From Gilvimarinus sp. DA14 (GTDB taxonomy: Bacteria > Pseudomonadota > Gammaproteobacteria > Pseudomonadales > Cellvibrionaceae): a DNA stretch of 64,000 nt. A model generated the notes under the pieces. It was not told where the DNA came from. It saw only the letters and a program-made list of their open reading frames with translations, and did no database searches. Made by a program: the position numbers and the translations under genes. Of the stretch, positions 1-64,000 are shown one piece after another (position 1 is the stretch's first letter; each line of letters opens with the position of its first letter). The DNA is taken from the NCBI RefSeq assembly GCF_024204685.1, contig NZ_CP100350.1:2272501-2336500 (forward strand). Direction: 5' to 3'.

Positions 1-1082
1 AACACCGCATCAACTTTAGCGCCTGGCTGACACCGCTGGGCATTACCCCGGTGTTTTTAAGCGGTCGGATGCGCGCCAAGCAAAAGCGCGAGGCTCTGGC
101 CGCCATCGCCAGCGGCGAGGCGCAGCTGGTGATCGGCACCCACGCCCTGTTTCAGGAGGAGGTCGCCTTTGCCGATCTGGCGCTGGCAATCATCGACGAG
201 CAGCACCGCTTTGGCGTGCATCAGCGTTTGGCTTTGAGTGAAAAAGCGCGGGACGAATTTACCCCGCACCAGCTGATCATGACGGCGACGCCTATTCCCC
301 GCACCCTGGCCATGAGCGCCTATGCCGATCTGGACTGTTCGGTAATCGACGAGCTGCCACCGGGTCGCACGCCAGTAGCCACGGCCGTGATCGCGGACGA
401 TCGTCGCGCTCAAGTCATTGAGCGGGTGCGTGCCGCCTGCGCCGAGGGCCGCCAAGCCTACTGGGTGTGCACTTTAATTGAAGAATCTGAAGCACTTGAG
501 GCGCAGGCCGCCGAGGCCACCGCCGAGGCTTTGCAACAGCAGCTGCCGGGGCTTGAGGTAGCGCTGGTTCACGGGCGCATGAAAGGCGCCGAGAAAGACG
601 CGGTGATGACGGCCTTTAAAGCCGGCGACATTCATTTGCTGGTAGCCACTACCGTGATTGAAGTGGGTGTGGATGTACCCAACGCCAGCCTGATGATTAT
701 TGAAAATCCCGAGCGCCTCGGGCTATCGCAGTTGCATCAGCTGCGCGGTCGGGTCGGCCGTGGGGCAGCTGCAAGTGCCTGCGTGCTCTTGTACGGCTCG
801 CCACTATCCAAACACGCCAAATCGCGGCTGCGGGTTATGCGCGAGAGCAACGACGGCTTTTATATCGCCGAGCAGGATTTAGAGCTACGCGGCCCTGGCG
901 AAGTGCTGGGCACCCGGCAGACAGGGGAAATGGAATTTCGCATTGCCGATCTTGCGCGTGACAGTCACTTGCTGCCAGTTGTGCGCCAAGCGGCAGAGCA
1001 TATTCACGCACACTATCCAGAGCGGGCTGCAGCTATTGTCGAGCGCTGGCTGGGTGGGCGCGAACGCTATCTCGGCGCGTAA
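1..1082 (+). CDS. recG: ATP-dependent DNA helicase RecG, C-terminal part (5' end outside window)
   Basis: RecG is a double-stranded DNA translocase that reverses stalled replication forks and processes recombination intermediates. The reading frame is open from base 3 and has no start here, so the wedge domain and Walker A motif lie upstream. The visible part carries helicase motif II as DEQH followed by RFGVHQR, motif III as TATPIPRT, and motifs V-VI as TTVIEVGVDVPNA and QLRGRVGRG, followed by the RecG tail (GTRQTG). The protein ends at the usual RecG C-terminus. A CGGGCC/GGCCCG stem lies just past the stop (1083-1104) but has no U-run. Identification is firm; only completeness is lacking. 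Confidence 0.96.
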   Translation, partial: HRINFSAWLTPLGITPVFLSGRMRAKQKREALAAIASGEAQLVIGTHALFQEEVAFADLALAIIDEQHRFGVHQRLALSEKARDEFTPHQLIMTATPIPRTLAMSAYADLDCSVIDELPPGRTPVATAVIADDRRAQVIERVRAACAEGRQAYWVCTLIEESEALEAQAAEATAEALQQQLPGLEVALVHGRMKGAEKDAVMTAFKAGDIHLLVATTVIEVGVDVPNASLMIIENPERLGLSQLHQLRGRVGRGAAASACVLLYGSPLSKHAKSRLRVMRESNDGFYIAEQDLELRGPGEVLGTRQTGEMEFRIADLARDSHLLPVVRQAAEHIHAHYPERAAAIVERWLGGRERYLGA

Positions 1083-1355
1083 CGGGCCCGTGCATTGAGG
1101 CCCGCGGCAGGGTGATTCAAAACCCGGCGACAATAACTCACTCAGCCTTTGGCGGGTGACTGAACCCCGAGCTTTAGTGAAAAAGTATGCGCCAAATCAC
1201 GCCGGGCATAGTATTCGGCTCTATAAGACACTATATTTACTGCTACTCTGCATAAGATGCCATTGTCTTTCCGACTACACTGAATGAAATGCAAACAATA
1301 ACGGAAAAAGACGCCAAAAATGGTCGCGCAGGCGAGTTTACAGGAGATTTTTCAC

Positions 1356-2756
1356 GTGCCAGTACCCACCAATGTTGAAACACTGCTCAGCAATCAGAAT
1401 ATCCGCTACGACCTGACCGCCACCCCCGTCAACGAAGGCAATTCGCTGGTTTGGCACGACGAACATCTGCGCAATGTGGGTGCCGCTCGCTCCATGCTTT
1501 TGCAAGACGACATCGGCCAGGTGCAAGTAGTTTTTGCCGCTGACAGCCTGCTGGATATCTCAGCGGTAAACCGCCACCTCGACCGCCAGCTGCACGCGGT
1601 AGGTGAACAGGCTCTGCAACAATTTTACGAAACCCACCAGTGCAACTCGATTCCCGCCCTGCCCCAAGTCGCCGGGCTGCTAACGCTGGTGGATCAGTCC
1701 CTGTTACAGCGCGACAACTTACTACTTGACTCCGGCGATGAGTCGCAGCTTATTCAAGTACTGGGTTCGGAGTTTCAGCAAACTCTGACCGACGCAATTG
1801 TCTGCGATATTTCCACACCCTTAACGGCACTGGAAAAAGCGCAGCCCAACGAAGACCAAATACAGCAAATCGAGACCGCGGTGCGCAACTTTACCGAGTT
1901 GCGGATCAAGCAGCGGCTGGAAGAAACACTGGAGCTGCCGCCTTTGTCGGATACCGCTCAGCGTATTATCAAATTGCGGGTAGATCCCGACGCCGATATC
2001 TCCGATCTGGCGCAAATAGTCAGCACCGACCCAAGCCTGGCGGCGCAAGTGGTCAGCTGGGCCGCCTCGCCCTACTATTCGGCACCGGGAAAAATTAAAT
2101 CCATTCACGACGCCATAGTGCGGGTGCTGGGTTTTGATATGGTGCTGAACCTGGCCCTGGGTCTGGCGCTGGGAAAAACCATATCCCTGCCCAAAGACGG
2201 CCCGGACGGTGAACTGCAATACTGGCAGCAGGCAGTGTATATGGCGGCCACCATCGAGGGCTTAGTAGCTGCCATTCCCCGCGAGCAACGCCCGAGCTTT
2301 GGCATGGCCTATTTGACCGGCCTGCTGCACAATTTCGGCGCCCTGGTCATGGCCGAGGTTTTTCCACCCTACTATTCTCAGTATTGCCGCCTCAGCGAAG
2401 CCAACCCGCATGCATCGCCCCAGGCGATTGAGCGTCACCTGATAGGGATAACCCGGGATCAAATTGCCAGTACCCTGATGGAGCTATGGAATATGCCAGA
2501 GGAAGTCGTGGTTGGACTGCGCGAGCAGAGCAACCCTTTTTACCAGGGCGAGCACGCTGCCTACGCCAAGCTGGTTTATGTTGCCAGCGGATTGCTACGC
2601 CAGCATGGTATCTGCCGCGGGCCCAAACACGCAATTGCTGAATCGCTGTTTCACGAGTTGGGCCTACCCCGCGATAAGGCCGAAGCGGCGATGGTGAATA
2701 TCATTGAATCATCCGAGGAACTCGAGCATATTGCCGGCGCCCTGTCTCCCAGCTAA
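1356..2756 (+). CDS. YbaK-like domain + HDOD signalling protein
   Basis: Two-domain protein of about 466 residues. The N-terminal ~150 residues resemble the YbaK/ProX aminoacyl-tRNA deacylase fold, and residues ~185-390 form an HDOD domain (LPPLSDTAQRIIKLR, then VSTDPSLAAQVVSWA). HDOD proteins are usually non-catalytic signalling scaffolds. The position that would be HD in a true HD hydrolase reads LLHNFG here, so phosphohydrolase activity is unlikely. I place the start at the GTG at 1356 because AGGAG lies 9 bases upstream; an in-frame ATG at 1320 has no good ribosome site. The gene is single and ends in a strong hairpin shared with the convergent symporter gene. Its exact role is unknown. 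Confidence 0.8.
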   Translation: MPVPTNVETLLSNQNIRYDLTATPVNEGNSLVWHDEHLRNVGAARSMLLQDDIGQVQVVFAADSLLDISAVNRHLDRQLHAVGEQALQQFYETHQCNSIPALPQVAGLLTLVDQSLLQRDNLLLDSGDESQLIQVLGSEFQQTLTDAIVCDISTPLTALEKAQPNEDQIQQIETAVRNFTELRIKQRLEETLELPPLSDTAQRIIKLRVDPDADISDLAQIVSTDPSLAAQVVSWAASPYYSAPGKIKSIHDAIVRVLGFDMVLNLALGLALGKTISLPKDGPDGELQYWQQAVYMAATIEGLVAAIPREQRPSFGMAYLTGLLHNFGALVMAEVFPPYYSQYCRLSEANPHASPQAIERHLIGITRDQIASTLMELWNMPEEVVVGLREQSNPFYQGEHAAYAKLVYVASGLLRQHGICRGPKHAIAESLFHELGLPRDKAEAAMVNIIESSEELEHIAGALSPS

Positions 2757-2775
2757 TGGTTGACAGGGCGCACAC

Positions 2776-2800
2776 AAAAACCGGCTGCGGCCGGTTTTTT
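2776..2800. terminator. Bidirectional rho-independent terminator
   Basis: A perfect 10-bp stem AAAAACCGGC/GCCGGTTTTT with a TGCG loop ends in a T-run on the plus strand and an A-run on the left. It can therefore stop both the HDOD gene (+) and the symporter gene (-). The stop codon of the symporter lies inside its right arm. Confidence 0.85.
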
Positions 2801-4058
2801 ATTGCGCGCTTTCCGGCAAGTGCGCATTGTACGTGGCGGGCTCCAGTAAGCCTTCGCTTTTCGCCACCACCGCCGTTACCGTGGCATCGCCCGTCACATT
2901 TACCGAAGTTCGCAGCATATCCAATAACCGGTCCACGCCGATAATCAGTGCAATGCCTTCCTCGATTGGCAAGCCAGCCTGCTGCAACACCATAGTCAGG
3001 GTAACCATGCCCACACCCGGCACCCCGGCCGTACCAATTGAGGCCAGGGTTGCTGTCAACACCACCATCAGATACCCGGTAATGCCCACATCAACGCCAT
3101 AAGCCTGAGCAATAAATACCGTCGCCACACCCTGCATGATCGAGGTGCCGTCCATATTGATGGTGGCGCCCAAAGGCAGAGTAAAAGAGGCAACTTTGTT
3201 ATCCACCCCCAGCTTTTTTTCTACCGTACTCAGGGTGTAGGGCAGAGTCGCATTGCTGGAGGCGGTGCTGAAAGCAAACACCTGCACCGGGTACATTTTG
3301 CGAAAAAACACCAAGGGGTTCAGTCCCGCCAAGGTCTTTAGCAAGGTGGGATAGACCAAAAAACACTGCAGCAGTAGCACCCCGATAACCGTGAAAAAGT
3401 AAAACAGCAAGTCCTCGAAAACTTCGAACCCCATGCTCGCAAAAAGCTTGGCCAGCAGGCAAAACACCCCGTAGGGCGCGAGCTGCACCAGCATCAGAAT
3501 CATTTGCATAACAACCTCGTTGAGATTGTTAAAAAAGCTGGCGATGGGTTTGCCTTTTTCGCCGCTGCGACTTATGGCAATGCCGAACAGCACGGCGAAT
3601 ACAATCACCTGTAGCATCACGCCATCGGCCATGGCCTGCACCGGGTTGGAGGGGAAAATATTGATAATCGTGTCTTTTAGCGAGAGGCTGAAATCGGCAT
3701 CCGCAGCGCCTGAAGAGGTCAACCCCAACCCCTTACCTGGGCCGACCAAGCTGGCCACTGCAATGGCCAGTGTAATTGCCACTGCGGTCGTCAATACATA
3801 CAACCCCACGGTCTTAGCGGCCATAGGCCCCATGCGACTCTGAGCGCCCAGCGATGCTGTACCGCACACCAGCGATACAAACACCAAGGGCACCACCAAA
3901 AGTTTAAGGGAGTTGACAAACACCGTGCCCACTATGTCGAACAGGCCTTCGACGATATAGCGATCAAGCCAGCCGCCTGGAGCATGAAACAAATTGAGCA
4001 CCAATCCCAGGGCAATCCCCAGCACCATTGCCAGTAAAATGCGCTTGGTCAAGCTCAC
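2799..4058 (-). CDS. Dicarboxylate/amino acid:cation symporter (DAACS/SDF family)
   Basis: Inner-membrane secondary transporter of 419 residues, the normal family length, which imports glutamate/aspartate or C4-dicarboxylates with Na+ or H+. The family signature is clear: the serine-rich hairpin reads STASSNATLP, TM7 carries NMDGTSIMQG, and the second hairpin carries AGVPGVGMV. The N-terminus is a membrane segment (RILLAMVLGIALGLVL). The gene is a single transcription unit, convergent with the HDOD gene and divergent from ubiC. GltP and DctA have the same motifs, so the substrate cannot be read from sequence alone. Confidence 0.92.
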   Translation of the reverse strand: MSLTKRILLAMVLGIALGLVLNLFHAPGGWLDRYIVEGLFDIVGTVFVNSLKLLVVPLVFVSLVCGTASLGAQSRMGPMAAKTVGLYVLTTAVAITLAIAVASLVGPGKGLGLTSSGAADADFSLSLKDTIINIFPSNPVQAMADGVMLQVIVFAVLFGIAISRSGEKGKPIASFFNNLNEVVMQMILMLVQLAPYGVFCLLAKLFASMGFEVFEDLLFYFFTVIGVLLLQCFLVYPTLLKTLAGLNPLVFFRKMYPVQVFAFSTASSNATLPYTLSTVEKKLGVDNKVASFTLPLGATINMDGTSIMQGVATVFIAQAYGVDVGITGYLMVVLTATLASIGTAGVPGVGMVTLTMVLQQAGLPIEEGIALIIGVDRLLDMLRTSVNVTGDATVTAVVAKSEGLLEPATYNAHLPESAQ

Positions 4059-4213
4059 CGCACACCTCCCGAGCCCAGGAGTCGGTTTGTATCGATCATA
4101 GTTTTATCCTTCTGTCGCGATGGGCCATTAAACCAATCAACCTAGGGCGGGTAAAGTAGCGGGCGAAGTGGGCGCAGCGGTATCTGGCTGCTAGAATAGC
4201 GCCTCCGCTTTCT

Positions 4214-4825
4214 GTGTACCCCGAGGTTTTTTTGCCCCCTACAAAGCGCCACATCGCTCGCGACCGCCGCTTCGCCCGCCAGGGTTGGGGTTTATGGCGG
4301 CCGGCCGGGCAGCAGCCAAATATGCCTAAAACGCTGCGCCCCTGGCTACTCGATAGCGGCTCATTGACCGCCAAGCTGCGCCGCCTGAGCGTGGGCCAGC
4401 TAAGTGTCGAGATACTGCGCCAAAGCTGGGGTCGCCCTCGTCTGAGCGAAGCGCGGGCACTGGGCTGCAAACCCAACCAGGCCTGTTTAATCCGCGAAGT
4501 GGTGCTGCAGGGGCCAGGACAAATGCCCTGGGTTTATGCGCGCAGTTTGTTTCCGGCCCCAAGCCTTACCGGCGCATTGCGGCATTTGCGCCAGCTGGAC
4601 AACCGTCCCCTGGGTGGGTACCTTTTCAGCCACCCGAACCTGGGGCGCTCCCCCATCAGCATCGCCGCCATTCCGCCTTATACCGGCGTACCCGACCAAT
4701 TACAGAAACAGCAATTGCTCTGGGGAAGACGCTCGATTTTTGGGCTTTACGGCCGGCACATTTTAGTGAGCGAAGTATTTTTGCCCGGGTTTGTCACCCG
4801 GGTGTCAGGAGACCAAAGGCCATGA
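4214..4825 (+). CDS. ubiC: Chorismate-pyruvate lyase UbiC
   Basis: UbiC removes pyruvate from chorismate to give 4-hydroxybenzoate, the first committed step of ubiquinone synthesis, in the cytoplasm. The protein shows the family pattern WLLDSGSLTAKLR near the N-terminus, then REVVL, a PLGGYLF block, and LLWGRRSIF leading to the C-terminal LVSEVFLPGF. The start is uncertain: GTG at 4214 gives 203 residues and keeps the Trp-Arg-Pro stretch common in cellvibrio and pseudomonad homologues, while ATG at 4322 gives a shorter protein of about 167 residues. It overlaps ubiA by four bases (ATGA), so the two are translationally coupled. Confidence 0.9.
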   Translation: MYPEVFLPPTKRHIARDRRFARQGWGLWRPAGQQPNMPKTLRPWLLDSGSLTAKLRRLSVGQLSVEILRQSWGRPRLSEARALGCKPNQACLIREVVLQGPGQMPWVYARSLFPAPSLTGALRHLRQLDNRPLGGYLFSHPNLGRSPISIAAIPPYTGVPDQLQKQQLLWGRRSIFGLYGRHILVSEVFLPGFVTRVSGDQRP

Positions 4826-5694
4826 AAACCGCAAGCCTAAACCGGCTCAAGCTCTACGCGCAATTGACCCGCCTCAACCGCCCCATTGGCTGGCTGCTGG
4901 TGTTGTGGCCCACCCTCTGGGGGCTGTGGCTTGCATCCGACGGATTGCCGAGATTGGATTTGTTTGTCATCTACACCCTGGGCGCCATTGTCATGCGCTC
5001 GGCCGGCTGTGTGATTAACGACTATGCCGACCGCGATTTTGATGGCCATGTAAAGCGCACCCAAGACCGCCCCCTGGCCACCGGGCGCGTAACCGTGTCC
5101 GAGGCCTGGGCCGTCTTTGCCGCTCTGGTCTGCGTAGCGTTTATTTTGGTGCTGCTAACCAACACCCTTACCCTGTGGCTGGCCTTTGGCGGCTTGGCGC
5201 TGGCCTGTTGCTACCCATTTATGAAGCGCTATACCCACTTACCCCAAGTAGTGCTGGGGGCGGCTTTTGCCTGGGGTATCCCCATGGCATTTGCCAGTGT
5301 GCGCGATTCTGTGCCCGCCGAGACATGGCTAATATATTTTACGGTGCTAATCTGGACCGTGGTATACGACACCTTCTACGCCATGGTCGATAGAGACGAC
5401 GACTTGCAAGTGGGTATTAAATCCACCGCGGTGCTGTTTGGTGATCAGGACCGTGTCATCACCGCCACCTTGCAGGTGCTGGTGATTTTTGGCCTGCTAC
5501 TAATGAAGCCTCGCTTTGAGCTAAACAATTTTTACTACCTGGGCGTAGCCGCCGCGGCAGCGCTGTTTATCTACCAGCAAAAACTCATTCGCTATCGCCA
5601 ACGCGGCCCCTGCTTTAAGGCATTTTTAAATAACAACTGGGTGGGCCTCGCGGTATTTATTGGTATCGTTTTGGGTACGCTGGATATCCGCTAA
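4822..5694 (+). CDS. ubiA: 4-hydroxybenzoate octaprenyltransferase UbiA
   Basis: Integral membrane prenyltransferase of 290 residues that attaches the polyprenyl tail to 4-hydroxybenzoate made by UbiC. Both Asp-rich metal-diphosphate motifs are present: NDYADRDFD, and YAMVDRDDD followed by GIKSTA. Several hydrophobic helices are visible, for example WLLVLWPTLWGLWLAS. The ATG overlaps the ubiC stop, and a CAGGAG ribosome site lies within the end of ubiC. The ubiC-ubiA pair sits directly before phoBR, the same order as in pseudomonads. Confidence 0.96.
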   Translation: MKTASLNRLKLYAQLTRLNRPIGWLLVLWPTLWGLWLASDGLPRLDLFVIYTLGAIVMRSAGCVINDYADRDFDGHVKRTQDRPLATGRVTVSEAWAVFAALVCVAFILVLLTNTLTLWLAFGGLALACCYPFMKRYTHLPQVVLGAAFAWGIPMAFASVRDSVPAETWLIYFTVLIWTVVYDTFYAMVDRDDDLQVGIKSTAVLFGDQDRVITATLQVLVIFGLLLMKPRFELNNFYYLGVAAAAALFIYQQKLIRYRQRGPCFKAFLNNNWVGLAVFIGIVLGTLDIR

Positions 5695-5724
5695 AGCACA
5701 CAGTATGTAAAAATGAACGCCGAA

Positions 5725-5742
5725 CTGTCATAAATATGCAAC
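5725..5742 (+). promoter_or_regulatory. Possible Pho box upstream of phoB
   Basis: CTGTCAT at 5725-5731 is a perfect first half of the PhoB binding repeat. It is followed by an A/T spacer of four bases and a degraded second half (ATGCAAC, 4 of 7 matches). It lies about 150 bases before phoB, where autoregulation by PhoB would be expected. The second repeat is weak, so this is a moderate call. Confidence 0.45.
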
Positions 5743-5875
5743 AATTAATACATTAAATACGCTTGCACGGAGGAGCCCCGGCGGGAAAACAACCGCTCAC
5801 CGCCGCGAATTACCAGGTAAGGTTCTTCCCTCTTAGAATTTCCGCTCCACCAAAGTTGGATCACAGGCAGGCAAT

Positions 5876-6571
5876 ATGACAAGTCGCACCATCCTAATCG
5901 TTGACGACGAATCCGCCATTCGCGATATGTTGCGTATCGCACTGGAAATGGCCGAGTACCGGTGTTTGGAAGCGTCGAATGCGCAGGATGCACACGGTTT
6001 GATCATCGATGAAAAACCAGATTTAATTTTGCTCGACTGGATGATGCCGGGCACCAGTGGCATTGAGTTGGCGCGGCGCTTAAAGCGCGATGAAGTCACC
6101 GCCAATATCCCTATTATTATGCTCACCGCCAAGGGCGAAGAGGACAATAAAATTCAGGGGCTGGAAGTGGGCGCTGACGATTACATCACCAAGCCCTTCT
6201 CGCCGCGCGAACTGGTAGCACGCTTGAAAGCAGTGCTGCGCCGCGCCGATCCGCAGTCCTCTAGCCAGCCGATTAAAGTGCAGGGCTTGTGCCTGGACCC
6301 AGCCAGCCACCGCGTTACCATCAACGATCGCGAAGTGGATATGGGCCCCACCGAGTTTCGCCTGCTCCAGTTTTTCCTCACCCACCAGGAGCGCGCCTAT
6401 ACCCGCAGCCAATTGCTGGATCATGTATGGGGCGGCAATGTCTATGTGGAAGAGCGCACCGTTGATGTTCACATTCGCCGCCTGCGCAAAGCCCTCACCG
6501 TCGACCAGCACGAAAACTTAGTGCAAACTGTGCGCGGCACCGGCTATCGCTTTTCTACTAAAGCGGGTTAA
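5876..6571 (+). CDS. phoB: Phosphate response regulator PhoB
   Basis: OmpR/PhoB-type response regulator of 231 residues that binds Pho boxes under phosphate limitation. The receiver domain occupies residues ~5-120 with the acidic pair DD near residue 10, the phosphorylated Asp54 in LLDWMMP, Thr84 in MLTAK and Lys106 in ITKPF. The winged-helix DNA-binding domain (residues ~135-230) ends in VDVHIRRLRKAL and VRGTGYRFS. A GGCAGG-like ribosome site precedes the ATG. It is followed after 44 bases by its kinase gene phoR. Confidence 0.96.
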   Translation: MTSRTILIVDDESAIRDMLRIALEMAEYRCLEASNAQDAHGLIIDEKPDLILLDWMMPGTSGIELARRLKRDEVTANIPIIMLTAKGEEDNKIQGLEVGADDYITKPFSPRELVARLKAVLRRADPQSSSQPIKVQGLCLDPASHRVTINDREVDMGPTEFRLLQFFLTHQERAYTRSQLLDHVWGGNVYVEERTVDVHIRRLRKALTVDQHENLVQTVRGTGYRFSTKAG

Positions 6572-6615
6572 GCTAGCCCCATCTTCGCTTTAGCCCGGTA
6601 CCGCCGGGCTCCGAT

Positions 6616-7938
6616 TTGCAAATAGGTTCCGCTTTGCTACAGGGATTTCACGCCGAACTCAAACGCCTGGCCGTAGTATTGGCCATCGCTTTTGTCATCG
6701 GCCTTCTGCTCGATCAACTTGCCTGGACACTGGTCGCCTGTACCTTCTGGTATATCGGCTGGAACCTGTGGCAGATGCTGCGCTTGAATATTTGGCTACA
6801 GGGCAAGCGCAAGGCACAGCCGCCCGAATCCACCGGCTTGTGGGGTGATGTGTTTGATGCCATCTACCATTTGCAACGCCGCCAAAAACGCGAGAAGAAA
6901 AATCTGCAGGCGGTTATCAACCGGGTTCAGGAAACTACTTCGGCGCTAAAGGACGGCGTTATTCTATTGGACTGGCGCGGCTACCTCGACTGGTGGAACC
7001 CTGCAGCGCAACGCTTATTGGGGTTTTACAATTCCGATCAGGGGCAATCGGTCATTAATTTTATTCGCCACCCGCGTTTTGTGGATTACTTTGAAGCAGG
7101 CGACTATGCCGAGCCTTTGGATATACCCTCGCCGCGCTTTCCCGACAAACGCCTGCAGTTTCAAATTACCCGCTTTGGTAAAAACGAACGGCTGATCGTG
7201 GTGCGCGATATCACCCAAATTTACCACTTGGAGCAAATGCGCAAGGACTTTGTGGCCAATGTCTCCCACGAGCTGCGCACCCCTCTGACGGTGATTAGTG
7301 GCTATTTGGAAACCCTGGCCGACAATAACAGTATTCCCACCTGGGACAAGCCTTTGGAGCAAATGCAACAGCAATCCAAACGCATGTCGCTGTTGATTAA
7401 CGATTTGATCATGCTGTCAAAGTTGGAAACTGCGGATACCGGCTTTAACCAAAAGAGCATGCCGCTGGAGCCTTTGCTACAAACGGTAAAATCCGAAGCC
7501 TGGGTGCTGGCGAGCGAAAAGCAGCAACAGCTGAGCCTGCACTGCGACGAGCCCATCAGCATTATTGGCAACGAGAAGGAGCTGCACAGCGCTTTCTCTA
7601 ACCTAGTCATTAACGCAGTAAAATACACCCCCGAGAAGGGCAAAATTGCCATGCGCCTGTGGCGCAGCGGGCCCAGTGTGTACTTTTCGGTGACGGATAA
7701 CGGCACCGGCTTCGAAACCAAACACATTCCCCACCTCACCGAGCGGTTTTATCGCGTCGATGCCAGTCGCAACAGCAAAACTGGCGGCACTGGTTTGGGC
7801 CTGGCGATTGTAAAGCACGTACTGCTGCGCCACGACGCCGAATTACAAATTAACAGCGAGGTCGGCAAAGGCAGTGTTTTTACTTGCGTCTTCCCCGCCA
7901 ACGATGGCCGCACCGGCTTGCGTCCGGCGGACAAGTAG
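6616..7938 (+). CDS. phoR: Phosphate sensor histidine kinase PhoR
   Basis: Membrane sensor kinase partner of PhoB. Two hydrophobic N-terminal helices (residues ~18-50) are followed by a PAS domain beginning near LQAVINRVQETTSALKD, the HisKA helix with the phosphorylated His218 (VSHELRTPLT), and an HATPase domain with N box (NAVKYT), G1 (DNGTGF) and G2 (GGTGLGLAIVKH). The start is a TTG at 6616; another TTG at 6634 has AGG seven bases upstream and could be the true start. There is no large periplasmic domain, as in other PhoR proteins, which sense through PstSCAB/PhoU; those genes are not in this window. Confidence 0.94.
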   Translation: MQIGSALLQGFHAELKRLAVVLAIAFVIGLLLDQLAWTLVACTFWYIGWNLWQMLRLNIWLQGKRKAQPPESTGLWGDVFDAIYHLQRRQKREKKNLQAVINRVQETTSALKDGVILLDWRGYLDWWNPAAQRLLGFYNSDQGQSVINFIRHPRFVDYFEAGDYAEPLDIPSPRFPDKRLQFQITRFGKNERLIVVRDITQIYHLEQMRKDFVANVSHELRTPLTVISGYLETLADNNSIPTWDKPLEQMQQQSKRMSLLINDLIMLSKLETADTGFNQKSMPLEPLLQTVKSEAWVLASEKQQQLSLHCDEPISIIGNEKELHSAFSNLVINAVKYTPEKGKIAMRLWRSGPSVYFSVTDNGTGFETKHIPHLTERFYRVDASRNSKTGGTGLGLAIVKHVLLRHDAELQINSEVGKGSVFTCVFPANDGRTGLRPADK

Positions 7939-7987
7939 CCCCGCAGAGGTTACACTAGGGACTCAATAGCTTAATTTGAGTGCTCTG

Positions 7988-8980
7988 ATGCTGACACGTT
8001 TGCTTCCACTTTCCGCCCTGTTGTTTTGTCTGCTCACCGGCCAAACGCTGGCCGCCAGTGACAAACCCGGCTTTTACGTTAAAGGGCGCCACCTTTACGA
8101 CGCCTGCGATGCTCGTATCGTGCTTATGGGGCCCAACCGCATGGTGTACTGGATGGACCGCACCGGGCTTTCCAGCTTCAGCGAGATCGCCAAAACCGAC
8201 TCCAACACAGTGCGCATTGTCTGGACCACCGAAGGCAAACCCGCCGAGCTGGACACAGTGCTAAAAAATGCGCGCCGCTTCGAGCTGGTGCCCATTATTG
8301 AGCTGCACGATGCCACCGGCGACTGGAGCAAGCTCAAGCTTCTGGTGGATTACTGGACCCGACCGGATATCGCCGCCGTGATCGCCAAGCATCAGGCCTA
8401 CACCATCGTTAATATAGGCAACGAGGTGGGCGATAAAGTCGCGCTCGAGGATTACATTGCCGGCTACAGCAAAGCCATCAAACGCCTGCGCGAGGCCGGC
8501 TACCAAACGCCGCTGATGATCGACGCACCCGGCTGGGGCAAAGATATAGACACCCTGCAAGCGGCCGGCCCCAAACTGATTGAGGTCGATCCCAAGCACA
8601 ATATTTTGCTGTCGGTACACATGTGGTGGCCCGCCATGTGGGGCTATGATGAAGCCCGCGTGCGCGCCGAAATTATTGAATCCGTAGAGGCCGACCTGCC
8701 GCTAGTGATAGGCGAGTTTGGCGATCGCTGGGACGACTCCGAAGGCGGCGCCATTCCCTATCGCGCTATTATTAAAACCGCTCTGGAGTACGATATCAGC
8801 TTCTTACCCTGGTCTTGGGGGCCGGGCAATAACCCTCAAAAGCATCTGGACATGACCGACGACGGCTCAGCCGAGGGTTTGACCGGCTGGGGCCGCGAGG
8901 TAATGCTGGACGAGGACTACGCCATCGCCAAAAATGCGGTAAAGCCGGATTGGGAATGCCTCTTGAACGGTGAACGGTGA
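7988..8980 (+). CDS. Secreted glycoside hydrolase family 5 (mannanase-like)
   Basis: Secreted (beta/alpha)8 glycanase of 330 residues. I start at the ATG at 7988, which gives a clean signal peptide ending TGQTLAA; an upstream TTG would add four residues. The mature part opens with GFYVKGRHLYDACDARIVL, as in GH5_8 beta-mannanases. The conserved Arg strand is NTVRIV, the acid/base Glu146 lies in IVNIGNE, and the nucleophile Glu243 is in LVIGEFG. HDATG and MIDAPGWG also match that subfamily. There is no carbohydrate-binding module, so the enzyme is a bare catalytic domain. Substrate (mannan or a related beta-glycan) is inferred from subfamily resemblance. A heptamer repeat crosses the stop codon. 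Confidence 0.88.
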   Translation: MLTRLLPLSALLFCLLTGQTLAASDKPGFYVKGRHLYDACDARIVLMGPNRMVYWMDRTGLSSFSEIAKTDSNTVRIVWTTEGKPAELDTVLKNARRFELVPIIELHDATGDWSKLKLLVDYWTRPDIAAVIAKHQAYTIVNIGNEVGDKVALEDYIAGYSKAIKRLREAGYQTPLMIDAPGWGKDIDTLQAAGPKLIEVDPKHNILLSVHMWWPAMWGYDEARVRAEIIESVEADLPLVIGEFGDRWDDSEGGAIPYRAIIKTALEYDISFLPWSWGPGNNPQKHLDMTDDGSAEGLTGWGREVMLDEDYAIAKNAVKPDWECLLNGER

Positions 8981-8997
8981 ACGGTGAACGGTGAACG
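8964..8997. repeat. Heptanucleotide tandem repeat (TGAACGG x ~4.9)
   Basis: Four complete TGAACGG units and one partial unit run across the end of the GH5 gene. The third unit supplies the stop codon TGA at 8978-8980. Because seven is not a multiple of three, each added or lost unit changes the C-terminal reading frame, although a nearby TGA or TAA ends every frame quickly. Confidence 0.95.
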
Positions 8998-9044
8998 TTA
9001 AAAAGCTGTCTTAAGCCGGACCGACGAACAACACGAGTGACTCT

Positions 9045-9323
9045 ATGACACTTCCAGAAAACGAATTAAAACCTAACAAGCGCCACAATGTGCTGCGCCG
9101 CAGCTACGACAAGGTAAAGCGTAAGTATGCAGGCAAAATTCGCCACAAGGCTATCGAACGGGCCAAAACCCGCATCTACCTGCACGGACGCAAACCCGAG
9201 GACTATGAACCCGATATTCTCGAGTCCATTGTCAAAGAAGAAGAGGATAAAATTATTAGCGAGTACAAGTCCCGCGGTATTGTGGCGCTGGTAGCCGCCT
9301 TGGGCATCAGCCTGTTTCCCTAA
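9045..9323 (+). CDS. Small basic protein of unknown function
   Basis: I do not recognise this 92-residue protein. It is strongly basic in the first half (NKRHNVLRRSYDKVKRKYAGK), has an acidic middle (KEEEDKII), and ends in a short hydrophobic stretch (GIVALVAALGISLF) that could lie at a membrane. No signal peptide is visible. The next gene, a small membrane protein, starts 20 bases after the stop, so the pair is probably co-transcribed. Confidence 0.7.
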   Translation: MTLPENELKPNKRHNVLRRSYDKVKRKYAGKIRHKAIERAKTRIYLHGRKPEDYEPDILESIVKEEEDKIISEYKSRGIVALVAALGISLFP

Positions 9324-9343
9324 CCTAAGACAGCCGCGCACTC

Positions 9344-9772
9344 ATGTTCCGATTTTTTGCCAAATCAGCCATAGCCACACTTATCTGGAAGCGTTACCAC
9401 CGGGTGATTGTCGCCACTCTTTCGTTGTTGCTGGGCTACTTTCTGATCTCCATGATCCACGGCGACTATGTTGACTACGCCCAGGGCGCGCAGGACACCA
9501 AACTCTTGTGGCTGTCCTACATTGCTAAATGGTTTGGCTTAATAGCCATTACCGCACTGTATTATTTTTATTTGAAATTTGTGCTCACACCCAAACCGAC
9601 AACCCCAACAAGCGAACCCGCTAGAGATTCGGCCAGTAAAACTAGCACCAACCGCCAGACTGACACTACTACCTCTGAGAGTGATCCCTTTGCCAGCATT
9701 CGCGAAAAAGAAACGTTAAAAAGCCGCGCCGACATTGCGCTGGATTCTCACCGTCACAACAAACGCAAGTAA
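9344..9772 (+). CDS. Small membrane protein of unknown function
   Basis: A 142-residue protein with two predicted membrane helices (about residues 21-38, VIVATLSLLLGYFLISMI, and residues 62-82, WFGLIAITALYYFYLKF). A Thr/Ser-rich soluble tail ends in a basic HRHNKRK. The tail is probably cytoplasmic by the positive-inside rule. The family is not recognised. It follows the basic 92-residue protein and precedes the DUF885 gene by 21 bases, so the three may form one transcript. Confidence 0.7.
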   Translation: MFRFFAKSAIATLIWKRYHRVIVATLSLLLGYFLISMIHGDYVDYAQGAQDTKLLWLSYIAKWFGLIAITALYYFYLKFVLTPKPTTPTSEPARDSASKTSTNRQTDTTTSESDPFASIREKETLKSRADIALDSHRHNKRK

Positions 9773-9793
9773 ACCAACAAGAAAAATTTATTT

Positions 9794-11614
9794 ATGCGCA
9801 GCTTTTCCACTATAGCTTTTGGTATTTTCCTGTATTTTTTTACTCTTAACGCTCTCGCGGTCACCGCTGCCGAGTCCGAAAATGCCAAAGCCGAGTATTT
9901 ATTTGAGCAATTCTTTGCTGAGCAAGTGTCCCTCAGCCCTATGTATCAGGCACAGCTGGGCCGCAAAACCCATTACGGCGAATGGGACGATATCAGCCCC
10001 GCCGCCGATGAGTTGGCTCGGCGCCTGACGGCCGATCAACTAAGGCGCCTCCAGCAGCTGGATGCCTCTTTGTTAAACCCCGCCAATCAGTTAAATCTGA
10101 CTTTATTGCAACGCGACCTACAGCAGCAGTTGGACCACTATCAATGGCGCGACTACAACTACCCGGTCAATCAAATGTTTGGCCTGCATGCAGGCGTAGT
10201 ATCGTTTTTAATTAACACCCATCGCATCGACACCATAAGCGACGCCCGAGCGTATATCAGTCGCTTAGAAGGCATAGAACCGTTATTCGCGCAGCTCATT
10301 AGCAATTTGATGCGCCGCGCCGAAAACGGCATTATCGCACCCGAGTTTGTCTACCCGTACGTGATTTCCGATAGCGAAAATATCCTGCACGGCAAACCCT
10401 TTAGCGACAACGGAGAAAGCCCGCTATGGCGTGACTTCACCGGCAAACTGGAAACGCTGAAGCTACCGCAAGAGGAAAAGAGCCAGCTGCTTGAAGATGC
10501 ACGCAATGCCCTTTTAAGTCGTGTGCAACCGGCATACAACAGACTTATTCAAGCACTACAGCAATTGCACAGCCAGGCCGACCAGCGCAGCGGTGCGTGG
10601 AAATTTCCTCAGGGGCAGGATTTTTATAACGATAAACTCAAAGCGGTAACCACGACTGCCCTTACCGCACCACAAATACACCAATTGGGTTTGCAAGAGG
10701 TAGCGCGGATACAAACCGATATGCGCAAACTGCTGCGCGAATTAGATTACGACGGCAGCTTGGCAGCGTTTTTTAGCGAGCTGAAAAGCGACAATAGGTT
10801 TTACTACCCGGACTCGCAGTCCGGCAGAGATCAATACCTTGCCGACACCCGGGCAATCATTCACAGCATTCAAAGCAAGCTGCCCGAGCTTTTCGGCCAT
10901 ATTCCTCAAGCTGAGCTGAAAGTTAAAGCCGTTGAAGCGTTCCGTGAGAAATCAGCCGGCAAGGCTTTTTATCAATCGCCGGCTGAAGACGGCTCGCGCC
11001 CGGGCATTTACTACGTAAATCTGCACGATCTTGCCGCTATGCCCAAATATCAAATGGAGGCGCTGGCTTACCATGAAGCCTTGCCCGGCCATCACATGCA
11101 AATTGCCATCGCGCAGGAGCTGGACCAATTGCCCGAGTTTCGCCGCCACAGCCATTACACGGCATATGTTGAAGGCTGGGGCCTGTACGCCGAACGGGTA
11201 CCCAAAGAGCTCGGCTTTTACTCTGACCCTTACTCGGATTTCGGTCGTTTGAGCTTTGAGCTGTGGCGCTCTATTCGCCTGGTAGTGGATACGGGCATTC
11301 ACCACTATCGCTGGAGCCGCGAACAAGCCATCGACTATTTTCTCAAGAACTCACCTATGACCCGCGCCGACGCCACGCGTGAAGTTGAGCGCTATATCGT
11401 TATGCCCGGCCAGGCTACCGCCTACAAGGTTGGCATGGAAAAAATACTCTCTCTGCGCGCCCGGGCGCAGCAGGCGCTGGGTAATCGCTTTGAACTTAAA
11501 CAGTTCCACGATGTCGTTTTGGGCGGTGGCGCCCTGCCTTTAGATGTTTTACGCCAGCGGGTTGAACAGTGGGTCCGCTCTGTCAACGACGCCGCTAACT
11601 CGCCCCGCAACTGA
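9794..11614 (+). CDS. DUF885 family exported metallopeptidase-like protein
   Basis: A 606-residue protein with an N-terminal signal peptide (FGIFLYFFTLNALA). The DUF885 core contains YHEALPGHHMQ, with His427-Glu428 and His433-His434, a zinc-binding arrangement resembling an HExxH site; TAYVEGWGLYAE and PGQATAYKVG are also typical of the family. DUF885 proteins are treated as uncharacterised M32-like peptidases, and no substrate is known to me. Length and motif order match full-length members. It is likely periplasmic or lipid-side because of the signal sequence. Confidence 0.85.
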   Translation: MRSFSTIAFGIFLYFFTLNALAVTAAESENAKAEYLFEQFFAEQVSLSPMYQAQLGRKTHYGEWDDISPAADELARRLTADQLRRLQQLDASLLNPANQLNLTLLQRDLQQQLDHYQWRDYNYPVNQMFGLHAGVVSFLINTHRIDTISDARAYISRLEGIEPLFAQLISNLMRRAENGIIAPEFVYPYVISDSENILHGKPFSDNGESPLWRDFTGKLETLKLPQEEKSQLLEDARNALLSRVQPAYNRLIQALQQLHSQADQRSGAWKFPQGQDFYNDKLKAVTTTALTAPQIHQLGLQEVARIQTDMRKLLRELDYDGSLAAFFSELKSDNRFYYPDSQSGRDQYLADTRAIIHSIQSKLPELFGHIPQAELKVKAVEAFREKSAGKAFYQSPAEDGSRPGIYYVNLHDLAAMPKYQMEALAYHEALPGHHMQIAIAQELDQLPEFRRHSHYTAYVEGWGLYAERVPKELGFYSDPYSDFGRLSFELWRSIRLVVDTGIHHYRWSREQAIDYFLKNSPMTRADATREVERYIVMPGQATAYKVGMEKILSLRARAQQALGNRFELKQFHDVVLGGGALPLDVLRQRVEQWVRSVNDAANSPRN

Positions 11615-11679
11615 TACAGAAGCGCACAGCAATGTTAAAATGGGCAAAATTTATATTCTCTAGGTACACTCAGAAACTT

Positions 11680-12120
11680 ATGCATTTATTTTCCAAGCTT
11701 GTCATCATCAGCGGCCTGCTGGCCATCGGATCCTCTGCCAGTGCGGGGCCACGTCAAATGGGGACCGACTTTCGCACCATGCAATCCAACTACTCCATGC
11801 TGGATTTTATTAGCCAAAAGTGTCCCGACTATGTATTGCCGGAAGTCATAGGCAAGCCCACGGTAGAAAAAGAAATGCAGACTAAAATCGGCATTCAATC
11901 TTATATCCAGTTTATGATTGCGATAAACAAATCGGATTTGAAAAAAAACGCACAAGACACGATTGACACACTCTTCAACAATATTGAAGGCTGTGAAGAC
12001 CCCAAACTAGACCAGGCCGTGGAGCGCATAGCCTCGGTGCACGCCCAAGCTTACGAGCGCTTTCACGCCGAGCAGGCTCTGGTAAAACCCAACGCCGTAC
12101 CAGTACCAATGCGCCGCTGA
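11680..12120 (+). CDS. Exported protein of unknown function
   Basis: A 146-residue protein starting at the ATG at 11680, chosen because it gives a proper signal peptide (FSKLVIISGLLAIGSSASA). An in-frame ATG at 11632 would put 16 charged residues in front of it. The mature part has two Cys residues (SQKCPDY and EGCEDPK) that could form a disulfide in the periplasm. The family is not recognised. It lies 65 bases after the DUF885 gene on the same strand. Confidence 0.7.
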   Translation: MHLFSKLVIISGLLAIGSSASAGPRQMGTDFRTMQSNYSMLDFISQKCPDYVLPEVIGKPTVEKEMQTKIGIQSYIQFMIAINKSDLKKNAQDTIDTLFNNIEGCEDPKLDQAVERIASVHAQAYERFHAEQALVKPNAVPVPMRR

Positions 12121-12188
12121 GATATCCCCGTCACCAACCGCTGGTCTAGGCTATAACTTAACCAGGTAACCACCGAAGCAGACCAGTT

Positions 12189-13115
12189 ATGCCAGACCAG
12201 ACCAACAATCTGCTGCTCGATGTACTGAGCAGTTTGCCGGACCCGGTCTTTATCATCACCGAGTCCGGTCGCTATGTCGCTATTATTGGCGGGCACGACC
12301 GCCAGTTTTATCACGACGGCTCCCACTTAGTGAACTTTACTCTGCACGACGTTCTTTCCCCCGAAAAAGCCAATTGGTTTTTACAGCAAATCCAAATTAC
12401 TTTGACGGAACAACATCTGCGTTTGGTTGAATACCCTCTGTCCGCCGCGCAAGTCCAGGGTATTGTCCCCGATACTGGCCCCGCGGGTGAACTCTGGTTT
12501 GAAGGCCGCATACAACCTCTGCCCAATATGATCGAAGGCGAGCGGGCGGTAATCTGGGTGGCGAGCAATATTACCGAGCGCCATAAGCTGGCGCAGCAAC
12601 TGCAGTATTTGAGCGAAACGGATGAGCTGACGGGCGTCTATAACCGCCGCAAGCTACTGCACGAGTTAAATTTGAGGCTGGCTGAAAGCCTGCGCTATCA
12701 GCTGCCTTTTTCTCTCATCATCTTTGATATTGACTTCTTCAAACGCGTTAACGACCGCTATGGCCATATCGCCGGTGACTCTGTACTGCAAGAAATGAGC
12801 AATCTGTGTCGAGAGCAGCTGCGAGCTGCGGATATTTTAGGTCGGCTCGGCGGTGAGGAGTTTGCACTGGCACTGCCCAATACCAGACTGGAAGAAGCCT
12901 GCCAAACAGCGGAGCGCTTTCGTCGCTTGATCGACGCACACGCCTTTAGCATAGGCGCCCATGTCAGCATTAGCCTGGGCATCGCCGAATTTGACGGCAC
13001 AGACACTAAAATTGAAAACCTGCTTAAACGGGCTGATAGCGCCCTGTACAAAGCGAAAAAAAACGGCCGCAACCAGTGGCAGACCGACCAGAGGCCCGCC
13101 ACCCCCTTGGCATAG
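12189..13115 (+). CDS. PAS-GGDEF diguanylate cyclase
   Basis: A 308-residue cytoplasmic protein predicted to make cyclic di-GMP. A PAS-like sensor occupies residues ~8-130 (LLDVLSSLPDPVFIITESG) and a GGDEF domain residues ~140-300. The active-site motif is GGEEF (221-225), a form found in active cyclases. The inhibitory RxxD I-site (RAAD, 212-215) sits exactly five residues before it, so product inhibition is expected. Other cyclase signatures are DELTGVYNRR and FDIDFFKRVND. There is no membrane helix and no EAL domain. Confidence 0.92.
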   Translation: MPDQTNNLLLDVLSSLPDPVFIITESGRYVAIIGGHDRQFYHDGSHLVNFTLHDVLSPEKANWFLQQIQITLTEQHLRLVEYPLSAAQVQGIVPDTGPAGELWFEGRIQPLPNMIEGERAVIWVASNITERHKLAQQLQYLSETDELTGVYNRRKLLHELNLRLAESLRYQLPFSLIIFDIDFFKRVNDRYGHIAGDSVLQEMSNLCREQLRAADILGRLGGEEFALALPNTRLEEACQTAERFRRLIDAHAFSIGAHVSISLGIAEFDGTDTKIENLLKRADSALYKAKKNGRNQWQTDQRPATPLA

Positions 13116-13161
13116 CGAGAGTCCCGGGGCTATAGTTATCCCACTGATCGGAGGACTAGCA

Positions 13162-13614
13162 ATGGCTGTTTTAACACGTACAACCTTGGCTCTGGCGCTG
13201 TTTCTATTGTTGGGTGTTGCAACTAACCTCCAGGCCGCGCCCATAGAGGGCCGCTGGATTACCATCGATGACGACGATGGTAGCGAAAAAAGTATAGTGC
13301 TCCTACAGGTCACCGACGAGGGGCTACTGGAGGGAAAAATCGAATCACTGCTGCAGCCAGAGAGCCGCGGCAAGGTCTGCAAAAAGTGCCCGGGGGAATT
13401 TAACAATCAACCCCTTGAAGGGCTGACCTTTATGTGGGGGCTGAGCCAGCAGGCGCCGAGCGAGTGGGCGGAAGGTAAAATTCTCGACCCCAAGTCCGGC
13501 AAGGTCTATAAAGCCAAAGCTTCTCTTTCGGAAGATCAGGCGACGCTAACCGTGCGCGGATTTATAGGCTTCTCGCTTTTTGGCCGCAGCCAGACCTGGC
13601 GCCGGGCCGATTAA
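13162..13614 (+). CDS. DUF2147 family exported protein
   Basis: A 150-residue protein with a signal peptide (ALALFLLLGVATNLQA) and a DUF2147 lipocalin-like domain starting IEGRWITIDDDDG and ending FIGFSLFGRSQTWRR. A paired CKKCPGE motif, common in the family, is present. The start at 13162 follows GGAGGA at 13150-13155; the open frame extends further upstream but only inside the GGDEF gene. The function of DUF2147 proteins is not established. It converges on mipA across a shared hairpin. Confidence 0.85.
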   Translation: MAVLTRTTLALALFLLLGVATNLQAAPIEGRWITIDDDDGSEKSIVLLQVTDEGLLEGKIESLLQPESRGKVCKKCPGEFNNQPLEGLTFMWGLSQQAPSEWAEGKILDPKSGKVYKAKASLSEDQATLTVRGFIGFSLFGRSQTWRRAD

Positions 13615-13635
13615 GCCGCATCCGGCGGCTTTTAT
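13613..13635. terminator. Convergent terminator hairpin
   Basis: The stem AAGCCGC/GCGGCTT with loop ATCCG is followed by TTTATA and lies exactly between the converging DUF2147 (+) and mipA (-) genes. The T-run is short, so efficiency may be moderate. Confidence 0.6.
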
Positions 13636-14420
13636 AGAAACACCCAGCTGATGGCAAAGCCACCGGTGATATTGTGCTCGGTTTCCACCAAAGGGCTATC
13701 AGCAAAATTCACCCCCTGGATATTCGAATAACGCAGGTAAAAAGCATACCAGTAATCTGAGAAACGACGACTTAACGCGCCCTGTAAATTAAAGCCATTA
13801 TAACCGCTTTGTGCATTGTACTCGGGCCTATCGGGCAGCGCATACTGCGAATCTACCGAATAGTAGTAATCGTGGTACTTACCGCTAGCGAACACCGGGC
13901 CGCCGCGCAGGGTGGATTTCCAGCCACCGCTAAAATCACGCCGGAACACCAGCGACGGAGCGCTGACCATACCAATATACTCAGGCGAGCCGTCCCCCAG
14001 CGCAATCACAGCGCGCACGGGCAAGGTAAGTGACAATCCTTGAGAGAAGTCCACTCCACTGAGATTAATATTAACCGCAGGGCCCAGCTCCAGAGTAGAG
14101 GTTAACTCCGGCATGCCCTGACGCAGCTCGTTCTTATCGCTGTCTGGTGTTACCGATACGGCCATACTGGCCGTAAATTCGTAGGCATTGGTGCGCAAAA
14201 AGTCTCCACGCACGCCGTCGCGATCGGTGCGAATAACCGGGCCGCGATAGACGACGTAAGGAATAGGAGCGAGATAGTCGCGATAACTTTTCGAGCCTTT
14301 GTAATCCGGCGCGTAAATACCACCTACACCTATACCCAACTCCCAGCGTTTTTCTGGCGTTTGTTCAGCGTGCACCGTCGCGGCCGTCAGTAAGCCAATA
14401 AAAGTTAATAGTTTTTTCAT
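13632..14420 (-). CDS. MipA/OmpV family outer membrane protein
   Basis: A 262-residue outer membrane beta-barrel. It has a signal peptide (KKLLTFIGLLTAATVHA) and then the MipA/OmpV opening WELGIGVGGIYAPDYKGS, the YLAPIPYVVYRG block, and a C-terminus ending in Leu preceded by aromatic residues (GGFAISWVFL), as expected for barrel assembly. In E. coli MipA is an MltA-interacting scaffold; many homologues are simple porin-like proteins, so the specific role is open. It is close behind hslO on the same strand (2 bases) but has its own terminator. Confidence 0.87.
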   Translation of the reverse strand: MKKLLTFIGLLTAATVHAEQTPEKRWELGIGVGGIYAPDYKGSKSYRDYLAPIPYVVYRGPVIRTDRDGVRGDFLRTNAYEFTASMAVSVTPDSDKNELRQGMPELTSTLELGPAVNINLSGVDFSQGLSLTLPVRAVIALGDGSPEYIGMVSAPSLVFRRDFSGGWKSTLRGGPVFASGKYHDYYYSVDSQYALPDRPEYNAQSGYNGFNLQGALSRRFSDYWYAFYLRYSNIQGVNFADSPLVETEHNITGGFAISWVFL

Positions 14421-14422
14421 TA

Positions 14423-15298
14423 CTAGTGCAGCGTCGATTGACCAAACAGATCGCGCACCGCCGCCGCGTCAAAGCGATACACCTGATTGCAAAACTGGCA
14501 ATCGATAGTGATTACGCCTTTCTCCACCAGCAGCTGCTCCACTTCATCGCGCCCTAACGACTGAAGCGCCTCGGCGCTGCGCTCATGGGAGCAACTGCAG
14601 TGAAAGCTTAAAGAGGCCGGACTGAACAAGCGCACAGGCTGTTCGTTAAACAGGCGGAATAGAAGCTCATCGTGGCCCACACTTAAGAGTTCATCGGCGG
14701 TGACCGTATCGGCCAAGGCCACTGCGGTTTCCCACTGATCACGATTGTGCTCTAGGCTGCTCGCTACCTGAAGCGGCAGCGCCTGGACCAGTAAGCCGCC
14801 GCAAGTTTGCTCGTTAGCGGCCAACCAAAAACGGGTCTCGAGCTGCTCTGACTGACGGAAATAATGCTCCAGACAACCAGCAAGTGTATCGGCCTCCAGC
14901 GGCACTATGCCCTGGTAGCGCTCGCCGATGGCGGGGTCGAGCGTGATAACCAACACCCCTTTGCCCAGCAGCTCGGGCAAACTGGCAATCGTTTCGGGCA
15001 TCTCTTGGCCCGGTTGCGGGCGCACTATGGCACGCACTTCGTTGTGATGGCTGCACTCAGCCATAATCAGCGATATCGCGCCCTCGCCTCTTGCCTGCAG
15101 GGTAATCACACCATCGAACTTCAAGGTGCTGGACAGTAACGTAACCGCCGCTAAGAACTCCCCTAACAAGCGCTGTACAGGTGCCGGGTAGGGGTTATTT
15201 TCCAGCACCTGCTGGTAACTTTGCTCTAAAGTGACTATTTCACCGCGAATGTCGCACTGGTCAAAAATAAACCTGTGTAGTAAATCGTTAGACTTCAT
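14423..15298 (-). CDS. hslO: Hsp33 redox-regulated chaperone HslO
   Basis: Cytoplasmic holdase of 291 residues that is activated by oxidation. The C-terminal zinc centre is complete, with CSC (FHCSCSHE) and CQFC (IDCQFCNQ) supplying the four Cys that release zinc and form disulfides under oxidative stress. N-terminal features are RFIFDQCDIRGEIV and ARGEGAISLIM. Its stop overlaps nothing and mipA begins 2 bases further on. The cluster yrfG-hslR-hslO is conserved in gammaproteobacteria. Confidence 0.96.
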   Translation of the reverse strand: MKSNDLLHRFIFDQCDIRGEIVTLEQSYQQVLENNPYPAPVQRLLGEFLAAVTLLSSTLKFDGVITLQARGEGAISLIMAECSHHNEVRAIVRPQPGQEMPETIASLPELLGKGVLVITLDPAIGERYQGIVPLEADTLAGCLEHYFRQSEQLETRFWLAANEQTCGGLLVQALPLQVASSLEHNRDQWETAVALADTVTADELLSVGHDELLFRLFNEQPVRLFSPASLSFHCSCSHERSAEALQSLGRDEVEQLLVEKGVITIDCQFCNQVYRFDAAAVRDLFGQSTLH

Positions 15299-15730
15299 TC
15301 AGAAACACTGCTCTTTTACGTATGCTTCCATTTGAGCCTGGCGCTCTTGGCGCTCCCGCTCGGAAACGTGGACCATATTTCCATCTTCATCAATAAACTG
15401 AACTCGTCCGCTGATTTTTCGTAAATACTCCCGCGCCTCGCGACAATGCTCCTCTTTGCGCTTGGCCATCTCGCTCTTGCGTTTACTATCCGTTCGGCTG
15501 GGCTGTGGGTGTTGCTCGGGAAATACCTGCCGCATCGCCGCTGTCGCCTGCCCACTGTCTTGGATATTGATAGGTTTGACCTGCTGCTCAGTGACCTCCG
15601 CGCCTTCAGCTTTTGTCGCATCGGGCTTGCGATCACTGTAGTGCACCTGACCATCGGCATCTGTCCAGCGATACAGCTCGGCCTGTACCGGTAAAGTAAT
15701 GCACAATGCCAAAAACCAAAATTTGTTCAT
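15299..15730 (-). CDS. DUF4124 domain exported protein
   Basis: A 143-residue protein with a signal peptide (KFWFLALCITLPVQA) directly followed by the DUF4124 module LYRWTDADGQVHYSDRKP, a small WW-like beta fold found in many gammaproteobacterial exported proteins. The remaining half is highly charged (SKRKSEMAKRKEEHCRE) and probably helical. The start at 15730 has GGAGGAT just upstream; the open frame continues beyond it but overlaps hslR in the wrong frame. It sits as an extra gene between hslR and hslO. Function unknown. Confidence 0.82.
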   Translation of the reverse strand: MNKFWFLALCITLPVQAELYRWTDADGQVHYSDRKPDATKAEGAEVTEQQVKPINIQDSGQATAAMRQVFPEQHPQPSRTDSKRKSEMAKRKEEHCREAREYLRKISGRVQFIDEDGNMVHVSERERQERQAQMEAYVKEQCF

Positions 15731-15785
15731 CGTATCCTCCGTGACCCGACAGCATTGCCCCAAGCAAATGGCAGCTGCTTGCTGT

Positions 15786-16178
15786 CTATTGGGTATCGTC
15801 CATTTCTCGTTTGAAGCGGTGAATTTGCCGGCGCTGCTTTTTGTTGGGCCGGTGCTCACTGACAATAAAAGAACCCAGCCCTGCTTTGCGCTCGGCGGCG
15901 CGCTGCTCACGCAGAGCGATACTCTGCTCAGTTTCGCGGTACAACTTTTGCGCCTCGGGCGCACCGCGACGCTGGTCAGATAACGCCAGCACTTCAACGG
16001 TTTTATCGTCCCAGCCCTGGCGGATGGTTAAGTTTACCCCGGTGGTGATTTCGCGACTGGGCTTAATGCGCTGACCATCGGCAGTGATTTTACCACCTTC
16101 TATGGCCTGCTTTGCGATACTGCGGGTTTTAAAGAACCGCGCCGCCCACAGCCATTTATCAATACGTACTTTTTCCAC
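15786..16178 (-). CDS. hslR: Heat-shock protein Hsp15 (ribosome-associated, S4 domain)
   Basis: A 130-residue RNA-binding protein. The S4 domain is at the N-terminus (VRIDKWLWAARFFKTRSIAK, then GGKITADGQR), and the basic C-terminal tail contains NKKQRRQIHRFKRE. Hsp15 rescues stalled 50S subunits that still carry nascent peptidyl-tRNA. It is two bases downstream of yrfG on the same strand, so it is co-transcribed with that gene. Confidence 0.93.
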   Translation of the reverse strand: MEKVRIDKWLWAARFFKTRSIAKQAIEGGKITADGQRIKPSREITTGVNLTIRQGWDDKTVEVLALSDQRRGAPEAQKLYRETEQSIALREQRAAERKAGLGSFIVSEHRPNKKQRRQIHRFKREMDDTQ

Positions 16179-16180
16179 GT

Positions 16181-16843
16181 TTAGACGCCCTCTGCAGAAG
16201 GCATAATTTCATCGAAGTGTTCAATCGCTGGGTATCCGCTGACCCGGCGGGCAATTCGACTGTCCGGCTGATGAATCGCCAGCAGATGTCCAATACCATA
16301 GTCGCGGGCCGAATCTAACACCCGCAAGGTGTCGTCCACAAACAACGTTCGCGCTGGATCGAAGGGTTCTCGCGCCGCCAGAGCATGCCAAAACTCCTGT
16401 GCTTCTTTGGGATGGCTAAACTCGTGGGAAGAGACGATCAGATCAAAATGCCTATCGATTTGGGTGACTTCGAATTTTAAGCTCATCACCTGTGGATGGG
16501 CATTGGTCACCAGCATAACTTTTTTATCTATGCGCCGCAGCCAAGCCAAAAAATCCGTCACATGGGGGCGAATGCTAATTTTATGCTTTACCTCTTCTTT
16601 CAGCGAGCGGATATCCAAAGCTAGGGTGTCAGACCAGAAGTCCAGGCAGTACCACTGCAGACTCCCCTCATAAGAGGCAATTTGTCCGGCCAGCTCGTCT
16701 CGCACTGTAGCAAATTCGCGGCCGTGTATTTGCGCATAGCGCTGGGGTAAGTATTCAACCCAAAAGTAATTGTCAAAGTGCAGATCCAGCAGCGTGCCAT
16801 CCATATCAAGCATGACGGTATCTATCGACTGCCAGTTAATCAT
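16181..16843 (-). CDS. yrfG: GMP/IMP 5'-nucleotidase YrfG (HAD family)
   Basis: A 220-residue HAD hydrolase. Motif I is DMDGTLLDL (nucleophile Asp and acid/base Asp), motif II is VTNAHP, motif III Lys lies in HPKEAQEF, and motif IV is FVDDTLRVLDSA. The insert reading FDNYFWVEYLPQRYA is characteristic of YrfG, which dephosphorylates purine mononucleotides. It is the first gene of the yrfG-hslR-(DUF4124)-hslO run, the standard gammaproteobacterial order apart from the extra gene. Confidence 0.93.
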   Translation of the reverse strand: MINWQSIDTVMLDMDGTLLDLHFDNYFWVEYLPQRYAQIHGREFATVRDELAGQIASYEGSLQWYCLDFWSDTLALDIRSLKEEVKHKISIRPHVTDFLAWLRRIDKKVMLVTNAHPQVMSLKFEVTQIDRHFDLIVSSHEFSHPKEAQEFWHALAAREPFDPARTLFVDDTLRVLDSARDYGIGHLLAIHQPDSRIARRVSGYPAIEHFDEIMPSAEGV

Positions 16844-16884
16844 AGTTCACCTCTAACTAGGGGCAACCCAGTTCATCGTACAGA

Positions 16885-17958
16885 TTACAAACGCTTGATT
16901 TTATCACTTTCATCAATGCCAGATACAATCTCGATATTAATACCGTCGGACAGGCCAGTTTCCACCGTGCGTTTTTGGAATTGCTGGGGCCCTGTTTGCA
17001 CCTCGACATAGTGCTGGTCGCCCTCAATAATCAAGTTGCCTTCGTTAATAGCCAATACATTTTCGCGTTTATCGAGCACGATATCGGCGTTAGCACTGTA
17101 ATTGGCGCGCAAAAATAGATGCTCTTGCAGACTGATTGCGGCGCGAATCTCAAACTTGATGGTGCCTTGATCCTCCACCCCCTTGGGGGAGATGTACTCC
17201 AGCTCGGCACTAAAAGGCTCGCCGCCGAGAGCGCCCACGTCTAACAGCAGCTCCATGCCCTCGCGAATTTTACCGACTTCGGCTTCATCCACCATACCTT
17301 CAAAAATCATGTCCTGCATATCAGCCAAGGTGGCGATTGCCGTACCCGCGCCATAGGTACTCGACTCGACAATAAAGGCACCCTCTTTATGAGGCACATC
17401 GAGAATCATACCGTCGCTGGTGGCGTGAATGACATTGGAAACCAAATCAGATTTTTTCGTTGCACCTTCGCGAATCAGCAGCAGGTTATTTTCCGCTGCA
17501 TTGACCGCCTGCTGTTTTAATTCGAAATCCAGCAAAAACCGGTTGTATTCTGATTCGGAAATAAGCTGCTGCTGCATCAGGTTTTGCTGTCTTGCCAACT
17601 CCTGTCGGGCATTGTTTAAACTGATCTTAGCGCTTTCTAATTGTGACTCGGCATTGTTAATGACCACCATACTGGGAGCGAGTGAAATTTTGGCAATAAT
17701 GTCGCCCTTTTCGACCGTCTGCCCCGCCGTTACAAACAGCGCATCCACCACCCCCGACACCTGCGAAGTCACATTAACTTCCTTGCGCGGCACCACTTTT
17801 CCCGTAGCAACAGTCTTGTTCACAATCGTGGTTACGAAAGGAGAATCCACCTCAAAGACTTCGGGCTGTTGCTGCGATTTCTGGTAGAGAAAGACCGCCG
17901 TACCGATAAACACCAGCAAAACGATTAAACCCAGTAAAATCAGAAAAAATCTTTTCAT
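16885..17958 (-). CDS. Periplasmic adaptor (HlyD/MacA family) of ABC exporter
   Basis: A 357-residue membrane-fusion protein anchored by one N-terminal helix (FFLILLGLIVLLVFIGTAVF). The lipoyl-like halves are split around a long coiled-coil hairpin (about residues 80-155, rich in Gln/Asn/Leu), and the barrel region begins with GMILDVPHKEGAFIV. The start at 17958 is chosen because it immediately precedes the membrane helix; an ATG at 17982 would overlap the upstream permease stop. It is the last gene of a four-gene exporter operon that has no outer membrane channel gene, so it probably borrows one. Confidence 0.88.
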   Translation of the reverse strand: MKRFFLILLGLIVLLVFIGTAVFLYQKSQQQPEVFEVDSPFVTTIVNKTVATGKVVPRKEVNVTSQVSGVVDALFVTAGQTVEKGDIIAKISLAPSMVVINNAESQLESAKISLNNARQELARQQNLMQQQLISESEYNRFLLDFELKQQAVNAAENNLLLIREGATKKSDLVSNVIHATSDGMILDVPHKEGAFIVESSTYGAGTAIATLADMQDMIFEGMVDEAEVGKIREGMELLLDVGALGGEPFSAELEYISPKGVEDQGTIKFEIRAAISLQEHLFLRANYSANADIVLDKRENVLAINEGNLIIEGDQHYVEVQTGPQQFQKRTVETGLSDGINIEIVSGIDESDKIKRL

Positions 17959-17974
17959 AGTTATTGTCCAGTTA

Positions 17975-19240
17975 CTATTCATCCTGAAGTGCGACAATGG
18001 GGTTGACCCGCGCAGCTTTAGCGGCCGGCAACAAGGCGGCCAACAAGCCCGAAACAATTAAAATACATACCGCCAACATCGCGGTATCAAAGTCTACCGA
18101 GGGGTTTAAAAACATATCCGAACCACCGGACATTGCGACAGCTTTAGACACTAACTCAAGAATCAACACCCCGGCCACTAACCCCAGGTAACCAGAAACC
18201 GCGGTAATTAACACCGACTCTTGCATAATCATGCCGACAATCGAAGCGGGCGTTGCCCCTAATGCTTTACGCACGCCGATTTCGCGGGTGCGCTCTCTTA
18301 CCACAATCAACATAATATTACCGACACCTATGGCGCCCGCGAGAATCGTACCCACAGCTACTAACCAACTGAAAAAGCCAATCCCCAGAAACAGCCCCTG
18401 AATCTTGTCAAACTCCTGCTGCAGGTTAAAACTTCCAAATACGCCGACATCGTCTGGGTGAACATGCTTTCGTTCTTTTAAAAAACTCAATACTTCTTGC
18501 TCCGTTTGCGAGGCGTGCACGCCCTCAGCGGGAAGAATCGTTAAGCTGCCCACCCAACCCACCTGGTTGAAGGCGTAACGCAAAGTATCATTGGGCACAT
18601 ATATTTTTTCCTCTTCCTGAGTAGTATTACCTTTGGATAGCGATTTAAAGGTGCCCACCACCTGAAAACTAATACCATTGATGGTGATGTACTCACCCAA
18701 AACAGTCTCGCTACTAGCGAAAAGCTGTTGCTTAACCCGCGCACCAATAACAGCAACCTTGCGTTTTTTTTCGGTGTCAATCTGGTTCAAGTAGCGGCCC
18801 GCCGTCACTTCCAGTGAATGCATTAATGCCATCCCCTCGTGGGATCCCTGCACAAAAAAAGTTCCGTTTTTATCTTCGTAAACAGTGTATGGTGGCGTGC
18901 CGCCCCAGATACCAATACTGTTTTGCCCGCGCACAAATCCCACACTACTCACATTTTTTCGCACCGCATCTACATCTTCCGGCAACAGAGTGACACGCCT
19001 GCCTATGCCATGGCCTTTATAAGGGATTTGGGTTTCGCTGCCGGACCAAATAAATACTCCATTGGGCACCTGAGGGAAACCTGCCATGACGCCGTTTTCT
19101 AATCCCTTTGCCGCACCGAGTAATATGGAGAGCATAAAAATGCCCCAGAAAACCCCAAACGCGGTAAGAAATGTGCGCAATTTATGCTGGCCCAGAGTGG
19201 TGAAAATCTCCCTCCATTTATCGACATCCACCAGACTCAT
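17975..19240 (-). CDS. ABC transporter permease (MacB/FtsX type), second copy
   Basis: A 421-residue permease. It has an N-terminal membrane helix (TFLTAFGVFWGIFMLSILLG), a large periplasmic MacB core domain (residues ~50-270), and three C-terminal FtsX helices. The coupling helix motif is RTREIGVRKALGATP. Its first codon overlaps the last base of the preceding permease gene, so translation is coupled. It is similar in layout to that upstream permease, and the two are likely to form a heterodimer with the shared ATPase. Confidence 0.9.
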   Translation of the reverse strand: MSLVDVDKWREIFTTLGQHKLRTFLTAFGVFWGIFMLSILLGAAKGLENGVMAGFPQVPNGVFIWSGSETQIPYKGHGIGRRVTLLPEDVDAVRKNVSSVGFVRGQNSIGIWGGTPPYTVYEDKNGTFFVQGSHEGMALMHSLEVTAGRYLNQIDTEKKRKVAVIGARVKQQLFASSETVLGEYITINGISFQVVGTFKSLSKGNTTQEEEKIYVPNDTLRYAFNQVGWVGSLTILPAEGVHASQTEQEVLSFLKERKHVHPDDVGVFGSFNLQQEFDKIQGLFLGIGFFSWLVAVGTILAGAIGVGNIMLIVVRERTREIGVRKALGATPASIVGMIMQESVLITAVSGYLGLVAGVLILELVSKAVAMSGGSDMFLNPSVDFDTAMLAVCILIVSGLLAALLPAAKAARVNPIVALQDE

Positions 19241-20478
19241 TACTCCGCCCTCATAGCTTCTATAGGCGGAATTCGGGCGGCGCGAATGGCTGGCATTAAT
19301 CCGGCCAACCCACCCACCACAACCAACAGCACCAGGGCGGTGACCGCGGCAGAAAAATTCACTTCTGGGCGCTTAAAGAACTCCATCTGCGCCCCACTTA
19401 CCTGCAGCCCGTAAGCCATCAATTCAATCAAAGCCACCCCCAATACCAGGCCCGCATAACCGGCAATACTGGTTACCAGAATCGACTCCAACAGCAATGT
19501 GCTGACGATGGAAAATGGAGTTGCCCCCAGGGCTTTGCGAATACCGATTTCGCGGGTGCGCTCTTTTACGGTAATGATCATAATATTGCTGATACCGACG
19601 ATACCCGCTGTCAAAGTACCGAGCCCGACAAACCAAATAAAGCCATTGATAGCGACGAACAACCCTTTCACCATCTTGGCCGGCTCGGCAAAATTAAACG
19701 TTTGAATCGCACGATGGTCTTGCGGGGAAACGTTATGGCGCTTTTTAAGCAGCGTGACAATTTCCTCTTCCAAAGCAAATCCGTCTACATCGGGTTTAGG
19801 ACGCGCCCAAATCACGTGTACCTGATTGCCACGGCCAAAGGTTTTGGTAAATGTGCTGTAGGGGACAAAAACCCGCTCCGAGTCGCGGCCATTGTTATTG
19901 CGATCGTGAAAGACTCCGATAACGGTCAAATTAATGTTATTGACCTGTATCATTTTTCCTTCGGGCTGCGCATTGGCGCCAAACAGGCGATCGCGCACAC
20001 TGGTGCCGATCACCGCAACTTTGCGCGTTTCAAAGTTATCGAGATAGTTTACCGTGCGACCCGACGGAAAAGGCACCTGGTCGCGGATTTTAAAGTAGGT
20101 GTCGTCAATACCGTAGAGATCAAAGAAGCCGGTTTTATTGCCGTAAGTAACCGTCCCCTGCCCCATGGAGTTGGCGCCGGTGATAAACCTTAGGCCATCC
20201 ACCTGTTGGCGCAGCGCGGTAATATCATCGTCGGTATAACCGATACGCCGCCCCAGGCCCTGCCCCCGATAAGCCACCGAGGTGGTGCCGCTCCAGATAA
20301 TAATGGTGTCCAGCGCGTTGTCGGCAAAACTATCCATCACACCGTTTTGCATGCCCCGCCCGGCGCCGAGCAGCAGAATTAACATAAAGATTCCCCAGAA
20401 CACGCCAAAGGCCGTGAGTGCGGTGCGCAATTTATTGCGCCGCAGTGTGTAGAAAATCTCTTGTAGGCCGTCGATCAC
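19240..20478 (-). CDS. ABC transporter permease (MacB/FtsX type), first copy
   Basis: A 412-residue permease with the same architecture as its downstream partner: N-terminal helix (GVFWGIFMLILLLGAGRGM), periplasmic MacB core, and C-terminal FtsX helices containing RTREIGIRKALGATP. The near-identical N-terminal helix and coupling motif in both permeases indicate an old duplication. The ATG overlaps the ATPase stop by four bases. The substrate is unknown; families of this kind export peptides, lipids or antibiotics, or extract lipoproteins. Confidence 0.9.
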   Translation of the reverse strand: MIDGLQEIFYTLRRNKLRTALTAFGVFWGIFMLILLLGAGRGMQNGVMDSFADNALDTIIIWSGTTSVAYRGQGLGRRIGYTDDDITALRQQVDGLRFITGANSMGQGTVTYGNKTGFFDLYGIDDTYFKIRDQVPFPSGRTVNYLDNFETRKVAVIGTSVRDRLFGANAQPEGKMIQVNNINLTVIGVFHDRNNNGRDSERVFVPYSTFTKTFGRGNQVHVIWARPKPDVDGFALEEEIVTLLKKRHNVSPQDHRAIQTFNFAEPAKMVKGLFVAINGFIWFVGLGTLTAGIVGISNIMIITVKERTREIGIRKALGATPFSIVSTLLLESILVTSIAGYAGLVLGVALIELMAYGLQVSGAQMEFFKRPEVNFSAAVTALVLLVVVGGLAGLMPAIRAARIPPIEAMRAE

Positions 20479-21167
20479 CCCATGGCTCCGGAGGCAAGCT
20501 TTGCATCGTTCACCACCAGACCATCGCGCAAAATAATACAGCGCTCGGTCTGATCGGCAATATCTTGCTCGTGGGTGACAATCACAATGGTATTGCCCAG
20601 CTCGTGAACCTGTTGCATCACCTGCATGACTTCAGCAGTGGTTTTACTGTCAAGCGCACCTGTGGGTTCATCGGCGAGTATGACCTTGGGCTGGGTTACC
20701 AAAGCCCGAGCCATTGCGACCCGCTGTTTTTGCCCGCCCGATAATTGATTGGGCATATGCTCGGCGCGGTCGGCCAACCCCACCATATCTAAATACTCTG
20801 CCGCCCGGCGGTTGCGCTCGCGCCTGCCCACCTTTTGGTAGTAAAGAGGCAGGGCCACGTTCTCCAGCGCCGATTTGAACGGCAACAGATTAAACGACTG
20901 AAACACAAAGCCGATAAATGCATTGCGCAATTGTGCCGCCTGGCGCTCTTTAAGGTGGGTAATTTCCTGCCCGGCGAGAAAATAGTGGCCGGCGTCGTGG
21001 GAGTCTAGCACCCCGAGAATATTCAGCAGGGTAGACTTACCCGAGCCGGACGACCCCATAATAGATACCAGCTCTCCCTCACGGATATGCAGATCGATAC
21101 CCTTTAAGACGTGTAAGCGCTGATCTCCGGTTTGGTAAGATTTATGGATATTTTCCAGGCGAATCAT
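20475..21167 (-). CDS. ABC transporter ATPase (MacB/LolD type)
   Basis: A 230-residue nucleotide-binding subunit with Walker A GSSGSGKS, Q-loop (FVFQSFNLLP), signature LSGGQKQRVAMARAL, Walker B VILADEPTGALD, and the switch His in IVTHE. It is the first gene of the operon ATPase-permease-permease-adaptor. Genes overlap by 4 and 1 bases, so subunits are made together. The ATPase is a separate polypeptide, unlike the fused MacB at 60.4-62.3 kb. Confidence 0.94.
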   Translation of the reverse strand: MIRLENIHKSYQTGDQRLHVLKGIDLHIREGELVSIMGSSGSGKSTLLNILGVLDSHDAGHYFLAGQEITHLKERQAAQLRNAFIGFVFQSFNLLPFKSALENVALPLYYQKVGRRERNRRAAEYLDMVGLADRAEHMPNQLSGGQKQRVAMARALVTQPKVILADEPTGALDSKTTAEVMQVMQQVHELGNTIVIVTHEQDIADQTERCIILRDGLVVNDAKLASGAMG

Positions 21168-21299
21168 GGCCGAGGCTTCCTTTTTCTGTGCGGCATTGCC
21201 TTGTTATTGTCCGTAGGACGCCTTTAGGAGCGGTAAAGTTGCACCTGCGGCTATGCTACCATGGCTTTTTGTCATCCACCCGAACGAAACCAATCACCA

Positions 21300-21845
21300 A
21301 TGCCCACTAAACCCGAAATCATCAAACGGCATACCGTCGCCAAGAGCCGTCTGTTTCGTGCCGACGAACTACACCTTAAATTCAGCAACGGCGAGCAACG
21401 TGTGTATGAAAAGCTGTGTAGCGGCGGCCCCGGAGCAGTCCTTATGGTTCCCATGCTGGATGACTCTACAGTATTAATGGTGCGCGAATACGCGGGCGGC
21501 CTGGAGGATTATCACCTCGCCCTACCCAAGGGCGCAATCGACCGGGGCGAAACCCCGGAGCAGGCCGCCAACCGCGAGCTCAAAGAGGAGGTAGGCTATG
21601 GGGCGAGCAATATCCACTGGCTCAAAAGCATCCATTTGTCCCCCGCCTATATGGAGCACAAGATCAATGTCCTTCTGATGCGCGATCTCTATGCCGAGAG
21701 GCTGCCAGGCGATGAGCCAGAACCCATTGAAGTAGTGCCCTGTAATATCGATGATTTGCTGGCCCTGGTTATGCGTGATGAGGTTATCGAAGGACGCACC
21801 ATCGCCGCACTTTTTATGGCCAAGGCGTGGCTGCAATCACAATAA
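21300..21845 (+). CDS. nudE: ADP compounds hydrolase NudE (Nudix)
   Basis: A 181-residue Nudix hydrolase that cleaves ADP-ribose, NADH and diadenosine polyphosphates. The Nudix box is complete from GAIDRGE through RELKEEVG. LYAERLPGDEPEPIEVV and the N-terminal KSRLF, FSNGEQRVYEKL match NudE. I start at the ATG at 21300 because homologues begin about there; an in-frame ATG at 21261 has no homologous extension. It diverges from the ABC exporter operon. Confidence 0.92.
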   Translation: MPTKPEIIKRHTVAKSRLFRADELHLKFSNGEQRVYEKLCSGGPGAVLMVPMLDDSTVLMVREYAGGLEDYHLALPKGAIDRGETPEQAANRELKEEVGYGASNIHWLKSIHLSPAYMEHKINVLLMRDLYAERLPGDEPEPIEVVPCNIDDLLALVMRDEVIEGRTIAALFMAKAWLQSQ

Positions 21846-21974
21846 TAGTCGGGCATATAGCACAACATAAACATCTGCTAGCGGCAAAACACAAAATAAT
21901 CTAACGGCCGACTTGGGGCCGTGCTAGGCTGTTATTTCTATTTATTTGGCAGTGGCAAGAAAAGGGAGATTGTT

Positions 21975-22208
21975 ATGTCACAGGCTCGCGCCCGCAACGC
22001 TGACACCTTCGGTGTTTCCATCAATATCAACCACACAGGCCGGTTACGCCAGAAGCTTATCTCGGAAATTACTGGGCTGGAACGTCAGGTACACGAGCTA
22101 AAATTGGCTGGCCAGGCAGTGGATTTTGAGCTTATGGCCTCTTATAAAGAGTTGATACACAGCCGCAAGCAACTACTGAAGCAGCTGCCCAACTCCTGGT
22201 GCTGGTAA
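21975..22208 (+). CDS. Small helical protein of unknown function
   Basis: A 77-residue soluble protein. The start at 21975 follows AAAGGGAGA. The sequence after the first 20 residues is predicted to be one or two long helices (RLRQKLISEITGLERQVHEL), rich in Leu/Glu/Lys, suggesting a coiled coil. The family is not recognised. A stem ACGGCC/GGCCGT at 21904-21922 lies in its upstream region but lacks a T-run. Confidence 0.65.
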   Translation: MSQARARNADTFGVSININHTGRLRQKLISEITGLERQVHELKLAGQAVDFELMASYKELIHSRKQLLKQLPNSWCW

Positions 22209-22217
22209 CCGGCAAGG

Positions 22218-23420
22218 TTAGCAGCACCACTGAGCGAGCGGCAGAACGTCTACCCACTGACCTCGCTCAATGACCTCCCCCGCAGGCAATCGCACCAGAC
22301 AATCGGCCCATGCTACCGATGACAAAACACCGGAGCTTTGCTGGGCAAACAGCTCAACCCCACTGCTGGACATTCTGCCGCGCGCGTATTCATCGCGCCC
22401 ACCGGGGTGCATACGCTCAAACAGCGCTTGCTGTCGTACAGACAGAAGCGGCTTTTGCTGACCACCCGCCATCACCAACAGCGCCGGGCGCACCATAAGC
22501 TGGAAAGTGACCCAGGCGGAAACAGGATTGCCCGGCAGCCCAATAAAAGGCGTTTTCGCTACGCGGCCAAACGCCAGAGGCTTGCCCGGCTTCATCGCGA
22601 CCTTCCACAAATCTAACTCGCCCAAGGCTTGCACCGCGGGCTTTACATGGTCCTCATCGCCCACCGACACTCCACCGCACGTTAAAATCACGTCCGCCAC
22701 TGCCGCTGCATGACTTAAAGCCTCACATGTCGCCTGGTAGTCATCTTTTACTTGTTGCTGCAGCACCACCTCGCCGCCGAGCGAAGTCACCAGAGCCGCC
22801 AGCATAGGCTGGTTGGAGTTATAAATCTGCCCGGCCTGTAAAGGGCTTCCCGGCGCCACCAGTTCATCCCCCGTGGACAGCAGTGCTACCCGCAGCGGCT
22901 GGCAAACACTTACTTCTGCAATGCCAACGGAGGCTAACAGACCGATATCCTGGGGGGTTAAATACCGGCCACCAGACAACACCAAGTCGCCCTTGGCAAT
23001 ATCCTGCCCGCGCGGGCGAATATTGGCCCCGGGTTGAACCTTGGCATTGAGAGTTATCCGGTCCCCATCGCGGGTGACATTTTCCTGAATAATGACACTA
23101 TCGGCGCCCGGCGGAATTTCAGCCCCCGTGAGAATACGCGCCGCCGAACCGAATGGCAGTGGTCTAGGTGCGGTGCCCGCGGCAATGGTTTGACTGACCG
23201 GCAGAGTCGAACCTGGCGTGCCGTCCATCGCCGCCAGCGCATAACCATCCATAGCACTGTTTGCGGCCGGGGGCACATCCATAGGGGCCAAAATATCCTG
23301 CGCCAGAATGCGCCCACAGGCGGATGCGATGTCTATCGTTTGTCTCTCGGGTTGCGGCTGGCTAAGCGCCGCCTCCATCAGTAGCCTCGCGGCCTGTTCG
23401 ACACTAAGCAGGTTTTTCAT
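22218..23420 (-). CDS. moeA: Molybdopterin molybdenumtransferase MoeA
   Basis: A 400-residue enzyme that inserts molybdenum into adenylated molybdopterin. It shows the MoeA sequence order: ILAPMDVPPAANSAMDGYA, TGAEIPPGADSV, the GQDIAKGD block, STGDELV, TCGGVSVGD and GLPGNPVSAW. The start at 23420 gives MKNLLSVEQA, normal for the family. It overlaps the moaB stop by four bases, so it is translationally coupled to it. Confidence 0.96.
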   Translation of the reverse strand: MKNLLSVEQAARLLMEAALSQPQPERQTIDIASACGRILAQDILAPMDVPPAANSAMDGYALAAMDGTPGSTLPVSQTIAAGTAPRPLPFGSAARILTGAEIPPGADSVIIQENVTRDGDRITLNAKVQPGANIRPRGQDIAKGDLVLSGGRYLTPQDIGLLASVGIAEVSVCQPLRVALLSTGDELVAPGSPLQAGQIYNSNQPMLAALVTSLGGEVVLQQQVKDDYQATCEALSHAAAVADVILTCGGVSVGDEDHVKPAVQALGELDLWKVAMKPGKPLAFGRVAKTPFIGLPGNPVSAWVTFQLMVRPALLVMAGGQQKPLLSVRQQALFERMHPGGRDEYARGRMSSSGVELFAQQSSGVLSSVAWADCLVRLPAGEVIERGQWVDVLPLAQWCC

Positions 23421-23920
23421 ATCAGCTGGCCGACAAAATTGCAGGGCTTGTGGCGCGCATCCAGCTGAGACTCGATAATTCCCCAGGCAGTTTTGCATGC
23501 GCCTGTAGAGCCCGGCAGGCAGAACATTAACGTACGATTGGCAAGCCCTGCCGTCGCGCGCGACTGAATAGTCGATGTGCCAATTTCCTGGTAGGAAATT
23601 TGACGAAATAGCTCACCAAAACCCACCACTGTCTTGTCGAATAAGGGCGTCATGGCTTCAACCGTAGAGTCGCGCCCCGCAAAGCCTGTACCGCCGGTAA
23701 TAAGCACCACCTGAACCTCGGGGGTGGCGATCCACTGGGACACCAGGGCGCGAATTTGATAGATATCATCTGGCACCAACTCGCGCGCCGCCAGGGTATG
23801 GCCGGCCGATATAAGCGCATCAACCAGCGCCTGGCCAGAGGTGTCATTCGCATGGGTTCGGGTATCTGATACGGTAAGAACAGCAATATTTAAAGCAACA
23901 AATTCACTACTGGCTGACAT
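23417..23920 (-). CDS. moaB: Molybdenum cofactor biosynthesis protein MoaB
   Basis: A 167-residue MoaB/Mog-type protein thought to act on molybdopterin (adenylylation) before MoeA. It has the motifs VLTVSDTR, ITGGTGFAGRD, and TLMFCLPGSTGACKTAW. The length matches MoaB rather than the shorter MoeA domain. It lies between moaA (40-base gap upstream) and moeA (4-base overlap), so the three form one operon moaA-moaB-moeA on the minus strand. Confidence 0.93.
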   Translation of the reverse strand: MSASSEFVALNIAVLTVSDTRTHANDTSGQALVDALISAGHTLAARELVPDDIYQIRALVSQWIATPEVQVVLITGGTGFAGRDSTVEAMTPLFDKTVVGFGELFRQISYQEIGTSTIQSRATAGLANRTLMFCLPGSTGACKTAWGIIESQLDARHKPCNFVGQLI

Positions 23921-23960
23921 ATAAAGTCCAGAATTTACACAAGATAATAAGCGGCTGGGG

Positions 23961-24962
23961 CTAGCCGCCGGTGGTATTCATAAAGCGGACAATTTGCGGC
24001 TCATCGGCACTTAAGTCAAAGGTGTGCTCCTTGGGCTTTAAGTCCATAGCGGCAACAATGGCTGCCTCTAGTCTCGCCTCATCGTTCGGGTATTCGCGCA
24101 GCACAGCGCGTAAATCACTACTGTGCTCTTGCCCCAGGCAGAGTAGCAAGCGGCCGGTAGCGGTCAATCGCACACGATTGCAACTGGCACAAAAGTTATT
24201 GCTATGGGGCGAAATAAATCCGATGCGCGAGCCGTACCCCGGACTCATCCAGTATCTGGCCGGACCACCGCTAGTGCTACTGCTCGGCAATAGCGGAAAG
24301 TGGGCGCTGATTATCTCGCGCAGCTCGGCACTGGAAATAAATTCCGCCGCACGACCATGGCTATCAATTTTGCCCAGCGGCATCTCTTCGATGAAACTAA
24401 TATCCAAGCCTTCACTCAGGGCGTAACGAACCAGCGCCACGACTTCATCGGCGTTGCGATTTTTAAGCGCCACGCAATTGAGCTTAATACGTGTAAACCC
24501 TGCTCGCTGCGCGGCGTCGATACCACTTAGCACCTTGCGTATATCGCCAAACCGGGTCAGAGCGCGAAATTTTTGCTCATCCAAGGTATCCAGGCTAATG
24601 TTTATGCGATCCAGGCCCGCCCTTTTTAAATCGGCGGCAAACGCATCAAGCCGCGTGCCATTGGTGGTCAAGCATAACTCCTGCAACCCCGGCAGGCGGC
24701 GCAGCCGTGACACTAACTCGACCAACCCCTGGCGCACCAGAGGCTCGCCTCCGGTTAAACGCAATTTGTTTACTCCCAGGCGGGTAAAAGCCGCCGCCAA
24801 ACGCTCCAGCTCTTCCAGGCTCAACACTTCACTGCGTGGCAAAAAAGTCATATCTTCAGCCATGCAATAAACACAGCGCAGATCACACCTGTCTGTTATC
24901 GACATGCGCAGATAATTAACCGTACGACCAAAACGATCGACCAAGGTGTTGGCTGTAGACAT
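23961..24962 (-). CDS. moaA: GTP 3',8-cyclase MoaA (radical SAM)
   Basis: A 333-residue radical SAM enzyme catalysing the first step of molybdopterin synthesis from GTP. The N-terminal cluster motif CX3CX2C is at Cys26, Cys30 and Cys33 (RCDLRCVYC), and the C-terminal cluster is CX2CX13C in FCASCNRVRL...LLLCLG. The protein ends in Thr-Gly-Gly, the activating GG tail of MoaA. I choose the ATG at 24962 over the GTG at 24965 because an AGG lies seven bases before it. It is the first gene of the moaA-moaB-moeA operon and diverges from the nitrite operon. Confidence 0.96.
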   Translation of the reverse strand: MSTANTLVDRFGRTVNYLRMSITDRCDLRCVYCMAEDMTFLPRSEVLSLEELERLAAAFTRLGVNKLRLTGGEPLVRQGLVELVSRLRRLPGLQELCLTTNGTRLDAFAADLKRAGLDRINISLDTLDEQKFRALTRFGDIRKVLSGIDAAQRAGFTRIKLNCVALKNRNADEVVALVRYALSEGLDISFIEEMPLGKIDSHGRAAEFISSAELREIISAHFPLLPSSSTSGGPARYWMSPGYGSRIGFISPHSNNFCASCNRVRLTATGRLLLCLGQEHSSDLRAVLREYPNDEARLEAAIVAAMDLKPKEHTFDLSADEPQIVRFMNTTGG

Positions 24963-25180
24963 CACAAAACCTAATTAATAAAGACACTGGCGTCTTCAAT
25001 AGCAAATAGCGAACCCACTACCCAGATTGTATACCACGAGGCCCGGGGGCGCAGGAACAGGCGCACCTGACAGGAGCTTTCTCATTCCCACCAAACCAAA
25101 GCGAACCAATAAAGCGCACAACAAATCTAAAATGAGTTAATTTTTACGATTTGGCACCAAAAAGAAGCACTACTAATGCC

Positions 25181-25216
25181 CACCAAAAACTCATTCTTGG
25201 TGCATATGACGGTGCA
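25181..25216 (+). promoter_or_regulatory. Candidate NtrC-like enhancer repeats
   Basis: CACCAA at 25181-25186 and TTGGTG at 25197-25202 form a perfect inverted repeat with a ten-base spacer, and TGCATATGACGGTGCA at 25201-25216 has TGCA ends. NtrC sites are built of GCAC/GGTGC half-sites. These lie about 145-180 bases upstream of the expected transcription start, a normal enhancer distance. The spacing does not match the textbook NtrC palindrome exactly. Confidence 0.35.
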
Positions 25217-25334
25217 AGCCGCCCCACTCTGATGCGCGACTGTTTATGCGACGCAACCTTCCCCATAAAAAACTAGACCTCTAACACAATGTTTTTAAAC
25301 AATAATTTTTAAAAGCAAATATTTTTTCTGAGGC

Positions 25335-25350
25335 TGGCACCGTCTTTGCT
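25335..25350 (+). promoter_or_regulatory. Sigma-54 promoter of cobA-nirBD
   Basis: TGGCAC-N5-TTGCT at 25335-25350 is a full match to the sigma-54 consensus, with GG at -24 and GC at -12. Transcription should start near 25361, about 54 bases before cobA. It implies control by an enhancer-binding activator such as NtrC. Confidence 0.87.
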
Positions 25351-25414
25351 CTAACCCTAGGCAAGTCAACTCGATGTTTGAGTTATACGAATTGAATAGC
25401 CGTGAGAAAGCACC

Positions 25415-26251
25415 ATGCACAAGCAAAGCACACAACAAGCCGCCATTATCAGTCTTGCGAACAAAGCGCCGCAGCAACGTGGCAAGGTTTGGCTGGTGGG
25501 CGCGGGTCCGGGCGATGCCGACCTGTTGACCGTAAAAGCCGTACGCGCCATTGAAAGTGCTGACGTGATTTTCTTTGACCAACTGGTCAGCAGCGATATT
25601 CGCGAGTTGTTCCCAAAGCATGTGCCGGCGATCTATGTGGGCAAGGTCAAAAACTGCCACAGTGTCGCCCAGGGTGATCTCAACCAAATGCTGGTTGAAC
25701 ACGCCCAGCGCGGGCTTAAAGTGTGCCGTATTAAAGGCGGCGATCCGTTTGTATTCGGTCGCGGCGGCGAAGAGCTATTAGAGCTGCGCCAGGCCGGCTG
25801 CGATGCCGAGGTCATTCCCGGCATTACCGCCGCCTCTGGCTGCTCTACTTCAGCGGATATTCCGCTGACCCATCGCGGCGTCTCCCAGGGTTGCACACTG
25901 GTTACCGGGCACGGCGAGAAAGAACTTAACCTCAATTGGCAGGCCCTGGCGGGGCTGAACCACACTCTGGTGTTTTACATGGGCGTGACCCGCGCCGGGC
26001 TGATCAGCGAGCAGTTGACTCGAGCAGGTCTCGACGCCGCAACCCCGGCGGCCATTATCGAAAATGGCTGTCGCGACAACCAGCGCGTCATTACCACGCC
26101 TTTGGGTCAATTGAGCGACGCCGTTAAAGAACACGCCGTGAAATCTCCGGCGCTCATTATGGTGGGCGAGGTGGTCAACCTGGCTCAGCAACTTAAATCC
26201 ATCGAATCACAATTAAAAGACGCAGGCCACTACCAGAGCCTGAGCGCCTAA
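25415..26251 (+). CDS. cobA: Uroporphyrinogen-III C-methyltransferase
   Basis: A 278-residue enzyme that methylates uroporphyrinogen III twice to precorrin-2, the precursor of siroheme. The SAM-binding motif GAGPGDADLLTVKA is present, together with YVGK, RIKGGDPFVFGRGGEE and the ADIPLTHRG block. It is the methylase alone, without the CysG dehydrogenase/ferrochelatase half. Its place directly before nirB, 24 bases apart and behind a sigma-54 promoter, ties it to making siroheme for nitrite reductase. Confidence 0.95.
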   Translation: MHKQSTQQAAIISLANKAPQQRGKVWLVGAGPGDADLLTVKAVRAIESADVIFFDQLVSSDIRELFPKHVPAIYVGKVKNCHSVAQGDLNQMLVEHAQRGLKVCRIKGGDPFVFGRGGEELLELRQAGCDAEVIPGITAASGCSTSADIPLTHRGVSQGCTLVTGHGEKELNLNWQALAGLNHTLVFYMGVTRAGLISEQLTRAGLDAATPAAIIENGCRDNQRVITTPLGQLSDAVKEHAVKSPALIMVGEVVNLAQQLKSIESQLKDAGHYQSLSA

Positions 26252-26275
26252 CCGCATTAGCAGAGGAAGAAAGCC

Positions 26276-28822
26276 ATGAGTAAACAACGCATTATTGTCG
26301 TCGGCAATGGTATGGTCGGCCACAAATTCATCGACGGTATTATCAATAGTGATAACGCCGAGAACTACGAAATCCTCACCTTCTCGGAAGAGCCACGCCT
26401 GGCCTACGACCGGGTGAAGCTGTCCAGCTACTTTTCCGGCTCTACCGTAGATGACTTGATGCTTACCAGCGAAGAGCACTATCAGAGCGCGGGCGTGGTT
26501 TACACCCTGAACGACAAGGTAGTGGACATTGATCACGACAACAAAACCGTGAAACTCGCCTCGGGCAAAGTGGAAGGTTACGACAAGCTGATTCTGGCCA
26601 CAGGCTCCTACCCGTTCGTACCTCCCATTCCCGGTAAAGATCAGCCGCACTGCTTGGTATACCGCACCATCGAGGATTTAGAAGACATCACCGCTTCAGC
26701 AAAGGAAAGCAAAGTAGGCGTGGTAGTCGGCGGTGGTCTGCTGGGCTTGGAAGCGGCCAATGCGTTGAAAAACCTGGGCCTGGAAACTCACGTGGTGGAA
26801 TTCGCTCCGCGCTTGATGGCGGTGCAGCTGGACGAGGGTGGCGGCAACCTGCTGCGCCGTAAAGTTGAAGCGCTGGATGTGAATGTTCACACCGAAAAGA
26901 ATACCAAAAACATCACCGCTGGCGAAAAACATCGCTACCGTATGGAGTTTGCCGACGGCAGCTACTTAGAAACCGACATGATTTTGTTCTCGGCCGGCAT
27001 TCGTCCGCAAGATGAATTGGCGCGCAACTGCGGCATCGACATCGGCGAGCGCGGCGGCATTATCATCGACAACTATTGTCGCACCTCAGTCGAAGACATT
27101 TACGCCATTGGTGAGTGCGCTCTGTGGGACAGCAAAATTTTTGGCCTGGTGGCACCCGGCTACCAAATGGCCAAGGTGGCCTTCTCTCACATTGATGGTG
27201 GCGCGGAAGAGTTTACCGGTGCCGATATGAGCACCAAGCTGAAATTACTGGGCGTTGATGTGGCCAGCGTGGGCGATGCTCATGCGCGTACCCCCGGTGC
27301 GCAAACCTACACCTATGAAGACGGCGTTAACGAAGTCTACAAGCGCTTAGTGGTTAGCGAAGACCGCAAAAAATTACTGGGCGCGGTGCTGGTGGGTGAT
27401 GTAGAAGCCTATGGCACTTTGCAGCAAATGTGCGTCAACAGCATGGACCTGCCCGAAGCGCCCGAACAGTTAATTCTGCCCGCCTCAGACGGCAGTGCTG
27501 GTGCGGCCATGGGTGTGGATGCCCTGCCCGACACCGCGCAATTGTGCTCGTGCCTGGATGTCACCAAAGGCGATATCGTTGAGGCGGTACAAGGCGGCTG
27601 CTGCACCATGGGCGACATTAAGGCCAAAACCGAAGCCTCGACCGGCTGCGGTGGCTGCGCCGCTCTGGTGAAAAGCGTAATGGACAACGAGTTGAAGAAC
27701 TTGGGCGTGGAAGTCAACAACCACCTCTGCGAGCACTTCAATTACTCGCGCGCCGAGCTGGCCGATATTGTCCGGGTGAAAAAGATTGAGTCGTTTGACG
27801 AGCTGCTCGACAGCCACGGCAACGGCGGCCTGGGCTGTGAAATTTGTAAACCCACTGTAGGTTCCATTTTAGCGTCCTTCTGGAACGACTATGTGCTGGA
27901 AGACAAGCACATGGGCTTGCAGGACACCAACGACATTTACCTGGGCAATATGCAAAAAGACGGCACCTACTCTATTGTGCCTCGGGTTGCCGGCGGCGAA
28001 ATCACCCCCGATAAATTAATCGTTTTGGGTGAGGTTGCCAAAGAGTACGACCTGTACACCAAAATTACCGGTGGCCAGCGCATCGACTTGTTCGGCGCGC
28101 AACTGCACGAGCTGCCTGAGATCTGGAAAAAACTGGTAGACGCCGGTTTTGAAACCGGTCACGCCTACGGTAAATCCGTGCGCACGGTTAAATCTTGTGT
28201 GGGCAGCACCTGGTGCCGTTACGGCGTGCAGGACAGCGTGGGCATGGCAATCGCCGTCGAGAACCGCTACAAGGGGCTGCGCTCGCCTCACAAACTGAAG
28301 TTTGCCGTTTCCGGCTGTACTCGCGAATGTGCCGAGGCGCAGTCCAAAGATATTGGCGTTATCGCCACCGAGAACGGTTGGAACCTTTATGTATGCGGTA
28401 ACGGCGGCATGCGTCCGCGCCACGCGGATTTGTTCGCCACCGATCTGGACGACGAAACTCTGGTGAAATACATCGACCGGGTACTGATGTTCTACATCCG
28501 CACCGCCGATCGCCTGCAGCGCACCTCGGTATGGCTGGAAAACCTGGAAGGCGGTTTGGATTACCTGCGCGAAGTGGTGATCGATGACAAGCTGAACATT
28601 GCCCAAGAGCTGGAAGACGAAATGACCAGCAACATCGGCAAATACCAGTGCGAGTGGAAAACCACCATTGAGAACCCCGAGAAACTCAAGCGCTTCCGTC
28701 ACTTCGTTAACAGCGAGGAAACCGACAGCAACCTGGCCTATGTGGTCGAGCGCGATCAGCGCCGCCCTGCCAACGAAAAAGAGCGCGAAAACCAAATTCC
28801 CACCGTTGAAGTAACGGCTTAA
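26276..28822 (+). CDS. nirB: Assimilatory nitrite reductase NAD(P)H, large subunit NirB
   Basis: An 848-residue cytoplasmic enzyme reducing nitrite to ammonium. The N-terminal FAD/NAD(P)H domains are at residues ~1-400 (IIVVGNGMVGHKF; VVVGGGLLGLEAA). A BFD-like [2Fe-2S] module follows with CSC and CGGC cysteines, then a second degenerate one (LGCEICKP). The siroheme/[4Fe-4S] domains carry CVGSTWC and SGCTREC, i.e. CX5C and CX3C ligands. A GAGGAAG ribosome site precedes the ATG. NirD follows after 13 bases. Confidence 0.97.
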   Translation: MSKQRIIVVGNGMVGHKFIDGIINSDNAENYEILTFSEEPRLAYDRVKLSSYFSGSTVDDLMLTSEEHYQSAGVVYTLNDKVVDIDHDNKTVKLASGKVEGYDKLILATGSYPFVPPIPGKDQPHCLVYRTIEDLEDITASAKESKVGVVVGGGLLGLEAANALKNLGLETHVVEFAPRLMAVQLDEGGGNLLRRKVEALDVNVHTEKNTKNITAGEKHRYRMEFADGSYLETDMILFSAGIRPQDELARNCGIDIGERGGIIIDNYCRTSVEDIYAIGECALWDSKIFGLVAPGYQMAKVAFSHIDGGAEEFTGADMSTKLKLLGVDVASVGDAHARTPGAQTYTYEDGVNEVYKRLVVSEDRKKLLGAVLVGDVEAYGTLQQMCVNSMDLPEAPEQLILPASDGSAGAAMGVDALPDTAQLCSCLDVTKGDIVEAVQGGCCTMGDIKAKTEASTGCGGCAALVKSVMDNELKNLGVEVNNHLCEHFNYSRAELADIVRVKKIESFDELLDSHGNGGLGCEICKPTVGSILASFWNDYVLEDKHMGLQDTNDIYLGNMQKDGTYSIVPRVAGGEITPDKLIVLGEVAKEYDLYTKITGGQRIDLFGAQLHELPEIWKKLVDAGFETGHAYGKSVRTVKSCVGSTWCRYGVQDSVGMAIAVENRYKGLRSPHKLKFAVSGCTRECAEAQSKDIGVIATENGWNLYVCGNGGMRPRHADLFATDLDDETLVKYIDRVLMFYIRTADRLQRTSVWLENLEGGLDYLREVVIDDKLNIAQELEDEMTSNIGKYQCEWKTTIENPEKLKRFRHFVNSEETDSNLAYVVERDQRRPANEKERENQIPTVEVTA

Positions 28823-28835
28823 GGAGCAACAGACA

Positions 28836-29192
28836 ATGAATGCAAATGCAGTAAGCAACGAACAACAAACCCAATGGGTAGAAGTCTGTGACAAAGACGC
28901 GCTGGATGCCGATACCGGCGTCTGCGCGCTGATTGACGGTAAGCAAATCGCGATTTTCTATGTCGGCAAGCTGGACGAAGTTTTTGCCATTGATAACTAC
29001 GACCCTATTGGCAAAGCCAATGTTTTGTCGCGCGGCATCATCGGCACCCAGGGCGAGCGCATTTGCGTCGCCTCGCCGCTGTATAAAGAGCATTATGACC
29101 TGAAAACAGGCGAATGCCTGGAAAGCCCCGATAACAGTGTCACCGCCTATGCGGTAAAAATTGAAAACGGCAAAGTCATGGTTGCCGTATAA
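28836..29192 (+). CDS. nirD: Nitrite reductase small subunit NirD
   Basis: A 118-residue Rieske-fold subunit. As in other NirD proteins, the iron-sulfur ligands of true Rieske proteins are absent: the sites read YDPIGKANVLSRG and CVASPLYKEHYDLKTG. The GX-IIGTQGERICVASP segment matches the family. It is the last coding gene of cobA-nirB-nirD. No nitrate transporter or nasA gene lies in the window, so the nitrate reductase that would need the nearby Mo cofactor genes must be elsewhere. Confidence 0.95.
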   Translation: MNANAVSNEQQTQWVEVCDKDALDADTGVCALIDGKQIAIFYVGKLDEVFAIDNYDPIGKANVLSRGIIGTQGERICVASPLYKEHYDLKTGECLESPDNSVTAYAVKIENGKVMVAV

Positions 29193-29193
29193 C

Positions 29194-29301
29194 GGTTCCG
29201 GTGAGCCCCTCTAGGCTGATAATGGCAGTATCGCGGCACAGGGATGCGCTGCCACCGGACCTTAAGCCAGGGCGAGGTGAACGCGAGACGGAGCACGGGC
29301 T
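29194..29301 (+). ncRNA. Candidate structured RNA in the nirD 3' region
   Basis: Directly after nirD, GGT(T)CCGGTG at 29194-29203 pairs with CACCGGACC at 29253-29261 (9 bp, one bulge). Inside are two more stems: AGCC/GGCT (29204-29217), and GCAG/CTGC (29225-29252) with CGC/GCG below it. This makes a three-way junction. AGCC at 29265-29268 can also pair with GGCT at 29298-29301. No known RNA class was recognised. The transcript would end at the terminator at 29438-29465. Folding by eye only. Confidence 0.35.
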
Positions 29302-29437
29302 AAAAAGATAAGGTCGGACGTCTAACGCCGGGAAAAACAAAATTTTAACAACTTAGAGAGGCGGGTTACCCAGCAAAAATTAAGATAACTCGCTTAAACG
29401 CTTTCTTCCCCCGATAGCTTCATGATATCGGACTTAA

Positions 29438-29465
29438 GGGTAGCCTCCCGGCTACCCATTTTTTT
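29438..29465 (+). terminator. Rho-independent terminator of cobA-nirBD
   Basis: The perfect stem GGGTAGCC/GGCTACCC with loop TCCC is followed by A and eight T's. It lies 245 bases after the nirD stop, leaving a long 3' untranslated region. Confidence 0.92.
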
Positions 29466-29470
29466 GTCTG

Positions 29471-29713
29471 TTAATCGCCACCCGATCCACCATCACCCCC
29501 GTGGTCGTGGGAATCGAGTACATCATAAGCGGTTGGCTGTGCCCCCGAACTACGCCGAGCCGCCAGAGCAAACACCGTCCAAATCATTAGTGCCAGCGCG
29601 AACAGCACAACGCATAACGGCATAAACAGGTTAAAAAAACCACTCTCTGAGCGCACATCAGTAAAAATCCAGCTGAGAATCAACCCCGCCACAATAACGC
29701 ACAAGGACTTCAT
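29471..29713 (-). CDS. Small membrane protein of unknown function
   Basis: An 80-residue protein with two predicted membrane helices (SLCVIVAGLILSWIF and the long LFMPLCVVLFALALMIWTVF), then a cytoplasmic or periplasmic tail ending in a Gly/His/Asp-rich cluster (HDHGGDGGSGGD) that could bind metal. The start at 29713 follows AGGAGA; the open frame extends upstream but without a ribosome site. The family is not recognised. Confidence 0.68.
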   Translation of the reverse strand: MKSLCVIVAGLILSWIFTDVRSESGFFNLFMPLCVVLFALALMIWTVFALAARRSSGAQPTAYDVLDSHDHGGDGGSGGD

Positions 29714-29901
29714 GCTCTGTCTCCTATCACTGCAAGCGCTATATTGTGAGAGCCACACGGGAGTTTGTACACCGCCACCCATCCGGCAAATAGTCGCACT
29801 TATCCATTTACGAACGTCTGAACTGGTAGATATTCAGCCCACAGCTAGCTACTATTGCCGCAATTAAGTGCCACAATTAAAAATTCGACAAGGAGAGGGA
29901 A

Positions 29902-30777
29902 ATGAAGCGTCATATTTGTGTAAAGCTAGGGGCTCTGCTATTGGCAGCTGTATGTATGTCCAATGCCTGGGCAGCGCCGCGTATCGCAGTGGTCGATTTT
30001 GAAAACAAAAGCCAATACGGCGGCTGGAAGGTCGGCCGTGGCGCCGCCGATATGCTCACCACAGAATTGGTGAAAGAAACCGATTTCGATATCTACGAAC
30101 GCGACCGCCTAAACGCCGTCCTGGACGAACAGAACCTGGGTCAATCAGGCTTGATGGATGTCAGCACCGCCGCCAAGGTCGGTAAGTTAATCGGGGTTGA
30201 ATACATTGTCACAGGGGCTGTGACTGAATACGGTGACAGCAGCGCCGGCGGCGGCGGTGGCGGAGTGCACGTGGGTAAAAAAGGCTACTACGCCACGGTC
30301 GATGTACGCCTGGTGGACGTAAACACCGCACGCATTGTCTTTGCCGACACCGGCAATGGCAACAAAGCTTCCATGAATGTCCGTGTTTTTGGTTTTGGCG
30401 GAGGTGAGGGCTGGAATGAAAAGCACGCCTCAGAAGCCATGCGAGGCGCCATTCAAGAACTTACCCAAAAGCTCGCCGACGCAGACCTTGAAGGCGGGGG
30501 TATTGGCGGCTCGGTAAGCGCACAGCCCATTCTGTTAGCCGATGTTGCCGGAAGTGCCATTATTCTCAACGCAGGTAGTGGTGCGGGACTTACCAGCGGC
30601 GACACCCTGACCGTTAAGCGCAAAGGTCGCGAAATCAAAGACCCGGCCACGGGCGCCATACTTAAAGTGACTTATGACACCATCGGCACAATCAAGCTAA
30701 CCAATGTTGAGGCCGCCTACGCAGAGGCCAAGGTGGCCAGCGGCAGTGGTTTTAAGGTCGGCGATATCGCCGAGTAA
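29902..30777 (+). CDS. CsgG/HfaB-related exported protein
   Basis: A 291-residue protein with a signal peptide ending SNAWA and a CsgG-like domain (IAVVDFENKSQYGGWKVGRG, MLTTELVK, YERDRLNAVLDEQNL, GKLIGVEYIVTGAVTEYG). True CsgG is a lipoprotein forming the curli secretion pore. Here the signal region has a Cys but a poor lipobox (AAVC), so cleavage by signal peptidase I is more likely. A run of six glycines plus HVGKKG replaces part of the pore loop. The C-terminal ~80 residues form a small beta domain. No other curli genes are near. A hairpin terminator follows. Confidence 0.82.
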   Translation: MKRHICVKLGALLLAAVCMSNAWAAPRIAVVDFENKSQYGGWKVGRGAADMLTTELVKETDFDIYERDRLNAVLDEQNLGQSGLMDVSTAAKVGKLIGVEYIVTGAVTEYGDSSAGGGGGGVHVGKKGYYATVDVRLVDVNTARIVFADTGNGNKASMNVRVFGFGGGEGWNEKHASEAMRGAIQELTQKLADADLEGGGIGGSVSAQPILLADVAGSAIILNAGSGAGLTSGDTLTVKRKGREIKDPATGAILKVTYDTIGTIKLTNVEAAYAEAKVASGSGFKVGDIAE

Positions 30778-30800
30778 CCAAAGTAAACCACCAATGCACG

Positions 30801-30823
30801 GGGCCGCCAAGCGGCCCTTTTTT
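30801..30823 (+). terminator. Rho-independent terminator
   Basis: The perfect stem GGGCCGC/GCGGCCC, loop CAA and six T's, 24 bases after the CsgG-like gene. Confidence 0.92.
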
Positions 30824-30867
30824 ATGCCCGTGCTATAATCGGCGCCTTCCGAAACAGGGCTAAGGTT

Positions 30868-31524
30868 ATGATCAAAGGCATTATTTTTGACCACGATGGC
30901 ACTCTGGTAGATTCCGAGCGCAAACACTACGGCCTTTGGGTAGAACTGCTTAAAACCTACGGCATTGACTTCCCAGAGCGTGAATACAAAGACCACCTGG
31001 CGGGCGTTCCCACTCAGCAAAATGCAGAGTACCTGGTTAACGCCTATTCCTTGCCTGTTAGCAGCGATGAATTATTTGCCGCGCGTGAAATTGCCACCCA
31101 ACGGGTACTGGGCAGTGAAGCCTGCCCGCTGATCCCCGGTGCCCAAGAGTGTGTGCAATGGGTGGTTAATCAGGGCCTCAAAACAGCCATTGCTACTGGT
31201 GCCTCATACAACGAAGTCAAACCCACACTGACCCAGCATGGCTTTGATCGTTATTTCTCTATCGTCGCCAGCCGCGACAATGTAAGGCACGCCAAGCCAG
31301 CGCCTGATGTCTATCAATATGCGCTGCAGAAAATGGGGCTTGAGGCCAACGAATGCATTGCCATCGAGGACAGTCCGACCGGCCTGAAATCGGCTCTTGC
31401 CTGTGGTCTAGAATGCATTGTGGTAGAAAACGAGTACTCGGCGGGTCACGACTTTAGCAGCGCCACCGCCGTTTTCTCGACAATGACAGACGCGCGCCTG
31501 TGGCTTGAGCAAAGATTTTTGTAA
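30868..31524 (+). CDS. HAD-superfamily phosphatase/phosphoglucomutase-like
   Basis: A 218-residue HAD hydrolase of the beta-phosphoglucomutase/phosphoglycolate phosphatase type. Motif I is IFDHDGTLVDSE (Asp8 nucleophile, Asp10 acid/base), motif II is IATGAS, motif III Lys is in HAKPAPDVY, and motif IV is IEDSPTGLKSALACG. The cap is helical, inserted after motif I. Small sugar phosphates are the usual substrates, but none can be assigned. Confidence 0.88.
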   Translation: MIKGIIFDHDGTLVDSERKHYGLWVELLKTYGIDFPEREYKDHLAGVPTQQNAEYLVNAYSLPVSSDELFAAREIATQRVLGSEACPLIPGAQECVQWVVNQGLKTAIATGASYNEVKPTLTQHGFDRYFSIVASRDNVRHAKPAPDVYQYALQKMGLEANECIAIEDSPTGLKSALACGLECIVVENEYSAGHDFSSATAVFSTMTDARLWLEQRFL

Positions 31525-31592
31525 AAATCACATACCACCGCAAGCCGTTTGCAAGCAATGCAAAACTCGCCTCTCCATTGACGCCTATTTCT

Positions 31593-31623
31593 CGCAAAAC
31601 AGCGGGTCGCAGAAGGTTTTGCG
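31593..31623. repeat. Inverted repeat upstream of the DJ-1/PfpI gene
   Basis: CGCAAAAC at 31593-31600 and GTTTTGCG at 31616-31623 form a perfect 8-bp inverted repeat with a 15-base spacer, 60 bases before the PfpI-family start. It could be a regulator site or an RNA hairpin. There is no T-run. Confidence 0.5.
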
Positions 31624-31683
31624 TATCCGGCCCACACTTTGCAACCTCCTGATCGAAACCACAATTACTGTCAGGAGGTAATT

Positions 31684-32247
31684 ATGTCTAAGTCAGTAAA
31701 AGGTAAACACGTAGCAATTCTTGCCACCGACGGCTTTGAAGAATCGGAGCTGTCATCTCCACGTGAAGCGTTGGACGCCGCAGGCGTCGATGTTGATATT
31801 GTGTCAATTAAAAGCGGCCAGATTACCGCGTGGGCCAAAACCAACTGGGGCAAAGATTACCCGGTGGACAAAGTGCTCGATGACGTCAGTGCCGACGACT
31901 ACGATATGCTGGTATTACCCGGCGGCCTGTTTAACCCGGACACGCTCCGAGCCAATAAAGAGGCACTGGAGTTTACCCGCAACTTTTTTAAACAACACAA
32001 ACCCGTAGCCGCCATTTGTCATGCCCCTTGGGTGCTTATCAGCGCGGGTGTGGTCAATGGACGCGATATCACGTCCTACCCCACGGTCAAAGATGACCTC
32101 ATCAATGCGGGCGCCAACTGGCACGATCAACCAGTAGTGGTCGACAGCGGGCTGGTAACCAGCCGCAGTCCTGAAGATCTGGAAGATTTTAACCGCAAAG
32201 TGTTGGAAGAGTTAGCTGAAGGCAAACACCAACGCCAAGTAGCATAA
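31684..32247 (+). CDS. DJ-1/PfpI family protein (YhbO-type deglycase)
   Basis: A 187-residue class I glutamine amidotransferase-like protein. The nucleophile elbow is AICHAPW with Cys112-His113; the family Glu is in DGFEESELSSP. LPGGLFNPDTLRA is also typical of YhbO/PfpI. YhbO is reported to act on glyoxal-damaged proteins and in general stress. The start at 31684 has CAGGAGG seven bases upstream. A terminator stem follows. The inverted repeat at 31593-31623 may regulate it. Confidence 0.9.
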   Translation: MSKSVKGKHVAILATDGFEESELSSPREALDAAGVDVDIVSIKSGQITAWAKTNWGKDYPVDKVLDDVSADDYDMLVLPGGLFNPDTLRANKEALEFTRNFFKQHKPVAAICHAPWVLISAGVVNGRDITSYPTVKDDLINAGANWHDQPVVVDSGLVTSRSPEDLEDFNRKVLEELAEGKHQRQVA

Positions 32248-32254
32248 AAACTTC

Positions 32255-32286
32255 AGGCGCCGTTCGCCCGAGCGGCGCCTTATTTT
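32255..32286 (+). terminator. Terminator hairpin
   Basis: The perfect stem AGGCGCCG/CGGCGCCT with a ten-base loop is followed by TATTTT, directly after the PfpI-family gene. Confidence 0.75.
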
Positions 32287-32304
32287 CACTCACAAGGAAA
32301 CATT

Positions 32305-32463
32305 ATGGACGTTATTCGAGTACTGCTCTCAATTCTACTACCCCCAGTAGGGGTATTTTTGCAAGTAGGTTTCGGCCTGCACTTTTGGCTAAATATACTA
32401 TTGACCTTATGTGGGTATATACCCGGCATCGTTCATGCGGTATGGATTATTGCGAGACGGTAA
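32305..32463 (+). CDS. Pmp3/YqaE-family membrane peptide
   Basis: A 52-residue protein in two membrane helices. It has the family signature LLPPVGVFLQVG, then FWLNILLTLCGYIPGIVHAVW and a basic end (IIARR). Pmp3/YqaE proteins are stress-related inner-membrane peptides. AAGGAAA lies just before the ATG, and the gene begins 57 bases after the DJ-1/PfpI stop but beyond its terminator. The length is normal for the family. Confidence 0.87.
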   Translation: MDVIRVLLSILLPPVGVFLQVGFGLHFWLNILLTLCGYIPGIVHAVWIIARR

Positions 32464-32472
32464 GTGTGAAAA

Positions 32473-32519
32473 GAGGAGATTCGAAAATCGCCGCCAGACG
32501 TCAATTTTTGAATCTTCTC
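32473..32519. repeat. Imperfect inverted repeat
   Basis: GAGGAGATTCGAAAA at 32473-32487 pairs with TTTTTGAATCTTCTC at 32505-32519 (13 of 15 pairs), shortly after the YqaE-like gene. It could act as a factor-independent terminator on either strand or be a relic of a repeat. The rest of 32520-32720 shows nothing recognisable. Confidence 0.5.
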
Positions 32520-32720
32520 GGAGGCTAAAGCTTACTCCTAGCTGAGTTGTCGGCGCATCAAAGTGAAAGCTTCAATCGCACGCCTCGAAAGATTTATCCT
32601 GCACTTTAATAAAAGTAAACCTTAAAAAGACAAGCCACCTCAAACTCAGTCACCTACCCGAAGCGTCACTTGTAAGGCCCGAAGCTGATGCTCTTGAACT
32701 AATTAATTTGCGGCACACGG

Positions 32721-33887
32721 CTAGGCGTCAGTTGGAACCTCCATAAATCCAGTGTACAGAAGCGCCTTTTCTTGCTGGTCAGTTTCCGCGCTAACGAGAA
32801 CATAAATGGACCGCTTATCGGCAATTTTCTCGTAAGGTATGCAGAACTCCCAGCCCGATGAATTTAAAGCCGTATTTTCGAAAGCGCGCCCGACATCGGG
32901 CCGCGATAGCCCGGTCGGGCAAGTATACTGCTTACCATCAATAGTTATATTAACGCTTCGAAGTGCACCATCATCAATGGATGCGGCCCAGCCGCGTAAA
33001 TACAGTCCTTTTTCTCTAGTGATCATTCTTTCGTCTACCCATCCCCATGGTCCACGACGAATTTCGTTGAGTACCGCTAGCGACTTTCGCTCAGTGCCGC
33101 CCACAACGTATACGTCTTGTTCGTGGGCCAGGCCTTTAGGCAGTCTGAAGGTGGTCCGGGCCTCGCCACAAACATCGTGAATGGTACTTAGTACAAATTG
33201 CTCATTAACGAAAGTGTTGCCGTATATACTGGTGTCAAGATCCGCATTCTCGCTTTCCGGCAAATACAAAAACCCCTCTTCCTCAGAAAAATTTCTTGTT
33301 CCTTGCAATAAAGCCGCATCATGAACGCTAAAACACAAAATCCCATTCGGCGCGAGAAGCTCTGCTAACCTGGTTAGCCATTGCTTAAACAATGCTTTTG
33401 GCAGGTGCGAGAATAACGATGCAACCCAAATAACTTGATATTGCTCGCCAGGCTTAAAATCATCGGGGCAAGGGTAGGAAACAAGGGTTTTAACGCCGAA
33501 CTCTTGCTCGACGAACTCAGTGGCATTCTTTTGAATGTCGGCTCCCGTAACCTTCTCTTTTTCAACCATTTCACTTAGAAAGCGGATGAGCCTACCGTAG
33601 CCGCAGGCGAAATCAAGGAACTTAAATGCTGGCTCCCTCATTATATGAGTGAGCTCTAAAATCTGGCGTACGGTATTAAACTGTTGTAAGGCAACGTTGT
33701 AGTACTGACTTGTCGCCGCATTGGCGTCGTTATGGTGCTTTAGGGAGTGATCAAGCATCTGATCGCCAGCATAAATATGAGTGTTCAGCTTCGCTGCCGA
33801 CACCCCAAGGCAATGCGCTTGAAGGACCTTTTGAAACTCTGGGCTGTTGCAAAGCTCGATTACTCTGTCTCGCAGGTCTGAAGTCAT
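32721..33887 (-). CDS. Class I SAM-dependent methyltransferase with C-terminal domain
   Basis: A 388-residue protein. The methyltransferase domain covers residues ~75-250, with motif I FLDFACGYGRLIRFL, motif II VTGADIQ, and VASLFSHLP. The C-terminal ~110 residues (from WGWVDER onward) form a separate beta-rich domain like those attached to glycan-related methyltransferases. The start at 33887 has GAGG eight bases upstream; an ATG at 33908 would add seven residues. It is a single gene. The substrate is unknown. Codon usage is somewhat more AT-rich than in neighbours, next to the decayed island. Confidence 0.8.
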   Translation of the reverse strand: MTSDLRDRVIELCNSPEFQKVLQAHCLGVSAAKLNTHIYAGDQMLDHSLKHHNDANAATSQYYNVALQQFNTVRQILELTHIMREPAFKFLDFACGYGRLIRFLSEMVEKEKVTGADIQKNATEFVEQEFGVKTLVSYPCPDDFKPGEQYQVIWVASLFSHLPKALFKQWLTRLAELLAPNGILCFSVHDAALLQGTRNFSEEEGFLYLPESENADLDTSIYGNTFVNEQFVLSTIHDVCGEARTTFRLPKGLAHEQDVYVVGGTERKSLAVLNEIRRGPWGWVDERMITREKGLYLRGWAASIDDGALRSVNITIDGKQYTCPTGLSRPDVGRAFENTALNSSGWEFCIPYEKIADKRSIYVLVSAETDQQEKALLYTGFMEVPTDA

Positions 33888-33968
33888 AAAATGCGCCTCG
33901 ATTGCCATTTGCGTGAAAACAGAATGCTAACATAAGCGCTTTACGTCAACGATAGGAGAGGTAGGACC

Positions 33969-33986
33969 GGGGTCACATATGACCCC
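33969..33986. repeat. Perfect 18-bp palindrome GGGGTCACATATGACCCC
   Basis: An 18-base perfect palindrome between the methyltransferase and the lipoprotein gene. Its TGACCCC arm is shared with the repeat fragments at 34827-34835 and, as TCTGACCC, at 35054-35061, all near RAYT relics. This fits a REP-like end sequence. It might also end the lipoprotein transcript. Confidence 0.75.
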
Positions 33987-34004
33987 ATTACCTGCGACCG
34001 ACTA

Positions 34005-34544
34005 TCAGAGCATTTTCTTCAGCTCTGCGGCCATTGAGTTTGCGATTTTCTGTAAATCCTCCTGCTCTTTTTTAAAGTCGTTACCCAGGCCTGCGGTGGC
34101 AACTGTTTTTAAGTTATTAAGAAAACCCTGACTCAGGGTCTGATTGGCTTTACTGTAGCTATCGATAAGTTTATCGCCCTGGTAGAACTGGTAGGTGTAA
34201 CCGAAAGTCGGGGTAGCTACAGAGCTCGATGGCGCAAAAGTATCCTCGCCAGAAAAATGGCGGAAGTAGCCTAATGTAACCTCAAGCCTTATGGAGTTCT
34301 CCTCGCCTGAAATTACCAAGCCCCCCACTTCCGACAGCGACGAGCGGAGGTTCTCACTAAACTGCTTTTCAAACGCACGTTCATCTGGGTACCCTTCAAC
34401 GGTATGCTTCTCTTCTAAAGTCACACTGACATCAGCCAACTGATAACCTTGCGCGTCAGGCACCACCAATGTTTTCTTTGGCGGGTTAGAGCCACAGGCT
34501 GATAGAAAACCAAGACAAAAAATAGTGATAAGAATATAACGCAT
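34005..34544 (-). CDS. Lipoprotein of unknown function
   Basis: A 179-residue protein with a lipoprotein signal (CLGFLSACGSN; Cys17 lipidated), so it should be attached to the outer membrane. The rest is a single alpha/beta domain with no Cys, reminiscent of the YajG/DUF4410-type small lipoproteins, but I cannot assign it. CCTAGGAGAAG precedes the ATG. Its promoter region touches the first RAYT relic. Confidence 0.75.
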   Translation of the reverse strand: MRYILITIFCLGFLSACGSNPPKKTLVVPDAQGYQLADVSVTLEEKHTVEGYPDERAFEKQFSENLRSSLSEVGGLVISGEENSIRLEVTLGYFRHFSGEDTFAPSSSVATPTFGYTYQFYQGDKLIDSYSKANQTLSQGFLNNLKTVATAGLGNDFKKEQEDLQKIANSMAAELKKML

Positions 34545-34608
34545 AACTTCTCCTAGGTTTATTGTAATTTTAAATTTAGAGGTGCATAGATACTACAGAA
34601 CTCTCAAT

Positions 34609-34701
34609 TCAAGACGTGACGCTGATGACCTTTCGGCGCGCACCGAGTTGAGTAATACGATGAGGGTAATTCGGCACAACCAGTCGAGACATCCTTGCCA
34701 T
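34609..34701 (-). pseudogene. RAYT (REP-associated tyrosine transposase) 5' relic 1
   Basis: Thirty codons reading MARMSRLVVPNYPHRITQLG and then ten more to a TGA. The MARxxRLVVPxxPHRITQ pattern is the N-terminus of IS200-like RAYT proteins (Y1_Tnp superfamily). An AGGAGATGC ribosome-site region is kept. The catalytic HUH and Tyr parts are gone, so this is a fragment. Confidence 0.72.
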
Positions 34702-34762
34702 AAGCATCTCCTGTCAAACTTTGAGTATTAGGTACAATAAAACCGATAGGCTATGAATTGAA

Positions 34763-34963
34763 TTAAGTAAACTGTCCTCGGAACTTCCAATCGTCGAATT
34801 CACAATTCAAGACCTTCCCCCGACCTTCTGACCCCGACCTTTTTAGGTGGAAGAGGTAAGTCGTATAATCCTGATCAACAACGAAACAGGCTTCTCTATT
34901 ATTTCCGCGTTGAATAACGTGTTGTGCACAACCAGGCAGATATGGACGACGAAGACGGGGCAT
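34763..34963 (-). pseudogene. RAYT relic 2 with repeat-derived tail
   Basis: 66 codons. The first ~41 are the RAYT N-terminus (MPRLRRPYLPGCAQHVIQRG, then NNREACFVVDQDYTTYLFHLK). The rest, from RSGSEGRG to FRGQFT, is not transposase: it is encoded by the AGGTCGGGG direct repeat and the flank after it. The HUH and Tyr parts are missing. An internal deletion has fused the start of the gene to its 3' repeat. Confidence 0.78.
34818..34840. repeat. Direct repeat CCCCGACCT x2, 14-base period
   Basis: Two copies of CCCCGACCT (34818-34826 and 34832-34840) sit inside the tail of RAYT relic 2; read on the minus strand they give AGGTCGGGG. A TCTGACCCC core lies between them, matching the repeat at 35053-35061. 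Confidence 0.8.
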
Positions 34964-35032
34964 TTGCTCCTCCTTGAACGAATCATTTGTCCTAATCTTA
35001 AAAATCTAAAACAACCAAACCACTCTCAAAAT

Positions 35033-35482
35033 TCAACAACTCAAATCAACGACTCTGACCCTATTGATCTTCAAGCTCCAGTGTATTTTTATGACGCTAG
35101 ACATAGATTTTTGCTTGTCTAAAACGGATGAAACCCTTCCCCATTCGTATATATAGGATACTGAAATATCATTTTTATCACTTGGCTTACCTAGGCATTC
35201 TTTTAGAATTTTGTTGTGGCAAGAAAACCTATCTTCGATCGTACCGTAAACACACGCGTTGAAGCCTACGGTCGCCTGATTAAGCGTTCCAAGATAAGAG
35301 TGTAAAGCTATCTGCCCTTCAAAACCGCCAATCTGTATGTTTTTAAAAATCTTAATTTTCCAACCATTTTCCATATCTATTTCTTCGTCGGGAATTATAG
35401 CTCGAGGAACTCCACATTCTTTTTGTACATACTCCCCTGCGATACATACCGCTCCAGTTGACACATCTATAAATTTACTCAT
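35033..35482 (-). CDS. Unknown protein, possible immunity protein; tail encoded by repeat
   Basis: A 149-residue soluble single-domain protein with no recognised family. It starts 8 bases inside the end of the preceding 97-residue ORF, the way immunity genes follow toxin genes. Its last ten residues (NRVRVVDLSC) are encoded by a GGGTCAGAG repeat fragment (35053-35061 on the complementary strand), so the original C-terminus was probably replaced by an insertion or deletion. Base composition is AT-rich compared with neighbours. The immunity idea is inference from position, size and overlap only. Confidence 0.55.
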   Translation of the reverse strand: MSKFIDVSTGAVCIAGEYVQKECGVPRAIIPDEEIDMENGWKIKIFKNIQIGGFEGQIALHSYLGTLNQATVGFNACVYGTIEDRFSCHNKILKECLGKPSDKNDISVSYIYEWGRVSSVLDKQKSMSSVIKIHWSLKINRVRVVDLSC

Positions 35483-35768
35483 TTCCTTCGACCTTTTTGA
35501 ATGGTATGGAAAAAAGTGGTTCTAGAGAATTTCTGAAATTAGGTATATACAACTGTTCTACTCCACCTTCACCAAAACCTGTATTAGCCAAGGCGCGGGA
35601 GAGCGCTGCATTCGTGCTTCCGTTAACACGATAACAGTAACTCCATCTCTGTACACTCCATAGTTTGGGTTGTCTAAATTTGGTTGTATCTGCAACCCTA
35701 GGTAGTAGCCCTGAGCTGTACCATTTGCAATCAATGGGCTCAGACCTTACATTTGACACCCTATCCAT
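35475..35768 (-). CDS. Unknown ORF, possible orphan toxin C-terminal fragment
   Basis: 97 residues, no signal peptide. The C-terminal part ANTGFGEGGVEQLYIPNF followed by RNSLEPLFSIPFKK has the look of a polymorphic-toxin C-terminal module, but I cannot name a family. The ATG at 35768 sits on the last codons of a RAYT relic and has no convincing ribosome site, suggesting that the real gene continued upstream and was truncated when the relic arrived. It overlaps the following unknown gene by 8 bases. Confidence 0.4.
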   Translation of the reverse strand: MDRVSNVRSEPIDCKWYSSGLLPRVADTTKFRQPKLWSVQRWSYCYRVNGSTNAALSRALANTGFGEGGVEQLYIPNFRNSLEPLFSIPFKKVEGNE

Positions 35769-35980
35769 CGAGTTTCTTTACGCCACGACTGATCATTATG
35801 TAGCCAAAGACTTGCCCGACTTCCGATAGCGTGTAATGACCGCTGCGATAGGCTGCTGACATACCTTCCTTCGGTTTTGTTAATGATCGACCTAGTGCTC
35901 CAGCGGCTTTGGTGGAATGAGTTTCTATGGTGTGGGAATTTCAGCAAGGGTGTAACAATCAGGTGCGGTATCCTTGCCAT
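35761..35980 (-). pseudogene. RAYT relic 3 (N-terminus plus C-terminal HTH)
   Basis: The first codons (from the ATG at 35980) read MARIPHLIVTP, a RAYT start with the leader AGGAGATGCAG. After a deletion and a frame change, codons 35862 to 35761 read SAAYRSGHYTLSEVGQVFGY and a short basic end, which is the helix-turn-helix tail seen at the C-terminus of RAYT proteins (xSGxYTLxEIGxxFG). The middle of the transposase is missing. It ends exactly where the orphan ORF begins. Confidence 0.7.
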
Positions 35981-36100
35981 CTGCATCTCCTATCAAGTTT
36001 TAAACTTTACGCATAGTGAAGTGACAATCGATATACTGAGTTAAGCCCGCTGCCCAAAGTTCGCTCGCTCAAGCAAGGGCGAAACTCAAAATTTTCCAAC

Positions 36101-37513
36101 TTATGCCGACTTATTATTTTTTATCGATTTCTCGTAATTACTCAAAGTGCTTTTGTATCTTTCGAGAGGTAGGTCCAGGGATTCTGCCTCTTTTACGGCT
36201 TTCTCCTGCCAGTTTTTTGCGCTGGCTAGATCACCCTCTGCTGAAGCAACTGCGGCGGCGACTTCGTAATAGGTCAACCGATCTGCATGATCTTCCGGTA
36301 CTTGTGAGAAGTATTCGCGCGCCTTTGCAATAGCGTCCTGATTGTTATTTTCAGATCTTGCCAGGTAAGCTGCATAGCGCAGTTTAGCTTCCGGTAGGCT
36401 TTGCGCCGCTTCACTTAACCAATACAGCCCTTTGGTTTCATCTTTGGGAAATGAGGCGCCCCCCATATACTCGATGGCCAGTGCGTATTTGGCATCCGCG
36501 TTACCGAGCATTGCGGCGCGATAGAGCCAACCGGCGCTTTTGTAGGTATCTCTTTCACAGTAGCGCCCCTGAAGTGTGTTCAGCCCCAGAAAGTAAGCCG
36601 CGGATGCATTGTCGTTAGCTGCTGCCTTCTCAAACCAGGTGTTGGCGTTTTCTTTAAAACCTTGGATTTCTACTTCCTCGCCGAAGCGATTAGTTAACCC
36701 GTCGGTAAAGGAACTGGCGGCACCCAGGGTGTAGCCGTAAACAAACTGTTCGGAGGCATCACCAGTTTCCGCCTGCTGCTTTTGCTCCGCCAATAGTTCC
36801 TCTAATTTTGATGCCACTAAATAATTGCCAGCCAATTGAAACACCATGCGAATACGAACGCCCGGGGTTACTACCGGTTTACCATTCACTGTGCGCGGTT
36901 CATACAGGGATGCTCGCGTCGCTTCAATAGCGGCATTATCAAAACCTTTTTCGTTGCTATATAGCACCGTATGATCACGCGTCGTTCCATCTTCGGCGAT
37001 GGTGTACATGACATCAACCCAGCCTGTTTTACCCCGTCTGGCCATATTTCGGGGATACTCCGGCGCTTTGCGTCGTAACACTTTATAGGGTTCGCTAACG
37101 GCGGCGCCCAGACTTAATTCGGGCGACAGTGAGTTGATAATATTCTCTTTTGAATATTGCGATAGCAGCTTATTCTTCTCTTTATCAGCCTGAGCTTTTT
37201 GTTCGGCAGATAACCGATTATAGACTTTGTCGGATAATTCGCTGCCTTGCGGATGACCTGTCGCGCCAGATAGCGCAAACCAAGCGTAGCTTTTTACCAG
37301 ATCCTTATCGAGATGCTGGCCGCGAAAATACATAGCGGCAATATTAAACTGAGCGTCTTTATCGCCGTATGCCGAGGCCAGTTTGAACTCTTCGTAGGCT
37401 TTTTGCATATCGCCTTGCTCGTAGTACATAGCCCCCAGCTTAAAATCTGCTTGTACTGAGGCAGATAACAAGCTAAAGACCAACGCCACTGCTGATACTG
37501 CTTTTATGTTCAT
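36101..37513 (-). CDS. Sel1-repeat protein with internal TonB C-terminal domain
   Basis: A 470-residue exported protein with a signal peptide (SAVALVFSLLSASVQA). Two Sel1 helical repeats (residues ~25-95) are followed by a TonB C-terminal-type domain (~145-230; APEYPRNMARRGKTGWVDV, then ATRASLYEPRTVNGKPV), then about four further Sel1 repeats to the end. There is no TonB membrane anchor or Pro-rich linker, so it is not a normal energy transducer. It may be a periplasmic scaffold that grips envelope proteins. No catalytic motif is seen. Confidence 0.85.
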   Translation of the reverse strand: MNIKAVSAVALVFSLLSASVQADFKLGAMYYEQGDMQKAYEEFKLASAYGDKDAQFNIAAMYFRGQHLDKDLVKSYAWFALSGATGHPQGSELSDKVYNRLSAEQKAQADKEKNKLLSQYSKENIINSLSPELSLGAAVSEPYKVLRRKAPEYPRNMARRGKTGWVDVMYTIAEDGTTRDHTVLYSNEKGFDNAAIEATRASLYEPRTVNGKPVVTPGVRIRMVFQLAGNYLVASKLEELLAEQKQQAETGDASEQFVYGYTLGAASSFTDGLTNRFGEEVEIQGFKENANTWFEKAAANDNASAAYFLGLNTLQGRYCERDTYKSAGWLYRAAMLGNADAKYALAIEYMGGASFPKDETKGLYWLSEAAQSLPEAKLRYAAYLARSENNNQDAIAKAREYFSQVPEDHADRLTYYEVAAAVASAEGDLASAKNWQEKAVKEAESLDLPLERYKSTLSNYEKSIKNNKSA

Positions 37514-37526
37514 AAATCCTCCTTGA

Positions 37527-38042
37527 TTACTTACTGCTCTTAAAGTGGATATAGCCCACTTCAGCCGAGCCTTTCGAGGTAGCTAACACCAGCTCGTCCG
37601 GCATATCGGTAAGCTCTACAGTTGTTTCAAAGTCGCCAGCAGAGAGGGTTAAGCCCGAAGGCGAGTCCCAGGAAATTACCAAATCAACCGGTCGGTTCCA
37701 GGGCAAGACGTCAGAGCGTGTGTACAGGGTGCCGGACTCTTCAGTTTTATGAGATAGAACCAACTCGTAGCCATCGCGGCAGTGCTCGCCTGAAAAGGCC
37801 AGCACTGCGACCGGAAATTTTCTACCGTCAATCTGACTAGACTCTAAAAATTGCAATACGGTGTAGGACTCAAAAGACGGACTAATTTGCATTTCAATTG
37901 TACCCGGCTGCGACATGGCAGCTAAAGTCCAAGGCACTGAGTCTTCTGAGAGCGAAAAATCCTGTTGCGACTGGGGCTCAGGCTGGGCGCAAGCAGCCAG
38001 AAAGAGCACTAACAAGAGTAAAATAGTGTTGCGAAAATTCAT
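37527..38042 (-). CDS. Lipoprotein of unknown function
   Basis: A 171-residue protein; the ATG at 38042 gives the lipoprotein signal NTILLLLVLFLAACAQ, so Cys18 is lipidated. An upstream ATG in the same frame would precede this signal by 16 residues and is unlikely. The mature part is mostly beta (PGTIEMQISPSFESYTVLQF) with a Cys-containing EHCRDG. It lies 13 bases before the Sel1/TonB gene, so the two may be co-transcribed. Confidence 0.72.
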   Translation of the reverse strand: MNFRNTILLLLVLFLAACAQPEPQSQQDFSLSEDSVPWTLAAMSQPGTIEMQISPSFESYTVLQFLESSQIDGRKFPVAVLAFSGEHCRDGYELVLSHKTEESGTLYTRSDVLPWNRPVDLVISWDSPSGLTLSAGDFETTVELTDMPDELVLATSKGSAEVGYIHFKSSK

Positions 38043-38110
38043 GGCAAATCCATTATTTATTATTGAATAGTCCTTAAACATCCCTGTCACCTCTACCTCC
38101 TACTATAAAA

Positions 38111-38554
38111 TTATTCGGCCGCTTCTGCCTCATTTTCCGCCTTAGCGTCTTCCAGCATCTGCATCAACTCAGCCTGATGCTCCTGGGCGATGCGCATGCC
38201 TACCTGGCTGCCCTCTTGGAATAACTGCGGCATAACTTCGATGGCTTTTTTGCCCACCGGACTGCTATAGAATTCAATCAGTTTTTCAATTTCTGCATCG
38301 GTAAAATACTTTTTGTAAATCACCACCATGTCGTCTTTCATGGCATCCCAGGTGAAGTATTTCTCTGACCACTGGCCAATTACATCCTGATAAGGCGCCA
38401 GCGCCGGGTTGGCCTGCACCATCATATTCACCATTTGCCCCGACATCTGATTTAGCTGATCTTTACTTCCAATTAAATCCATTAGTTCGTAAACGGGCTC
38501 GGCTTGGGCGCCACTGCAAAGTACCAAAGCGGCGGTTGCGAGTAGTTTTTTCAT
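38111..38554 (-). CDS. DUF2059 family exported protein
   Basis: A 147-residue protein with a signal peptide (KLLATAALVLCSGAQA) and the DUF2059 pattern: W-EKYFTWDAMKDD, then YKKYFTDAEIEKLIEFYSSPVGKK and a Met/Glu-rich C-terminus (MLEDAKAENEAEAAE). The start at 38554 was chosen because of the signal peptide. Members are small periplasmic helical proteins without a proven function. Confidence 0.84.
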   Translation of the reverse strand: MKKLLATAALVLCSGAQAEPVYELMDLIGSKDQLNQMSGQMVNMMVQANPALAPYQDVIGQWSEKYFTWDAMKDDMVVIYKKYFTDAEIEKLIEFYSSPVGKKAIEVMPQLFQEGSQVGMRIAQEHQAELMQMLEDAKAENEAEAAE

Positions 38555-38619
38555 CGTCCTTTTCCTTATAAAAAATGAAGGGGTGTTATAGCACAAAAAT
38601 GCGCGTGTTTCTGATAGCG

Positions 38620-39432
38620 TTAACTTTGGCACACTGTACAGTAGACGGTGGCGCGCTGCCCCAGCTGGATCTCCTTAAGCGGTTTGTGACACACCGCACA
38701 GGGCTGCCCGCCACGGCCGTACACCATCAGTTGCTGTTTAAAGTATCCGGGTTTACCGTCGCCGCCGACAAAGTCTCGCAGAGTAGTGCCCCCCTGCTCA
38801 ATGGACCTTTGCAGCACAAACTGAATTTTCTCCCACAGCAATTCACATTGCTTACGGCTCAGGGTACCGGCTTTGCGGATAGGCTTTATACCCGCCATAA
38901 ACAGCGCTTCGTTGGCGTAGATGTTCCCCACCCCCACCACGACTTTGCTGTCCATTAAAAATTGTTTTACCGTCTGTTTGCGTTTGCGCGAGCGAACGAA
39001 CAGGTATTCGGGGTTAAATTCGTCGCTTAGGGGTTCGGGCCCAAGGCTTGCCAGCAGCGGATGGGTGAAAGGGTCACCTGGGTGCCAGAGAATTGAGCCA
39101 AACCGGCGCGGGTCGTGATAGCGCAATACCGCCCCAGTGAACTCAATATCAACGTGATCGTGCAGCTCGGGGGCAGTATTTGGCGGCACTATGCGCAAGC
39201 TGCCTGACATACCCAGGTGAACCAGCAAAACGCCGTGGTTATACCCCAGCAACAGGTACTTGCCGCGCCGCCCCACCGTTTGCAACTGCTTGCCGCGCAG
39301 AATATCGTCCAACCCATCGGTTACCGGCCAGCGCAAGCTGGGCTGCCGCACAGTCACCTGGCGCACTTTTTTGCCATTGATGTGCGGCGCAATGCCGCGC
39401 TTGGTGGTTTCAACTTCGGGTAATTCAGGCAT
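38620..39432 (-). CDS. mutM: Formamidopyrimidine-DNA glycosylase MutM (Fpg)
   Basis: A 270-residue base-excision repair enzyme removing 8-oxoguanine and Fapy lesions. The catalytic N-terminus PELPEVETT (Pro and Glu after Met) is intact, the helix-two-turn-helix contains VVGVGNIYANEALF, and the zinc finger is CAVC-(16)-CTVC. The start at 39432 is fixed because Pro must follow the initiator Met. It diverges from the hydantoinase gene by 91 bases. Confidence 0.97.
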   Translation of the reverse strand: MPELPEVETTKRGIAPHINGKKVRQVTVRQPSLRWPVTDGLDDILRGKQLQTVGRRGKYLLLGYNHGVLLVHLGMSGSLRIVPPNTAPELHDHVDIEFTGAVLRYHDPRRFGSILWHPGDPFTHPLLASLGPEPLSDEFNPEYLFVRSRKRKQTVKQFLMDSKVVVGVGNIYANEALFMAGIKPIRKAGTLSRKQCELLWEKIQFVLQRSIEQGGTTLRDFVGGDGKPGYFKQQLMVYGRGGQPCAVCHKPLKEIQLGQRATVYCTVCQS

Positions 39433-39523
39433 ACAGGGCTCGCGCAAAAGCGCTATTGTAGCCCCTGTCCCTCGTCTTTGCTGGCGCTTACAATGGCGCT
39501 TTTGCAATAACCGGGCGAAGCTG

Positions 39524-41500
39524 ATGTTACTGGGTGTAGATACGGGCGGCACATTTACCGATTTTGTTTTACTGGACGGCGCTGCACTTCGCGTGCACAA
39601 GCGCCTGTCGACCCCGGATGCCCCCGAGCGCGCGATTATTGAGGGCATTGCCGCCATGGGCCTCACGGCAGCGGCCCGCGCCGGCGAGCTAACTATTGTG
39701 CACGGCAGCACCGTTGCCACCAATGCCGCGCTGGAGCGCAAAGGCGTGCACACTTTATACGTGACCAACAGCGGCCTGGCCGATGTCCTCAGTATCGGCC
39801 GCCAAACCCGCGACCAGCTCTACAACCTAACCCCAGCCCCCAGAGACAACCCGGTTGCGCGGCAAGACTGTGTCGAGGTCAATGCCCGCCTGGCGGCGGA
39901 TGGCTCACGGGTGAGCGAGCTCGGCGAGACGGATATCGAACAATTGCAGCGGGTTATCGCCGAGCGTAAACCCGCCGCCGTAGCGATTAACCTACTCTAT
40001 TCGTTTATTAACGACGACGATGAAAAAGCCCTGGCCGCCGCCTGCCCGGCCGACGTTTTTGTCAGCTGCTCGTCCAAGGTGCTCCCCGAGTATGGTGAAT
40101 ACGAACGCGGTATGGCCACTTGGTTAAACGCCTACTTGGGCCCCAAGGTACAGGGATACCTAAACCGTCTGGCCGCCGGTGTGGCCCCCAGCCCATTGGG
40201 GGTTATGCAATCTTCCGGCGGCACCATCGATGCGGCGCAGGCTGCGGAGCGGGCGGTCAATCTGCTTTTATCCGGCCCGGCCGGTGGTCTGGCGGCGGCC
40301 AAGTTTTTTGCCGAGAAGCTGGGCGCAGCCGGTGCACCGGAAAAGCTACTGACCTTTGATATGGGCGGCACCTCTACCGATGTCGCCATGATTGACGGCG
40401 AGCTCAAACTCACCAATCAAGGCAAGCTCGGGCCTTACCCAGTGGCCGTGCCCATGGTGGATATGCACACCATCGGCGCAGGCGGCGGCTCTATCGCGCA
40501 AATGGATGCCGGGGGTCTGCTGCAAGTCGGCCCCGAATCCGCCGGAGCCACCCCCGGCCCCGCCTGCTATGGCCAGGGCGGCACCCGGGTGACGGTTACC
40601 GACGCCAATGCCTATTTGGGCCGCTTGCATCCGGATTATTTTTTAGGCGGCGCCATGAGCCTGGACACTGCCTCAGCCGCTGATGCGATAGAAACCTTGG
40701 CCGCGCAGCTGGGTCTTTCCACCATGGATACGGCACTCGGCGTGATTCGCCTGGCCAACGAACATATGGCAGCTGCGCTACGGGTGATATCCGTGCAGCG
40801 CGGTTACAACCCGGCGGATTTCCGTCTGTGCTGCTTTGGCGGTGCAGGGGGTCTGCATGTATGTGCCCTGGCCGAAGCTTTGGGTATGACACGGGCACTG
40901 GTGCCGGTGCACGGCGGGGTATTGTCAGCCTTGGGGATGCTGGTAGCCAACCCCGAAAGGCAGTTGTCGCGCTCGCTACAAACACCTCTGGCCGCTTGTA
41001 GCGAGGCACAATTGCAGCACGAACTAGCGGCTCTGGCGCATTCTGGCGAACAACAGCTGATCGCCGAGGCGGTGGCGCAAGAGAGCATTAGCACCCACTC
41101 CAGCCTGGACTTGCGCTACCAGGGCCAAAGCTTCTGCCTGAACATTCCCTACACAGGTTTAGCAAACGCCGCCGAGGCCTTTCATCAGGCCCACGCCACC
41201 CGATACGGGCACCGACTGGATATTCCGGTAGAGTTGGTCAATGTTCGGGTCAAGTGCGAAGCGCCGAGCCATTCTATCCAGTTACCCCAATTACCCAGCC
41301 AACCGGCGCGCGCGCTGGAAACCCTGCACCTGCCGGAGCTGGGTGAGACCCCAGTCTACCAGCGCGATCAATTGGGAGCCGGAACCAAGCTGCAGGGGCC
41401 GGTGCTGATTTGCGAAACCGTCTCCACCACGCTGGTAGCGGCGGGCTGGCAAATGGAGGTCGACGCGACAGGCAACCTGTTACTGCAAAAGCTTCAATAA
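39524..41500 (+). CDS. Hydantoinase/5-oxoprolinase A subunit
   Basis: A 658-residue protein of the HyuA/oxoprolinase ATPase family. The N-terminal ATP-binding motif is LGVDTGGTFTDFVLL; HGSTVATNAALERKG and the central LLSGPAGGLAAAKFF and DMGGTSTDVA blocks are also typical. These enzymes open hydantoins or 5-oxoproline with ATP and normally need a B subunit. No B gene lies on either side here, so it is a lone A-type protein, which is unusual. The start at 39524 gives the standard N-terminus. Confidence 0.9.
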   Translation: MLLGVDTGGTFTDFVLLDGAALRVHKRLSTPDAPERAIIEGIAAMGLTAAARAGELTIVHGSTVATNAALERKGVHTLYVTNSGLADVLSIGRQTRDQLYNLTPAPRDNPVARQDCVEVNARLAADGSRVSELGETDIEQLQRVIAERKPAAVAINLLYSFINDDDEKALAAACPADVFVSCSSKVLPEYGEYERGMATWLNAYLGPKVQGYLNRLAAGVAPSPLGVMQSSGGTIDAAQAAERAVNLLLSGPAGGLAAAKFFAEKLGAAGAPEKLLTFDMGGTSTDVAMIDGELKLTNQGKLGPYPVAVPMVDMHTIGAGGGSIAQMDAGGLLQVGPESAGATPGPACYGQGGTRVTVTDANAYLGRLHPDYFLGGAMSLDTASAADAIETLAAQLGLSTMDTALGVIRLANEHMAAALRVISVQRGYNPADFRLCCFGGAGGLHVCALAEALGMTRALVPVHGGVLSALGMLVANPERQLSRSLQTPLAACSEAQLQHELAALAHSGEQQLIAEAVAQESISTHSSLDLRYQGQSFCLNIPYTGLANAAEAFHQAHATRYGHRLDIPVELVNVRVKCEAPSHSIQLPQLPSQPARALETLHLPELGETPVYQRDQLGAGTKLQGPVLICETVSTTLVAAGWQMEVDATGNLLLQKLQ

Positions 41501-41512
41501 GAGGCGGGGTTG

Positions 41513-42496
41513 CTAAGGCATCAGCTTTTCCGGGCGGCTCACCTGCCCTAGCCAACGAAACATGGCGTGAATCACCTGCTCGCGCGCAGGCTGGGGCGAG
41601 AGGATTAAATCGTGCATACCGCCTTCGATTTCCACTAGGCTAACGTTCTGCCCCAGCCCCGGTCCGTAGCGCCGCATATGGTCAACGTCCAGCACCACAT
41701 CGGTCCCCATGAGTTCGTCTGTCCAGGCAGAGGGTAACTTAAGCGAACGCGCCGAGTGCAACACCAGCACCGGGCACTCGATATGCAAACCTGCTTGCAG
41801 CTGCCGCTGCGCCAGTACCACCGCACGAATCCAGCCGAGAAAAATAGGAAACCCCACCACCGGCTTGAGGGTTAAGTTATAGTCCCACTCGCCGCGATAG
41901 CCGCAATAAATGCTCTGCCCATAGAGCGAAGGCATACCGTGGTGATAGGACCAAGTGGGAAAAAAACGCCCAAGCCAAACCAAGCCGTTCAATAAAACCC
42001 TCTGTACACCGCTTAGGGCAAAATCGAAAAACGGACTGTTTAAGATTAACCCATCAAGCTGCGCACGCTCACTACCACGATCAGCATAGAGCGAGCTGAC
42101 TAACCCCCCGGTGGAATGAGCGTTGATAACCAGCCGCTCTGCGCCTGTAGCTTTAATGCGGCGCACCGCTTCATCTAGCTCGGCAAAATACTCTTCGATA
42201 CTGTGGCAGTAATTAGCCCGCTCACCGGTGCGCATTGAGCGACCGTAACCGTGCAAATCCAGAGCGTAAAAGGCGCAGCCTTCATCCACACAGGCGCGCG
42301 CCAAATGAGTTTGAAAAAAGTAGTCGGTAAACCCGTGCAGATACAAAATAGCCGTATGCGCCACGCGCGGATTATTACAAGCTCGCACCAAAGTCGCCCG
42401 GTACTGGCGCCCGTGGGATTGCACCTCGACCGGCTGCACCTCAAACCCCTCAAGCTCCGCATCCGGCGTCCAGCTTATGTCCTTATCTGTACTCAC
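41513..42496 (-). CDS. Alpha/beta hydrolase (serine aminopeptidase S33 / lysophospholipase-like)
   Basis: A 327-residue cytoplasmic hydrolase. The nucleophile elbow is AHSTGG with Ser, the oxyanion strand is YLHGFTDYFF, the acid is likely in VLDVDHMRR, and the catalytic His in GGMHDLILS near the C-terminus. The DLHGYGRSMR motif is common to monoglyceride lipase/lysophospholipase relatives. Substrate unknown. Confidence 0.86.
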   Translation of the reverse strand: MSTDKDISWTPDAELEGFEVQPVEVQSHGRQYRATLVRACNNPRVAHTAILYLHGFTDYFFQTHLARACVDEGCAFYALDLHGYGRSMRTGERANYCHSIEEYFAELDEAVRRIKATGAERLVINAHSTGGLVSSLYADRGSERAQLDGLILNSPFFDFALSGVQRVLLNGLVWLGRFFPTWSYHHGMPSLYGQSIYCGYRGEWDYNLTLKPVVGFPIFLGWIRAVVLAQRQLQAGLHIECPVLVLHSARSLKLPSAWTDELMGTDVVLDVDHMRRYGPGLGQNVSLVEIEGGMHDLILSPQPAREQVIHAMFRWLGQVSRPEKLMP

Positions 42497-42610
42497 AACT
42501 CACTCCCGAGTGATAACAATTGCCTAACACACATAGCCGCAATCAACACTTTCGCAGTATAGTAACTGGTCGAGCATTCCACGATAACGCCTGTTAGAAG
42601 GTATCATGCC

Positions 42611-43327
42611 ATGGAAAGATTTCAGCTTCGCAACGCTCTCGCTTTTGGTTTCTGCGCCATTATAGCCTTTGCGATCTTGGGTTATTTTTTACGCGATGCA
42701 GCTATAGCGGTAAAAGAATATGAACGCACGGTAACGGCTAAAGGCCTGGCCGAGCGAGAGGTGCCCGCCGATATCGTCATCTGGCCGGTTAGCTTTACCC
42801 TGGCCAGCAACAGCCTGGATGAGCTGTACGCCAGCCTGGAGCAGAACACCCAGAGTGTGCGCGACTATCTCTTGGCACGCGGTATTAATGCGGCGGACAT
42901 CAGCGCTAACGCCCCAGTGATTACCGATAAGTCAGCGCAGTCTTACGGCGGCCCGGACGCCCCATTTCGCTATGTGGCAACCGCTGTCGTGACGGTATAC
43001 AGCCACGACATCAACACCGTGCGCGGCGCCATGCAGGGTCTTGCCGAGCTGGGTAAAAAAGGCATAGTACTCACCGCCGGCAACTACGACTCGCAAACCC
43101 AGTATCTGTTTACCGGGCTCAACGATATAAAGCCGGCAATGATTGAACAGGCCACCATTAACGCCCGCGAAGTGGCCAACAAATTCGCGGCCGACTCAGG
43201 CAGCCGTTTGGGGAAGATTAAACGCGCCTCGCAGGGGCAGTTTAGTATCAATCCCCGCGATGCGAATAACCCGCACATCAAAAAAGTTCGCGTCGTCTCC
43301 ACCGTTGAATACTATTTGGCCGATTAA
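42611..43327 (+). CDS. SIMPL/DUF541 domain protein
   Basis: A 238-residue protein with one N-terminal membrane helix (LAFGFCAIIAFAILGYFL) and a periplasmic SIMPL domain, with the typical start TVTAKGLAEREVPADIVIW and end LGKIKRASQGQFSIN. SIMPL proteins are poorly understood envelope proteins related to oxidative stress. It is followed by mgtC after 9 bases. Confidence 0.88.
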   Translation: MERFQLRNALAFGFCAIIAFAILGYFLRDAAIAVKEYERTVTAKGLAEREVPADIVIWPVSFTLASNSLDELYASLEQNTQSVRDYLLARGINAADISANAPVITDKSAQSYGGPDAPFRYVATAVVTVYSHDINTVRGAMQGLAELGKKGIVLTAGNYDSQTQYLFTGLNDIKPAMIEQATINAREVANKFAADSGSRLGKIKRASQGQFSINPRDANNPHIKKVRVVSTVEYYLAD

Positions 43328-43336
43328 GGAGCCGCC

Positions 43337-43780
43337 ATGGACTTTGATTTAAATATTCAAGATGTTATTACCAACCTGTTTCAGTTGGGCATTGCGTTAG
43401 TGCTGGCCCTACCCATGGCGGTTAACCGCGAGCACAGGGCCAAGGGCGCGGGGCTACGCACCTTTCCACTGGTGGCCATTGCTTCTTGTGCCTATATGCT
43501 GGTGGGCATGCAGGTATACGACAGCGGTGAGGCCGAAGCGCGGGTGATGTACGGTATTATTACCGGCATAGGTTTTATCGGTGGCGGTGCAATTTTAAAA
43601 CATAACAACCAAACCGTAGGCACGGCTACCGCGGCGAGCATCTGGAATACCGGTGCCATTGGTATTGCAGTGGCGTACAGTCGCTACGAAATTGCGCTGG
43701 TCCTGGCGATAACAAACTTCGTGATCCTGCAGTTTGCCACGCCACTGAAAAAGCATGATACCGATCAATCGGAAGTCTGA
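43337..43780 (+). CDS. MgtC/SapB family membrane protein
   Basis: A 147-residue membrane protein carrying the MgtC core: NREHRAKGAGLRTFPLVAI and GIITGIGFIGGGAIL followed by VGTATAASIWNTGAIG. It lacks the longer C-terminal domain of Salmonella MgtC, so this is the short form usual in environmental bacteria. It follows the SIMPL gene and converges with the glycosyltransferase gene, their last 16 bases overlapping. Confidence 0.9.
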   Translation: MDFDLNIQDVITNLFQLGIALVLALPMAVNREHRAKGAGLRTFPLVAIASCAYMLVGMQVYDSGEAEARVMYGIITGIGFIGGGAILKHNNQTVGTATAASIWNTGAIGIAVAYSRYEIALVLAITNFVILQFATPLKKHDTDQSEV

Positions 43781-45039
43781 TTGCGACTTTTTGCCTCTAT
43801 CCAACGCGACATAAATTCGGTACTACGCGCCGCGTGATACTGAAACATAGCGCCCAAAAAATTATCCTGGCGGTGCTGCGCCAGGTTCTGTCGCAACTCG
43901 TTTAAGTGCGCAAGCCAAGCAGGGCATAAGTGCTCAGCTAGGTAACGCGCTCGCAGCAAGTTGTCGCAATGCTGCGCTGCCAACTGCCAGCGTGTGCCAT
44001 CGCGATATAACTGCACCGCGCCGGCAACAAACTCATCCACCGAATCGGCAATGACGCCGGGCCAGGGATTGCTTCCTGCCATGGCTTCACTGGCGATACT
44101 GGTAGCCACACTGGGCGTGCCGCTCAGCATAGCGTCCATCAGTTTGCCCTTGATGCCCGCACCAAAACGCAGAGGCGCCAACAGCACGCGCGCGTCAGAA
44201 ATAACCTGCTGCGCATCGTCAGCCCAACCCTTGACCAAAAATCTCTCTTTAGGATTGCTTAACTGGGTCGCTTTTTTGGGCGGGTACGAGCCGTAAATAT
44301 GCAGCTCAGCCTCAGGGGCCTGCTTGCGCAACTGCGGCCAAATGGTCTGCTTTAGCCAAAGCACCGCATCCCAGTTGGGGGCGTGGCGAAAGTTGCCAAT
44401 GGTGACAAAATGCTCGCGCCGTGCGAAGGCCGGCACCGGCCTTTGGCCGGGCTCAACCATAAATGGCAAGTGATACAAAAGCGATGGAGGAACCGAAAAA
44501 TACTGGGTAAGCAGGGCAATTTCTTTGTCCGAAATCATCAGCGTCAGATCGCAGCGAAATATCGCCGCAACTTCGCGCAAAATCATATCGCTAGCGCGCA
44601 TGGCGCGATACAGCTCGGCATCGTCTGCGAGCACCGGCCCGGCACTGGCATTCACTTTCAGCGCGTCTTTTAACAGCGCCTCGCGGGCGGCGCGCAAACT
44701 GTGCAGATCTTCGGTATCCAGAACCCGCAATGCATCCGGGCAAGCACTGGTCACACGCCAACCAAATTGCTCTTCGGTAACAAAGCGATCAAAAATCACC
44801 ACCGCCGGATTTAACTCGGCGACAAACTGATCAAAACTGCTGCAGTTGAGCGCTACCTGATGGGCGTGAACATTCACCGACTGCAAATCGAGTTGATGTT
44901 CGCTAAGCGCGGCGGCGCAGGCAAAGTGCACTTCGTAGCCAGCGCTGTTTAAGCTTGCCAATAGCTGTGCGATACGCGCACCGGCCGCCGATGAATTGGG
45001 CTCGGGCCACACATAACCCACAAGCAAGGCGCGCATCAT
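43765..45039 (-). CDS. Glycosyltransferase (GT-B, group 1/4-like)
   Basis: A 424-residue GT-B fold glycosyltransferase. The N-terminal half begins MRALLVGYVWPEPNSSAAG; the C-terminal half has FVTIGNFRHAPNWDAVLWL, ELHIYGSYPP and the sugar-nucleotide block RVLLAPLRFGAGIKGKLMDAM. The start at 45039 overlaps the lpxR-like stop by four bases (ATGA), giving coupled translation. The acceptor is unknown. Placement after a lipid A deacylase-like gene suggests work on an envelope glycolipid, but that is inference. Confidence 0.84.
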   Translation of the reverse strand: MMRALLVGYVWPEPNSSAAGARIAQLLASLNSAGYEVHFACAAALSEHQLDLQSVNVHAHQVALNCSSFDQFVAELNPAVVIFDRFVTEEQFGWRVTSACPDALRVLDTEDLHSLRAAREALLKDALKVNASAGPVLADDAELYRAMRASDMILREVAAIFRCDLTLMISDKEIALLTQYFSVPPSLLYHLPFMVEPGQRPVPAFARREHFVTIGNFRHAPNWDAVLWLKQTIWPQLRKQAPEAELHIYGSYPPKKATQLSNPKERFLVKGWADDAQQVISDARVLLAPLRFGAGIKGKLMDAMLSGTPSVATSIASEAMAGSNPWPGVIADSVDEFVAGAVQLYRDGTRWQLAAQHCDNLLRARYLAEHLCPAWLAHLNELRQNLAQHRQDNFLGAMFQYHAARSTEFMSRWIEAKSRNQTSD

Positions 45040-46010
45040 AATCGCCACGCCAAACTGATCGCGCCAAAACTGTCTTTGCTGGATTTATTTTTATCCAAAG
45101 AATCACCGCTTTTGTAACTCACCGCCAAACTAAAACTGTCCCAGCTGTAGGCGAGGCCGACGGTGGAGGCCAGCTGTTCATGCTCGAGATAATCGGCGGC
45201 ATTATCGCGATAGCTATTGCCGTTTACCAAAATCTGATTAATCACATACTCGGCCTCCAAACCGGCGTAGACATACCAGCCTCCCTCTACCGCCATGGGC
45301 ACACTAATCCGGCCATACTGCAACGCTGTGGTAGCAAAACTCTGGCGCAAACCTTTGCCAAAACGCACGATGGCGCCCGCGCCTAACGTACTTTCTAAAT
45401 TGCCGACACCGGCCTGCGCCAGCAGTACCGTGTCCCAGCGCTCGGCCAGGCTATAACGCCATACCGCTGTGCGTTCGAAGGCAAACAAAAATTTATTGCC
45501 AAGTTGATAATCCCAGCCCTGGGGCTGATCGGAGCCGGTGATTTTATGCACCAACTCCTGCGAGCGCTCGGCACCGGATGCCGGCCCCATTATCCCTGCG
45601 GTGGTGCGCACCAAATCCGCAAAGTCTTCCTCTACCACGGCGTGGCTTACCCGATACAATAACAGCCCCGCGTAGGGTGAATCGGCAGGGTCAGGTACAG
45701 CTTGGGTTATATCGCTCGGAGTAATCATCGCCTGGCCCAACGAGTGCTCACTAAACATGGTGGCATTAGCCGACGGCTGCAGCATCCACGCCAAGGGTTT
45801 GGCTAGTAGCGGTGTTTTATAGGGGGTCTCGCCCTCGGTGGATAAATCGTAAAGCGAGAGAAATAAACCGTTGGTATAGCCCCCGTCTGTGCCGATAAAC
45901 AAATCGTTTTGCCACACGGCCGAGGCCCAGTCGAACGCCTGAGTATGGGGAGATAACAGAGCTAAAAGAGCGGCAAGACCTGAAGCTGAGGCTTTATTCG
46001 TCTTCGTCAC
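45036..46010 (-). CDS. LpxR-like lipid A deacylase (DUF2219)
   Basis: A 324-residue outer membrane beta-barrel related to LpxR, which removes the 3'-acyloxyacyl group of lipid A. It shows WQNDLFIGTDGGYTNGLFLS, the SPYAGLLLYRVSHAVV block, and GIMGPASGAERSQELVH with the GWDYQL that follows, all family features. The start is a GTG at 46010 inside the last codons of the DUF3144 gene, giving a signal peptide ending HTQAF. The frame is open further upstream but lies in that gene. Activity is not proven by sequence. Confidence 0.85.
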   Translation of the reverse strand: MTKTNKASASGLAALLALLSPHTQAFDWASAVWQNDLFIGTDGGYTNGLFLSLYDLSTEGETPYKTPLLAKPLAWMLQPSANATMFSEHSLGQAMITPSDITQAVPDPADSPYAGLLLYRVSHAVVEEDFADLVRTTAGIMGPASGAERSQELVHKITGSDQPQGWDYQLGNKFLFAFERTAVWRYSLAERWDTVLLAQAGVGNLESTLGAGAIVRFGKGLRQSFATTALQYGRISVPMAVEGGWYVYAGLEAEYVINQILVNGNSYRDNAADYLEHEQLASTVGLAYSWDSFSLAVSYKSGDSLDKNKSSKDSFGAISLAWRL

Positions 46011-46299
46011 TGCGCATATATACCTTGTAGTTTTCCCGGTAGTCCTCAAGGTTGTCACGCAGTAAATCCCGATACTGGTTGGTCAGATAGCGCAGCGAGG
46101 GCTCTATCTCTTCGGTAAATTCTTTTCTATCCACCGATGCACCGGCTACGGTGAATGCATTAAAACGCGCGGCGGCCTGCAACAGGGCCGCGCTGACCAT
46201 GCTGGGGTCGGCATCATCGCAGCGCTCGTTGGCGCGCTGGATGAACTCATCCACCAAATTCCAAAATATTTCGTCGTTATCGCTCAAAGTTAGCCTCAA
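45994..46299 (-). CDS. DUF3144 family protein
   Basis: A 101-residue acidic soluble protein with the DUF3144 beginning DEIFWNLVDEFIQRAN and a C-terminus rich in Asp/Glu/Arg (YMRSDEDE). Its function is unknown. Its start overlaps the upstream gene's stop by four bases (ATGA) and its end overlaps the lpxR-like start by 17 bases, so it is translated as part of one polycistronic run. Confidence 0.83.
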   Translation of the reverse strand: MRLTLSDNDEIFWNLVDEFIQRANERCDDADPSMVSAALLQAAARFNAFTVAGASVDRKEFTEEIEPSLRYLTNQYRDLLRDNLEDYRENYKVYMRSDEDE

Positions 46300-46685
46300 T
46301 TCATAAAGGTCATGCGGCGAATCAAACCGCCTTGAAACTGATATATTTTAACCACATCCATTTGCTGGCGCGTGCCTTTTACTTTGTAGCTGGCGCGCTC
46401 CAGGGTAATCACTTTATCGTTAAGCTCGATGACTTTTAGTATTTCGCTGGTGGGCTCATGCTGGGCAAATGTACGGCTGGTGGTGGCGATTAACGCACCT
46501 TTGCCCGAGGTCACAGGGGTATCCGGGTAGTTGTACACCTCGATATCATCGTGAAAATAACTCGCGTACTTATCCGCGTCGTGCAGGTTATAGGCGGCCA
46601 CCTGATCCTGCACCTGTATTGAATGTTGCGCCATCGCCAGGGCGCTCACTAGCCACAACACCACCGCCGTACACCAATGTTTCAT
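46296..46685 (-). CDS. NTF2-like (SnoaL) exported protein
   Basis: A 129-residue protein with a signal peptide (VVLWLVSALAMA) and an NTF2-like cone fold: QVAAYNLHDADKYASYFHDD, DIEVYNYPD, and GALIATTSRTFAQHEP are the SnoaL-type features. The start at 46685 has GGGAGGG in front. The ligand or enzyme activity is unknown; the fold is used both by enzymes and binding proteins. It overlaps DUF3144 by four bases. Confidence 0.82.
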   Translation of the reverse strand: MKHWCTAVVLWLVSALAMAQHSIQVQDQVAAYNLHDADKYASYFHDDIEVYNYPDTPVTSGKGALIATTSRTFAQHEPTSEILKVIELNDKVITLERASYKVKGTRQQMDVVKIYQFQGGLIRRMTFMN

Positions 46686-46742
46686 TGTTTTCCCTCCCGA
46701 ATGCTTGCGAAAGTGTAGCGCAAGCGCGCGGAGCAGCAAAAC

Positions 46743-47495
46743 CTAATCGACAGCGGTGACTGTGCGTTGAATCTCTCTTTCGAATCGCTCTCCAGCACCA
46801 TAGCTGAGATGGTAGTAACGATCGGTAAGCGCAACCAGGGTATCGTTGACTACCCCGTAGCGTCTTTGCGACTCGGTTTCTACGTGAAAGCTGATAAAAA
46901 TAAAGGCACGCCCCGAGGCATCCACCCGACTGCTACTGGCAAGGGGCACACCATCCGCACGAATCCATACCGAGTAGATACCCTCGTAAGACTTTACGTA
47001 TTTGCGCTGGCGTTTGCTGAGCCGACTCTCGGGCAGGCTAAAGTCCAAACGCATTACCTCGCGCCCGTCCAGTTCGTCTGCCTCGGCGCCCAGGTATTCA
47101 CCCTCACCCATTACCCGGCGAATTTGATCGGCGGCGCGAACCGCTGCGCGCACCGGCAGCGCCGAGAGTTCGTGCACACCCTCTATGGCGGGCGTGGGCG
47201 CATCGGAGTTTTCCAGCCTGGCTTGTTCTTCGCTATCGATTTGCGCCAGTAGCGAGCGGCTGTAGGCGATGCTCAAGCTCGCGCCTGTATCTACGGCCTC
47301 TACCTCGGCGTAGCCCTCGCGGGTGATTTTGTCATCGCCCTTGCCGTTGGCCTCCACCACTTTTGCACTGACTTGGTAGCGCCCGCTGACGGGCTGACTG
47401 AAACGGTCTAGAGCGCTGTGCAAATCATCTAAAGGTTCAGCGCGCACGCAGACGGCGCACAGCAACAATAAGATACCGCTTGAGGATTTGTTCAT
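46743..47495 (-). CDS. Exported protein of unknown function
   Basis: A 250-residue protein with a signal peptide (GILLLLCAVCVRA). The mature part is a single domain of alternating beta strands (e.g. VWIRADGVPLASSSRVDASG) reminiscent of outer membrane lipoprotein-carrier or DUF3108 folds, but not assignable. It overlaps the preceding gene by four bases (ATGA). The next gene is 57 bases away, the only larger gap in this nine-gene run. Confidence 0.7.
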   Translation of the reverse strand: MNKSSSGILLLLCAVCVRAEPLDDLHSALDRFSQPVSGRYQVSAKVVEANGKGDDKITREGYAEVEAVDTGASLSIAYSRSLLAQIDSEEQARLENSDAPTPAIEGVHELSALPVRAAVRAADQIRRVMGEGEYLGAEADELDGREVMRLDFSLPESRLSKRQRKYVKSYEGIYSVWIRADGVPLASSSRVDASGRAFIFISFHVETESQRRYGVVNDTLVALTDRYYHLSYGAGERFEREIQRTVTAVD

Positions 47496-47842
47496 GGTTT
47501 ACACACCTCTGTGATCGCCAGCACTAGAATGCCTCCGCTAAACACCAGGCTTAACAGCGCTCCGCGCAGCAAAATCACATCCGCCGATGCGCGCCAGGCT
47601 GTGGTCGGCAGTTCCACGCTGGAGTGGTTAAAGCTCACTTGACTCAGCAATTGCCCGAGCCACTGCTGTAACAGTGACAACCACTCCAGGCCTAGGTTTC
47701 GCCAATCCAGATTCCCAGCCCCACGCCAAACCTCAACCTCGAGAAGGCCAACCGCATCGCCGGGCCAGGGTGGTGGATAAGCTTGAGCTGCGCCACTGCA
47801 CATGGCCAGCACACAGACACTGAACAAAGCCAAATGGCGCAT
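47492..47842 (-). CDS. Exported/membrane protein of unknown function
   Basis: A 116-residue protein: signal peptide ending SGAAQA, a Trp/Pro-rich start (YPPPWPGD), and one C-terminal membrane helix (LLSLVFSGGILVLAITEV) that could anchor it. The family is not recognised. It follows the ABC permease by 9 bases and overlaps the next exported gene by four bases, so it is likely co-translated with both. Confidence 0.68.
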   Translation of the reverse strand: MRHLALFSVCVLAMCSGAAQAYPPPWPGDAVGLLEVEVWRGAGNLDWRNLGLEWLSLLQQWLGQLLSQVSFNHSSVELPTTAWRASADVILLRGALLSLVFSGGILVLAITEVCKP

Positions 47843-47851
47843 CCTCGCCCC

Positions 47852-48757
47852 CTAGATTTCAAAGCGGCGATTGCGTAAATACACCGCAGCCGTCAGCGAC
47901 AAGGCCGCAACCAGCCACCCGAGATACAAACCAGGGCGGGTGAATAATTCCAGTACTGCCGCACTAAAATTATCCTGCCCTGACGGCCCATCCAGAGATT
48001 GCAGCGCAAAGCCTTCCAGGTAATCACCCAAGCCACTCAGCAGATAACTCTGACCCAGCAGAAGATTTTCAATAAACCACACCAGTAATATAAGCAGCAG
48101 CAAGTTCCCCAGCGGGTGTTTTTTGCTCCAGGCCGAAAACAGCAACAGCATGCTGTATAGCGGCAACCCCCACAGCGCCGCCAATAGCAAATACACAAAA
48201 CTGGTAGCACCTACGGCCATGGCATCCATGGCGGACCAAAGAGAAAAAGCATCCAATGACAAAGAGGTTGTTCCCAGAGCAACCGTTAAGGTGCTGAATA
48301 CCAGTGTTGTGAACAAAGCGGCGAGCCAATACATCAATGGTATTGCCAATACGGCCACAAACAACTTGGTCGCAACCACCAGCCACTCGGACACGGGCAT
48401 GGATTTAAAAAAGAGCACACTGCGATCCTGCCGGTCCGTCAGCAGAGCTGCAAGACTGTAACTGACCATATTAATCAACGCCACTACAGTAAAAATGAGG
48501 TAAATGATGTATTGCACATGGGCTAATTTATCCAAAATGCTCTCGCCACCACCCTGCCCTTTTATCTCGACGTCCTTTTTCCAGGGCAGGTCCAGTTCGA
48601 CATCCACATTCATGGAAACATCCGCGTGCTGAAACAGCGAGTGCATGGACACAACCGAAAATAAAATAATAATCAGCGCCAACCAAAACGGCACTTTGAA
48701 CAAATGGCCCGGGTTTTCCCAATACTCCCGGCGCAGCTGAGCAATAACCTGATTCAT
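47852..48757 (-). CDS. ABC-2 type permease
   Basis: A 301-residue inner-membrane permease with about six helices. The cytoplasmic helices and motifs resemble ABC-2 exporters: ALLTDRQDRSVLFFKSMPVS (the short linker before the core), and the Ser/Leu-rich TM4 (LLLAALWGLPLYSMLLLF). A large periplasmic loop lies between helices 1 and 2 (SMNVDVELDLPWKKDVEIKG). It overlaps the ATPase gene by four bases and belongs to the YtrA-type operon below. Substrate unknown. Confidence 0.86.
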   Translation of the reverse strand: MNQVIAQLRREYWENPGHLFKVPFWLALIIILFSVVSMHSLFQHADVSMNVDVELDLPWKKDVEIKGQGGGESILDKLAHVQYIIYLIFTVVALINMVSYSLAALLTDRQDRSVLFFKSMPVSEWLVVATKLFVAVLAIPLMYWLAALFTTLVFSTLTVALGTTSLSLDAFSLWSAMDAMAVGATSFVYLLLAALWGLPLYSMLLLFSAWSKKHPLGNLLLLILLVWFIENLLLGQSYLLSGLGDYLEGFALQSLDGPSGQDNFSAAVLELFTRPGLYLGWLVAALSLTAAVYLRNRRFEI

Positions 48758-49614
48758 GTCTGACCTCCCTGGACCGCTTTGGCCACAAACACTTCAGCTA
48801 AAGACGCGCGCGCCACCTCACCCATAGCTTCTAGCTGCGTGCGCTCTACGCCCTCAAACAGATACTGTTTAGCGCCCAGGGCTTTGATTTCACCAATAGG
48901 GTTCAGAGCTTGCGCCTGTGGCTGCAGCTCGGTGGGCACAGTCACTTTGCTAAAGCGCGCCTCAAAATCTTCCAGCGTGGAGTTCAGCACAATGGCGCCA
49001 TCGACAATAAACATCACGTCGGTCAGCAGATGCTCAACTTCTTCCACCTGATGGGTGGTGATAAGAATGGTTTTCTCGTCGTCGTAATAATCGTTGAGCA
49101 GGGCGTCGTAAAAGGTGCGGCGATAGAGCAAATCCAACCCCAGGGTGGGCTCGTCCAACACCAACAGTTTGGCGTTGATAGCCATCACCAGCGCCAGATG
49201 CACCTGGGTCACCATGCCCTTGGATAAACTGCGGATACGACTGGATAACGGCACCTTGGTTTTTGCCAGAAACTCGCGCGCCCGCTGCTCGTTAAAGTTG
49301 GGGTGCACACCCGCCGCATAGGCAATTGCCTGCTTTACCGTCATCCAGCGTGGCAGGGTGGCGGTATCGGCGATAAAGCACACTTGCTCTAACATTTTTG
49401 CCCGTTCACGCCGGGGGTCAAAACCCAATACATCTATGTCACCATCGGCCACGCAAAGTCCCAGCAGCGACTGCAGCAAGGTCGTCTTGCCCGCGCCATT
49501 GGGTCCAATCAAACCGACGATCTTACCGGCGCCAACCTGTAAATCCAGCTTCTCTAGCACCCGCTTCTTGCCATAGCGTTTGCTGAGCCCTGCGGTTTTT
49601 ATTATTTGCTTCAC
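48754..49614 (-). CDS. ABC transporter ATPase (YtrB-like)
   Basis: A 286-residue ATPase with Walker A GPNGAGKTT, signature SLSKGMVTQVHLALVMA, Walker B KLLVLDEPTLGLD, and the switch His in ITTHQVEEVEHLL. The signature has LSKGM rather than LSGGQ, as in ABC-2 exporters of the Ytr/CcmA type. The ~75 residues beyond the core probably contact the permease. It overlaps ytrA-like and permease genes by four bases each. Confidence 0.9.
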   Translation of the reverse strand: MKQIIKTAGLSKRYGKKRVLEKLDLQVGAGKIVGLIGPNGAGKTTLLQSLLGLCVADGDIDVLGFDPRRERAKMLEQVCFIADTATLPRWMTVKQAIAYAAGVHPNFNEQRAREFLAKTKVPLSSRIRSLSKGMVTQVHLALVMAINAKLLVLDEPTLGLDLLYRRTFYDALLNDYYDDEKTILITTHQVEEVEHLLTDVMFIVDGAIVLNSTLEDFEARFSKVTVPTELQPQAQALNPIGEIKALGAKQYLFEGVERTQLEAMGEVARASLAEVFVAKAVQGGQT

Positions 49615-49973
49615 GACTCCTCCTTAAGGCTGTTAATGGCCTTTACTAATGCCTCTTTATCCATCCCCAAGCGCCTGGCCTGGGCCAGCAACTCTGGCAG
49701 CTGTTGCACAAACTGCTCGCGCTCGCGCTCGCGCAGGCGGACATCGGCCCCCGCACGCACAAACATGCCCAAGCCGCGACGCTTTTCTACCAGCTGCTCA
49801 TCCACCAGCGCCTGGTAGGCCTTGGCAACAGTCAAATGATTAATCTGATAATCCGCCGCCACCTGACGTACCGAAGGCAGGGCTTCGCCGGGCGCTATAT
49901 CACCGGCCACAATCAGCGCCACCATGCGCTGGTATAGCTGTCGGTAAATGGGTTGATCATCGCGCCACTGCAT
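49611..49973 (-). CDS. GntR-family repressor (YtrA subfamily)
   Basis: A 120-residue regulator. The N-terminal winged helix is DQPIYRQLYQRMVALIVAGD, PSVRQVAADYQINHLTVAKA and YQALVDEQLVEKRRGLGMFV. The C-terminal part is short and helical, the YtrA type without a ligand-binding fold. It is the first gene of the nine-gene run; YtrA-type regulators usually repress their own ABC operon. The palindrome at 49995-50018 lies 22 bases upstream. Confidence 0.92.
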   Translation of the reverse strand: MQWRDDQPIYRQLYQRMVALIVAGDIAPGEALPSVRQVAADYQINHLTVAKAYQALVDEQLVEKRRGLGMFVRAGADVRLREREREQFVQQLPELLAQARRLGMDKEALVKAINSLKEES

Positions 49974-49994
49974 GCCTACTCCGCTCGCCCTTCG

Positions 49995-50018
49995 ATATAG
50001 TGTTATACATAACTATAT
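49995..50018. promoter_or_regulatory. Candidate GntR/YtrA operator palindrome
   Basis: ATATAGTGTTAT/ATAACTATAT (49995-50018) is a near-perfect inverted repeat in an A/T-rich stretch, 22 bases before the regulator gene. Such a site and place fit autorepression by the YtrA-like protein. The exact consensus of this protein is unknown. Confidence 0.68.
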
Positions 50019-50186
50019 CACCATATCTTTGCTCGTCAATAGGGTGACGAGCTGCAAAAGACACAGATTGGGGAACAATTCAAGACTGTAATAGGGCGAC
50101 GATTTGCGCATAATGCGCTGGGGCCCGACCTCAAGGGCCCTGAGACCGCTGTGCGGCGAACGAAAATGTCCAACAGAGAAACTTAC

Positions 50187-52511
50187 ATGAGCAGTATTTT
50201 TCAACGCATTGCCGACGAGCTGAGTATTCGCGAACAACAAGTAGACGCCGCCGTGGCGCTGCTGGATGAAGGCGCTACCGTGCCGTTTATCTCCCGCTAC
50301 CGCAAAGAGGTTACCGGCGGGCTGGACGACACCCAGATGCGCAACCTGGAAGAGCGACTGCGCTATTTGCGCGAAATGGAAGACCGCCGTGAGGCCATCC
50401 TGAAAAGCATTGCCGAACAGGACAAGCTGACCCCCGAACTGGAAAACGACATTCGCGCCGCCGACACCAAAACCCGGCTGGAGGATTTGTACCTACCCTA
50501 CAAACCCAAGCGCCGCACCAAGGGCCAAATTGCGATTGAGGCCGGTCTGCAACCACTGGCCGATGCTCTGCTGCAAGACCCCACTCTGGAGCCTGAAACC
50601 GAGGCCGCCAAGTACCTCAACGCCGAGCATAAAATTGACGACAGCAAGGCCGCATTGGACGGTGCCAAATACATTTTGATGGAAAAATTTAGCGAAGATG
50701 CCGAGCTTTTGGGTAAACTTCGCGGCTTTTTGCAGCGTGAGGCCTTGATCTCAAGCCGCGCCGCCACGGGTAAAGAAGACGATAAATCCCAGGATGTACA
50801 AAAATTCCGCGACTACTTTGAACACGACGAAGCCCTAAAAAGCACCCCCTCGCACCGGGCCCTGGCCATGTTCCGCGGCCGCAACGAAGGCGTACTCACC
50901 ATCGCGATTACCCTGGGCGAGCAGGAGCCGGGCGCCACTCACCCCTGTGAGGTGATGGTGGCCGAGCACTGGGATCTGCGCGATCAAGGACGCGCCGCCG
51001 ACAAATGGCTGGGCGAGGTAGTGCGCTGGACCTGGCGGGTGAAATTGCTCACCCATCTGGAAACTGACCTGTTGGGCGAGCTGCGCGACCGCGCCGAAGA
51101 GGACGCCATTAAGGTATTTGCCAGTAACTTAAACGATCTGCTGCTGGCCGCCCCCGCCGGACAAAAGGCCACCATCGGCCTCGACCCAGGCCTGCGCACC
51201 GGGGTGAAGGTGGCAGTGGTAGACGCTACCGGCAAGGTGCTGGATCACGGCGCTATTTTCCCGACAGCCCCGCAAAATAAGGTAGCCGAGGCGGAGAAAG
51301 TACTTACTAACTTATGCCAAAAATACGATGTCGAGCTGATCGCCATCGGCAACGGCACCGCCAGCCGCGAGACGGAAAAGTTCGTTAAAGACATGCTGAA
51401 AAAGCAACCCGAGCTGAAGGCCCGCCCGGTAATGGTGAACGAATCCGGCGCCTCGGTTTATTCGGCCTCGGAATTTGCCGCTAAAGAGTTTCCGGATTTG
51501 GATGTGACCATTCGCGGCGCCATTTCCATCGCCCGCCGCCTGCAAGACCCGCTCGCCGAACTGGTAAAAATCGACCCCAAATCCATCGGCGTGGGCCAGT
51601 ATCAACACGACGTCTCGCAAACCCAGCTGGCCCGCTCGCTGGACGCGGTGGTGGAAGACTGTGTAAACGCCGTAGGTGTGGAGGTAAACACCGCCTCGGC
51701 CGCACTGCTGGCAAGAGTTTCGGGCCTAAACGCTTCACTTGCCAACAATATCGTTGAATTTAGAGACAAAAATGGCGCATTTACCAGCCGTAACCAACTG
51801 AAGGATGTGACCCGTTTCGGCGCCAAGACCTTTGAACAGGCGGCGGGTTTCTTGCGCATCAGCGGCGGCGACAACCCACTGGACGCCTCGGCGGTGCACC
51901 CGGAAACCTACAGCGTGGTAGAGGCCATTGCCGAGAAAAATCAGCGTGATGTTAAAGGCCTGGTGGGCGACTCGGGCTTTTTAGGTAGCCTCAAGGCCCA
52001 GGATTACGTTACCGAGCAATTTGGTGTACCCACCATTACCGACATCCTCAAAGAGCTGGACAAACCCGGCCGCGACCCGCGCCCGGAGTTTCGCACCGCC
52101 GCCTTTAAAGAGGGCGTAGACACCATTAAAGACCTGGAACCGGGGATGATCCTGGAAGGCACCGTCACCAACGTGACCAATTTTGGGGCCTTTGTGGATG
52201 TGGGTGTTCACCAAGACGGTTTGGTGCATATATCCGCACTTTCTAACACGTTCGTGAAAGATCCCCGCGAAGTGGTTAAAGCCGGTGATATCGTCAAAGC
52301 CAAGGTGATGGAGGTGGATGTGGACCGCAAACGCATCGGCTTATCGATGCGCTTGGACGACACACCCGGAGAGAAAACCGGTGGTGACAATAAACCGCGC
52401 CGCCAGCCGGGCAAACAGGGCCAGCGCAAGCAAGGCGGCAACAAACCCCAGCAGGCCTCCATGGGCAGTATGGGCGCGCTGTTGCAGCAGGCGATGAAAA
52501 ATAAGAACTAA
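50187..52511 (+). CDS. tex: Tex-family RNA-binding protein
   Basis: A 774-residue protein, matching E. coli YhgF/Tex in length. The order is N-terminal helical domain ([17 protein letters not shown]), YqgF-like domain ([17 protein letters not shown]), helix-hairpin-helix region ([15 protein letters not shown]), and a C-terminal S1 RNA-binding domain ([16 protein letters not shown]). Tex binds nucleic acid and is needed for normal transcription or RNA handling. The start at 50187 was chosen from the family; ATGs at 50151 and 50166 would add up to 12 residues. Confidence 0.95.
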
Positions 52512-52569
52512 AGCGCTCTTTTTTACTCACTTGGCGCTTAACTTTTTATAAAAGTCGCCGTTAACAGCG

Positions 52570-52621
52570 TATCGGGGCCCCTGGATTTCTTGCCCGTTGT
52601 CCAACGCAGGGGTTCCCGATA
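52570..52621. repeat. Long inverted repeat (13 bp in two blocks)
   Basis: TATCGGG (52570-52576) and CCCCTG (52578-52583) pair with CAGGGG (52607-52612) and CCCGATA (52615-52621), separated by a 23-base loop and an interior loop. It lies between tex and the terminator at 52693. Role unknown; the rest of 52512-52692 contains nothing recognisable. Confidence 0.5.
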
Positions 52622-52692
52622 TATTCCTCTCAGGCTGTCAGACCTCCCTATCTAAACCGACCGCAAAGCCTGCGGGAGTTTGTTGTGGGCAT

Positions 52693-52720
52693 AAAAAAGC
52701 CCCGAGGATTCGGGGCTTTT
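52693..52720. terminator. Bidirectional terminator
   Basis: The perfect stem GCCCCGA/TCGGGGC (loop GGAT) is flanked by a run of A's on the left and T's on the right. It serves the minus-strand GH43 gene, 33 bases after its stop, and can also stop transcripts from tex. Confidence 0.9.
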
Positions 52721-52753
52721 GCTCAATGCGGTAAAACCACCGTCTAAGGGGGA

Positions 52754-55120
52754 TTACTCGCTGTAAAGGTCGTAAATTTGCTCGGCGCTCAGCGCCTGCT
52801 CATAGACCTTCAACTCATCCATCAGGCCCTGATAGGGAACATCCCACCAGTTGACGCCCAGGCTGAAAATGCCGTTTTGCCCGGTGAACAGATCCGGGAA
52901 GTTTTCTCCAGCAAAGCGCAGTACGCCATCCACATAGACGTTGAGCGCGCCTTCATTGACGGTAAACGCCAAATGGCTCCAGGCATCGCCCGGAATGGTC
53001 AATCCGGTGACCGCGTCGTACCAGGCCTGGCCGGACCAGACCATGGTGTTGCCGTTGGCAAAGCCGTGCCCCACCGGCAATACACTGACCCAGCTGGCGT
53101 TGCTAGCGGCACCAAAGAAGGTAGTGGTAAAGGCAGTCAACTCGCTCGGATTGAGCCAGTAAGACACGGTGTACTCGTTGGTACTGATCAAGCCGTCGGG
53201 TAAACGTACACCGCTGGCGCCGTCGAACAAAGCGGCGTCACCTTGCACACCGGTCATATAGCCGATTTCCCCACCCGCGGTATCAATCAGACCACCACTA
53301 ACCTGGCCCGCTGCCGCCTGTCCGGTGCTATCGCTCAAATTACTGTCAAAGCTGTAGTGAGCCAGCAGGCCATTGGGAGTTTGCTGACGCACAGTAAACC
53401 CGTAGCTGCGCGACTGGGACTGTCCCTGATAGCTGACGGTAGCTGTGAGCGTCACCGCTTTATCGCCTTCGCCGTGAGCGGGCCGGGTGACGCTACCGTC
53501 GGCCGCCAACCACTCAGGAGCAGACGATACCCAGGTAATTTGGCTGCCGCGCGCCGCCTCGGTCGGCAGAAGGATATCATCCAGCAGTAGGTTATTGGAG
53601 AAGTTGATATCGTCCAACACGGCCTGTATCAGCTCATCTGCATCGCGTGTCGGCATGTGGCTGCCCCACACCGTCAGGCCGGTTTCAGAGGCTGCGCTGA
53701 AAGTCACATCGTAGCGCTCGGCGGTGGGGTTCCACTGATGCGACAGCACACCACTGTATCCTTCGCCATCAATTTCCAGGTCTATCCGATTGTTGCCCGC
53801 AAACCACCAACGGCCCTCGGCAGCACCTTGAATCCGGCCGTTATTGGTCAGGCTGACATACTCGGACTCATCCATATCACCGGTAATGGTTTTACTCAGA
53901 CGAATAAACTTGTAGTCGCCCACAACATCCGGGCGGCGCACTTTCATGGCTTTACCACCGCCATTGCGCTCGGCCGTGTTGTCAGCGTAGCGGTAGGGCG
54001 CCACCACCGGCCAGCCGTCCTCATTAAAGAAGAACTCGTGGGTGCGTATTTCATGAAGCTCCCCGGTGCCCGGGAAGCGGCTGTGGAAAATCAGGTAATA
54101 GCGGCCTGTTTCAGCATCGTAATAGGCGCTGTTGTGGCCGGGGGACTTATAGCCTGTACCCAAGCCCGTGCCGACTTCGCCCAGCTCGCGGGTAAACAGG
54201 TGGTTACCCATAATTTTCACGCCATAGGGCTCGATGCTGGCATCGTCAAACAAAGGCAGTGCCGGATCCGATTTAACATCGGCCATGTTGTTGCCCTGGG
54301 CGTCAAAGAAGGGGCCGTCCGGCGTGCGGGAGCGGGCAACGCGAATATTGTATCCGCCGTCTGCCGCCAAGCCGCCGAAGGACGTGAACAAGTAGTAATA
54401 CTCGGTATCCGGGCTGTAAAGCATATAGGGCGCTTCAATCCGGCTGTGATTACCGCCCATTAAGTGCTTGCCATAGCCCTGACCGGGTAAGGGAAAGCCT
54501 GTCTCGGGGTCCATCTCAAAAATAAACAAACCGCCAGAATATGAGCCATAAACCATCCAAAGTTTGCCCTGTTCATCGTAGAAGGCATCGGGGTCAACGA
54601 CATTGGGATGTATGCGGGCATCGTAGATGGTGCCATCTTCACTGGCTTCGCCCCACATGCCCGAACGCAAGAAAATACCCTGATTTTCGTAGGGCCCTTC
54701 GATGGCATCGGACACCGCAATACCCATGGCCGAGCGCGGTGAATCGCCGCGACTGGCGTTGTAATACATGTAGTAGCGGCCGTCCTCGAGCTGAATCACA
54801 TCGGCCGCCCAGAGGGTATCGGTTTCGGCCCAGGCAAAAGTGTCTGCCAATTCGGTGTGTACATCTTCAAACAGCGGGTTTTCAGGGTTCGCGCCCTCGG
54901 CAAAGCGCTCCCAATTCATCCAATCGCGGGTTTTAGCCGCTGCTAAATGCGAGCCAAAGACATAGTATTGGCCATCGGTGGGAATCACAGAGGGGTCATG
55001 CACCGTAGCATCGGTGAACTCGGGTGGGGTCGGACTGTGGCTCGGCTTTCCGGCCAAAGCCGGCAGGGCGCACATTAGGGCCAGAGCCCCAGATACGTAA
55101 ATCAGTCGCTGGCGCAACAT
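52754..55120 (-). CDS. Secreted GH43 arabinanase-like enzyme with LamG domain
   Basis: A 788-residue secreted enzyme. The start at 55120 gives a signal peptide (YVSGALALMCALPALAG) and has GAGG upstream. The five-bladed GH43 domain covers residues ~30-375 with catalytic base Asp42 (HDPSV), the conserved Asp of VVDPD (Asp176/Asp178), and acid Glu229 (SRIEAPY). A beta-barrel arabinanase C-terminal domain follows (~377-492), then an Ig-like segment (~510-580, ITWVSSAPEW) and a LamG/concanavalin-like domain (~585-788, GLLAHYSFDSNLSD). Arabinan or arabinose-containing polymers are the likely substrate. It has its own terminator and a possible operator. Confidence 0.9.
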   Translation of the reverse strand: MLRQRLIYVSGALALMCALPALAGKPSHSPTPPEFTDATVHDPSVIPTDGQYYVFGSHLAAAKTRDWMNWERFAEGANPENPLFEDVHTELADTFAWAETDTLWAADVIQLEDGRYYMYYNASRGDSPRSAMGIAVSDAIEGPYENQGIFLRSGMWGEASEDGTIYDARIHPNVVDPDAFYDEQGKLWMVYGSYSGGLFIFEMDPETGFPLPGQGYGKHLMGGNHSRIEAPYMLYSPDTEYYYLFTSFGGLAADGGYNIRVARSRTPDGPFFDAQGNNMADVKSDPALPLFDDASIEPYGVKIMGNHLFTRELGEVGTGLGTGYKSPGHNSAYYDAETGRYYLIFHSRFPGTGELHEIRTHEFFFNEDGWPVVAPYRYADNTAERNGGGKAMKVRRPDVVGDYKFIRLSKTITGDMDESEYVSLTNNGRIQGAAEGRWWFAGNNRIDLEIDGEGYSGVLSHQWNPTAERYDVTFSAASETGLTVWGSHMPTRDADELIQAVLDDINFSNNLLLDDILLPTEAARGSQITWVSSAPEWLAADGSVTRPAHGEGDKAVTLTATVSYQGQSQSRSYGFTVRQQTPNGLLAHYSFDSNLSDSTGQAAAGQVSGGLIDTAGGEIGYMTGVQGDAALFDGASGVRLPDGLISTNEYTVSYWLNPSELTAFTTTFFGAASNASWVSVLPVGHGFANGNTMVWSGQAWYDAVTGLTIPGDAWSHLAFTVNEGALNVYVDGVLRFAGENFPDLFTGQNGIFSLGVNWWDVPYQGLMDELKVYEQALSAEQIYDLYSE

Positions 55121-55189
55121 AGGGTTTACCTCGTTATTCATTATTAGGGGTATTTTGATCTTGAACGCAGGGCTCAGGATATAAGGCAT

Positions 55190-55202
55190 ATTGTATTACA
55201 AT
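55190..55202. promoter_or_regulatory. Palindrome ATTGTATTACAAT upstream of the GH43 gene
   Basis: Two 6-base arms (ATTGTA/TACAAT) about one central T, 70 bases before the GH43 start. The shape resembles short sugar-responsive operators (for example AraR-type TTGTAC repeats) but lacks the exact consensus. The rest of 55121-55343 shows only A/T-rich promoter-like sequence. Confidence 0.4.
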
Positions 55203-55343
55203 AAGATTATTAACAAGGGCGAAGCTGGCGGAAAAACGTGAAGGGTTTAAAAAAATCGAAAATTTTCAGCCAGTTACGACGGAAACCAGACTTTAGACAA
55301 ATACAGACTAAGTCGCTTCGCCTTCTATAACTGATCCATTCAT

Positions 55344-56213
55344 CTAGCGGCACAGCGACCCTAAGTAAGCATCAATATCCTCTGCCGCAGGGGCCAGAAA
55401 CCCCAATGGTCGCCCCAGTGCCGCCACCAGCTGTACATGAGACACACCTGCATAGGTGTGGCGCTCTACTGCAACGCCTGCCTGTTGCAGCTTATGCTCA
55501 AGGGATACTGCAGATTTTGGGGTAACCGTTTCATCGTCCGCGCCGTGCAAAATCAAGGTCGGCGGATTATCCGCATGCACATGGTTCACGGTTAACGCAT
55601 CCACCTGGCGAGTTTTATCGCTGCCGAATATTCGCGTCCACTGCGGCTTTTCAGTGGGCAGAAAATAATCGTGCGGCCCGGCCAGAGAAATATAGCGCGC
55701 AATCTGCGCGCGGGATAAACCCTCCGCCTGCAAATACTGAGGGTCGTAGCTGATTAACCCCGCAATCATCGCGCCCGCTGAATGACCCATGAGAACCAAT
55801 GACTGACCGGCCAACAGGTTTTGCACTTTTTCACTGGCAATGGCCTTGGCGATATCCTGCACAAACGCGGGGTAGGTTACCTCCGGGTACAACCGATAAT
55901 CGGGCACGATCACCGTGTAGCCTTTGCGAGCCAAGGCCGCCCCGACAAAGCCATACTGCTCCTTTTTGCCGCTGTCCCAGCTACCACCATAGACAAACAT
56001 CACGGTGCAGCCGTTGGCATCTCTGTCGGGTGAGTAAATATCCAAAGTCTGTCGCGGGTGTTGGCCGTAGGCAATATCGGTTGCGCTTTGGTAATGCGGC
56101 GCTCGGCCTAAGGTATTCAGCACATCTGTACCACTGCAACCGGTAAGCCAGGCCAGGACACTCATAACAATAAAACCCTTTCCAATGTGCGCCAGTCGCC
56201 TGCTCAAACCCAT
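55344..56213 (-). CDS. Alpha/beta hydrolase esterase, lipoprotein
   Basis: A 289-residue protein. The start at 56213 has GGGAGA upstream and gives a lipoprotein signal (VMSVLAWLTGCSG; Cys26 lipidated). The hydrolase part is a BD-FAE/carboxylesterase fold with nucleophile LMGHSAGAM, oxyanion strand VMFVYGGSWDSGK, acid in HGADDETV and His in GVSHVQL. Such enzymes cleave acetyl or feruloyl esters from hemicellulose or other small esters. It lies beside the GH43 gene, on the same strand, 223 bases upstream of it. Confidence 0.86.
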   Translation of the reverse strand: MGLSRRLAHIGKGFIVMSVLAWLTGCSGTDVLNTLGRAPHYQSATDIAYGQHPRQTLDIYSPDRDANGCTVMFVYGGSWDSGKKEQYGFVGAALARKGYTVIVPDYRLYPEVTYPAFVQDIAKAIASEKVQNLLAGQSLVLMGHSAGAMIAGLISYDPQYLQAEGLSRAQIARYISLAGPHDYFLPTEKPQWTRIFGSDKTRQVDALTVNHVHADNPPTLILHGADDETVTPKSAVSLEHKLQQAGVAVERHTYAGVSHVQLVAALGRPLGFLAPAAEDIDAYLGSLCR

Positions 56214-56328
56214 GCAGATTCTCCCGATTAAATAGAGCCTTACGAGTGTGTGATGCGAGCGGATCACCAGTGCTTTGGGGCTCGTGATCTTTGAGCGATT
56301 ATGGCATAGTAAATTGACTAAAAATAAG

Positions 56329-56985
56329 ATGGCTGACGCTAAGAGGACGGAACTTACAGTGCACAACGATATGCCACCAGAGGCTATAGGCAAAGCCTAC
56401 GATACCATTACCCATCTGTGGCAAAGCGAGCGCTTTAATCTCAACAATGGTATAGACGCTCATAAAAAAGCACTGCAATTTGTTAAAAGCAACACCGGCC
56501 AAGCATTGGATGTTGGCTGCGGTTGTACCGGCCGCTTTGCCAATTTGCTGCAAGGCGCAGGCTATCGCTACACAGGCTTGGATGTGTCAGAAAAAAAGAT
56601 TGAGTTGGCGCGTACCCAATCACCCAGCCACGACTTTATCCACGCCGATATTTGCCAATGGCAGCCACAGGCTCAGTACGATTTTATTACTGCCTGGGAC
56701 AGCATCTGGCACATTCCCCTGCAGCAACAGCAACCTGTGCTGGAAAAGCTGTCTCACAGCCTTAAGCCAAACGGGGTTTTTATTTTCTCTTGCGGCGGCA
56801 CTGATGAACCCGGCGAGCATACCGATGATTATATGGGCCCTGCTGTCTATTACTCATCACTGGGCGTAAACGGATTCTGGAAGGTGTTTGCGGATATAGA
56901 AAACTGCCACATCAAACACTTTGAATTTGATCAGCCGCCAGAGCTACACAGTTATTTTATTGTGCAGAAAGGCGAGAACATATGA
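56329..56985 (+). CDS. Class I SAM-dependent methyltransferase
   Basis: A 218-residue methyltransferase. SAM motif I is ALDVGCGCTGRFANLL, motif II GLDVSEKKIELA, motif III FIHADICQW, and the D-S-I-W-H-I-P segment follows. The start is uncertain: ATG at 56329, GTG at 56359 (with GAGG in front) or ATG at 56371 are possible; 56329 is adopted. The gene overlaps the VOC gene by four bases. Substrate unknown. Confidence 0.8.
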   Translation: MADAKRTELTVHNDMPPEAIGKAYDTITHLWQSERFNLNNGIDAHKKALQFVKSNTGQALDVGCGCTGRFANLLQGAGYRYTGLDVSEKKIELARTQSPSHDFIHADICQWQPQAQYDFITAWDSIWHIPLQQQQPVLEKLSHSLKPNGVFIFSCGGTDEPGEHTDDYMGPAVYYSSLGVNGFWKVFADIENCHIKHFEFDQPPELHSYFIVQKGENI

Positions 56986-57338
56986 AACCCTGCGCGCTGT
57001 TAATTCCCGTTGCCGATTGGCGCGCTGGCTTTCAATGGTACCAGCAGGCATTTCCCATGGCGGAAGTCATTGACTTGCCCGAGCACGACTTTAGCGCCTT
57101 GAGGATTGGCGGAATCACACTGGAAATTGTCCAGGTCGACCACAAGGTAAACAGCGGACCTTCCGGCACCGTACTCTACTGGAAAACGGATAATCTGGAA
57201 GAGGCCGTGCTTAAGTTGACGGCGCTAGGCGCAAAACTCTATAGAGGTCCGTTAGACATAGAAGATAACCAGGTCATCTGCCAGCTAATGGACCCCTTTG
57301 GTAATTTAATTGGCTTACGTGCGCTTTCACAATCGTGA
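56982..57338 (+). CDS. VOC-family (glyoxalase/bleomycin-resistance-like) protein
   Basis: A 118-residue protein with the two beta-alpha-beta-beta-beta units of the VOC fold (DWRAGFQWYQQAFP; DPFGNLIGLRAL at the end). The usual metal ligands are partly absent, so enzymatic activity is doubtful. It is translationally coupled to the methyltransferase (4-base overlap). Its end overlaps the converging DUF4019 gene by 12 bases. Confidence 0.83.
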   Translation: MKPCALLIPVADWRAGFQWYQQAFPMAEVIDLPEHDFSALRIGGITLEIVQVDHKVNSGPSGTVLYWKTDNLEEAVLKLTALGAKLYRGPLDIEDNQVICQLMDPFGNLIGLRALSQS

Positions 57339-57821
57339 AAAATTTCCGGGCTTCGCAATAAACCTACCCGTACGTTTTCCTGTTTGCGTATTCACATAAC
57401 TCCTACTGTGGCGCATCACACTAAAACGTTCGCCCAGCTCTGAGTAGAGAACCAGCGTTTGCTCGCAGGGCGTTACGTTCTGATATTCGCAGGCAAACTC
57501 ATACTCAACGTAAAAACCTTCTGCTGGCGCTTTGGCGGGGTCCAACTGCCAGTTGGCACCTACCAATGTATCGCTCAGACTTTTACCGGAATTGTCGCTA
57601 AACGCTGCCTGGCTTTTGGCAAAACGTTCATAGTCCATGCGCTGATTCAGCAATTCACTGTGCATGTCGTAGGCTTCGCGATACTCACCAGCATTAAGGT
57701 GCTCGATGTACTGCAGGGCTGTTGCCTGCGCGTTTTGTCGCTCCTGCGGGCTTGGCTCGTAGGCCTGGACGAAGTGGAAGCACAATAAGCACAGAAGAGT
57801 TGCGGTTAATCGCCGTAGCAT
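57327..57821 (-). CDS. DUF4019 family exported protein
   Basis: A 164-residue protein with a signal peptide (TATLLCLLCFHFVQA) and a DUF4019 domain: ALQYIEHLNAGEYREAYDMH, then a Trp-containing strand (NWQLDPAKAPAEGFYVEYEF) and CEQTLVLYSELGERF. Two Cys residues (EFACEYQNVTPCEQ) may form a disulfide. Function unknown. It overlaps the VOC gene's last 12 bases. Confidence 0.8.
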   Translation of the reverse strand: MLRRLTATLLCLLCFHFVQAYEPSPQERQNAQATALQYIEHLNAGEYREAYDMHSELLNQRMDYERFAKSQAAFSDNSGKSLSDTLVGANWQLDPAKAPAEGFYVEYEFACEYQNVTPCEQTLVLYSELGERFSVMRHSRSYVNTQTGKRTGRFIAKPGNFSRL

Positions 57822-57959
57822 TCATTACCCCCAGGTAATCACTTCGCGGGCTAATATACGCGACCACTGTCAGGCTGCAAGAGGCCGATAAACGGTCTGT
57901 GAATCAGCACGTGACTTGTGCAATAATTAGCCACCCATGGCCCGACTGTAACCACTGTT

Positions 57960-58484
57960 TTGAAATTACCACACCTGTCTAACACCAACCTCTATTCGCT
58001 ACAGAACCCGGTGTCGAATCGTGTTCAAGCCAGCGAACCCGTGCAGCAGAGCGAGCGAGCGCGGCCGGTTAATCAGCCCGAATCCGCGAGAAAAGGCGAA
58101 AGCAAAGAGTCGTTAGTCCCGCTGGAAGGCGAGCTGCTGGAGGCCGGCTTATTTGATCCGGACACTCTGGATATTGCCGTGCAGCAATTACTGCAGCGCG
58201 GCCGGGAAGAGGGAGGTGAAGGTTCTGCCGCTGAGCGCGAGCTATACCGCGAGCTAAACATTGCAGAGCGCGGGACCAGTGCTCAAGCCGGCGCAGACAA
58301 CCCACCCAACAATCCATCCAACAATGGCCGCTTTGCCTTTGCCGATTTGCGCAGCGCTCTCGACTACTGGGAATCGCTAAAACCGGAGCATACCGCCCCA
58401 GAGGATTTACCCGCCCCCATTGCCGCTTACCGGGCGGTGGAGTCCGGCCCTACACTCAGATTGGGGTTGTCAGCTTACGCGTGA
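57960..58484 (+). CDS. Protein of unknown function, low-complexity
   Basis: A 174-residue protein of low complexity in its first third (Glu/Gln/Ser/Arg-rich), then acidic and helical (LEAGLFDPDTLDIAVQQLLQ), with an Asn/Pro-rich linker (NPPNNPSNNGRFAF) and an acidic end. No signal peptide or membrane helix. The only start is a TTG at 57960 with no ribosome site, and a GTG at 58011 is also possible, so the 5' end is unsure. The family is not recognised. Confidence 0.55.
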   Translation: MKLPHLSNTNLYSLQNPVSNRVQASEPVQQSERARPVNQPESARKGESKESLVPLEGELLEAGLFDPDTLDIAVQQLLQRGREEGGEGSAAERELYRELNIAERGTSAQAGADNPPNNPSNNGRFAFADLRSALDYWESLKPEHTAPEDLPAPIAAYRAVESGPTLRLGLSAYA

Positions 58485-59002
58485 TGCCCGCAACAATTTT
58501 GACCGTTAGGATCAGCCATTAAAACCCGGGCTGAAACAAATAAGCGGTCAGCTGTGAATAACACTTACTTAAACTTACGTTCCTCGCAAATGCAGGGATT
58601 AACAGGCTTGAATGTATTTTTAAGCAAAGCTGAACATGTGGAACCGATTGGGGTTTTCGCCCGATTACGACTGAGCCGAGCGAAGGCCGATTTTAGGGGT
58701 TGAGCGCTCTGGATGAGCGCGAAAGGTCTAAGCGCACAGGGATGTGCGGTTTAGACCGACCGCTAAAATTGGCTGGAGGGAGGGCACCCCGAAGGGGCCA
58801 GTTGTTGGGCGAGGTTTTTGGTTACTTTTTGCCGAAAAAAGTAACTCGCAACGCCCGGCGACGCGGGCTTATTGCAAGAGAATGGATATTCCAGCATTTT
58901 CCGGACAGCTGCTCCTCTAGCCTAGGGCTGGCTTCTCAAACGGCGCAATGTAACTTGCGGAAATGACGTACAAGGTTTGCCCTTAAGTAAGAGCCATTCC
59001 GC
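58485..59002. other. Intergenic region with hairpin repeat
   Basis: A 518-base gene-free stretch. The first 190 bases show nothing. The repeat at 58681-58860 occupies the middle. The last 140 bases contain only a small AGCC/GGCT stem near 58920. An 88-codon open frame across the repeat (58700-58966) is rejected as coding. Confidence 0.75.
58681..58860. repeat. Hairpin-rich intergenic repeat
   Basis: Contains GGTCTAAGCGCACA (58725-58738) pairing with TGTGCGGTTTAGACC (58743-58757) about GGGA, and GTTACTTTTT (58821-58830) pairing with AAAAAAGTAAC (58835-58845) about GCCG. This type of sequence, with a GTTACTTTTT hairpin next to GCGAAAGGTCTAAGCGCACA, recurs between genes in many gammaproteobacteria in my memory; no second copy is seen in this window. 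Confidence 0.6.
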
Positions 59003-60364
59003 TCAGCTGTCGGTCTCGACCAGCGCGGGCGCCGACCCCATGGCTTCGTACACATTCACCAGTGCTAGCAAATAATTCAGCTTGCTGGATACCAAATCTT
59101 CTTTAGCACCAAACCAGCTTTGCTGCGCCAAGAGTAAATTTAAAAAGTCGGTATCACCCGCCTCGAAGCGCGCGTTGGAAATGTCATACAGCGTGCGGTT
59201 GTTGGCGAACTTATCCCGCGCGATATCCAACTGCTGCGCGCGTAGGCGCTGAGTTTCCAGCTGATCAATGGTATCGCGATAGGCATCTGCCAAGGTGTAT
59301 TGATAGCTGGCGTAGTCGATATCGGCATCCAGCTCGGCCAAACGGATTTGCGCACGAGTCTGGCCGCCGTCAAACAGCAACAGCGATGTAGCCTCGCGAA
59401 TGCTGGCGGCCCATTCACTGCCACCGGCCAGTATGTCGTCAATACCCCAGCTTAAGCTCAAGGTTAAATCCGGCCAGCGGGCGGTTTTCGCTTGGTGGAT
59501 CAATGCCTGGTTTTCCGCCAGTGCCAAGGTAGCAATCTGTACGTCCGGGCGCTGCTGCAAAAGCTCTGCACTTTGTACCGAGGCTACTTGCGGCAAGGCC
59601 AAGTCGTCAAAACTTGTTTGCAGCTCGGGGGTTTGTAAATCCAGGCGGCCCAACATAATGGCCAGTGCGCGGCGGTTGATAGCCAAATCGCTTTGCAAGC
59701 CCACCAATTTATTGCGCGCGTTTAACACCAGGTTTTTCTGCTGGCGCAGCTCTAACCCAGAGGCGCCACCCGAATCGTAGGTCAGCTGAAATAAATCCAA
59801 TAATTTCTCACTGGCTTCCAGGTTTTGCTCGGCCACTTCATACAAAGATTGCAAACTCAAGGTATCGAAATAGGTGCGGATAAACTGCGCCTGCAACGCA
59901 ATAAAGCTGGCACGCTCTTCCCACTTGGCCACTTGCAGCTGGGTTTCACGCTGACTGATTCCCGCTGCGCGCTCGCCCCACAAATCAACGGTATAGCTGG
60001 CGCTAAAATTCAAACCACTGCCATTACCCGTATGGCCAGTATCGTCGTAGCTGTCGCTGTTGCTTAGCGACGCACTCGCGCGCGGCCAATTGCCCGCGCG
60101 CGCCGAGGTTAACATCTCGCGGGCGCGCTCAACCCGCAATTGCGCTATCTGCAAATCCAGGTTGTTGCTCTGCAGTTGCGCCAAATACTGCTGTAACTCT
60201 GCGGGCAAAAATTCGTTCCAGGTATTTTGCGTTAGTGGCGTGAGTTCGCGCCCGTTTAACGCATCCTGATACGCTACGGCTGCCAGCTCTTCAGGCGTGT
60301 GCTGTTGCGGGTTAAACGCGCAGGCACTCAAGGCAAGACAGGAAAACCATACTCGCAATTTCAT
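59003..60364 (-). CDS. Outer membrane efflux channel (TolC/NodT family lipoprotein)
   Basis: A 453-residue outer membrane factor with lipoprotein signal (CLALSACAFN; Cys15 lipidated), typical of the NodT branch. Two long repeated helical hairpins are seen (QLRVERAREMLTSARAGNWP; ALAENQALIHQAKTARWPDL) and barrel strands (FSASYTVDLWGERAA). It lies 3 bases after macB, so it is the third part of macA-macB-tolC on the minus strand, providing the exit duct. Confidence 0.93.
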   Translation of the reverse strand: MKLRVWFSCLALSACAFNPQQHTPEELAAVAYQDALNGRELTPLTQNTWNEFLPAELQQYLAQLQSNNLDLQIAQLRVERAREMLTSARAGNWPRASASLSNSDSYDDTGHTGNGSGLNFSASYTVDLWGERAAGISQRETQLQVAKWEERASFIALQAQFIRTYFDTLSLQSLYEVAEQNLEASEKLLDLFQLTYDSGGASGLELRQQKNLVLNARNKLVGLQSDLAINRRALAIMLGRLDLQTPELQTSFDDLALPQVASVQSAELLQQRPDVQIATLALAENQALIHQAKTARWPDLTLSLSWGIDDILAGGSEWAASIREATSLLLFDGGQTRAQIRLAELDADIDYASYQYTLADAYRDTIDQLETQRLRAQQLDIARDKFANNRTLYDISNARFEAGDTDFLNLLLAQQSWFGAKEDLVSSKLNYLLALVNVYEAMGSAPALVETDS

Positions 60365-60367
60365 CGG

Positions 60368-62305
60368 TTACTCCTCAGCCAATGCCGTAATAGGGTTTAA
60401 GCGCGCGGCTTTACGTGCGGGTATAAAACCAAAAACAAGGCCCACCGCAATAGAGGTGGCGAATGCCAGTGCCGCGGGCAATAACGTAAACGCAATGGCA
60501 ACATCAAAAAATCGTGCAATTAACGCCCCGGAAAAACCGATAAGAATACCCAACACACCGCCCAAAAAGCACACCACTAAGGCCTCGATATTAAACTGGC
60601 GTAAAATGTCTGAGGGCTTGGCGCCGGTGGCAATGCGCAAACCAATTTCCCGTCGCCTTTCGGTCACATTGACCAACATAATGTTCATCACCCCAATACC
60701 GCCAACCAAAAGCGAAATAGCCGCAATAGAGCCAAGCAAAAACGTTAAGGTGTTCTGCGCCGCCGTGACCGCTTGCACCAAAGATTCGGTGGAGCGTACC
60801 TGCACATCTTCAGCCTGATGGCGAGCGAACAACAGCTCTTCCACTTGGGTTTCCAGGCGCGACGCAGCTTCGGTGTCGGTTGCCTGCAAGGTAATACTGC
60901 TTAGGTGAGCACTGCCGAACATTTTCAGCCGCGCGGTGGTAAGGGGTATTAATACCTCATCGTCGCGATCGTCGCCGGACGGGTCGGCACCTTTGGCTTT
61001 GAGTAAACCAATAATTTGGTACGGCGCCTTGTTCACCAGCACAAAACGACCGATGGGGTTTTGCCCGGGCTCGAACAAATTTTCGGCGATGGTATTGCCC
61101 ACCACCATAACCGAAGAAAAACTCTGTAAATCCTCATCGGAGAAAAACACCCCTTGGGACAGCTCCCAATCATGCACGGTAAAGTAGCCTGGCGTGGTGC
61201 CTTTAATCCGGCCGGAATAATCTTTATTGCCATAGCGCAGGGTAGAGCGGGTGTTACGCTCGGCCGCGACCGCACGCACGCCCGGCAGATTTTCAATGGC
61301 CTCGGCATCCTCCACTACCAGGGTGGCAATACTATCGTTGCCCCGGCGCATATTGGGGCCACCGGGGCGCACCGAAATTAAATTTGTACCAATCGCTTCA
61401 ATGCGGTCCAAAACCTCCGCTTTACCACCCTCGCCAATGGCGATCATTAACACCACACTGGCAACGCCGATAATAATTCCGAGCAGCGTCAACAGAGTGC
61501 GGAATAAATTGACCCGCAGCGAGGCCAGCGCAATACGCGCCGACTCAAATAAACTGATACTGGGAAATACGCGTACTTTTTCTGGCGCACTGGGGGTCGC
61601 CTGATCACTCTTATGTGCAGCGGCCGTATCGTCAATTAATCGCCCATCTTTAAACGACACTACCCGCTCGGCATGTTCTGCAATGCCGCGATCGTGGGTA
61701 ATCAGAATTACCGTAACACCTTCGCGATTTAGCTCTTGCAACAATGCCAACACTTGCTCGCCACTGTGGCTGTCCAAAGCGCCGGTAGGCTCGTCCGCCA
61801 GAATTACCTCGGCGCCGTTAATCAGCGCGCGGGCAATAGATACACGTTGCTGTTGGCCGCCGGATAATTCGCTGGGCTTATGGTGGGCGCGCTCACCCAT
61901 GCCCAGCTTTTGCAATAGTTGCTGCGCGCGCTCTGTGCGCGCCTGTCTTTCTTGCCCTTTGTAAATACCGGGCATGGCGACGTTATCCAACGCACTAATG
62001 TTGGCCAATAGTTGATAGCGCTGAAATACAAAGCCAAAGGTATTTAAGCGCAGCGCCGAGAGTTCATCGGCGGTCAGGTTTGCGACGTTAATGCCATCAA
62101 CCTCGTAGATGCCGGACGATGGCTGATCCAGGCAACCGAGAATATTCATCAGGGTGGATTTACCCGAGCCAGACTGCCCCATAATCGCGACAAACTCGCC
62201 GCGTTCGATGGTTAAGGACACATCTTTTAGTGCGTCGACCCGTGTTTCACCTAATTGATAAAAGCGCCCGATACCCGATAGTTTTATCAGCGCCTTAGAA
62301 GCCAC
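60368..62305 (-). CDS. macB: MacB-type ABC exporter (ATPase fused to permease)
   Basis: A 645-residue fused exporter. The ATPase occupies residues ~8-235 (Walker A GQSGSGKST, signature LSGGQQQRVSIARAL, Walker B VILADEPTGALD, ITHD), then the four-helix MacB permease with its large periplasmic domain and FtsX helices (RRREIGLRIATGAKPSD). The start is a GTG at 62305, with GGAGG six bases upstream inside the end of macA, so the two overlap by 11 bases. MacB exports macrolides, heat-stable toxins or lipopeptides; the substrate here is unknown. Confidence 0.94.
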   Translation of the reverse strand: MASKALIKLSGIGRFYQLGETRVDALKDVSLTIERGEFVAIMGQSGSGKSTLMNILGCLDQPSSGIYEVDGINVANLTADELSALRLNTFGFVFQRYQLLANISALDNVAMPGIYKGQERQARTERAQQLLQKLGMGERAHHKPSELSGGQQQRVSIARALINGAEVILADEPTGALDSHSGEQVLALLQELNREGVTVILITHDRGIAEHAERVVSFKDGRLIDDTAAAHKSDQATPSAPEKVRVFPSISLFESARIALASLRVNLFRTLLTLLGIIIGVASVVLMIAIGEGGKAEVLDRIEAIGTNLISVRPGGPNMRRGNDSIATLVVEDAEAIENLPGVRAVAAERNTRSTLRYGNKDYSGRIKGTTPGYFTVHDWELSQGVFFSDEDLQSFSSVMVVGNTIAENLFEPGQNPIGRFVLVNKAPYQIIGLLKAKGADPSGDDRDDEVLIPLTTARLKMFGSAHLSSITLQATDTEAASRLETQVEELLFARHQAEDVQVRSTESLVQAVTAAQNTLTFLLGSIAAISLLVGGIGVMNIMLVNVTERRREIGLRIATGAKPSDILRQFNIEALVVCFLGGVLGILIGFSGALIARFFDVAIAFTLLPAALAFATSIAVGLVFGFIPARKAARLNPITALAEE

Positions 62306-63473
62306 GGCGACCTCCGGGGGGCCCACCCATAGGTCCACGACGGTTTTCCTCGACCGCACCGGTTTCCGGGTTGCGGATACCGGCCACTACGACATCGCCT
62401 TCATTCAGCCCCTCGGCAATTTCCACCTGGGTGCGGGTGCGCATGCCCAGTTTTACGGCGACCCGCTCAGTACCACTTGCAGTTTGCTTTAACACCCCCA
62501 GGCCACCGGGGCCGCGCCGCAGCGCACCAGCGGGCACGGTTAATACATTTTCAGCCTGGTCTTCAATAAAAAACACTTGCGCGGTCATGGAGTCCATCAG
62601 CCGCGAGCCTTTGTTTTCAATATCGATCAGTACCTGATACAACACCACTTCGTTAACAATTTCCGGCGTGGGCAATACTTGGCGTACGGTGGAGTACCAA
62701 CGTTCTTGCGGCTCGCCCAAAGTAGAAAAGTACACCGGCATGCCGGGATAGATTCGCGTGACATCCGCCTCGGATACTTCGGTGCGCAAGGTGAGTACCG
62801 ACAAATCGGCAATCTTCATAATCAGCGGCGCGCTTTGATTGGCGTTCAGTGTTTGCCCTTCGCGCACCGCAATAGATACCACAGTGCCATCCATAGGCGC
62901 GTATATTTTGGCGTAGTTGAGGGTGGCTTTGTCGCCGTCTAAAGATGCGGAATCGGCTTTAATTTGCGCCTGCATAGCGCGAATACTCGCCTTTAAGCCT
63001 TTTACTTCGGTTTCACTGGCGGTCAAGGTATCGCGGCTGATGGCGTTTTGGGTAAACAGATTTCGGTTGCGCTCCAGCCTTTCCTCCGCCAAATATTGTT
63101 CCGCGTGTAACTTTTCTAATTGAGCCCGTTTGTTTTCTAGACTCGCCTCGGCGCTCATCACCTTGGTCTCAAATACCGTGGCATCAATTTCGGCCAGCAG
63201 TTGCTCGCGCGCCACTACATCGCCCACCTCAACCGCCAGGCTTTCCAGCTGCCCGGATACCTGTGCCCCCACTTCTACGTAATCCTTAGGTTCTAGGGTG
63301 CCACTGGCGGCTATCACATTTTCGATAGAGCGGCGCTCAACGGTGTGCCACAGATAATCCGGCTCGGCAGCACTGGCAAATACATAGCGATAGGCGAGCG
63401 AGCACAGCAGTATAAGTGCAAGTAAAGCAAGTACGACCAGTGTAAGAGGTTTGCGTGAGGCAAATAGATTCAT
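62295..63473 (-). CDS. macA: MacA-type periplasmic adaptor
   Basis: A 392-residue membrane-fusion protein. An N-terminal helix (LTLVVLALLALILLCSLAYR) anchors it. Then come a biotinyl-lipoyl half (YVEVGAQVSGQLESLAVEVG), a helical hairpin (about residues 95-180), barrel and membrane-proximal domains, and a Gly/Arg/Pro-rich C-terminus (GPMGGPPGGRRGF). The start at 63473 puts the anchor at the N-terminus. The macA-macB-tolC order is complete here. Confidence 0.93.
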   Translation of the reverse strand: MNLFASRKPLTLVVLALLALILLCSLAYRYVFASAAEPDYLWHTVERRSIENVIAASGTLEPKDYVEVGAQVSGQLESLAVEVGDVVAREQLLAEIDATVFETKVMSAEASLENKRAQLEKLHAEQYLAEERLERNRNLFTQNAISRDTLTASETEVKGLKASIRAMQAQIKADSASLDGDKATLNYAKIYAPMDGTVVSIAVREGQTLNANQSAPLIMKIADLSVLTLRTEVSEADVTRIYPGMPVYFSTLGEPQERWYSTVRQVLPTPEIVNEVVLYQVLIDIENKGSRLMDSMTAQVFFIEDQAENVLTVPAGALRRGPGGLGVLKQTASGTERVAVKLGMRTRTQVEIAEGLNEGDVVVAGIRNPETGAVEENRRGPMGGPPGGRRGF

Positions 63474-63627
63474 AGCATTGATATATCGGCAAAATCGAGA
63501 GGCTATTGTAGAGAATGCGTAGAGGGAGGAGGGCACTGGGGGCCTTTTTATACACTATTTTACCTGTACATAACCCAGTTTACAGTGGCTATAAATCGGT
63601 TGAGCCGTCCCTGGCGAAGGATAATTC

Positions 63628-64000
63628 TTACACTCTGAAGTGCGCTATCTGTTGCGATAAGGTCTGGGCAGACTCATCCAGTTTATTGGCCGTTTGGGTA
63701 GACTGGCGCGCGCTCTGGTTGGCGTTTTGCACCATGGTGACCACATTGGCGACGTTTTTATTGATCTCTTCGGCGGCGTAGCTCTGTTCTTCGGCGGCGG
63801 TGGCGATCTGGGTATTCATATCCACAATACTGGCAATAGCCGCAGAGATGGCACGAATGGATTCGCCCGTCTCGCCTACCAGTTCAACCGTACGCTGAGT
63901 TTTCTCGCGGCCAATTTCCATCGCCCGAGTTGCGCCTGAGGCGCCCTGCTGTACCGCCTCGATAATTTCCTGAATTTCGGCGGTGGACTCCTGAGTGCGC
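63628..64000 (-). CDS. Methyl-accepting chemotaxis protein, C-terminal part (5' end outside window)
   Basis: The frame stays open to the window edge and ends at 63628. It shows the C-terminal half of a signalling domain: RTQESTAEIQEIIEAVQQGA and TEIQE-type repeats, then the IAAEEQSYAAEEINKNVANV region (read IATAAEEQS...), typical of receptor helices and the methylation/adaptation bundle. No pentapeptide tether is present at the C-terminus (ends AHFRV). The ligand-binding part, HAMP and the hairpin tip are outside the window. Confidence 0.92.
   Translation of the reverse strand, partial: RTQESTAEIQEIIEAVQQGASGATRAMEIGREKTQRTVELVGETGESIRAISAAIASIVDMNTQIATAAEEQSYAAEEINKNVANVVTMVQNANQSARQSTQTANKLDESAQTLSQQIAHFRV

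Follow-up and report, generated by a model that had tools for sequence, protein, structure and literature searches.

A putative YtrA-type ABC exporter operon with a family-specific envelope tail, including an LpxR relative, in Gilvimarinus sp. DA14

The window (the whole 64,000-nucleotide stretch of DNA analyzed) from Gilvimarinus sp. DA14 (Cellvibrionaceae) includes a run of nine minus-strand genes, flanked by a divergent tex on one side and a convergent mgtC on the other (Table 1). All nine frames of the original prediction were confirmed, as was its 57-base gap, with the P5 stop at 46743 and the SnoaL ATG at 46685-46683. Packing is tight, but the junctions are not mostly ATGA as first described: four of the eight are 4-base overlaps (only three of these ATGA), a fifth overlaps by 17 bases, and the remaining three are gaps, two of 8-9 bases and the third of 57. 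The family labels stand by Pfam for GntR, ABC_tran, SnoaL_2, DUF3144, LpxR, and Glyco_trans_1_4; for the permease, Pfam matches are sub-threshold only (ABC2_membrane_3, E 0.66).

Table 1. Features of the nine-gene run and its upstream region (window coordinates).
Feature	Position	Strand	Description
Nine-gene run	43765-50018	-	Gilvimarinus sp. DA14
Sigma-70-type promoter (predicted)	50012..50039	-	-35 TTGACG, 16-nt spacer, TG before -10, -10 TATAGT
YtrA operator (predicted)	49999..50022	-	GGTG-N16-CACT, 24-bp, over -10 box
YtrA-subfamily GntR repressor (predicted)	49611..49973	-	120 aa; PF00392 1.1e-16
ytrA/ATPase junction			4-base overlap, GTGA
ABC transporter ATPase	48754..49614	-	286 aa, GTG start; PF00005 6.8e-22, 79 bits
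ATPase/permease junction			4-base overlap, ATGA
ABC-2-type permease (predicted model)	47852..48757	-	301 aa
Permease/P4 junction			gap 9
P4	47492..47842	-	116 aa; by eye, signal-like N-terminus, hydrophobic C-terminus
P4/P5 junction			4-base overlap, ATGA
P5	46743..47495	-	250 aa; signal-like N-terminus by eye; LolA/LolB/LprG-like model
P5/SnoaL junction	46686-46742		gap 57
17-base block CGCTTGCGCTACACTTT	46710..46726	-	candidate second promoter (-10 TACACT) or hairpin
SnoaL/NTF2-like protein	46296..46685	-	129 aa; PF12680 (SnoaL_2) 5.5e-13; signal-like N-terminus by eye
SnoaL/DUF3144 junction			gap 8, given TTG at 46287 as start
DUF3144 protein	45994..46287	-	97 aa, TTG start; PF11342 1.8e-25
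DUF3144/LpxR junction			overlap 17, given GTG at 46010 as start
LpxR outer-membrane lipid A 3'-O-deacylase relative	45036..46010	-	324 aa, GTG start; PF09982 3.9e-65
LpxR/GT junction			4-base overlap, ATGA
Glycosyltransferase (GT), group 1 (Glyco_trans_1_4)	43765..45039	-	424 aa; PF13692 6.6e-20

The first gene has the layout of the YtrA subfamily, with an N-terminal wHTH (the GntR domain, residues 10-72) followed by a short C-terminal part (in this subfamily about 50 aa of a protein of some 120 aa), and by sequence it opens a putative ABC transporter operon, overlapping the ATPase gene. Its solved relative is 3tqn (E 3e-30, aligned over residues 1-111). The predicted ytrA promoter has 10/12 consensus matches; since four such sites were found in the region and 5.2 are expected in shuffles, it is backed by its position and the overlapping operator rather than by count. 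The predicted operator differs at one position from GGTGNTATAGTNATGTATANCACC and is the single match in the window (0 in 100 shuffles) and in the whole 3.96-Mb genome. An operator of about this length, with distant half sites in the regulator's own promoter, is characteristic of YtrA; in the part of the source consulted, the motif of Xanthomonas citri YtrA is GGTG-N16-CACC (PMC6746942), which the window site fits with one half-site mismatch. Of the 48 YtrA places in the family (those with E below 1e-28, weaker rows excluded), 43 have such an operator no more than 3 kb away, and one occurs somewhere in 44/47 family genomes with a YtrA orthologue vs. 3/73 without, these relatives not being independent.

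The ATPase translation includes Walker A (GPNGAGKTT), signature (LSKGM), and Walker B (LLVLDEPT) motifs, as expected of an ABC exporter ATPase. The permease model (pLDDT 72, built from 8 sequences) resembles ABC-2-type permeases, with weak E-values: the best Foldseek rows are NosDFY chains (probability up to 0.99, E 0.04, TM 0.4), PmtCD is listed as well, and no row reaches E 0.001. YtrA and permease are linked in all 47 genomes holding both; G021 has a permease match without a YtrA orthologue at the cut-off.

The B. subtilis ytrGABCDEF type of operon includes two ATPases and further transporter subunits, whereas the window run has one ATPase and one permease. As far as the sections consulted describe them, the B. 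subtilis operon and the X. citri YtrA regulon share with the window a short GntR repressor in first position, an ABC transporter, and a 24-bp operator of GGTG-N16-CACC form; the window run differs in adding P5, SnoaL, DUF3144, LpxR, and the glycosyltransferase. The original prediction did not recognize the run as a described system. This holds for the whole combination, in that P5-SnoaL-DUF3144-LpxR-GT joined to a YtrA operon was not found in the literature searched, but not for the head, which is the usual and already known YtrA-ABC arrangement. Nor did any of the matches listed join a genus name (Gilvimarinus, Cellvibrio) with YtrA or LpxR. The Pmt system of S. aureus (pmtR-pmtABCD) has a second ATPase/permease pair, which the window run lacks, carrying a Gram-negative envelope tail instead. 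There too a GntR repressor controls an ABC exporter, by the portion of the report consulted (PMC5080381), and the window regulator aligns to the PmtR model over residues 4-119, but it is not PmtR, since it scores 60 bits vs. a cut-off of 200.

Of the proteins encoded downstream, P4 has no Pfam match, and relatives in G036, G081, and G086 (an L038 row, in the wrong frame, was left out). P5 falls in no Pfam family, with a single sub-threshold match (TIM21, 0.0062), and a sequence-profile search of solved structures gave no relative (one row, E 1.7). For this unnamed family, the model, made from 12 sequences, is confident (pLDDT 90.7) and probably LolA-like, the LolA/LolB fold being a half-open beta barrel with a helical lid: the top Foldseek rows are DUF1329 (E 1.4e-03) and LolA (E 1.5e-03), none at 0.001, and the model aligns with the LolA/LolB/LprG superfamily across helix plus sheet (residues 17-250). 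Against chains of LolA/LolB type, in alignments starting at residue 17-19, VIA gives Z-scores of 8.5-7.5; a Z of about 8 is only suggestive, as porin rows score similarly or higher (up to 9.3). P5 further differs from that superfamily in having no sequence match, and the run in having no lipoprotein-sorting partner genes. The DUF3144 protein has a solved relative, 2lyy (E 1.4e-07), itself an uncharacterized protein; DUF3144 had no match in the literature searched. For the glycosyltransferase, no solved structure was found at E 0.001, and in eight order relatives its neighbors vary, with no LPS locus seen by eye.

The LpxR relative has a signal-like N-terminal stretch by eye, and its barrel domain (PF09982) spans residues 21-323, at 220 bits vs. 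a cut-off of 26. Residues N35, D36, T46, and H155 are shared by all 14 sequences compared, among them that of the window. In alignments to the solved LpxR structure 3fid, H155 matches H122 and T46 matches T34, the latter in a weak segment; the roles given for these in the part of PMC6260217 consulted are catalytic (H122) and Ca-site (T34). The ND motif (N35-D36) is present, yet this stretch falls outside the 3fid alignments (3fid Ca-site N9, D10). The window protein is distant from 3fid in sequence (phmmer E 0.0032), 3fid E128 aligns with D161, and the gene sits behind an exporter. It retains the aligned catalytic positions and is a predicted lipid A deacylase.

All nine genes are together in three of eight genus members, so the idea that they always travel as one was rejected. 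Two of these, G081 and G036, have the full set at the same tex-mgtC site, and the gene order is therefore not due to chance. Parts are separable: G075 has SnoaL-DUF3144-LpxR-GT, and G004 the same preceded by P5, in both cases without regulator or transporter; in G086 the only LpxR is a weak 27% match elsewhere, and in G054 it is on another contig. Where a family genome has both genes, LpxR and GT are linked in 14/22 and DUF3144 and GT in 31/45; permease and LpxR are linked in 10/18 genomes with both. (LpxR counts use the 36 best places, with E up to 3.8e-37, and GT counts the best row from each of 62 genomes; weaker rows were excluded.) The gene-neighborhood survey called for by the original prediction thus found linkage conserved within the family; of the two things said there to refute the idea, a lack of conserved linkage is contradicted, and a promoter in the gap is possible (see below). 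Outside it, with family rows dropped beforehand, LpxR and GT lie no more than 20 kb apart in 0/21 genomes of the same order holding both, and with corresponding counts of 0/3 for LpxR-DUF3144 and 0/5 for GT-DUF3144, an old conserved LpxR-GT-DUF3144 unit was rejected at this level. An LpxR tree covering the 14 linked proteins plus 16 of the 22 family places without linkage, with five further proteins from four order genomes, is consistent with a single origin of LpxR-GT linkage. By gene content, the tail cargo is a family-specific mosaic joined to an exporter head of known kind.

The tex-mgtC site varies in content by genus, with an RND pump, M16 peptidase, FtsX-type permease, HI0933-like protein, or esterase-like protein. 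The genes might therefore have piled up there by descent while keeping separate jobs, a reading we would sooner bet against than for. The differences between genera favor it, as does the distance between LpxR and GT outside the family although both are common in the order; the LpxR-GT and DUF3144-GT linkage kept within the family despite insertions, and the co-directional Gilvimarinus genes with their overlaps or short gaps, do not. In G019, G020, G043, G060, and G025, the P4-P5-SnoaL slot is occupied by a pump and adaptor, identified by Pfam in G019 (AcrB family 8.3e-166, HlyD_3 2.5e-09) and by length and like N-termini in the other four. P4-P5-SnoaL could thus replace the RND pump of sister genera in a plain efflux operon against toxic amphiphiles or antimicrobial peptides. 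In its favor, the search of curated models places PmtR (for the regulator) and PmtA (for the ATPase) among the top matches, although both score far below their cut-offs. This seems unlikely, however: no pump features were seen in P4, P5, or SnoaL, LpxR and the glycosyltransferase are non-efflux parts, and there is a single ATPase and a single permease.

The P5-SnoaL gap is where the run might divide. The 17-base block within it is identical in the window, G036, and G081, with diverging flanks, and has no other match in the window with up to three mismatches allowed. It may be a second promoter, and its conservation, suggesting that such a separate promoter exists, counts against a single operon. 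If so, YtrA might control only ytrA-ATPase-permease-P4-P5, with SnoaL-DUF3144-LpxR-GT an adjacent unit having its own promoter and an independent role. Upstream of TACACT by 16-17 bases, G036 and G081 have -35-like TTGCCG and TTGGCT (8/12), and G086 has a 9/12 pair with TATAAT shortly before SnoaL, all these being raw match counts. The two halves are 285 bases apart in G036, and in G075 the second half occurs without YtrA or transporter. In the window gap, however, a standard scan called no promoter; boxes around TACACT reach 7/12 by eye, and the only 8/12 pair listed nearby runs right up to the start codon of SnoaL. The gap is also under 60 bases in the window and G066, and terminator-like sites are absent from it in the scan. 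G086 and G004 have wider gaps, but each contains a small frame, so they count for neither side. On balance, two adjacent units are possible but not favored. An intrinsic terminator was rejected, as the gap has a hairpin without a T run; its predicted RNA fold has a z of -1.97, with 7/200 shuffles folding equally well.

We put at about even odds (roughly 0.5) that the run is a YtrA-kind exporter operon, autorepressed and of the envelope-stress type, to which lineage-specific envelope genes have been added. In favor are the genome's single operator-like site and the presence of such sites in family genomes with YtrA, the YtrA-permease linkage, the ABC-2-like permease model, the LpxR residues, and the LpxR tree. 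A single operon also fits frames that all run in one direction and mostly overlap, with neighbors that diverge at one end and converge at the other. Against it stand G004 and G075, whose second half comes with no transporter, the permease-LpxR linkage in only 10 of 18 genomes, and the G021 permease match that lacks a YtrA orthologue at the cut-off. The envelope operon of the original prediction stands as a regulator-led ABC exporter unit with an LpxR relative, in an arrangement inherited in the family, but its parts can be separated. In such an operon, a YtrA dimer would block RNA polymerase until an amphiphile (a drug, a peptide, or a lipid-linked precursor) signals its release; an exporter assembled from two ATPases and two permeases would clear or flip the amphiphile; within the periplasm, P5 could handle a lipid or another lipophilic ligand; LpxR would trim outer-leaflet lipid A upon induction; and a glycan or glycolipid at the surface might be modified by the glycosyltransferase. 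Transcription of the second half would probably start both at the upstream promoter and at a weaker one in the 57-base gap. Regulated lipid A deacylation is known mainly from pathogens. Here, in a marine lineage, an LpxR relative shares a run with a YtrA-type repressor having a single operator-like site in the genome, so that induction, export, and lipid A trimming are all open to test by one repressor deletion. Even among the known YtrA operons, "stress exporter" may be a misnomer, because the B. subtilis ytr operon had no consistent role in antibiotic survival in the portion of the study consulted (PMC12772383). A far more speculative and quite improbable version is an inducible trans-envelope lipid route under one dedicated repressor, in which the exporter would load a (glyco)lipid onto LolA-like P5 for delivery to the outer membrane, LpxR would remodel neighboring lipid A, and sister genera would have the RND pump as their exit module instead. 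The tex-linked site, for its part, reveals which envelope modules substitute for each other.

The original prediction described nine minus-strand genes lying close together with one 57-base gap: YtrA, ATPase, permease, P4, P5, SnoaL, DUF3144, LpxR, and a glycosyltransferase (GT). The reading frames bear out the nine genes, and the junctions read from sequence the single gap. At four junctions the genes overlap by 4 bases (GTGA once, ATGA three times) and at a fifth by 17; the remaining ones are gaps of 9, 8, and 57 bases. Two plus-strand genes, both named from sequence, flank the run: tex diverges from it and an MgtC-like gene converges on it. The run is without foreign marks, since its GC content (0.53–0.55 in 2-kb steps) is similar to that of most of the window. 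Pfam families found are GntR, ABC_tran, SnoaL_2, DUF3144, LpxR, and Glyco_trans_1_4; P4 (116 aa) gave no match in the Pfam search, and all matches for the permease and P5 (250 aa) were sub-threshold.

Features of the window and of loci in relatives (L-numbers)
Feature	Position	Description
Nine-gene run	49973 to 43765 (-)	
Promoter	50039-50012	10 of 12, TG ahead of -10
Putative operator	49999-50022 (-)	GGTG-ATATAGTTATGTATAA-CACT; covers the promoter's -10 box
Gap	46686-46742	between P5 and SnoaL
Pump and adaptor in P4-P5-SnoaL slot, other genus	L044:6891-11221	AcrB and HlyD families (Pfam)
Pump and adaptor in P4-P5-SnoaL slot, other genus	L045:6970-11405	judged by length and N-terminus
Pump and adaptor in P4-P5-SnoaL slot, other genus	L048:4983-13896	judged by length and N-terminus; two pairs in tandem
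Second ATPase and large permease between YtrA exporter and P5	L053:6134-9291	Cellvibrio; large permease FtsX by Pfam
Second ATPase and large permease between YtrA exporter and P5	L051:3007-6170	Cellvibrio
P5 relative	L064:7938-8684	Duganella rivi, outside Cellvibrionaceae; 32% identity

The head of the run (YtrA-ATPase-permease) reads, by its sequence, as a YtrA-type autorepressed ABC exporter of a known kind; YtrA-like genes are described as generally first in operons with ABC transporters (PMC6746942). The operator-like site matches the Xanthomonas citri YtrA motif GGTG-N16-CACC (PMC6746942) with one mismatch. A longer consensus, derived from regions upstream of ytrA in relatives and searched with up to three mismatches, has one match in the window (none in 100 shuffles) and one in the 3,956,837-base single-contig genome (none in the reversed control). 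Across 120 Cellvibrionaceae genomes there are 60 matches in 47 genomes, against nine in the reversed control; 43 of these have a YtrA orthologue within 3 kb, and the other 17 have none at that distance. Counted by regulator, 43 of 48 YtrA places have a match within 3 kb; those without are in G036, whose operator-like site, inspected by eye, exceeds three mismatches, G116, whose ytrA is close to a contig edge, G069, G032, and one of the two copies in G062. A match occurs anywhere in 44 of the 47 genomes with YtrA vs. 3 of the 73 without (Fisher 1.7e-25, too optimistic given shared ancestry and a consensus partly drawn from the same genomes). From these surveys, YtrA most likely has the run as its only target in the genome at this cut-off. 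G022 contains three separate matches to the YtrA-type operator and G044 four, which suggests a larger YtrA regulon in their genus, g22.

The permease model (pLDDT 72) has NosDFY as its nearest Foldseek chains, with PmtCD and ABCG-type chains among the rows; the best E-value was 0.04, and none reached 0.001. The NosDFY-like match supports, if it does not prove, an ABC-2-type permease.

The tail, the envelope genes behind the head, is in our reading family-specific envelope cargo. Among the 120 family genomes, 48 hold the permease, 47 YtrA orthologues, 64 DUF3144, 62 GT, and 22 P5; the LpxR query matched in 78 at E 0.001, and the best 36 places, in 35 genomes, were used. With linkage taken as a distance within 20 kb in genomes having both genes (some misses may be contig breaks), YtrA and the permease are linked in 47/47, DUF3144 and GT in 31/45, and the permease with DUF3144, GT, and P5 in 22/36, 21/32, and 10/15; for the best 36 LpxR places, linkage is 14/22 with GT, 10/18 with the permease, and 5/14 with P5. 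Outside the family, LpxR and GT are linked in none of 21 genomes with both, from a 244-genome sample of the order.

All nine genes stand between tex and mgtC in the window and in Gilvimarinus G081 and G036. At this site G066 has eight (P4 not detected), G086 is without an LpxR orthologue, G054 without P4, P5, and a local LpxR, and G004 without YtrA, ATPase, permease, and P4, while G075 retains SnoaL-DUF3144-LpxR-GT. In five genomes (G019, G020, G043, G060, G025), with tex adjoining, an adaptor followed by a pump (identified by Pfam scan in G019 only) stands between YtrA-ATPase-permease and DUF3144-LpxR-GT; G025 has two pump-adaptor pairs, and G046 lacks both the pump and P4-P5-SnoaL. In five Cellvibrio-genus (g2) loci the transporter head is followed by P5, an M16-type peptidase (family-scanned in L053 only), and DUF3144, in that order.

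A single group of 20 rows (support 93/90) in a tree of 35 LpxR proteins contains all 14 locus-linked ones, plus six that are unlinked. The linkage label requires at least two changes on this tree (shuffled mean 11.2; 0/500 shuffles as low), and the simplest account is that the linkage arose once, with relocations afterwards. N35, D36, T46, and H155 are invariant in 14 LpxR sequences, the window's among them; the calcium-site and catalytic residues are given as N9, D10, T34, and H122 (PMC6260217). H155 aligns with H122 of the Salmonella enzyme in both single-sequence and profile alignments, and T46 with T34 in a weak separate segment of the profile alignment. Where the Salmonella enzyme has E128, thought to steady H122, the run's LpxR has D161 (single-sequence alignment). 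The enzyme is probably active.

The P5 model, built from 12 sequences, has pLDDT 90.7. Its top two Foldseek rows are a DUF1329 protein (E 1.4e-03) and Pseudomonas aeruginosa LolA (1.5e-03), none reaching 0.001, and LprG is lower in the list, amid porins. By VIA-align, 3bk5 (lipoprotein-sorting domain; Z 8.5), DUF1329 (8.3), LolB (9tpm; 8.1), and 3buu (LolA superfamily; 7.5) align from residue 17–19 on. Porin alignments, of comparable or greater Z (9.3 at most), begin no earlier than residue 30; Z near 8 may reflect a common arrangement. The shape is likely, not certainly, LolA-like. In the 16.7 kb covered around the Duganella rivi P5 relative there was no match for YtrA, ATPase, or permease.

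Head and tail, we infer, would act jointly. In known systems, PmtR is described as released by peptides that its exporter carries out (PMC5080381), and the Bacillus subtilis ytr operon as responding to lipid II inhibitors, with no consistent survival role (PMC12772383). Trimming by PagL, another lipid A deacylase, is reported to increase Salmonella vesicle release (PMC4958258); by analogy, vesicle release is one testable output of lipid A trimming.

The gap contains CGCTTGCGCTACACTTT, identical in the window, G036, and G081, with diverging flanks. It holds a -10-like TACACT, with -35-like boxes 16–17 bases upstream (8 of 12 matches in G036 and G081; in the window, 7 of 12 as judged by eye; no shuffle control), and in the window also hairpin arms (fold z -1.97; 7/200 shuffles equally stable). 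A standard promoter scan of the window called none in the gap. The block is missing from G086, where a box pair with TATAAT, matching at 9 of 12 positions, lies shortly before SnoaL (no shuffle control). The block is a candidate secondary promoter. The window's gap is too short for the small membrane-protein-like frame (~60 aa, GWGTL(A/T)LINAG...GKNRSG) that lies ahead of SnoaL in L039, L041, L042, and L043, as read from the DNA of G054, G004, G075, and G086, four Gilvimarinus.
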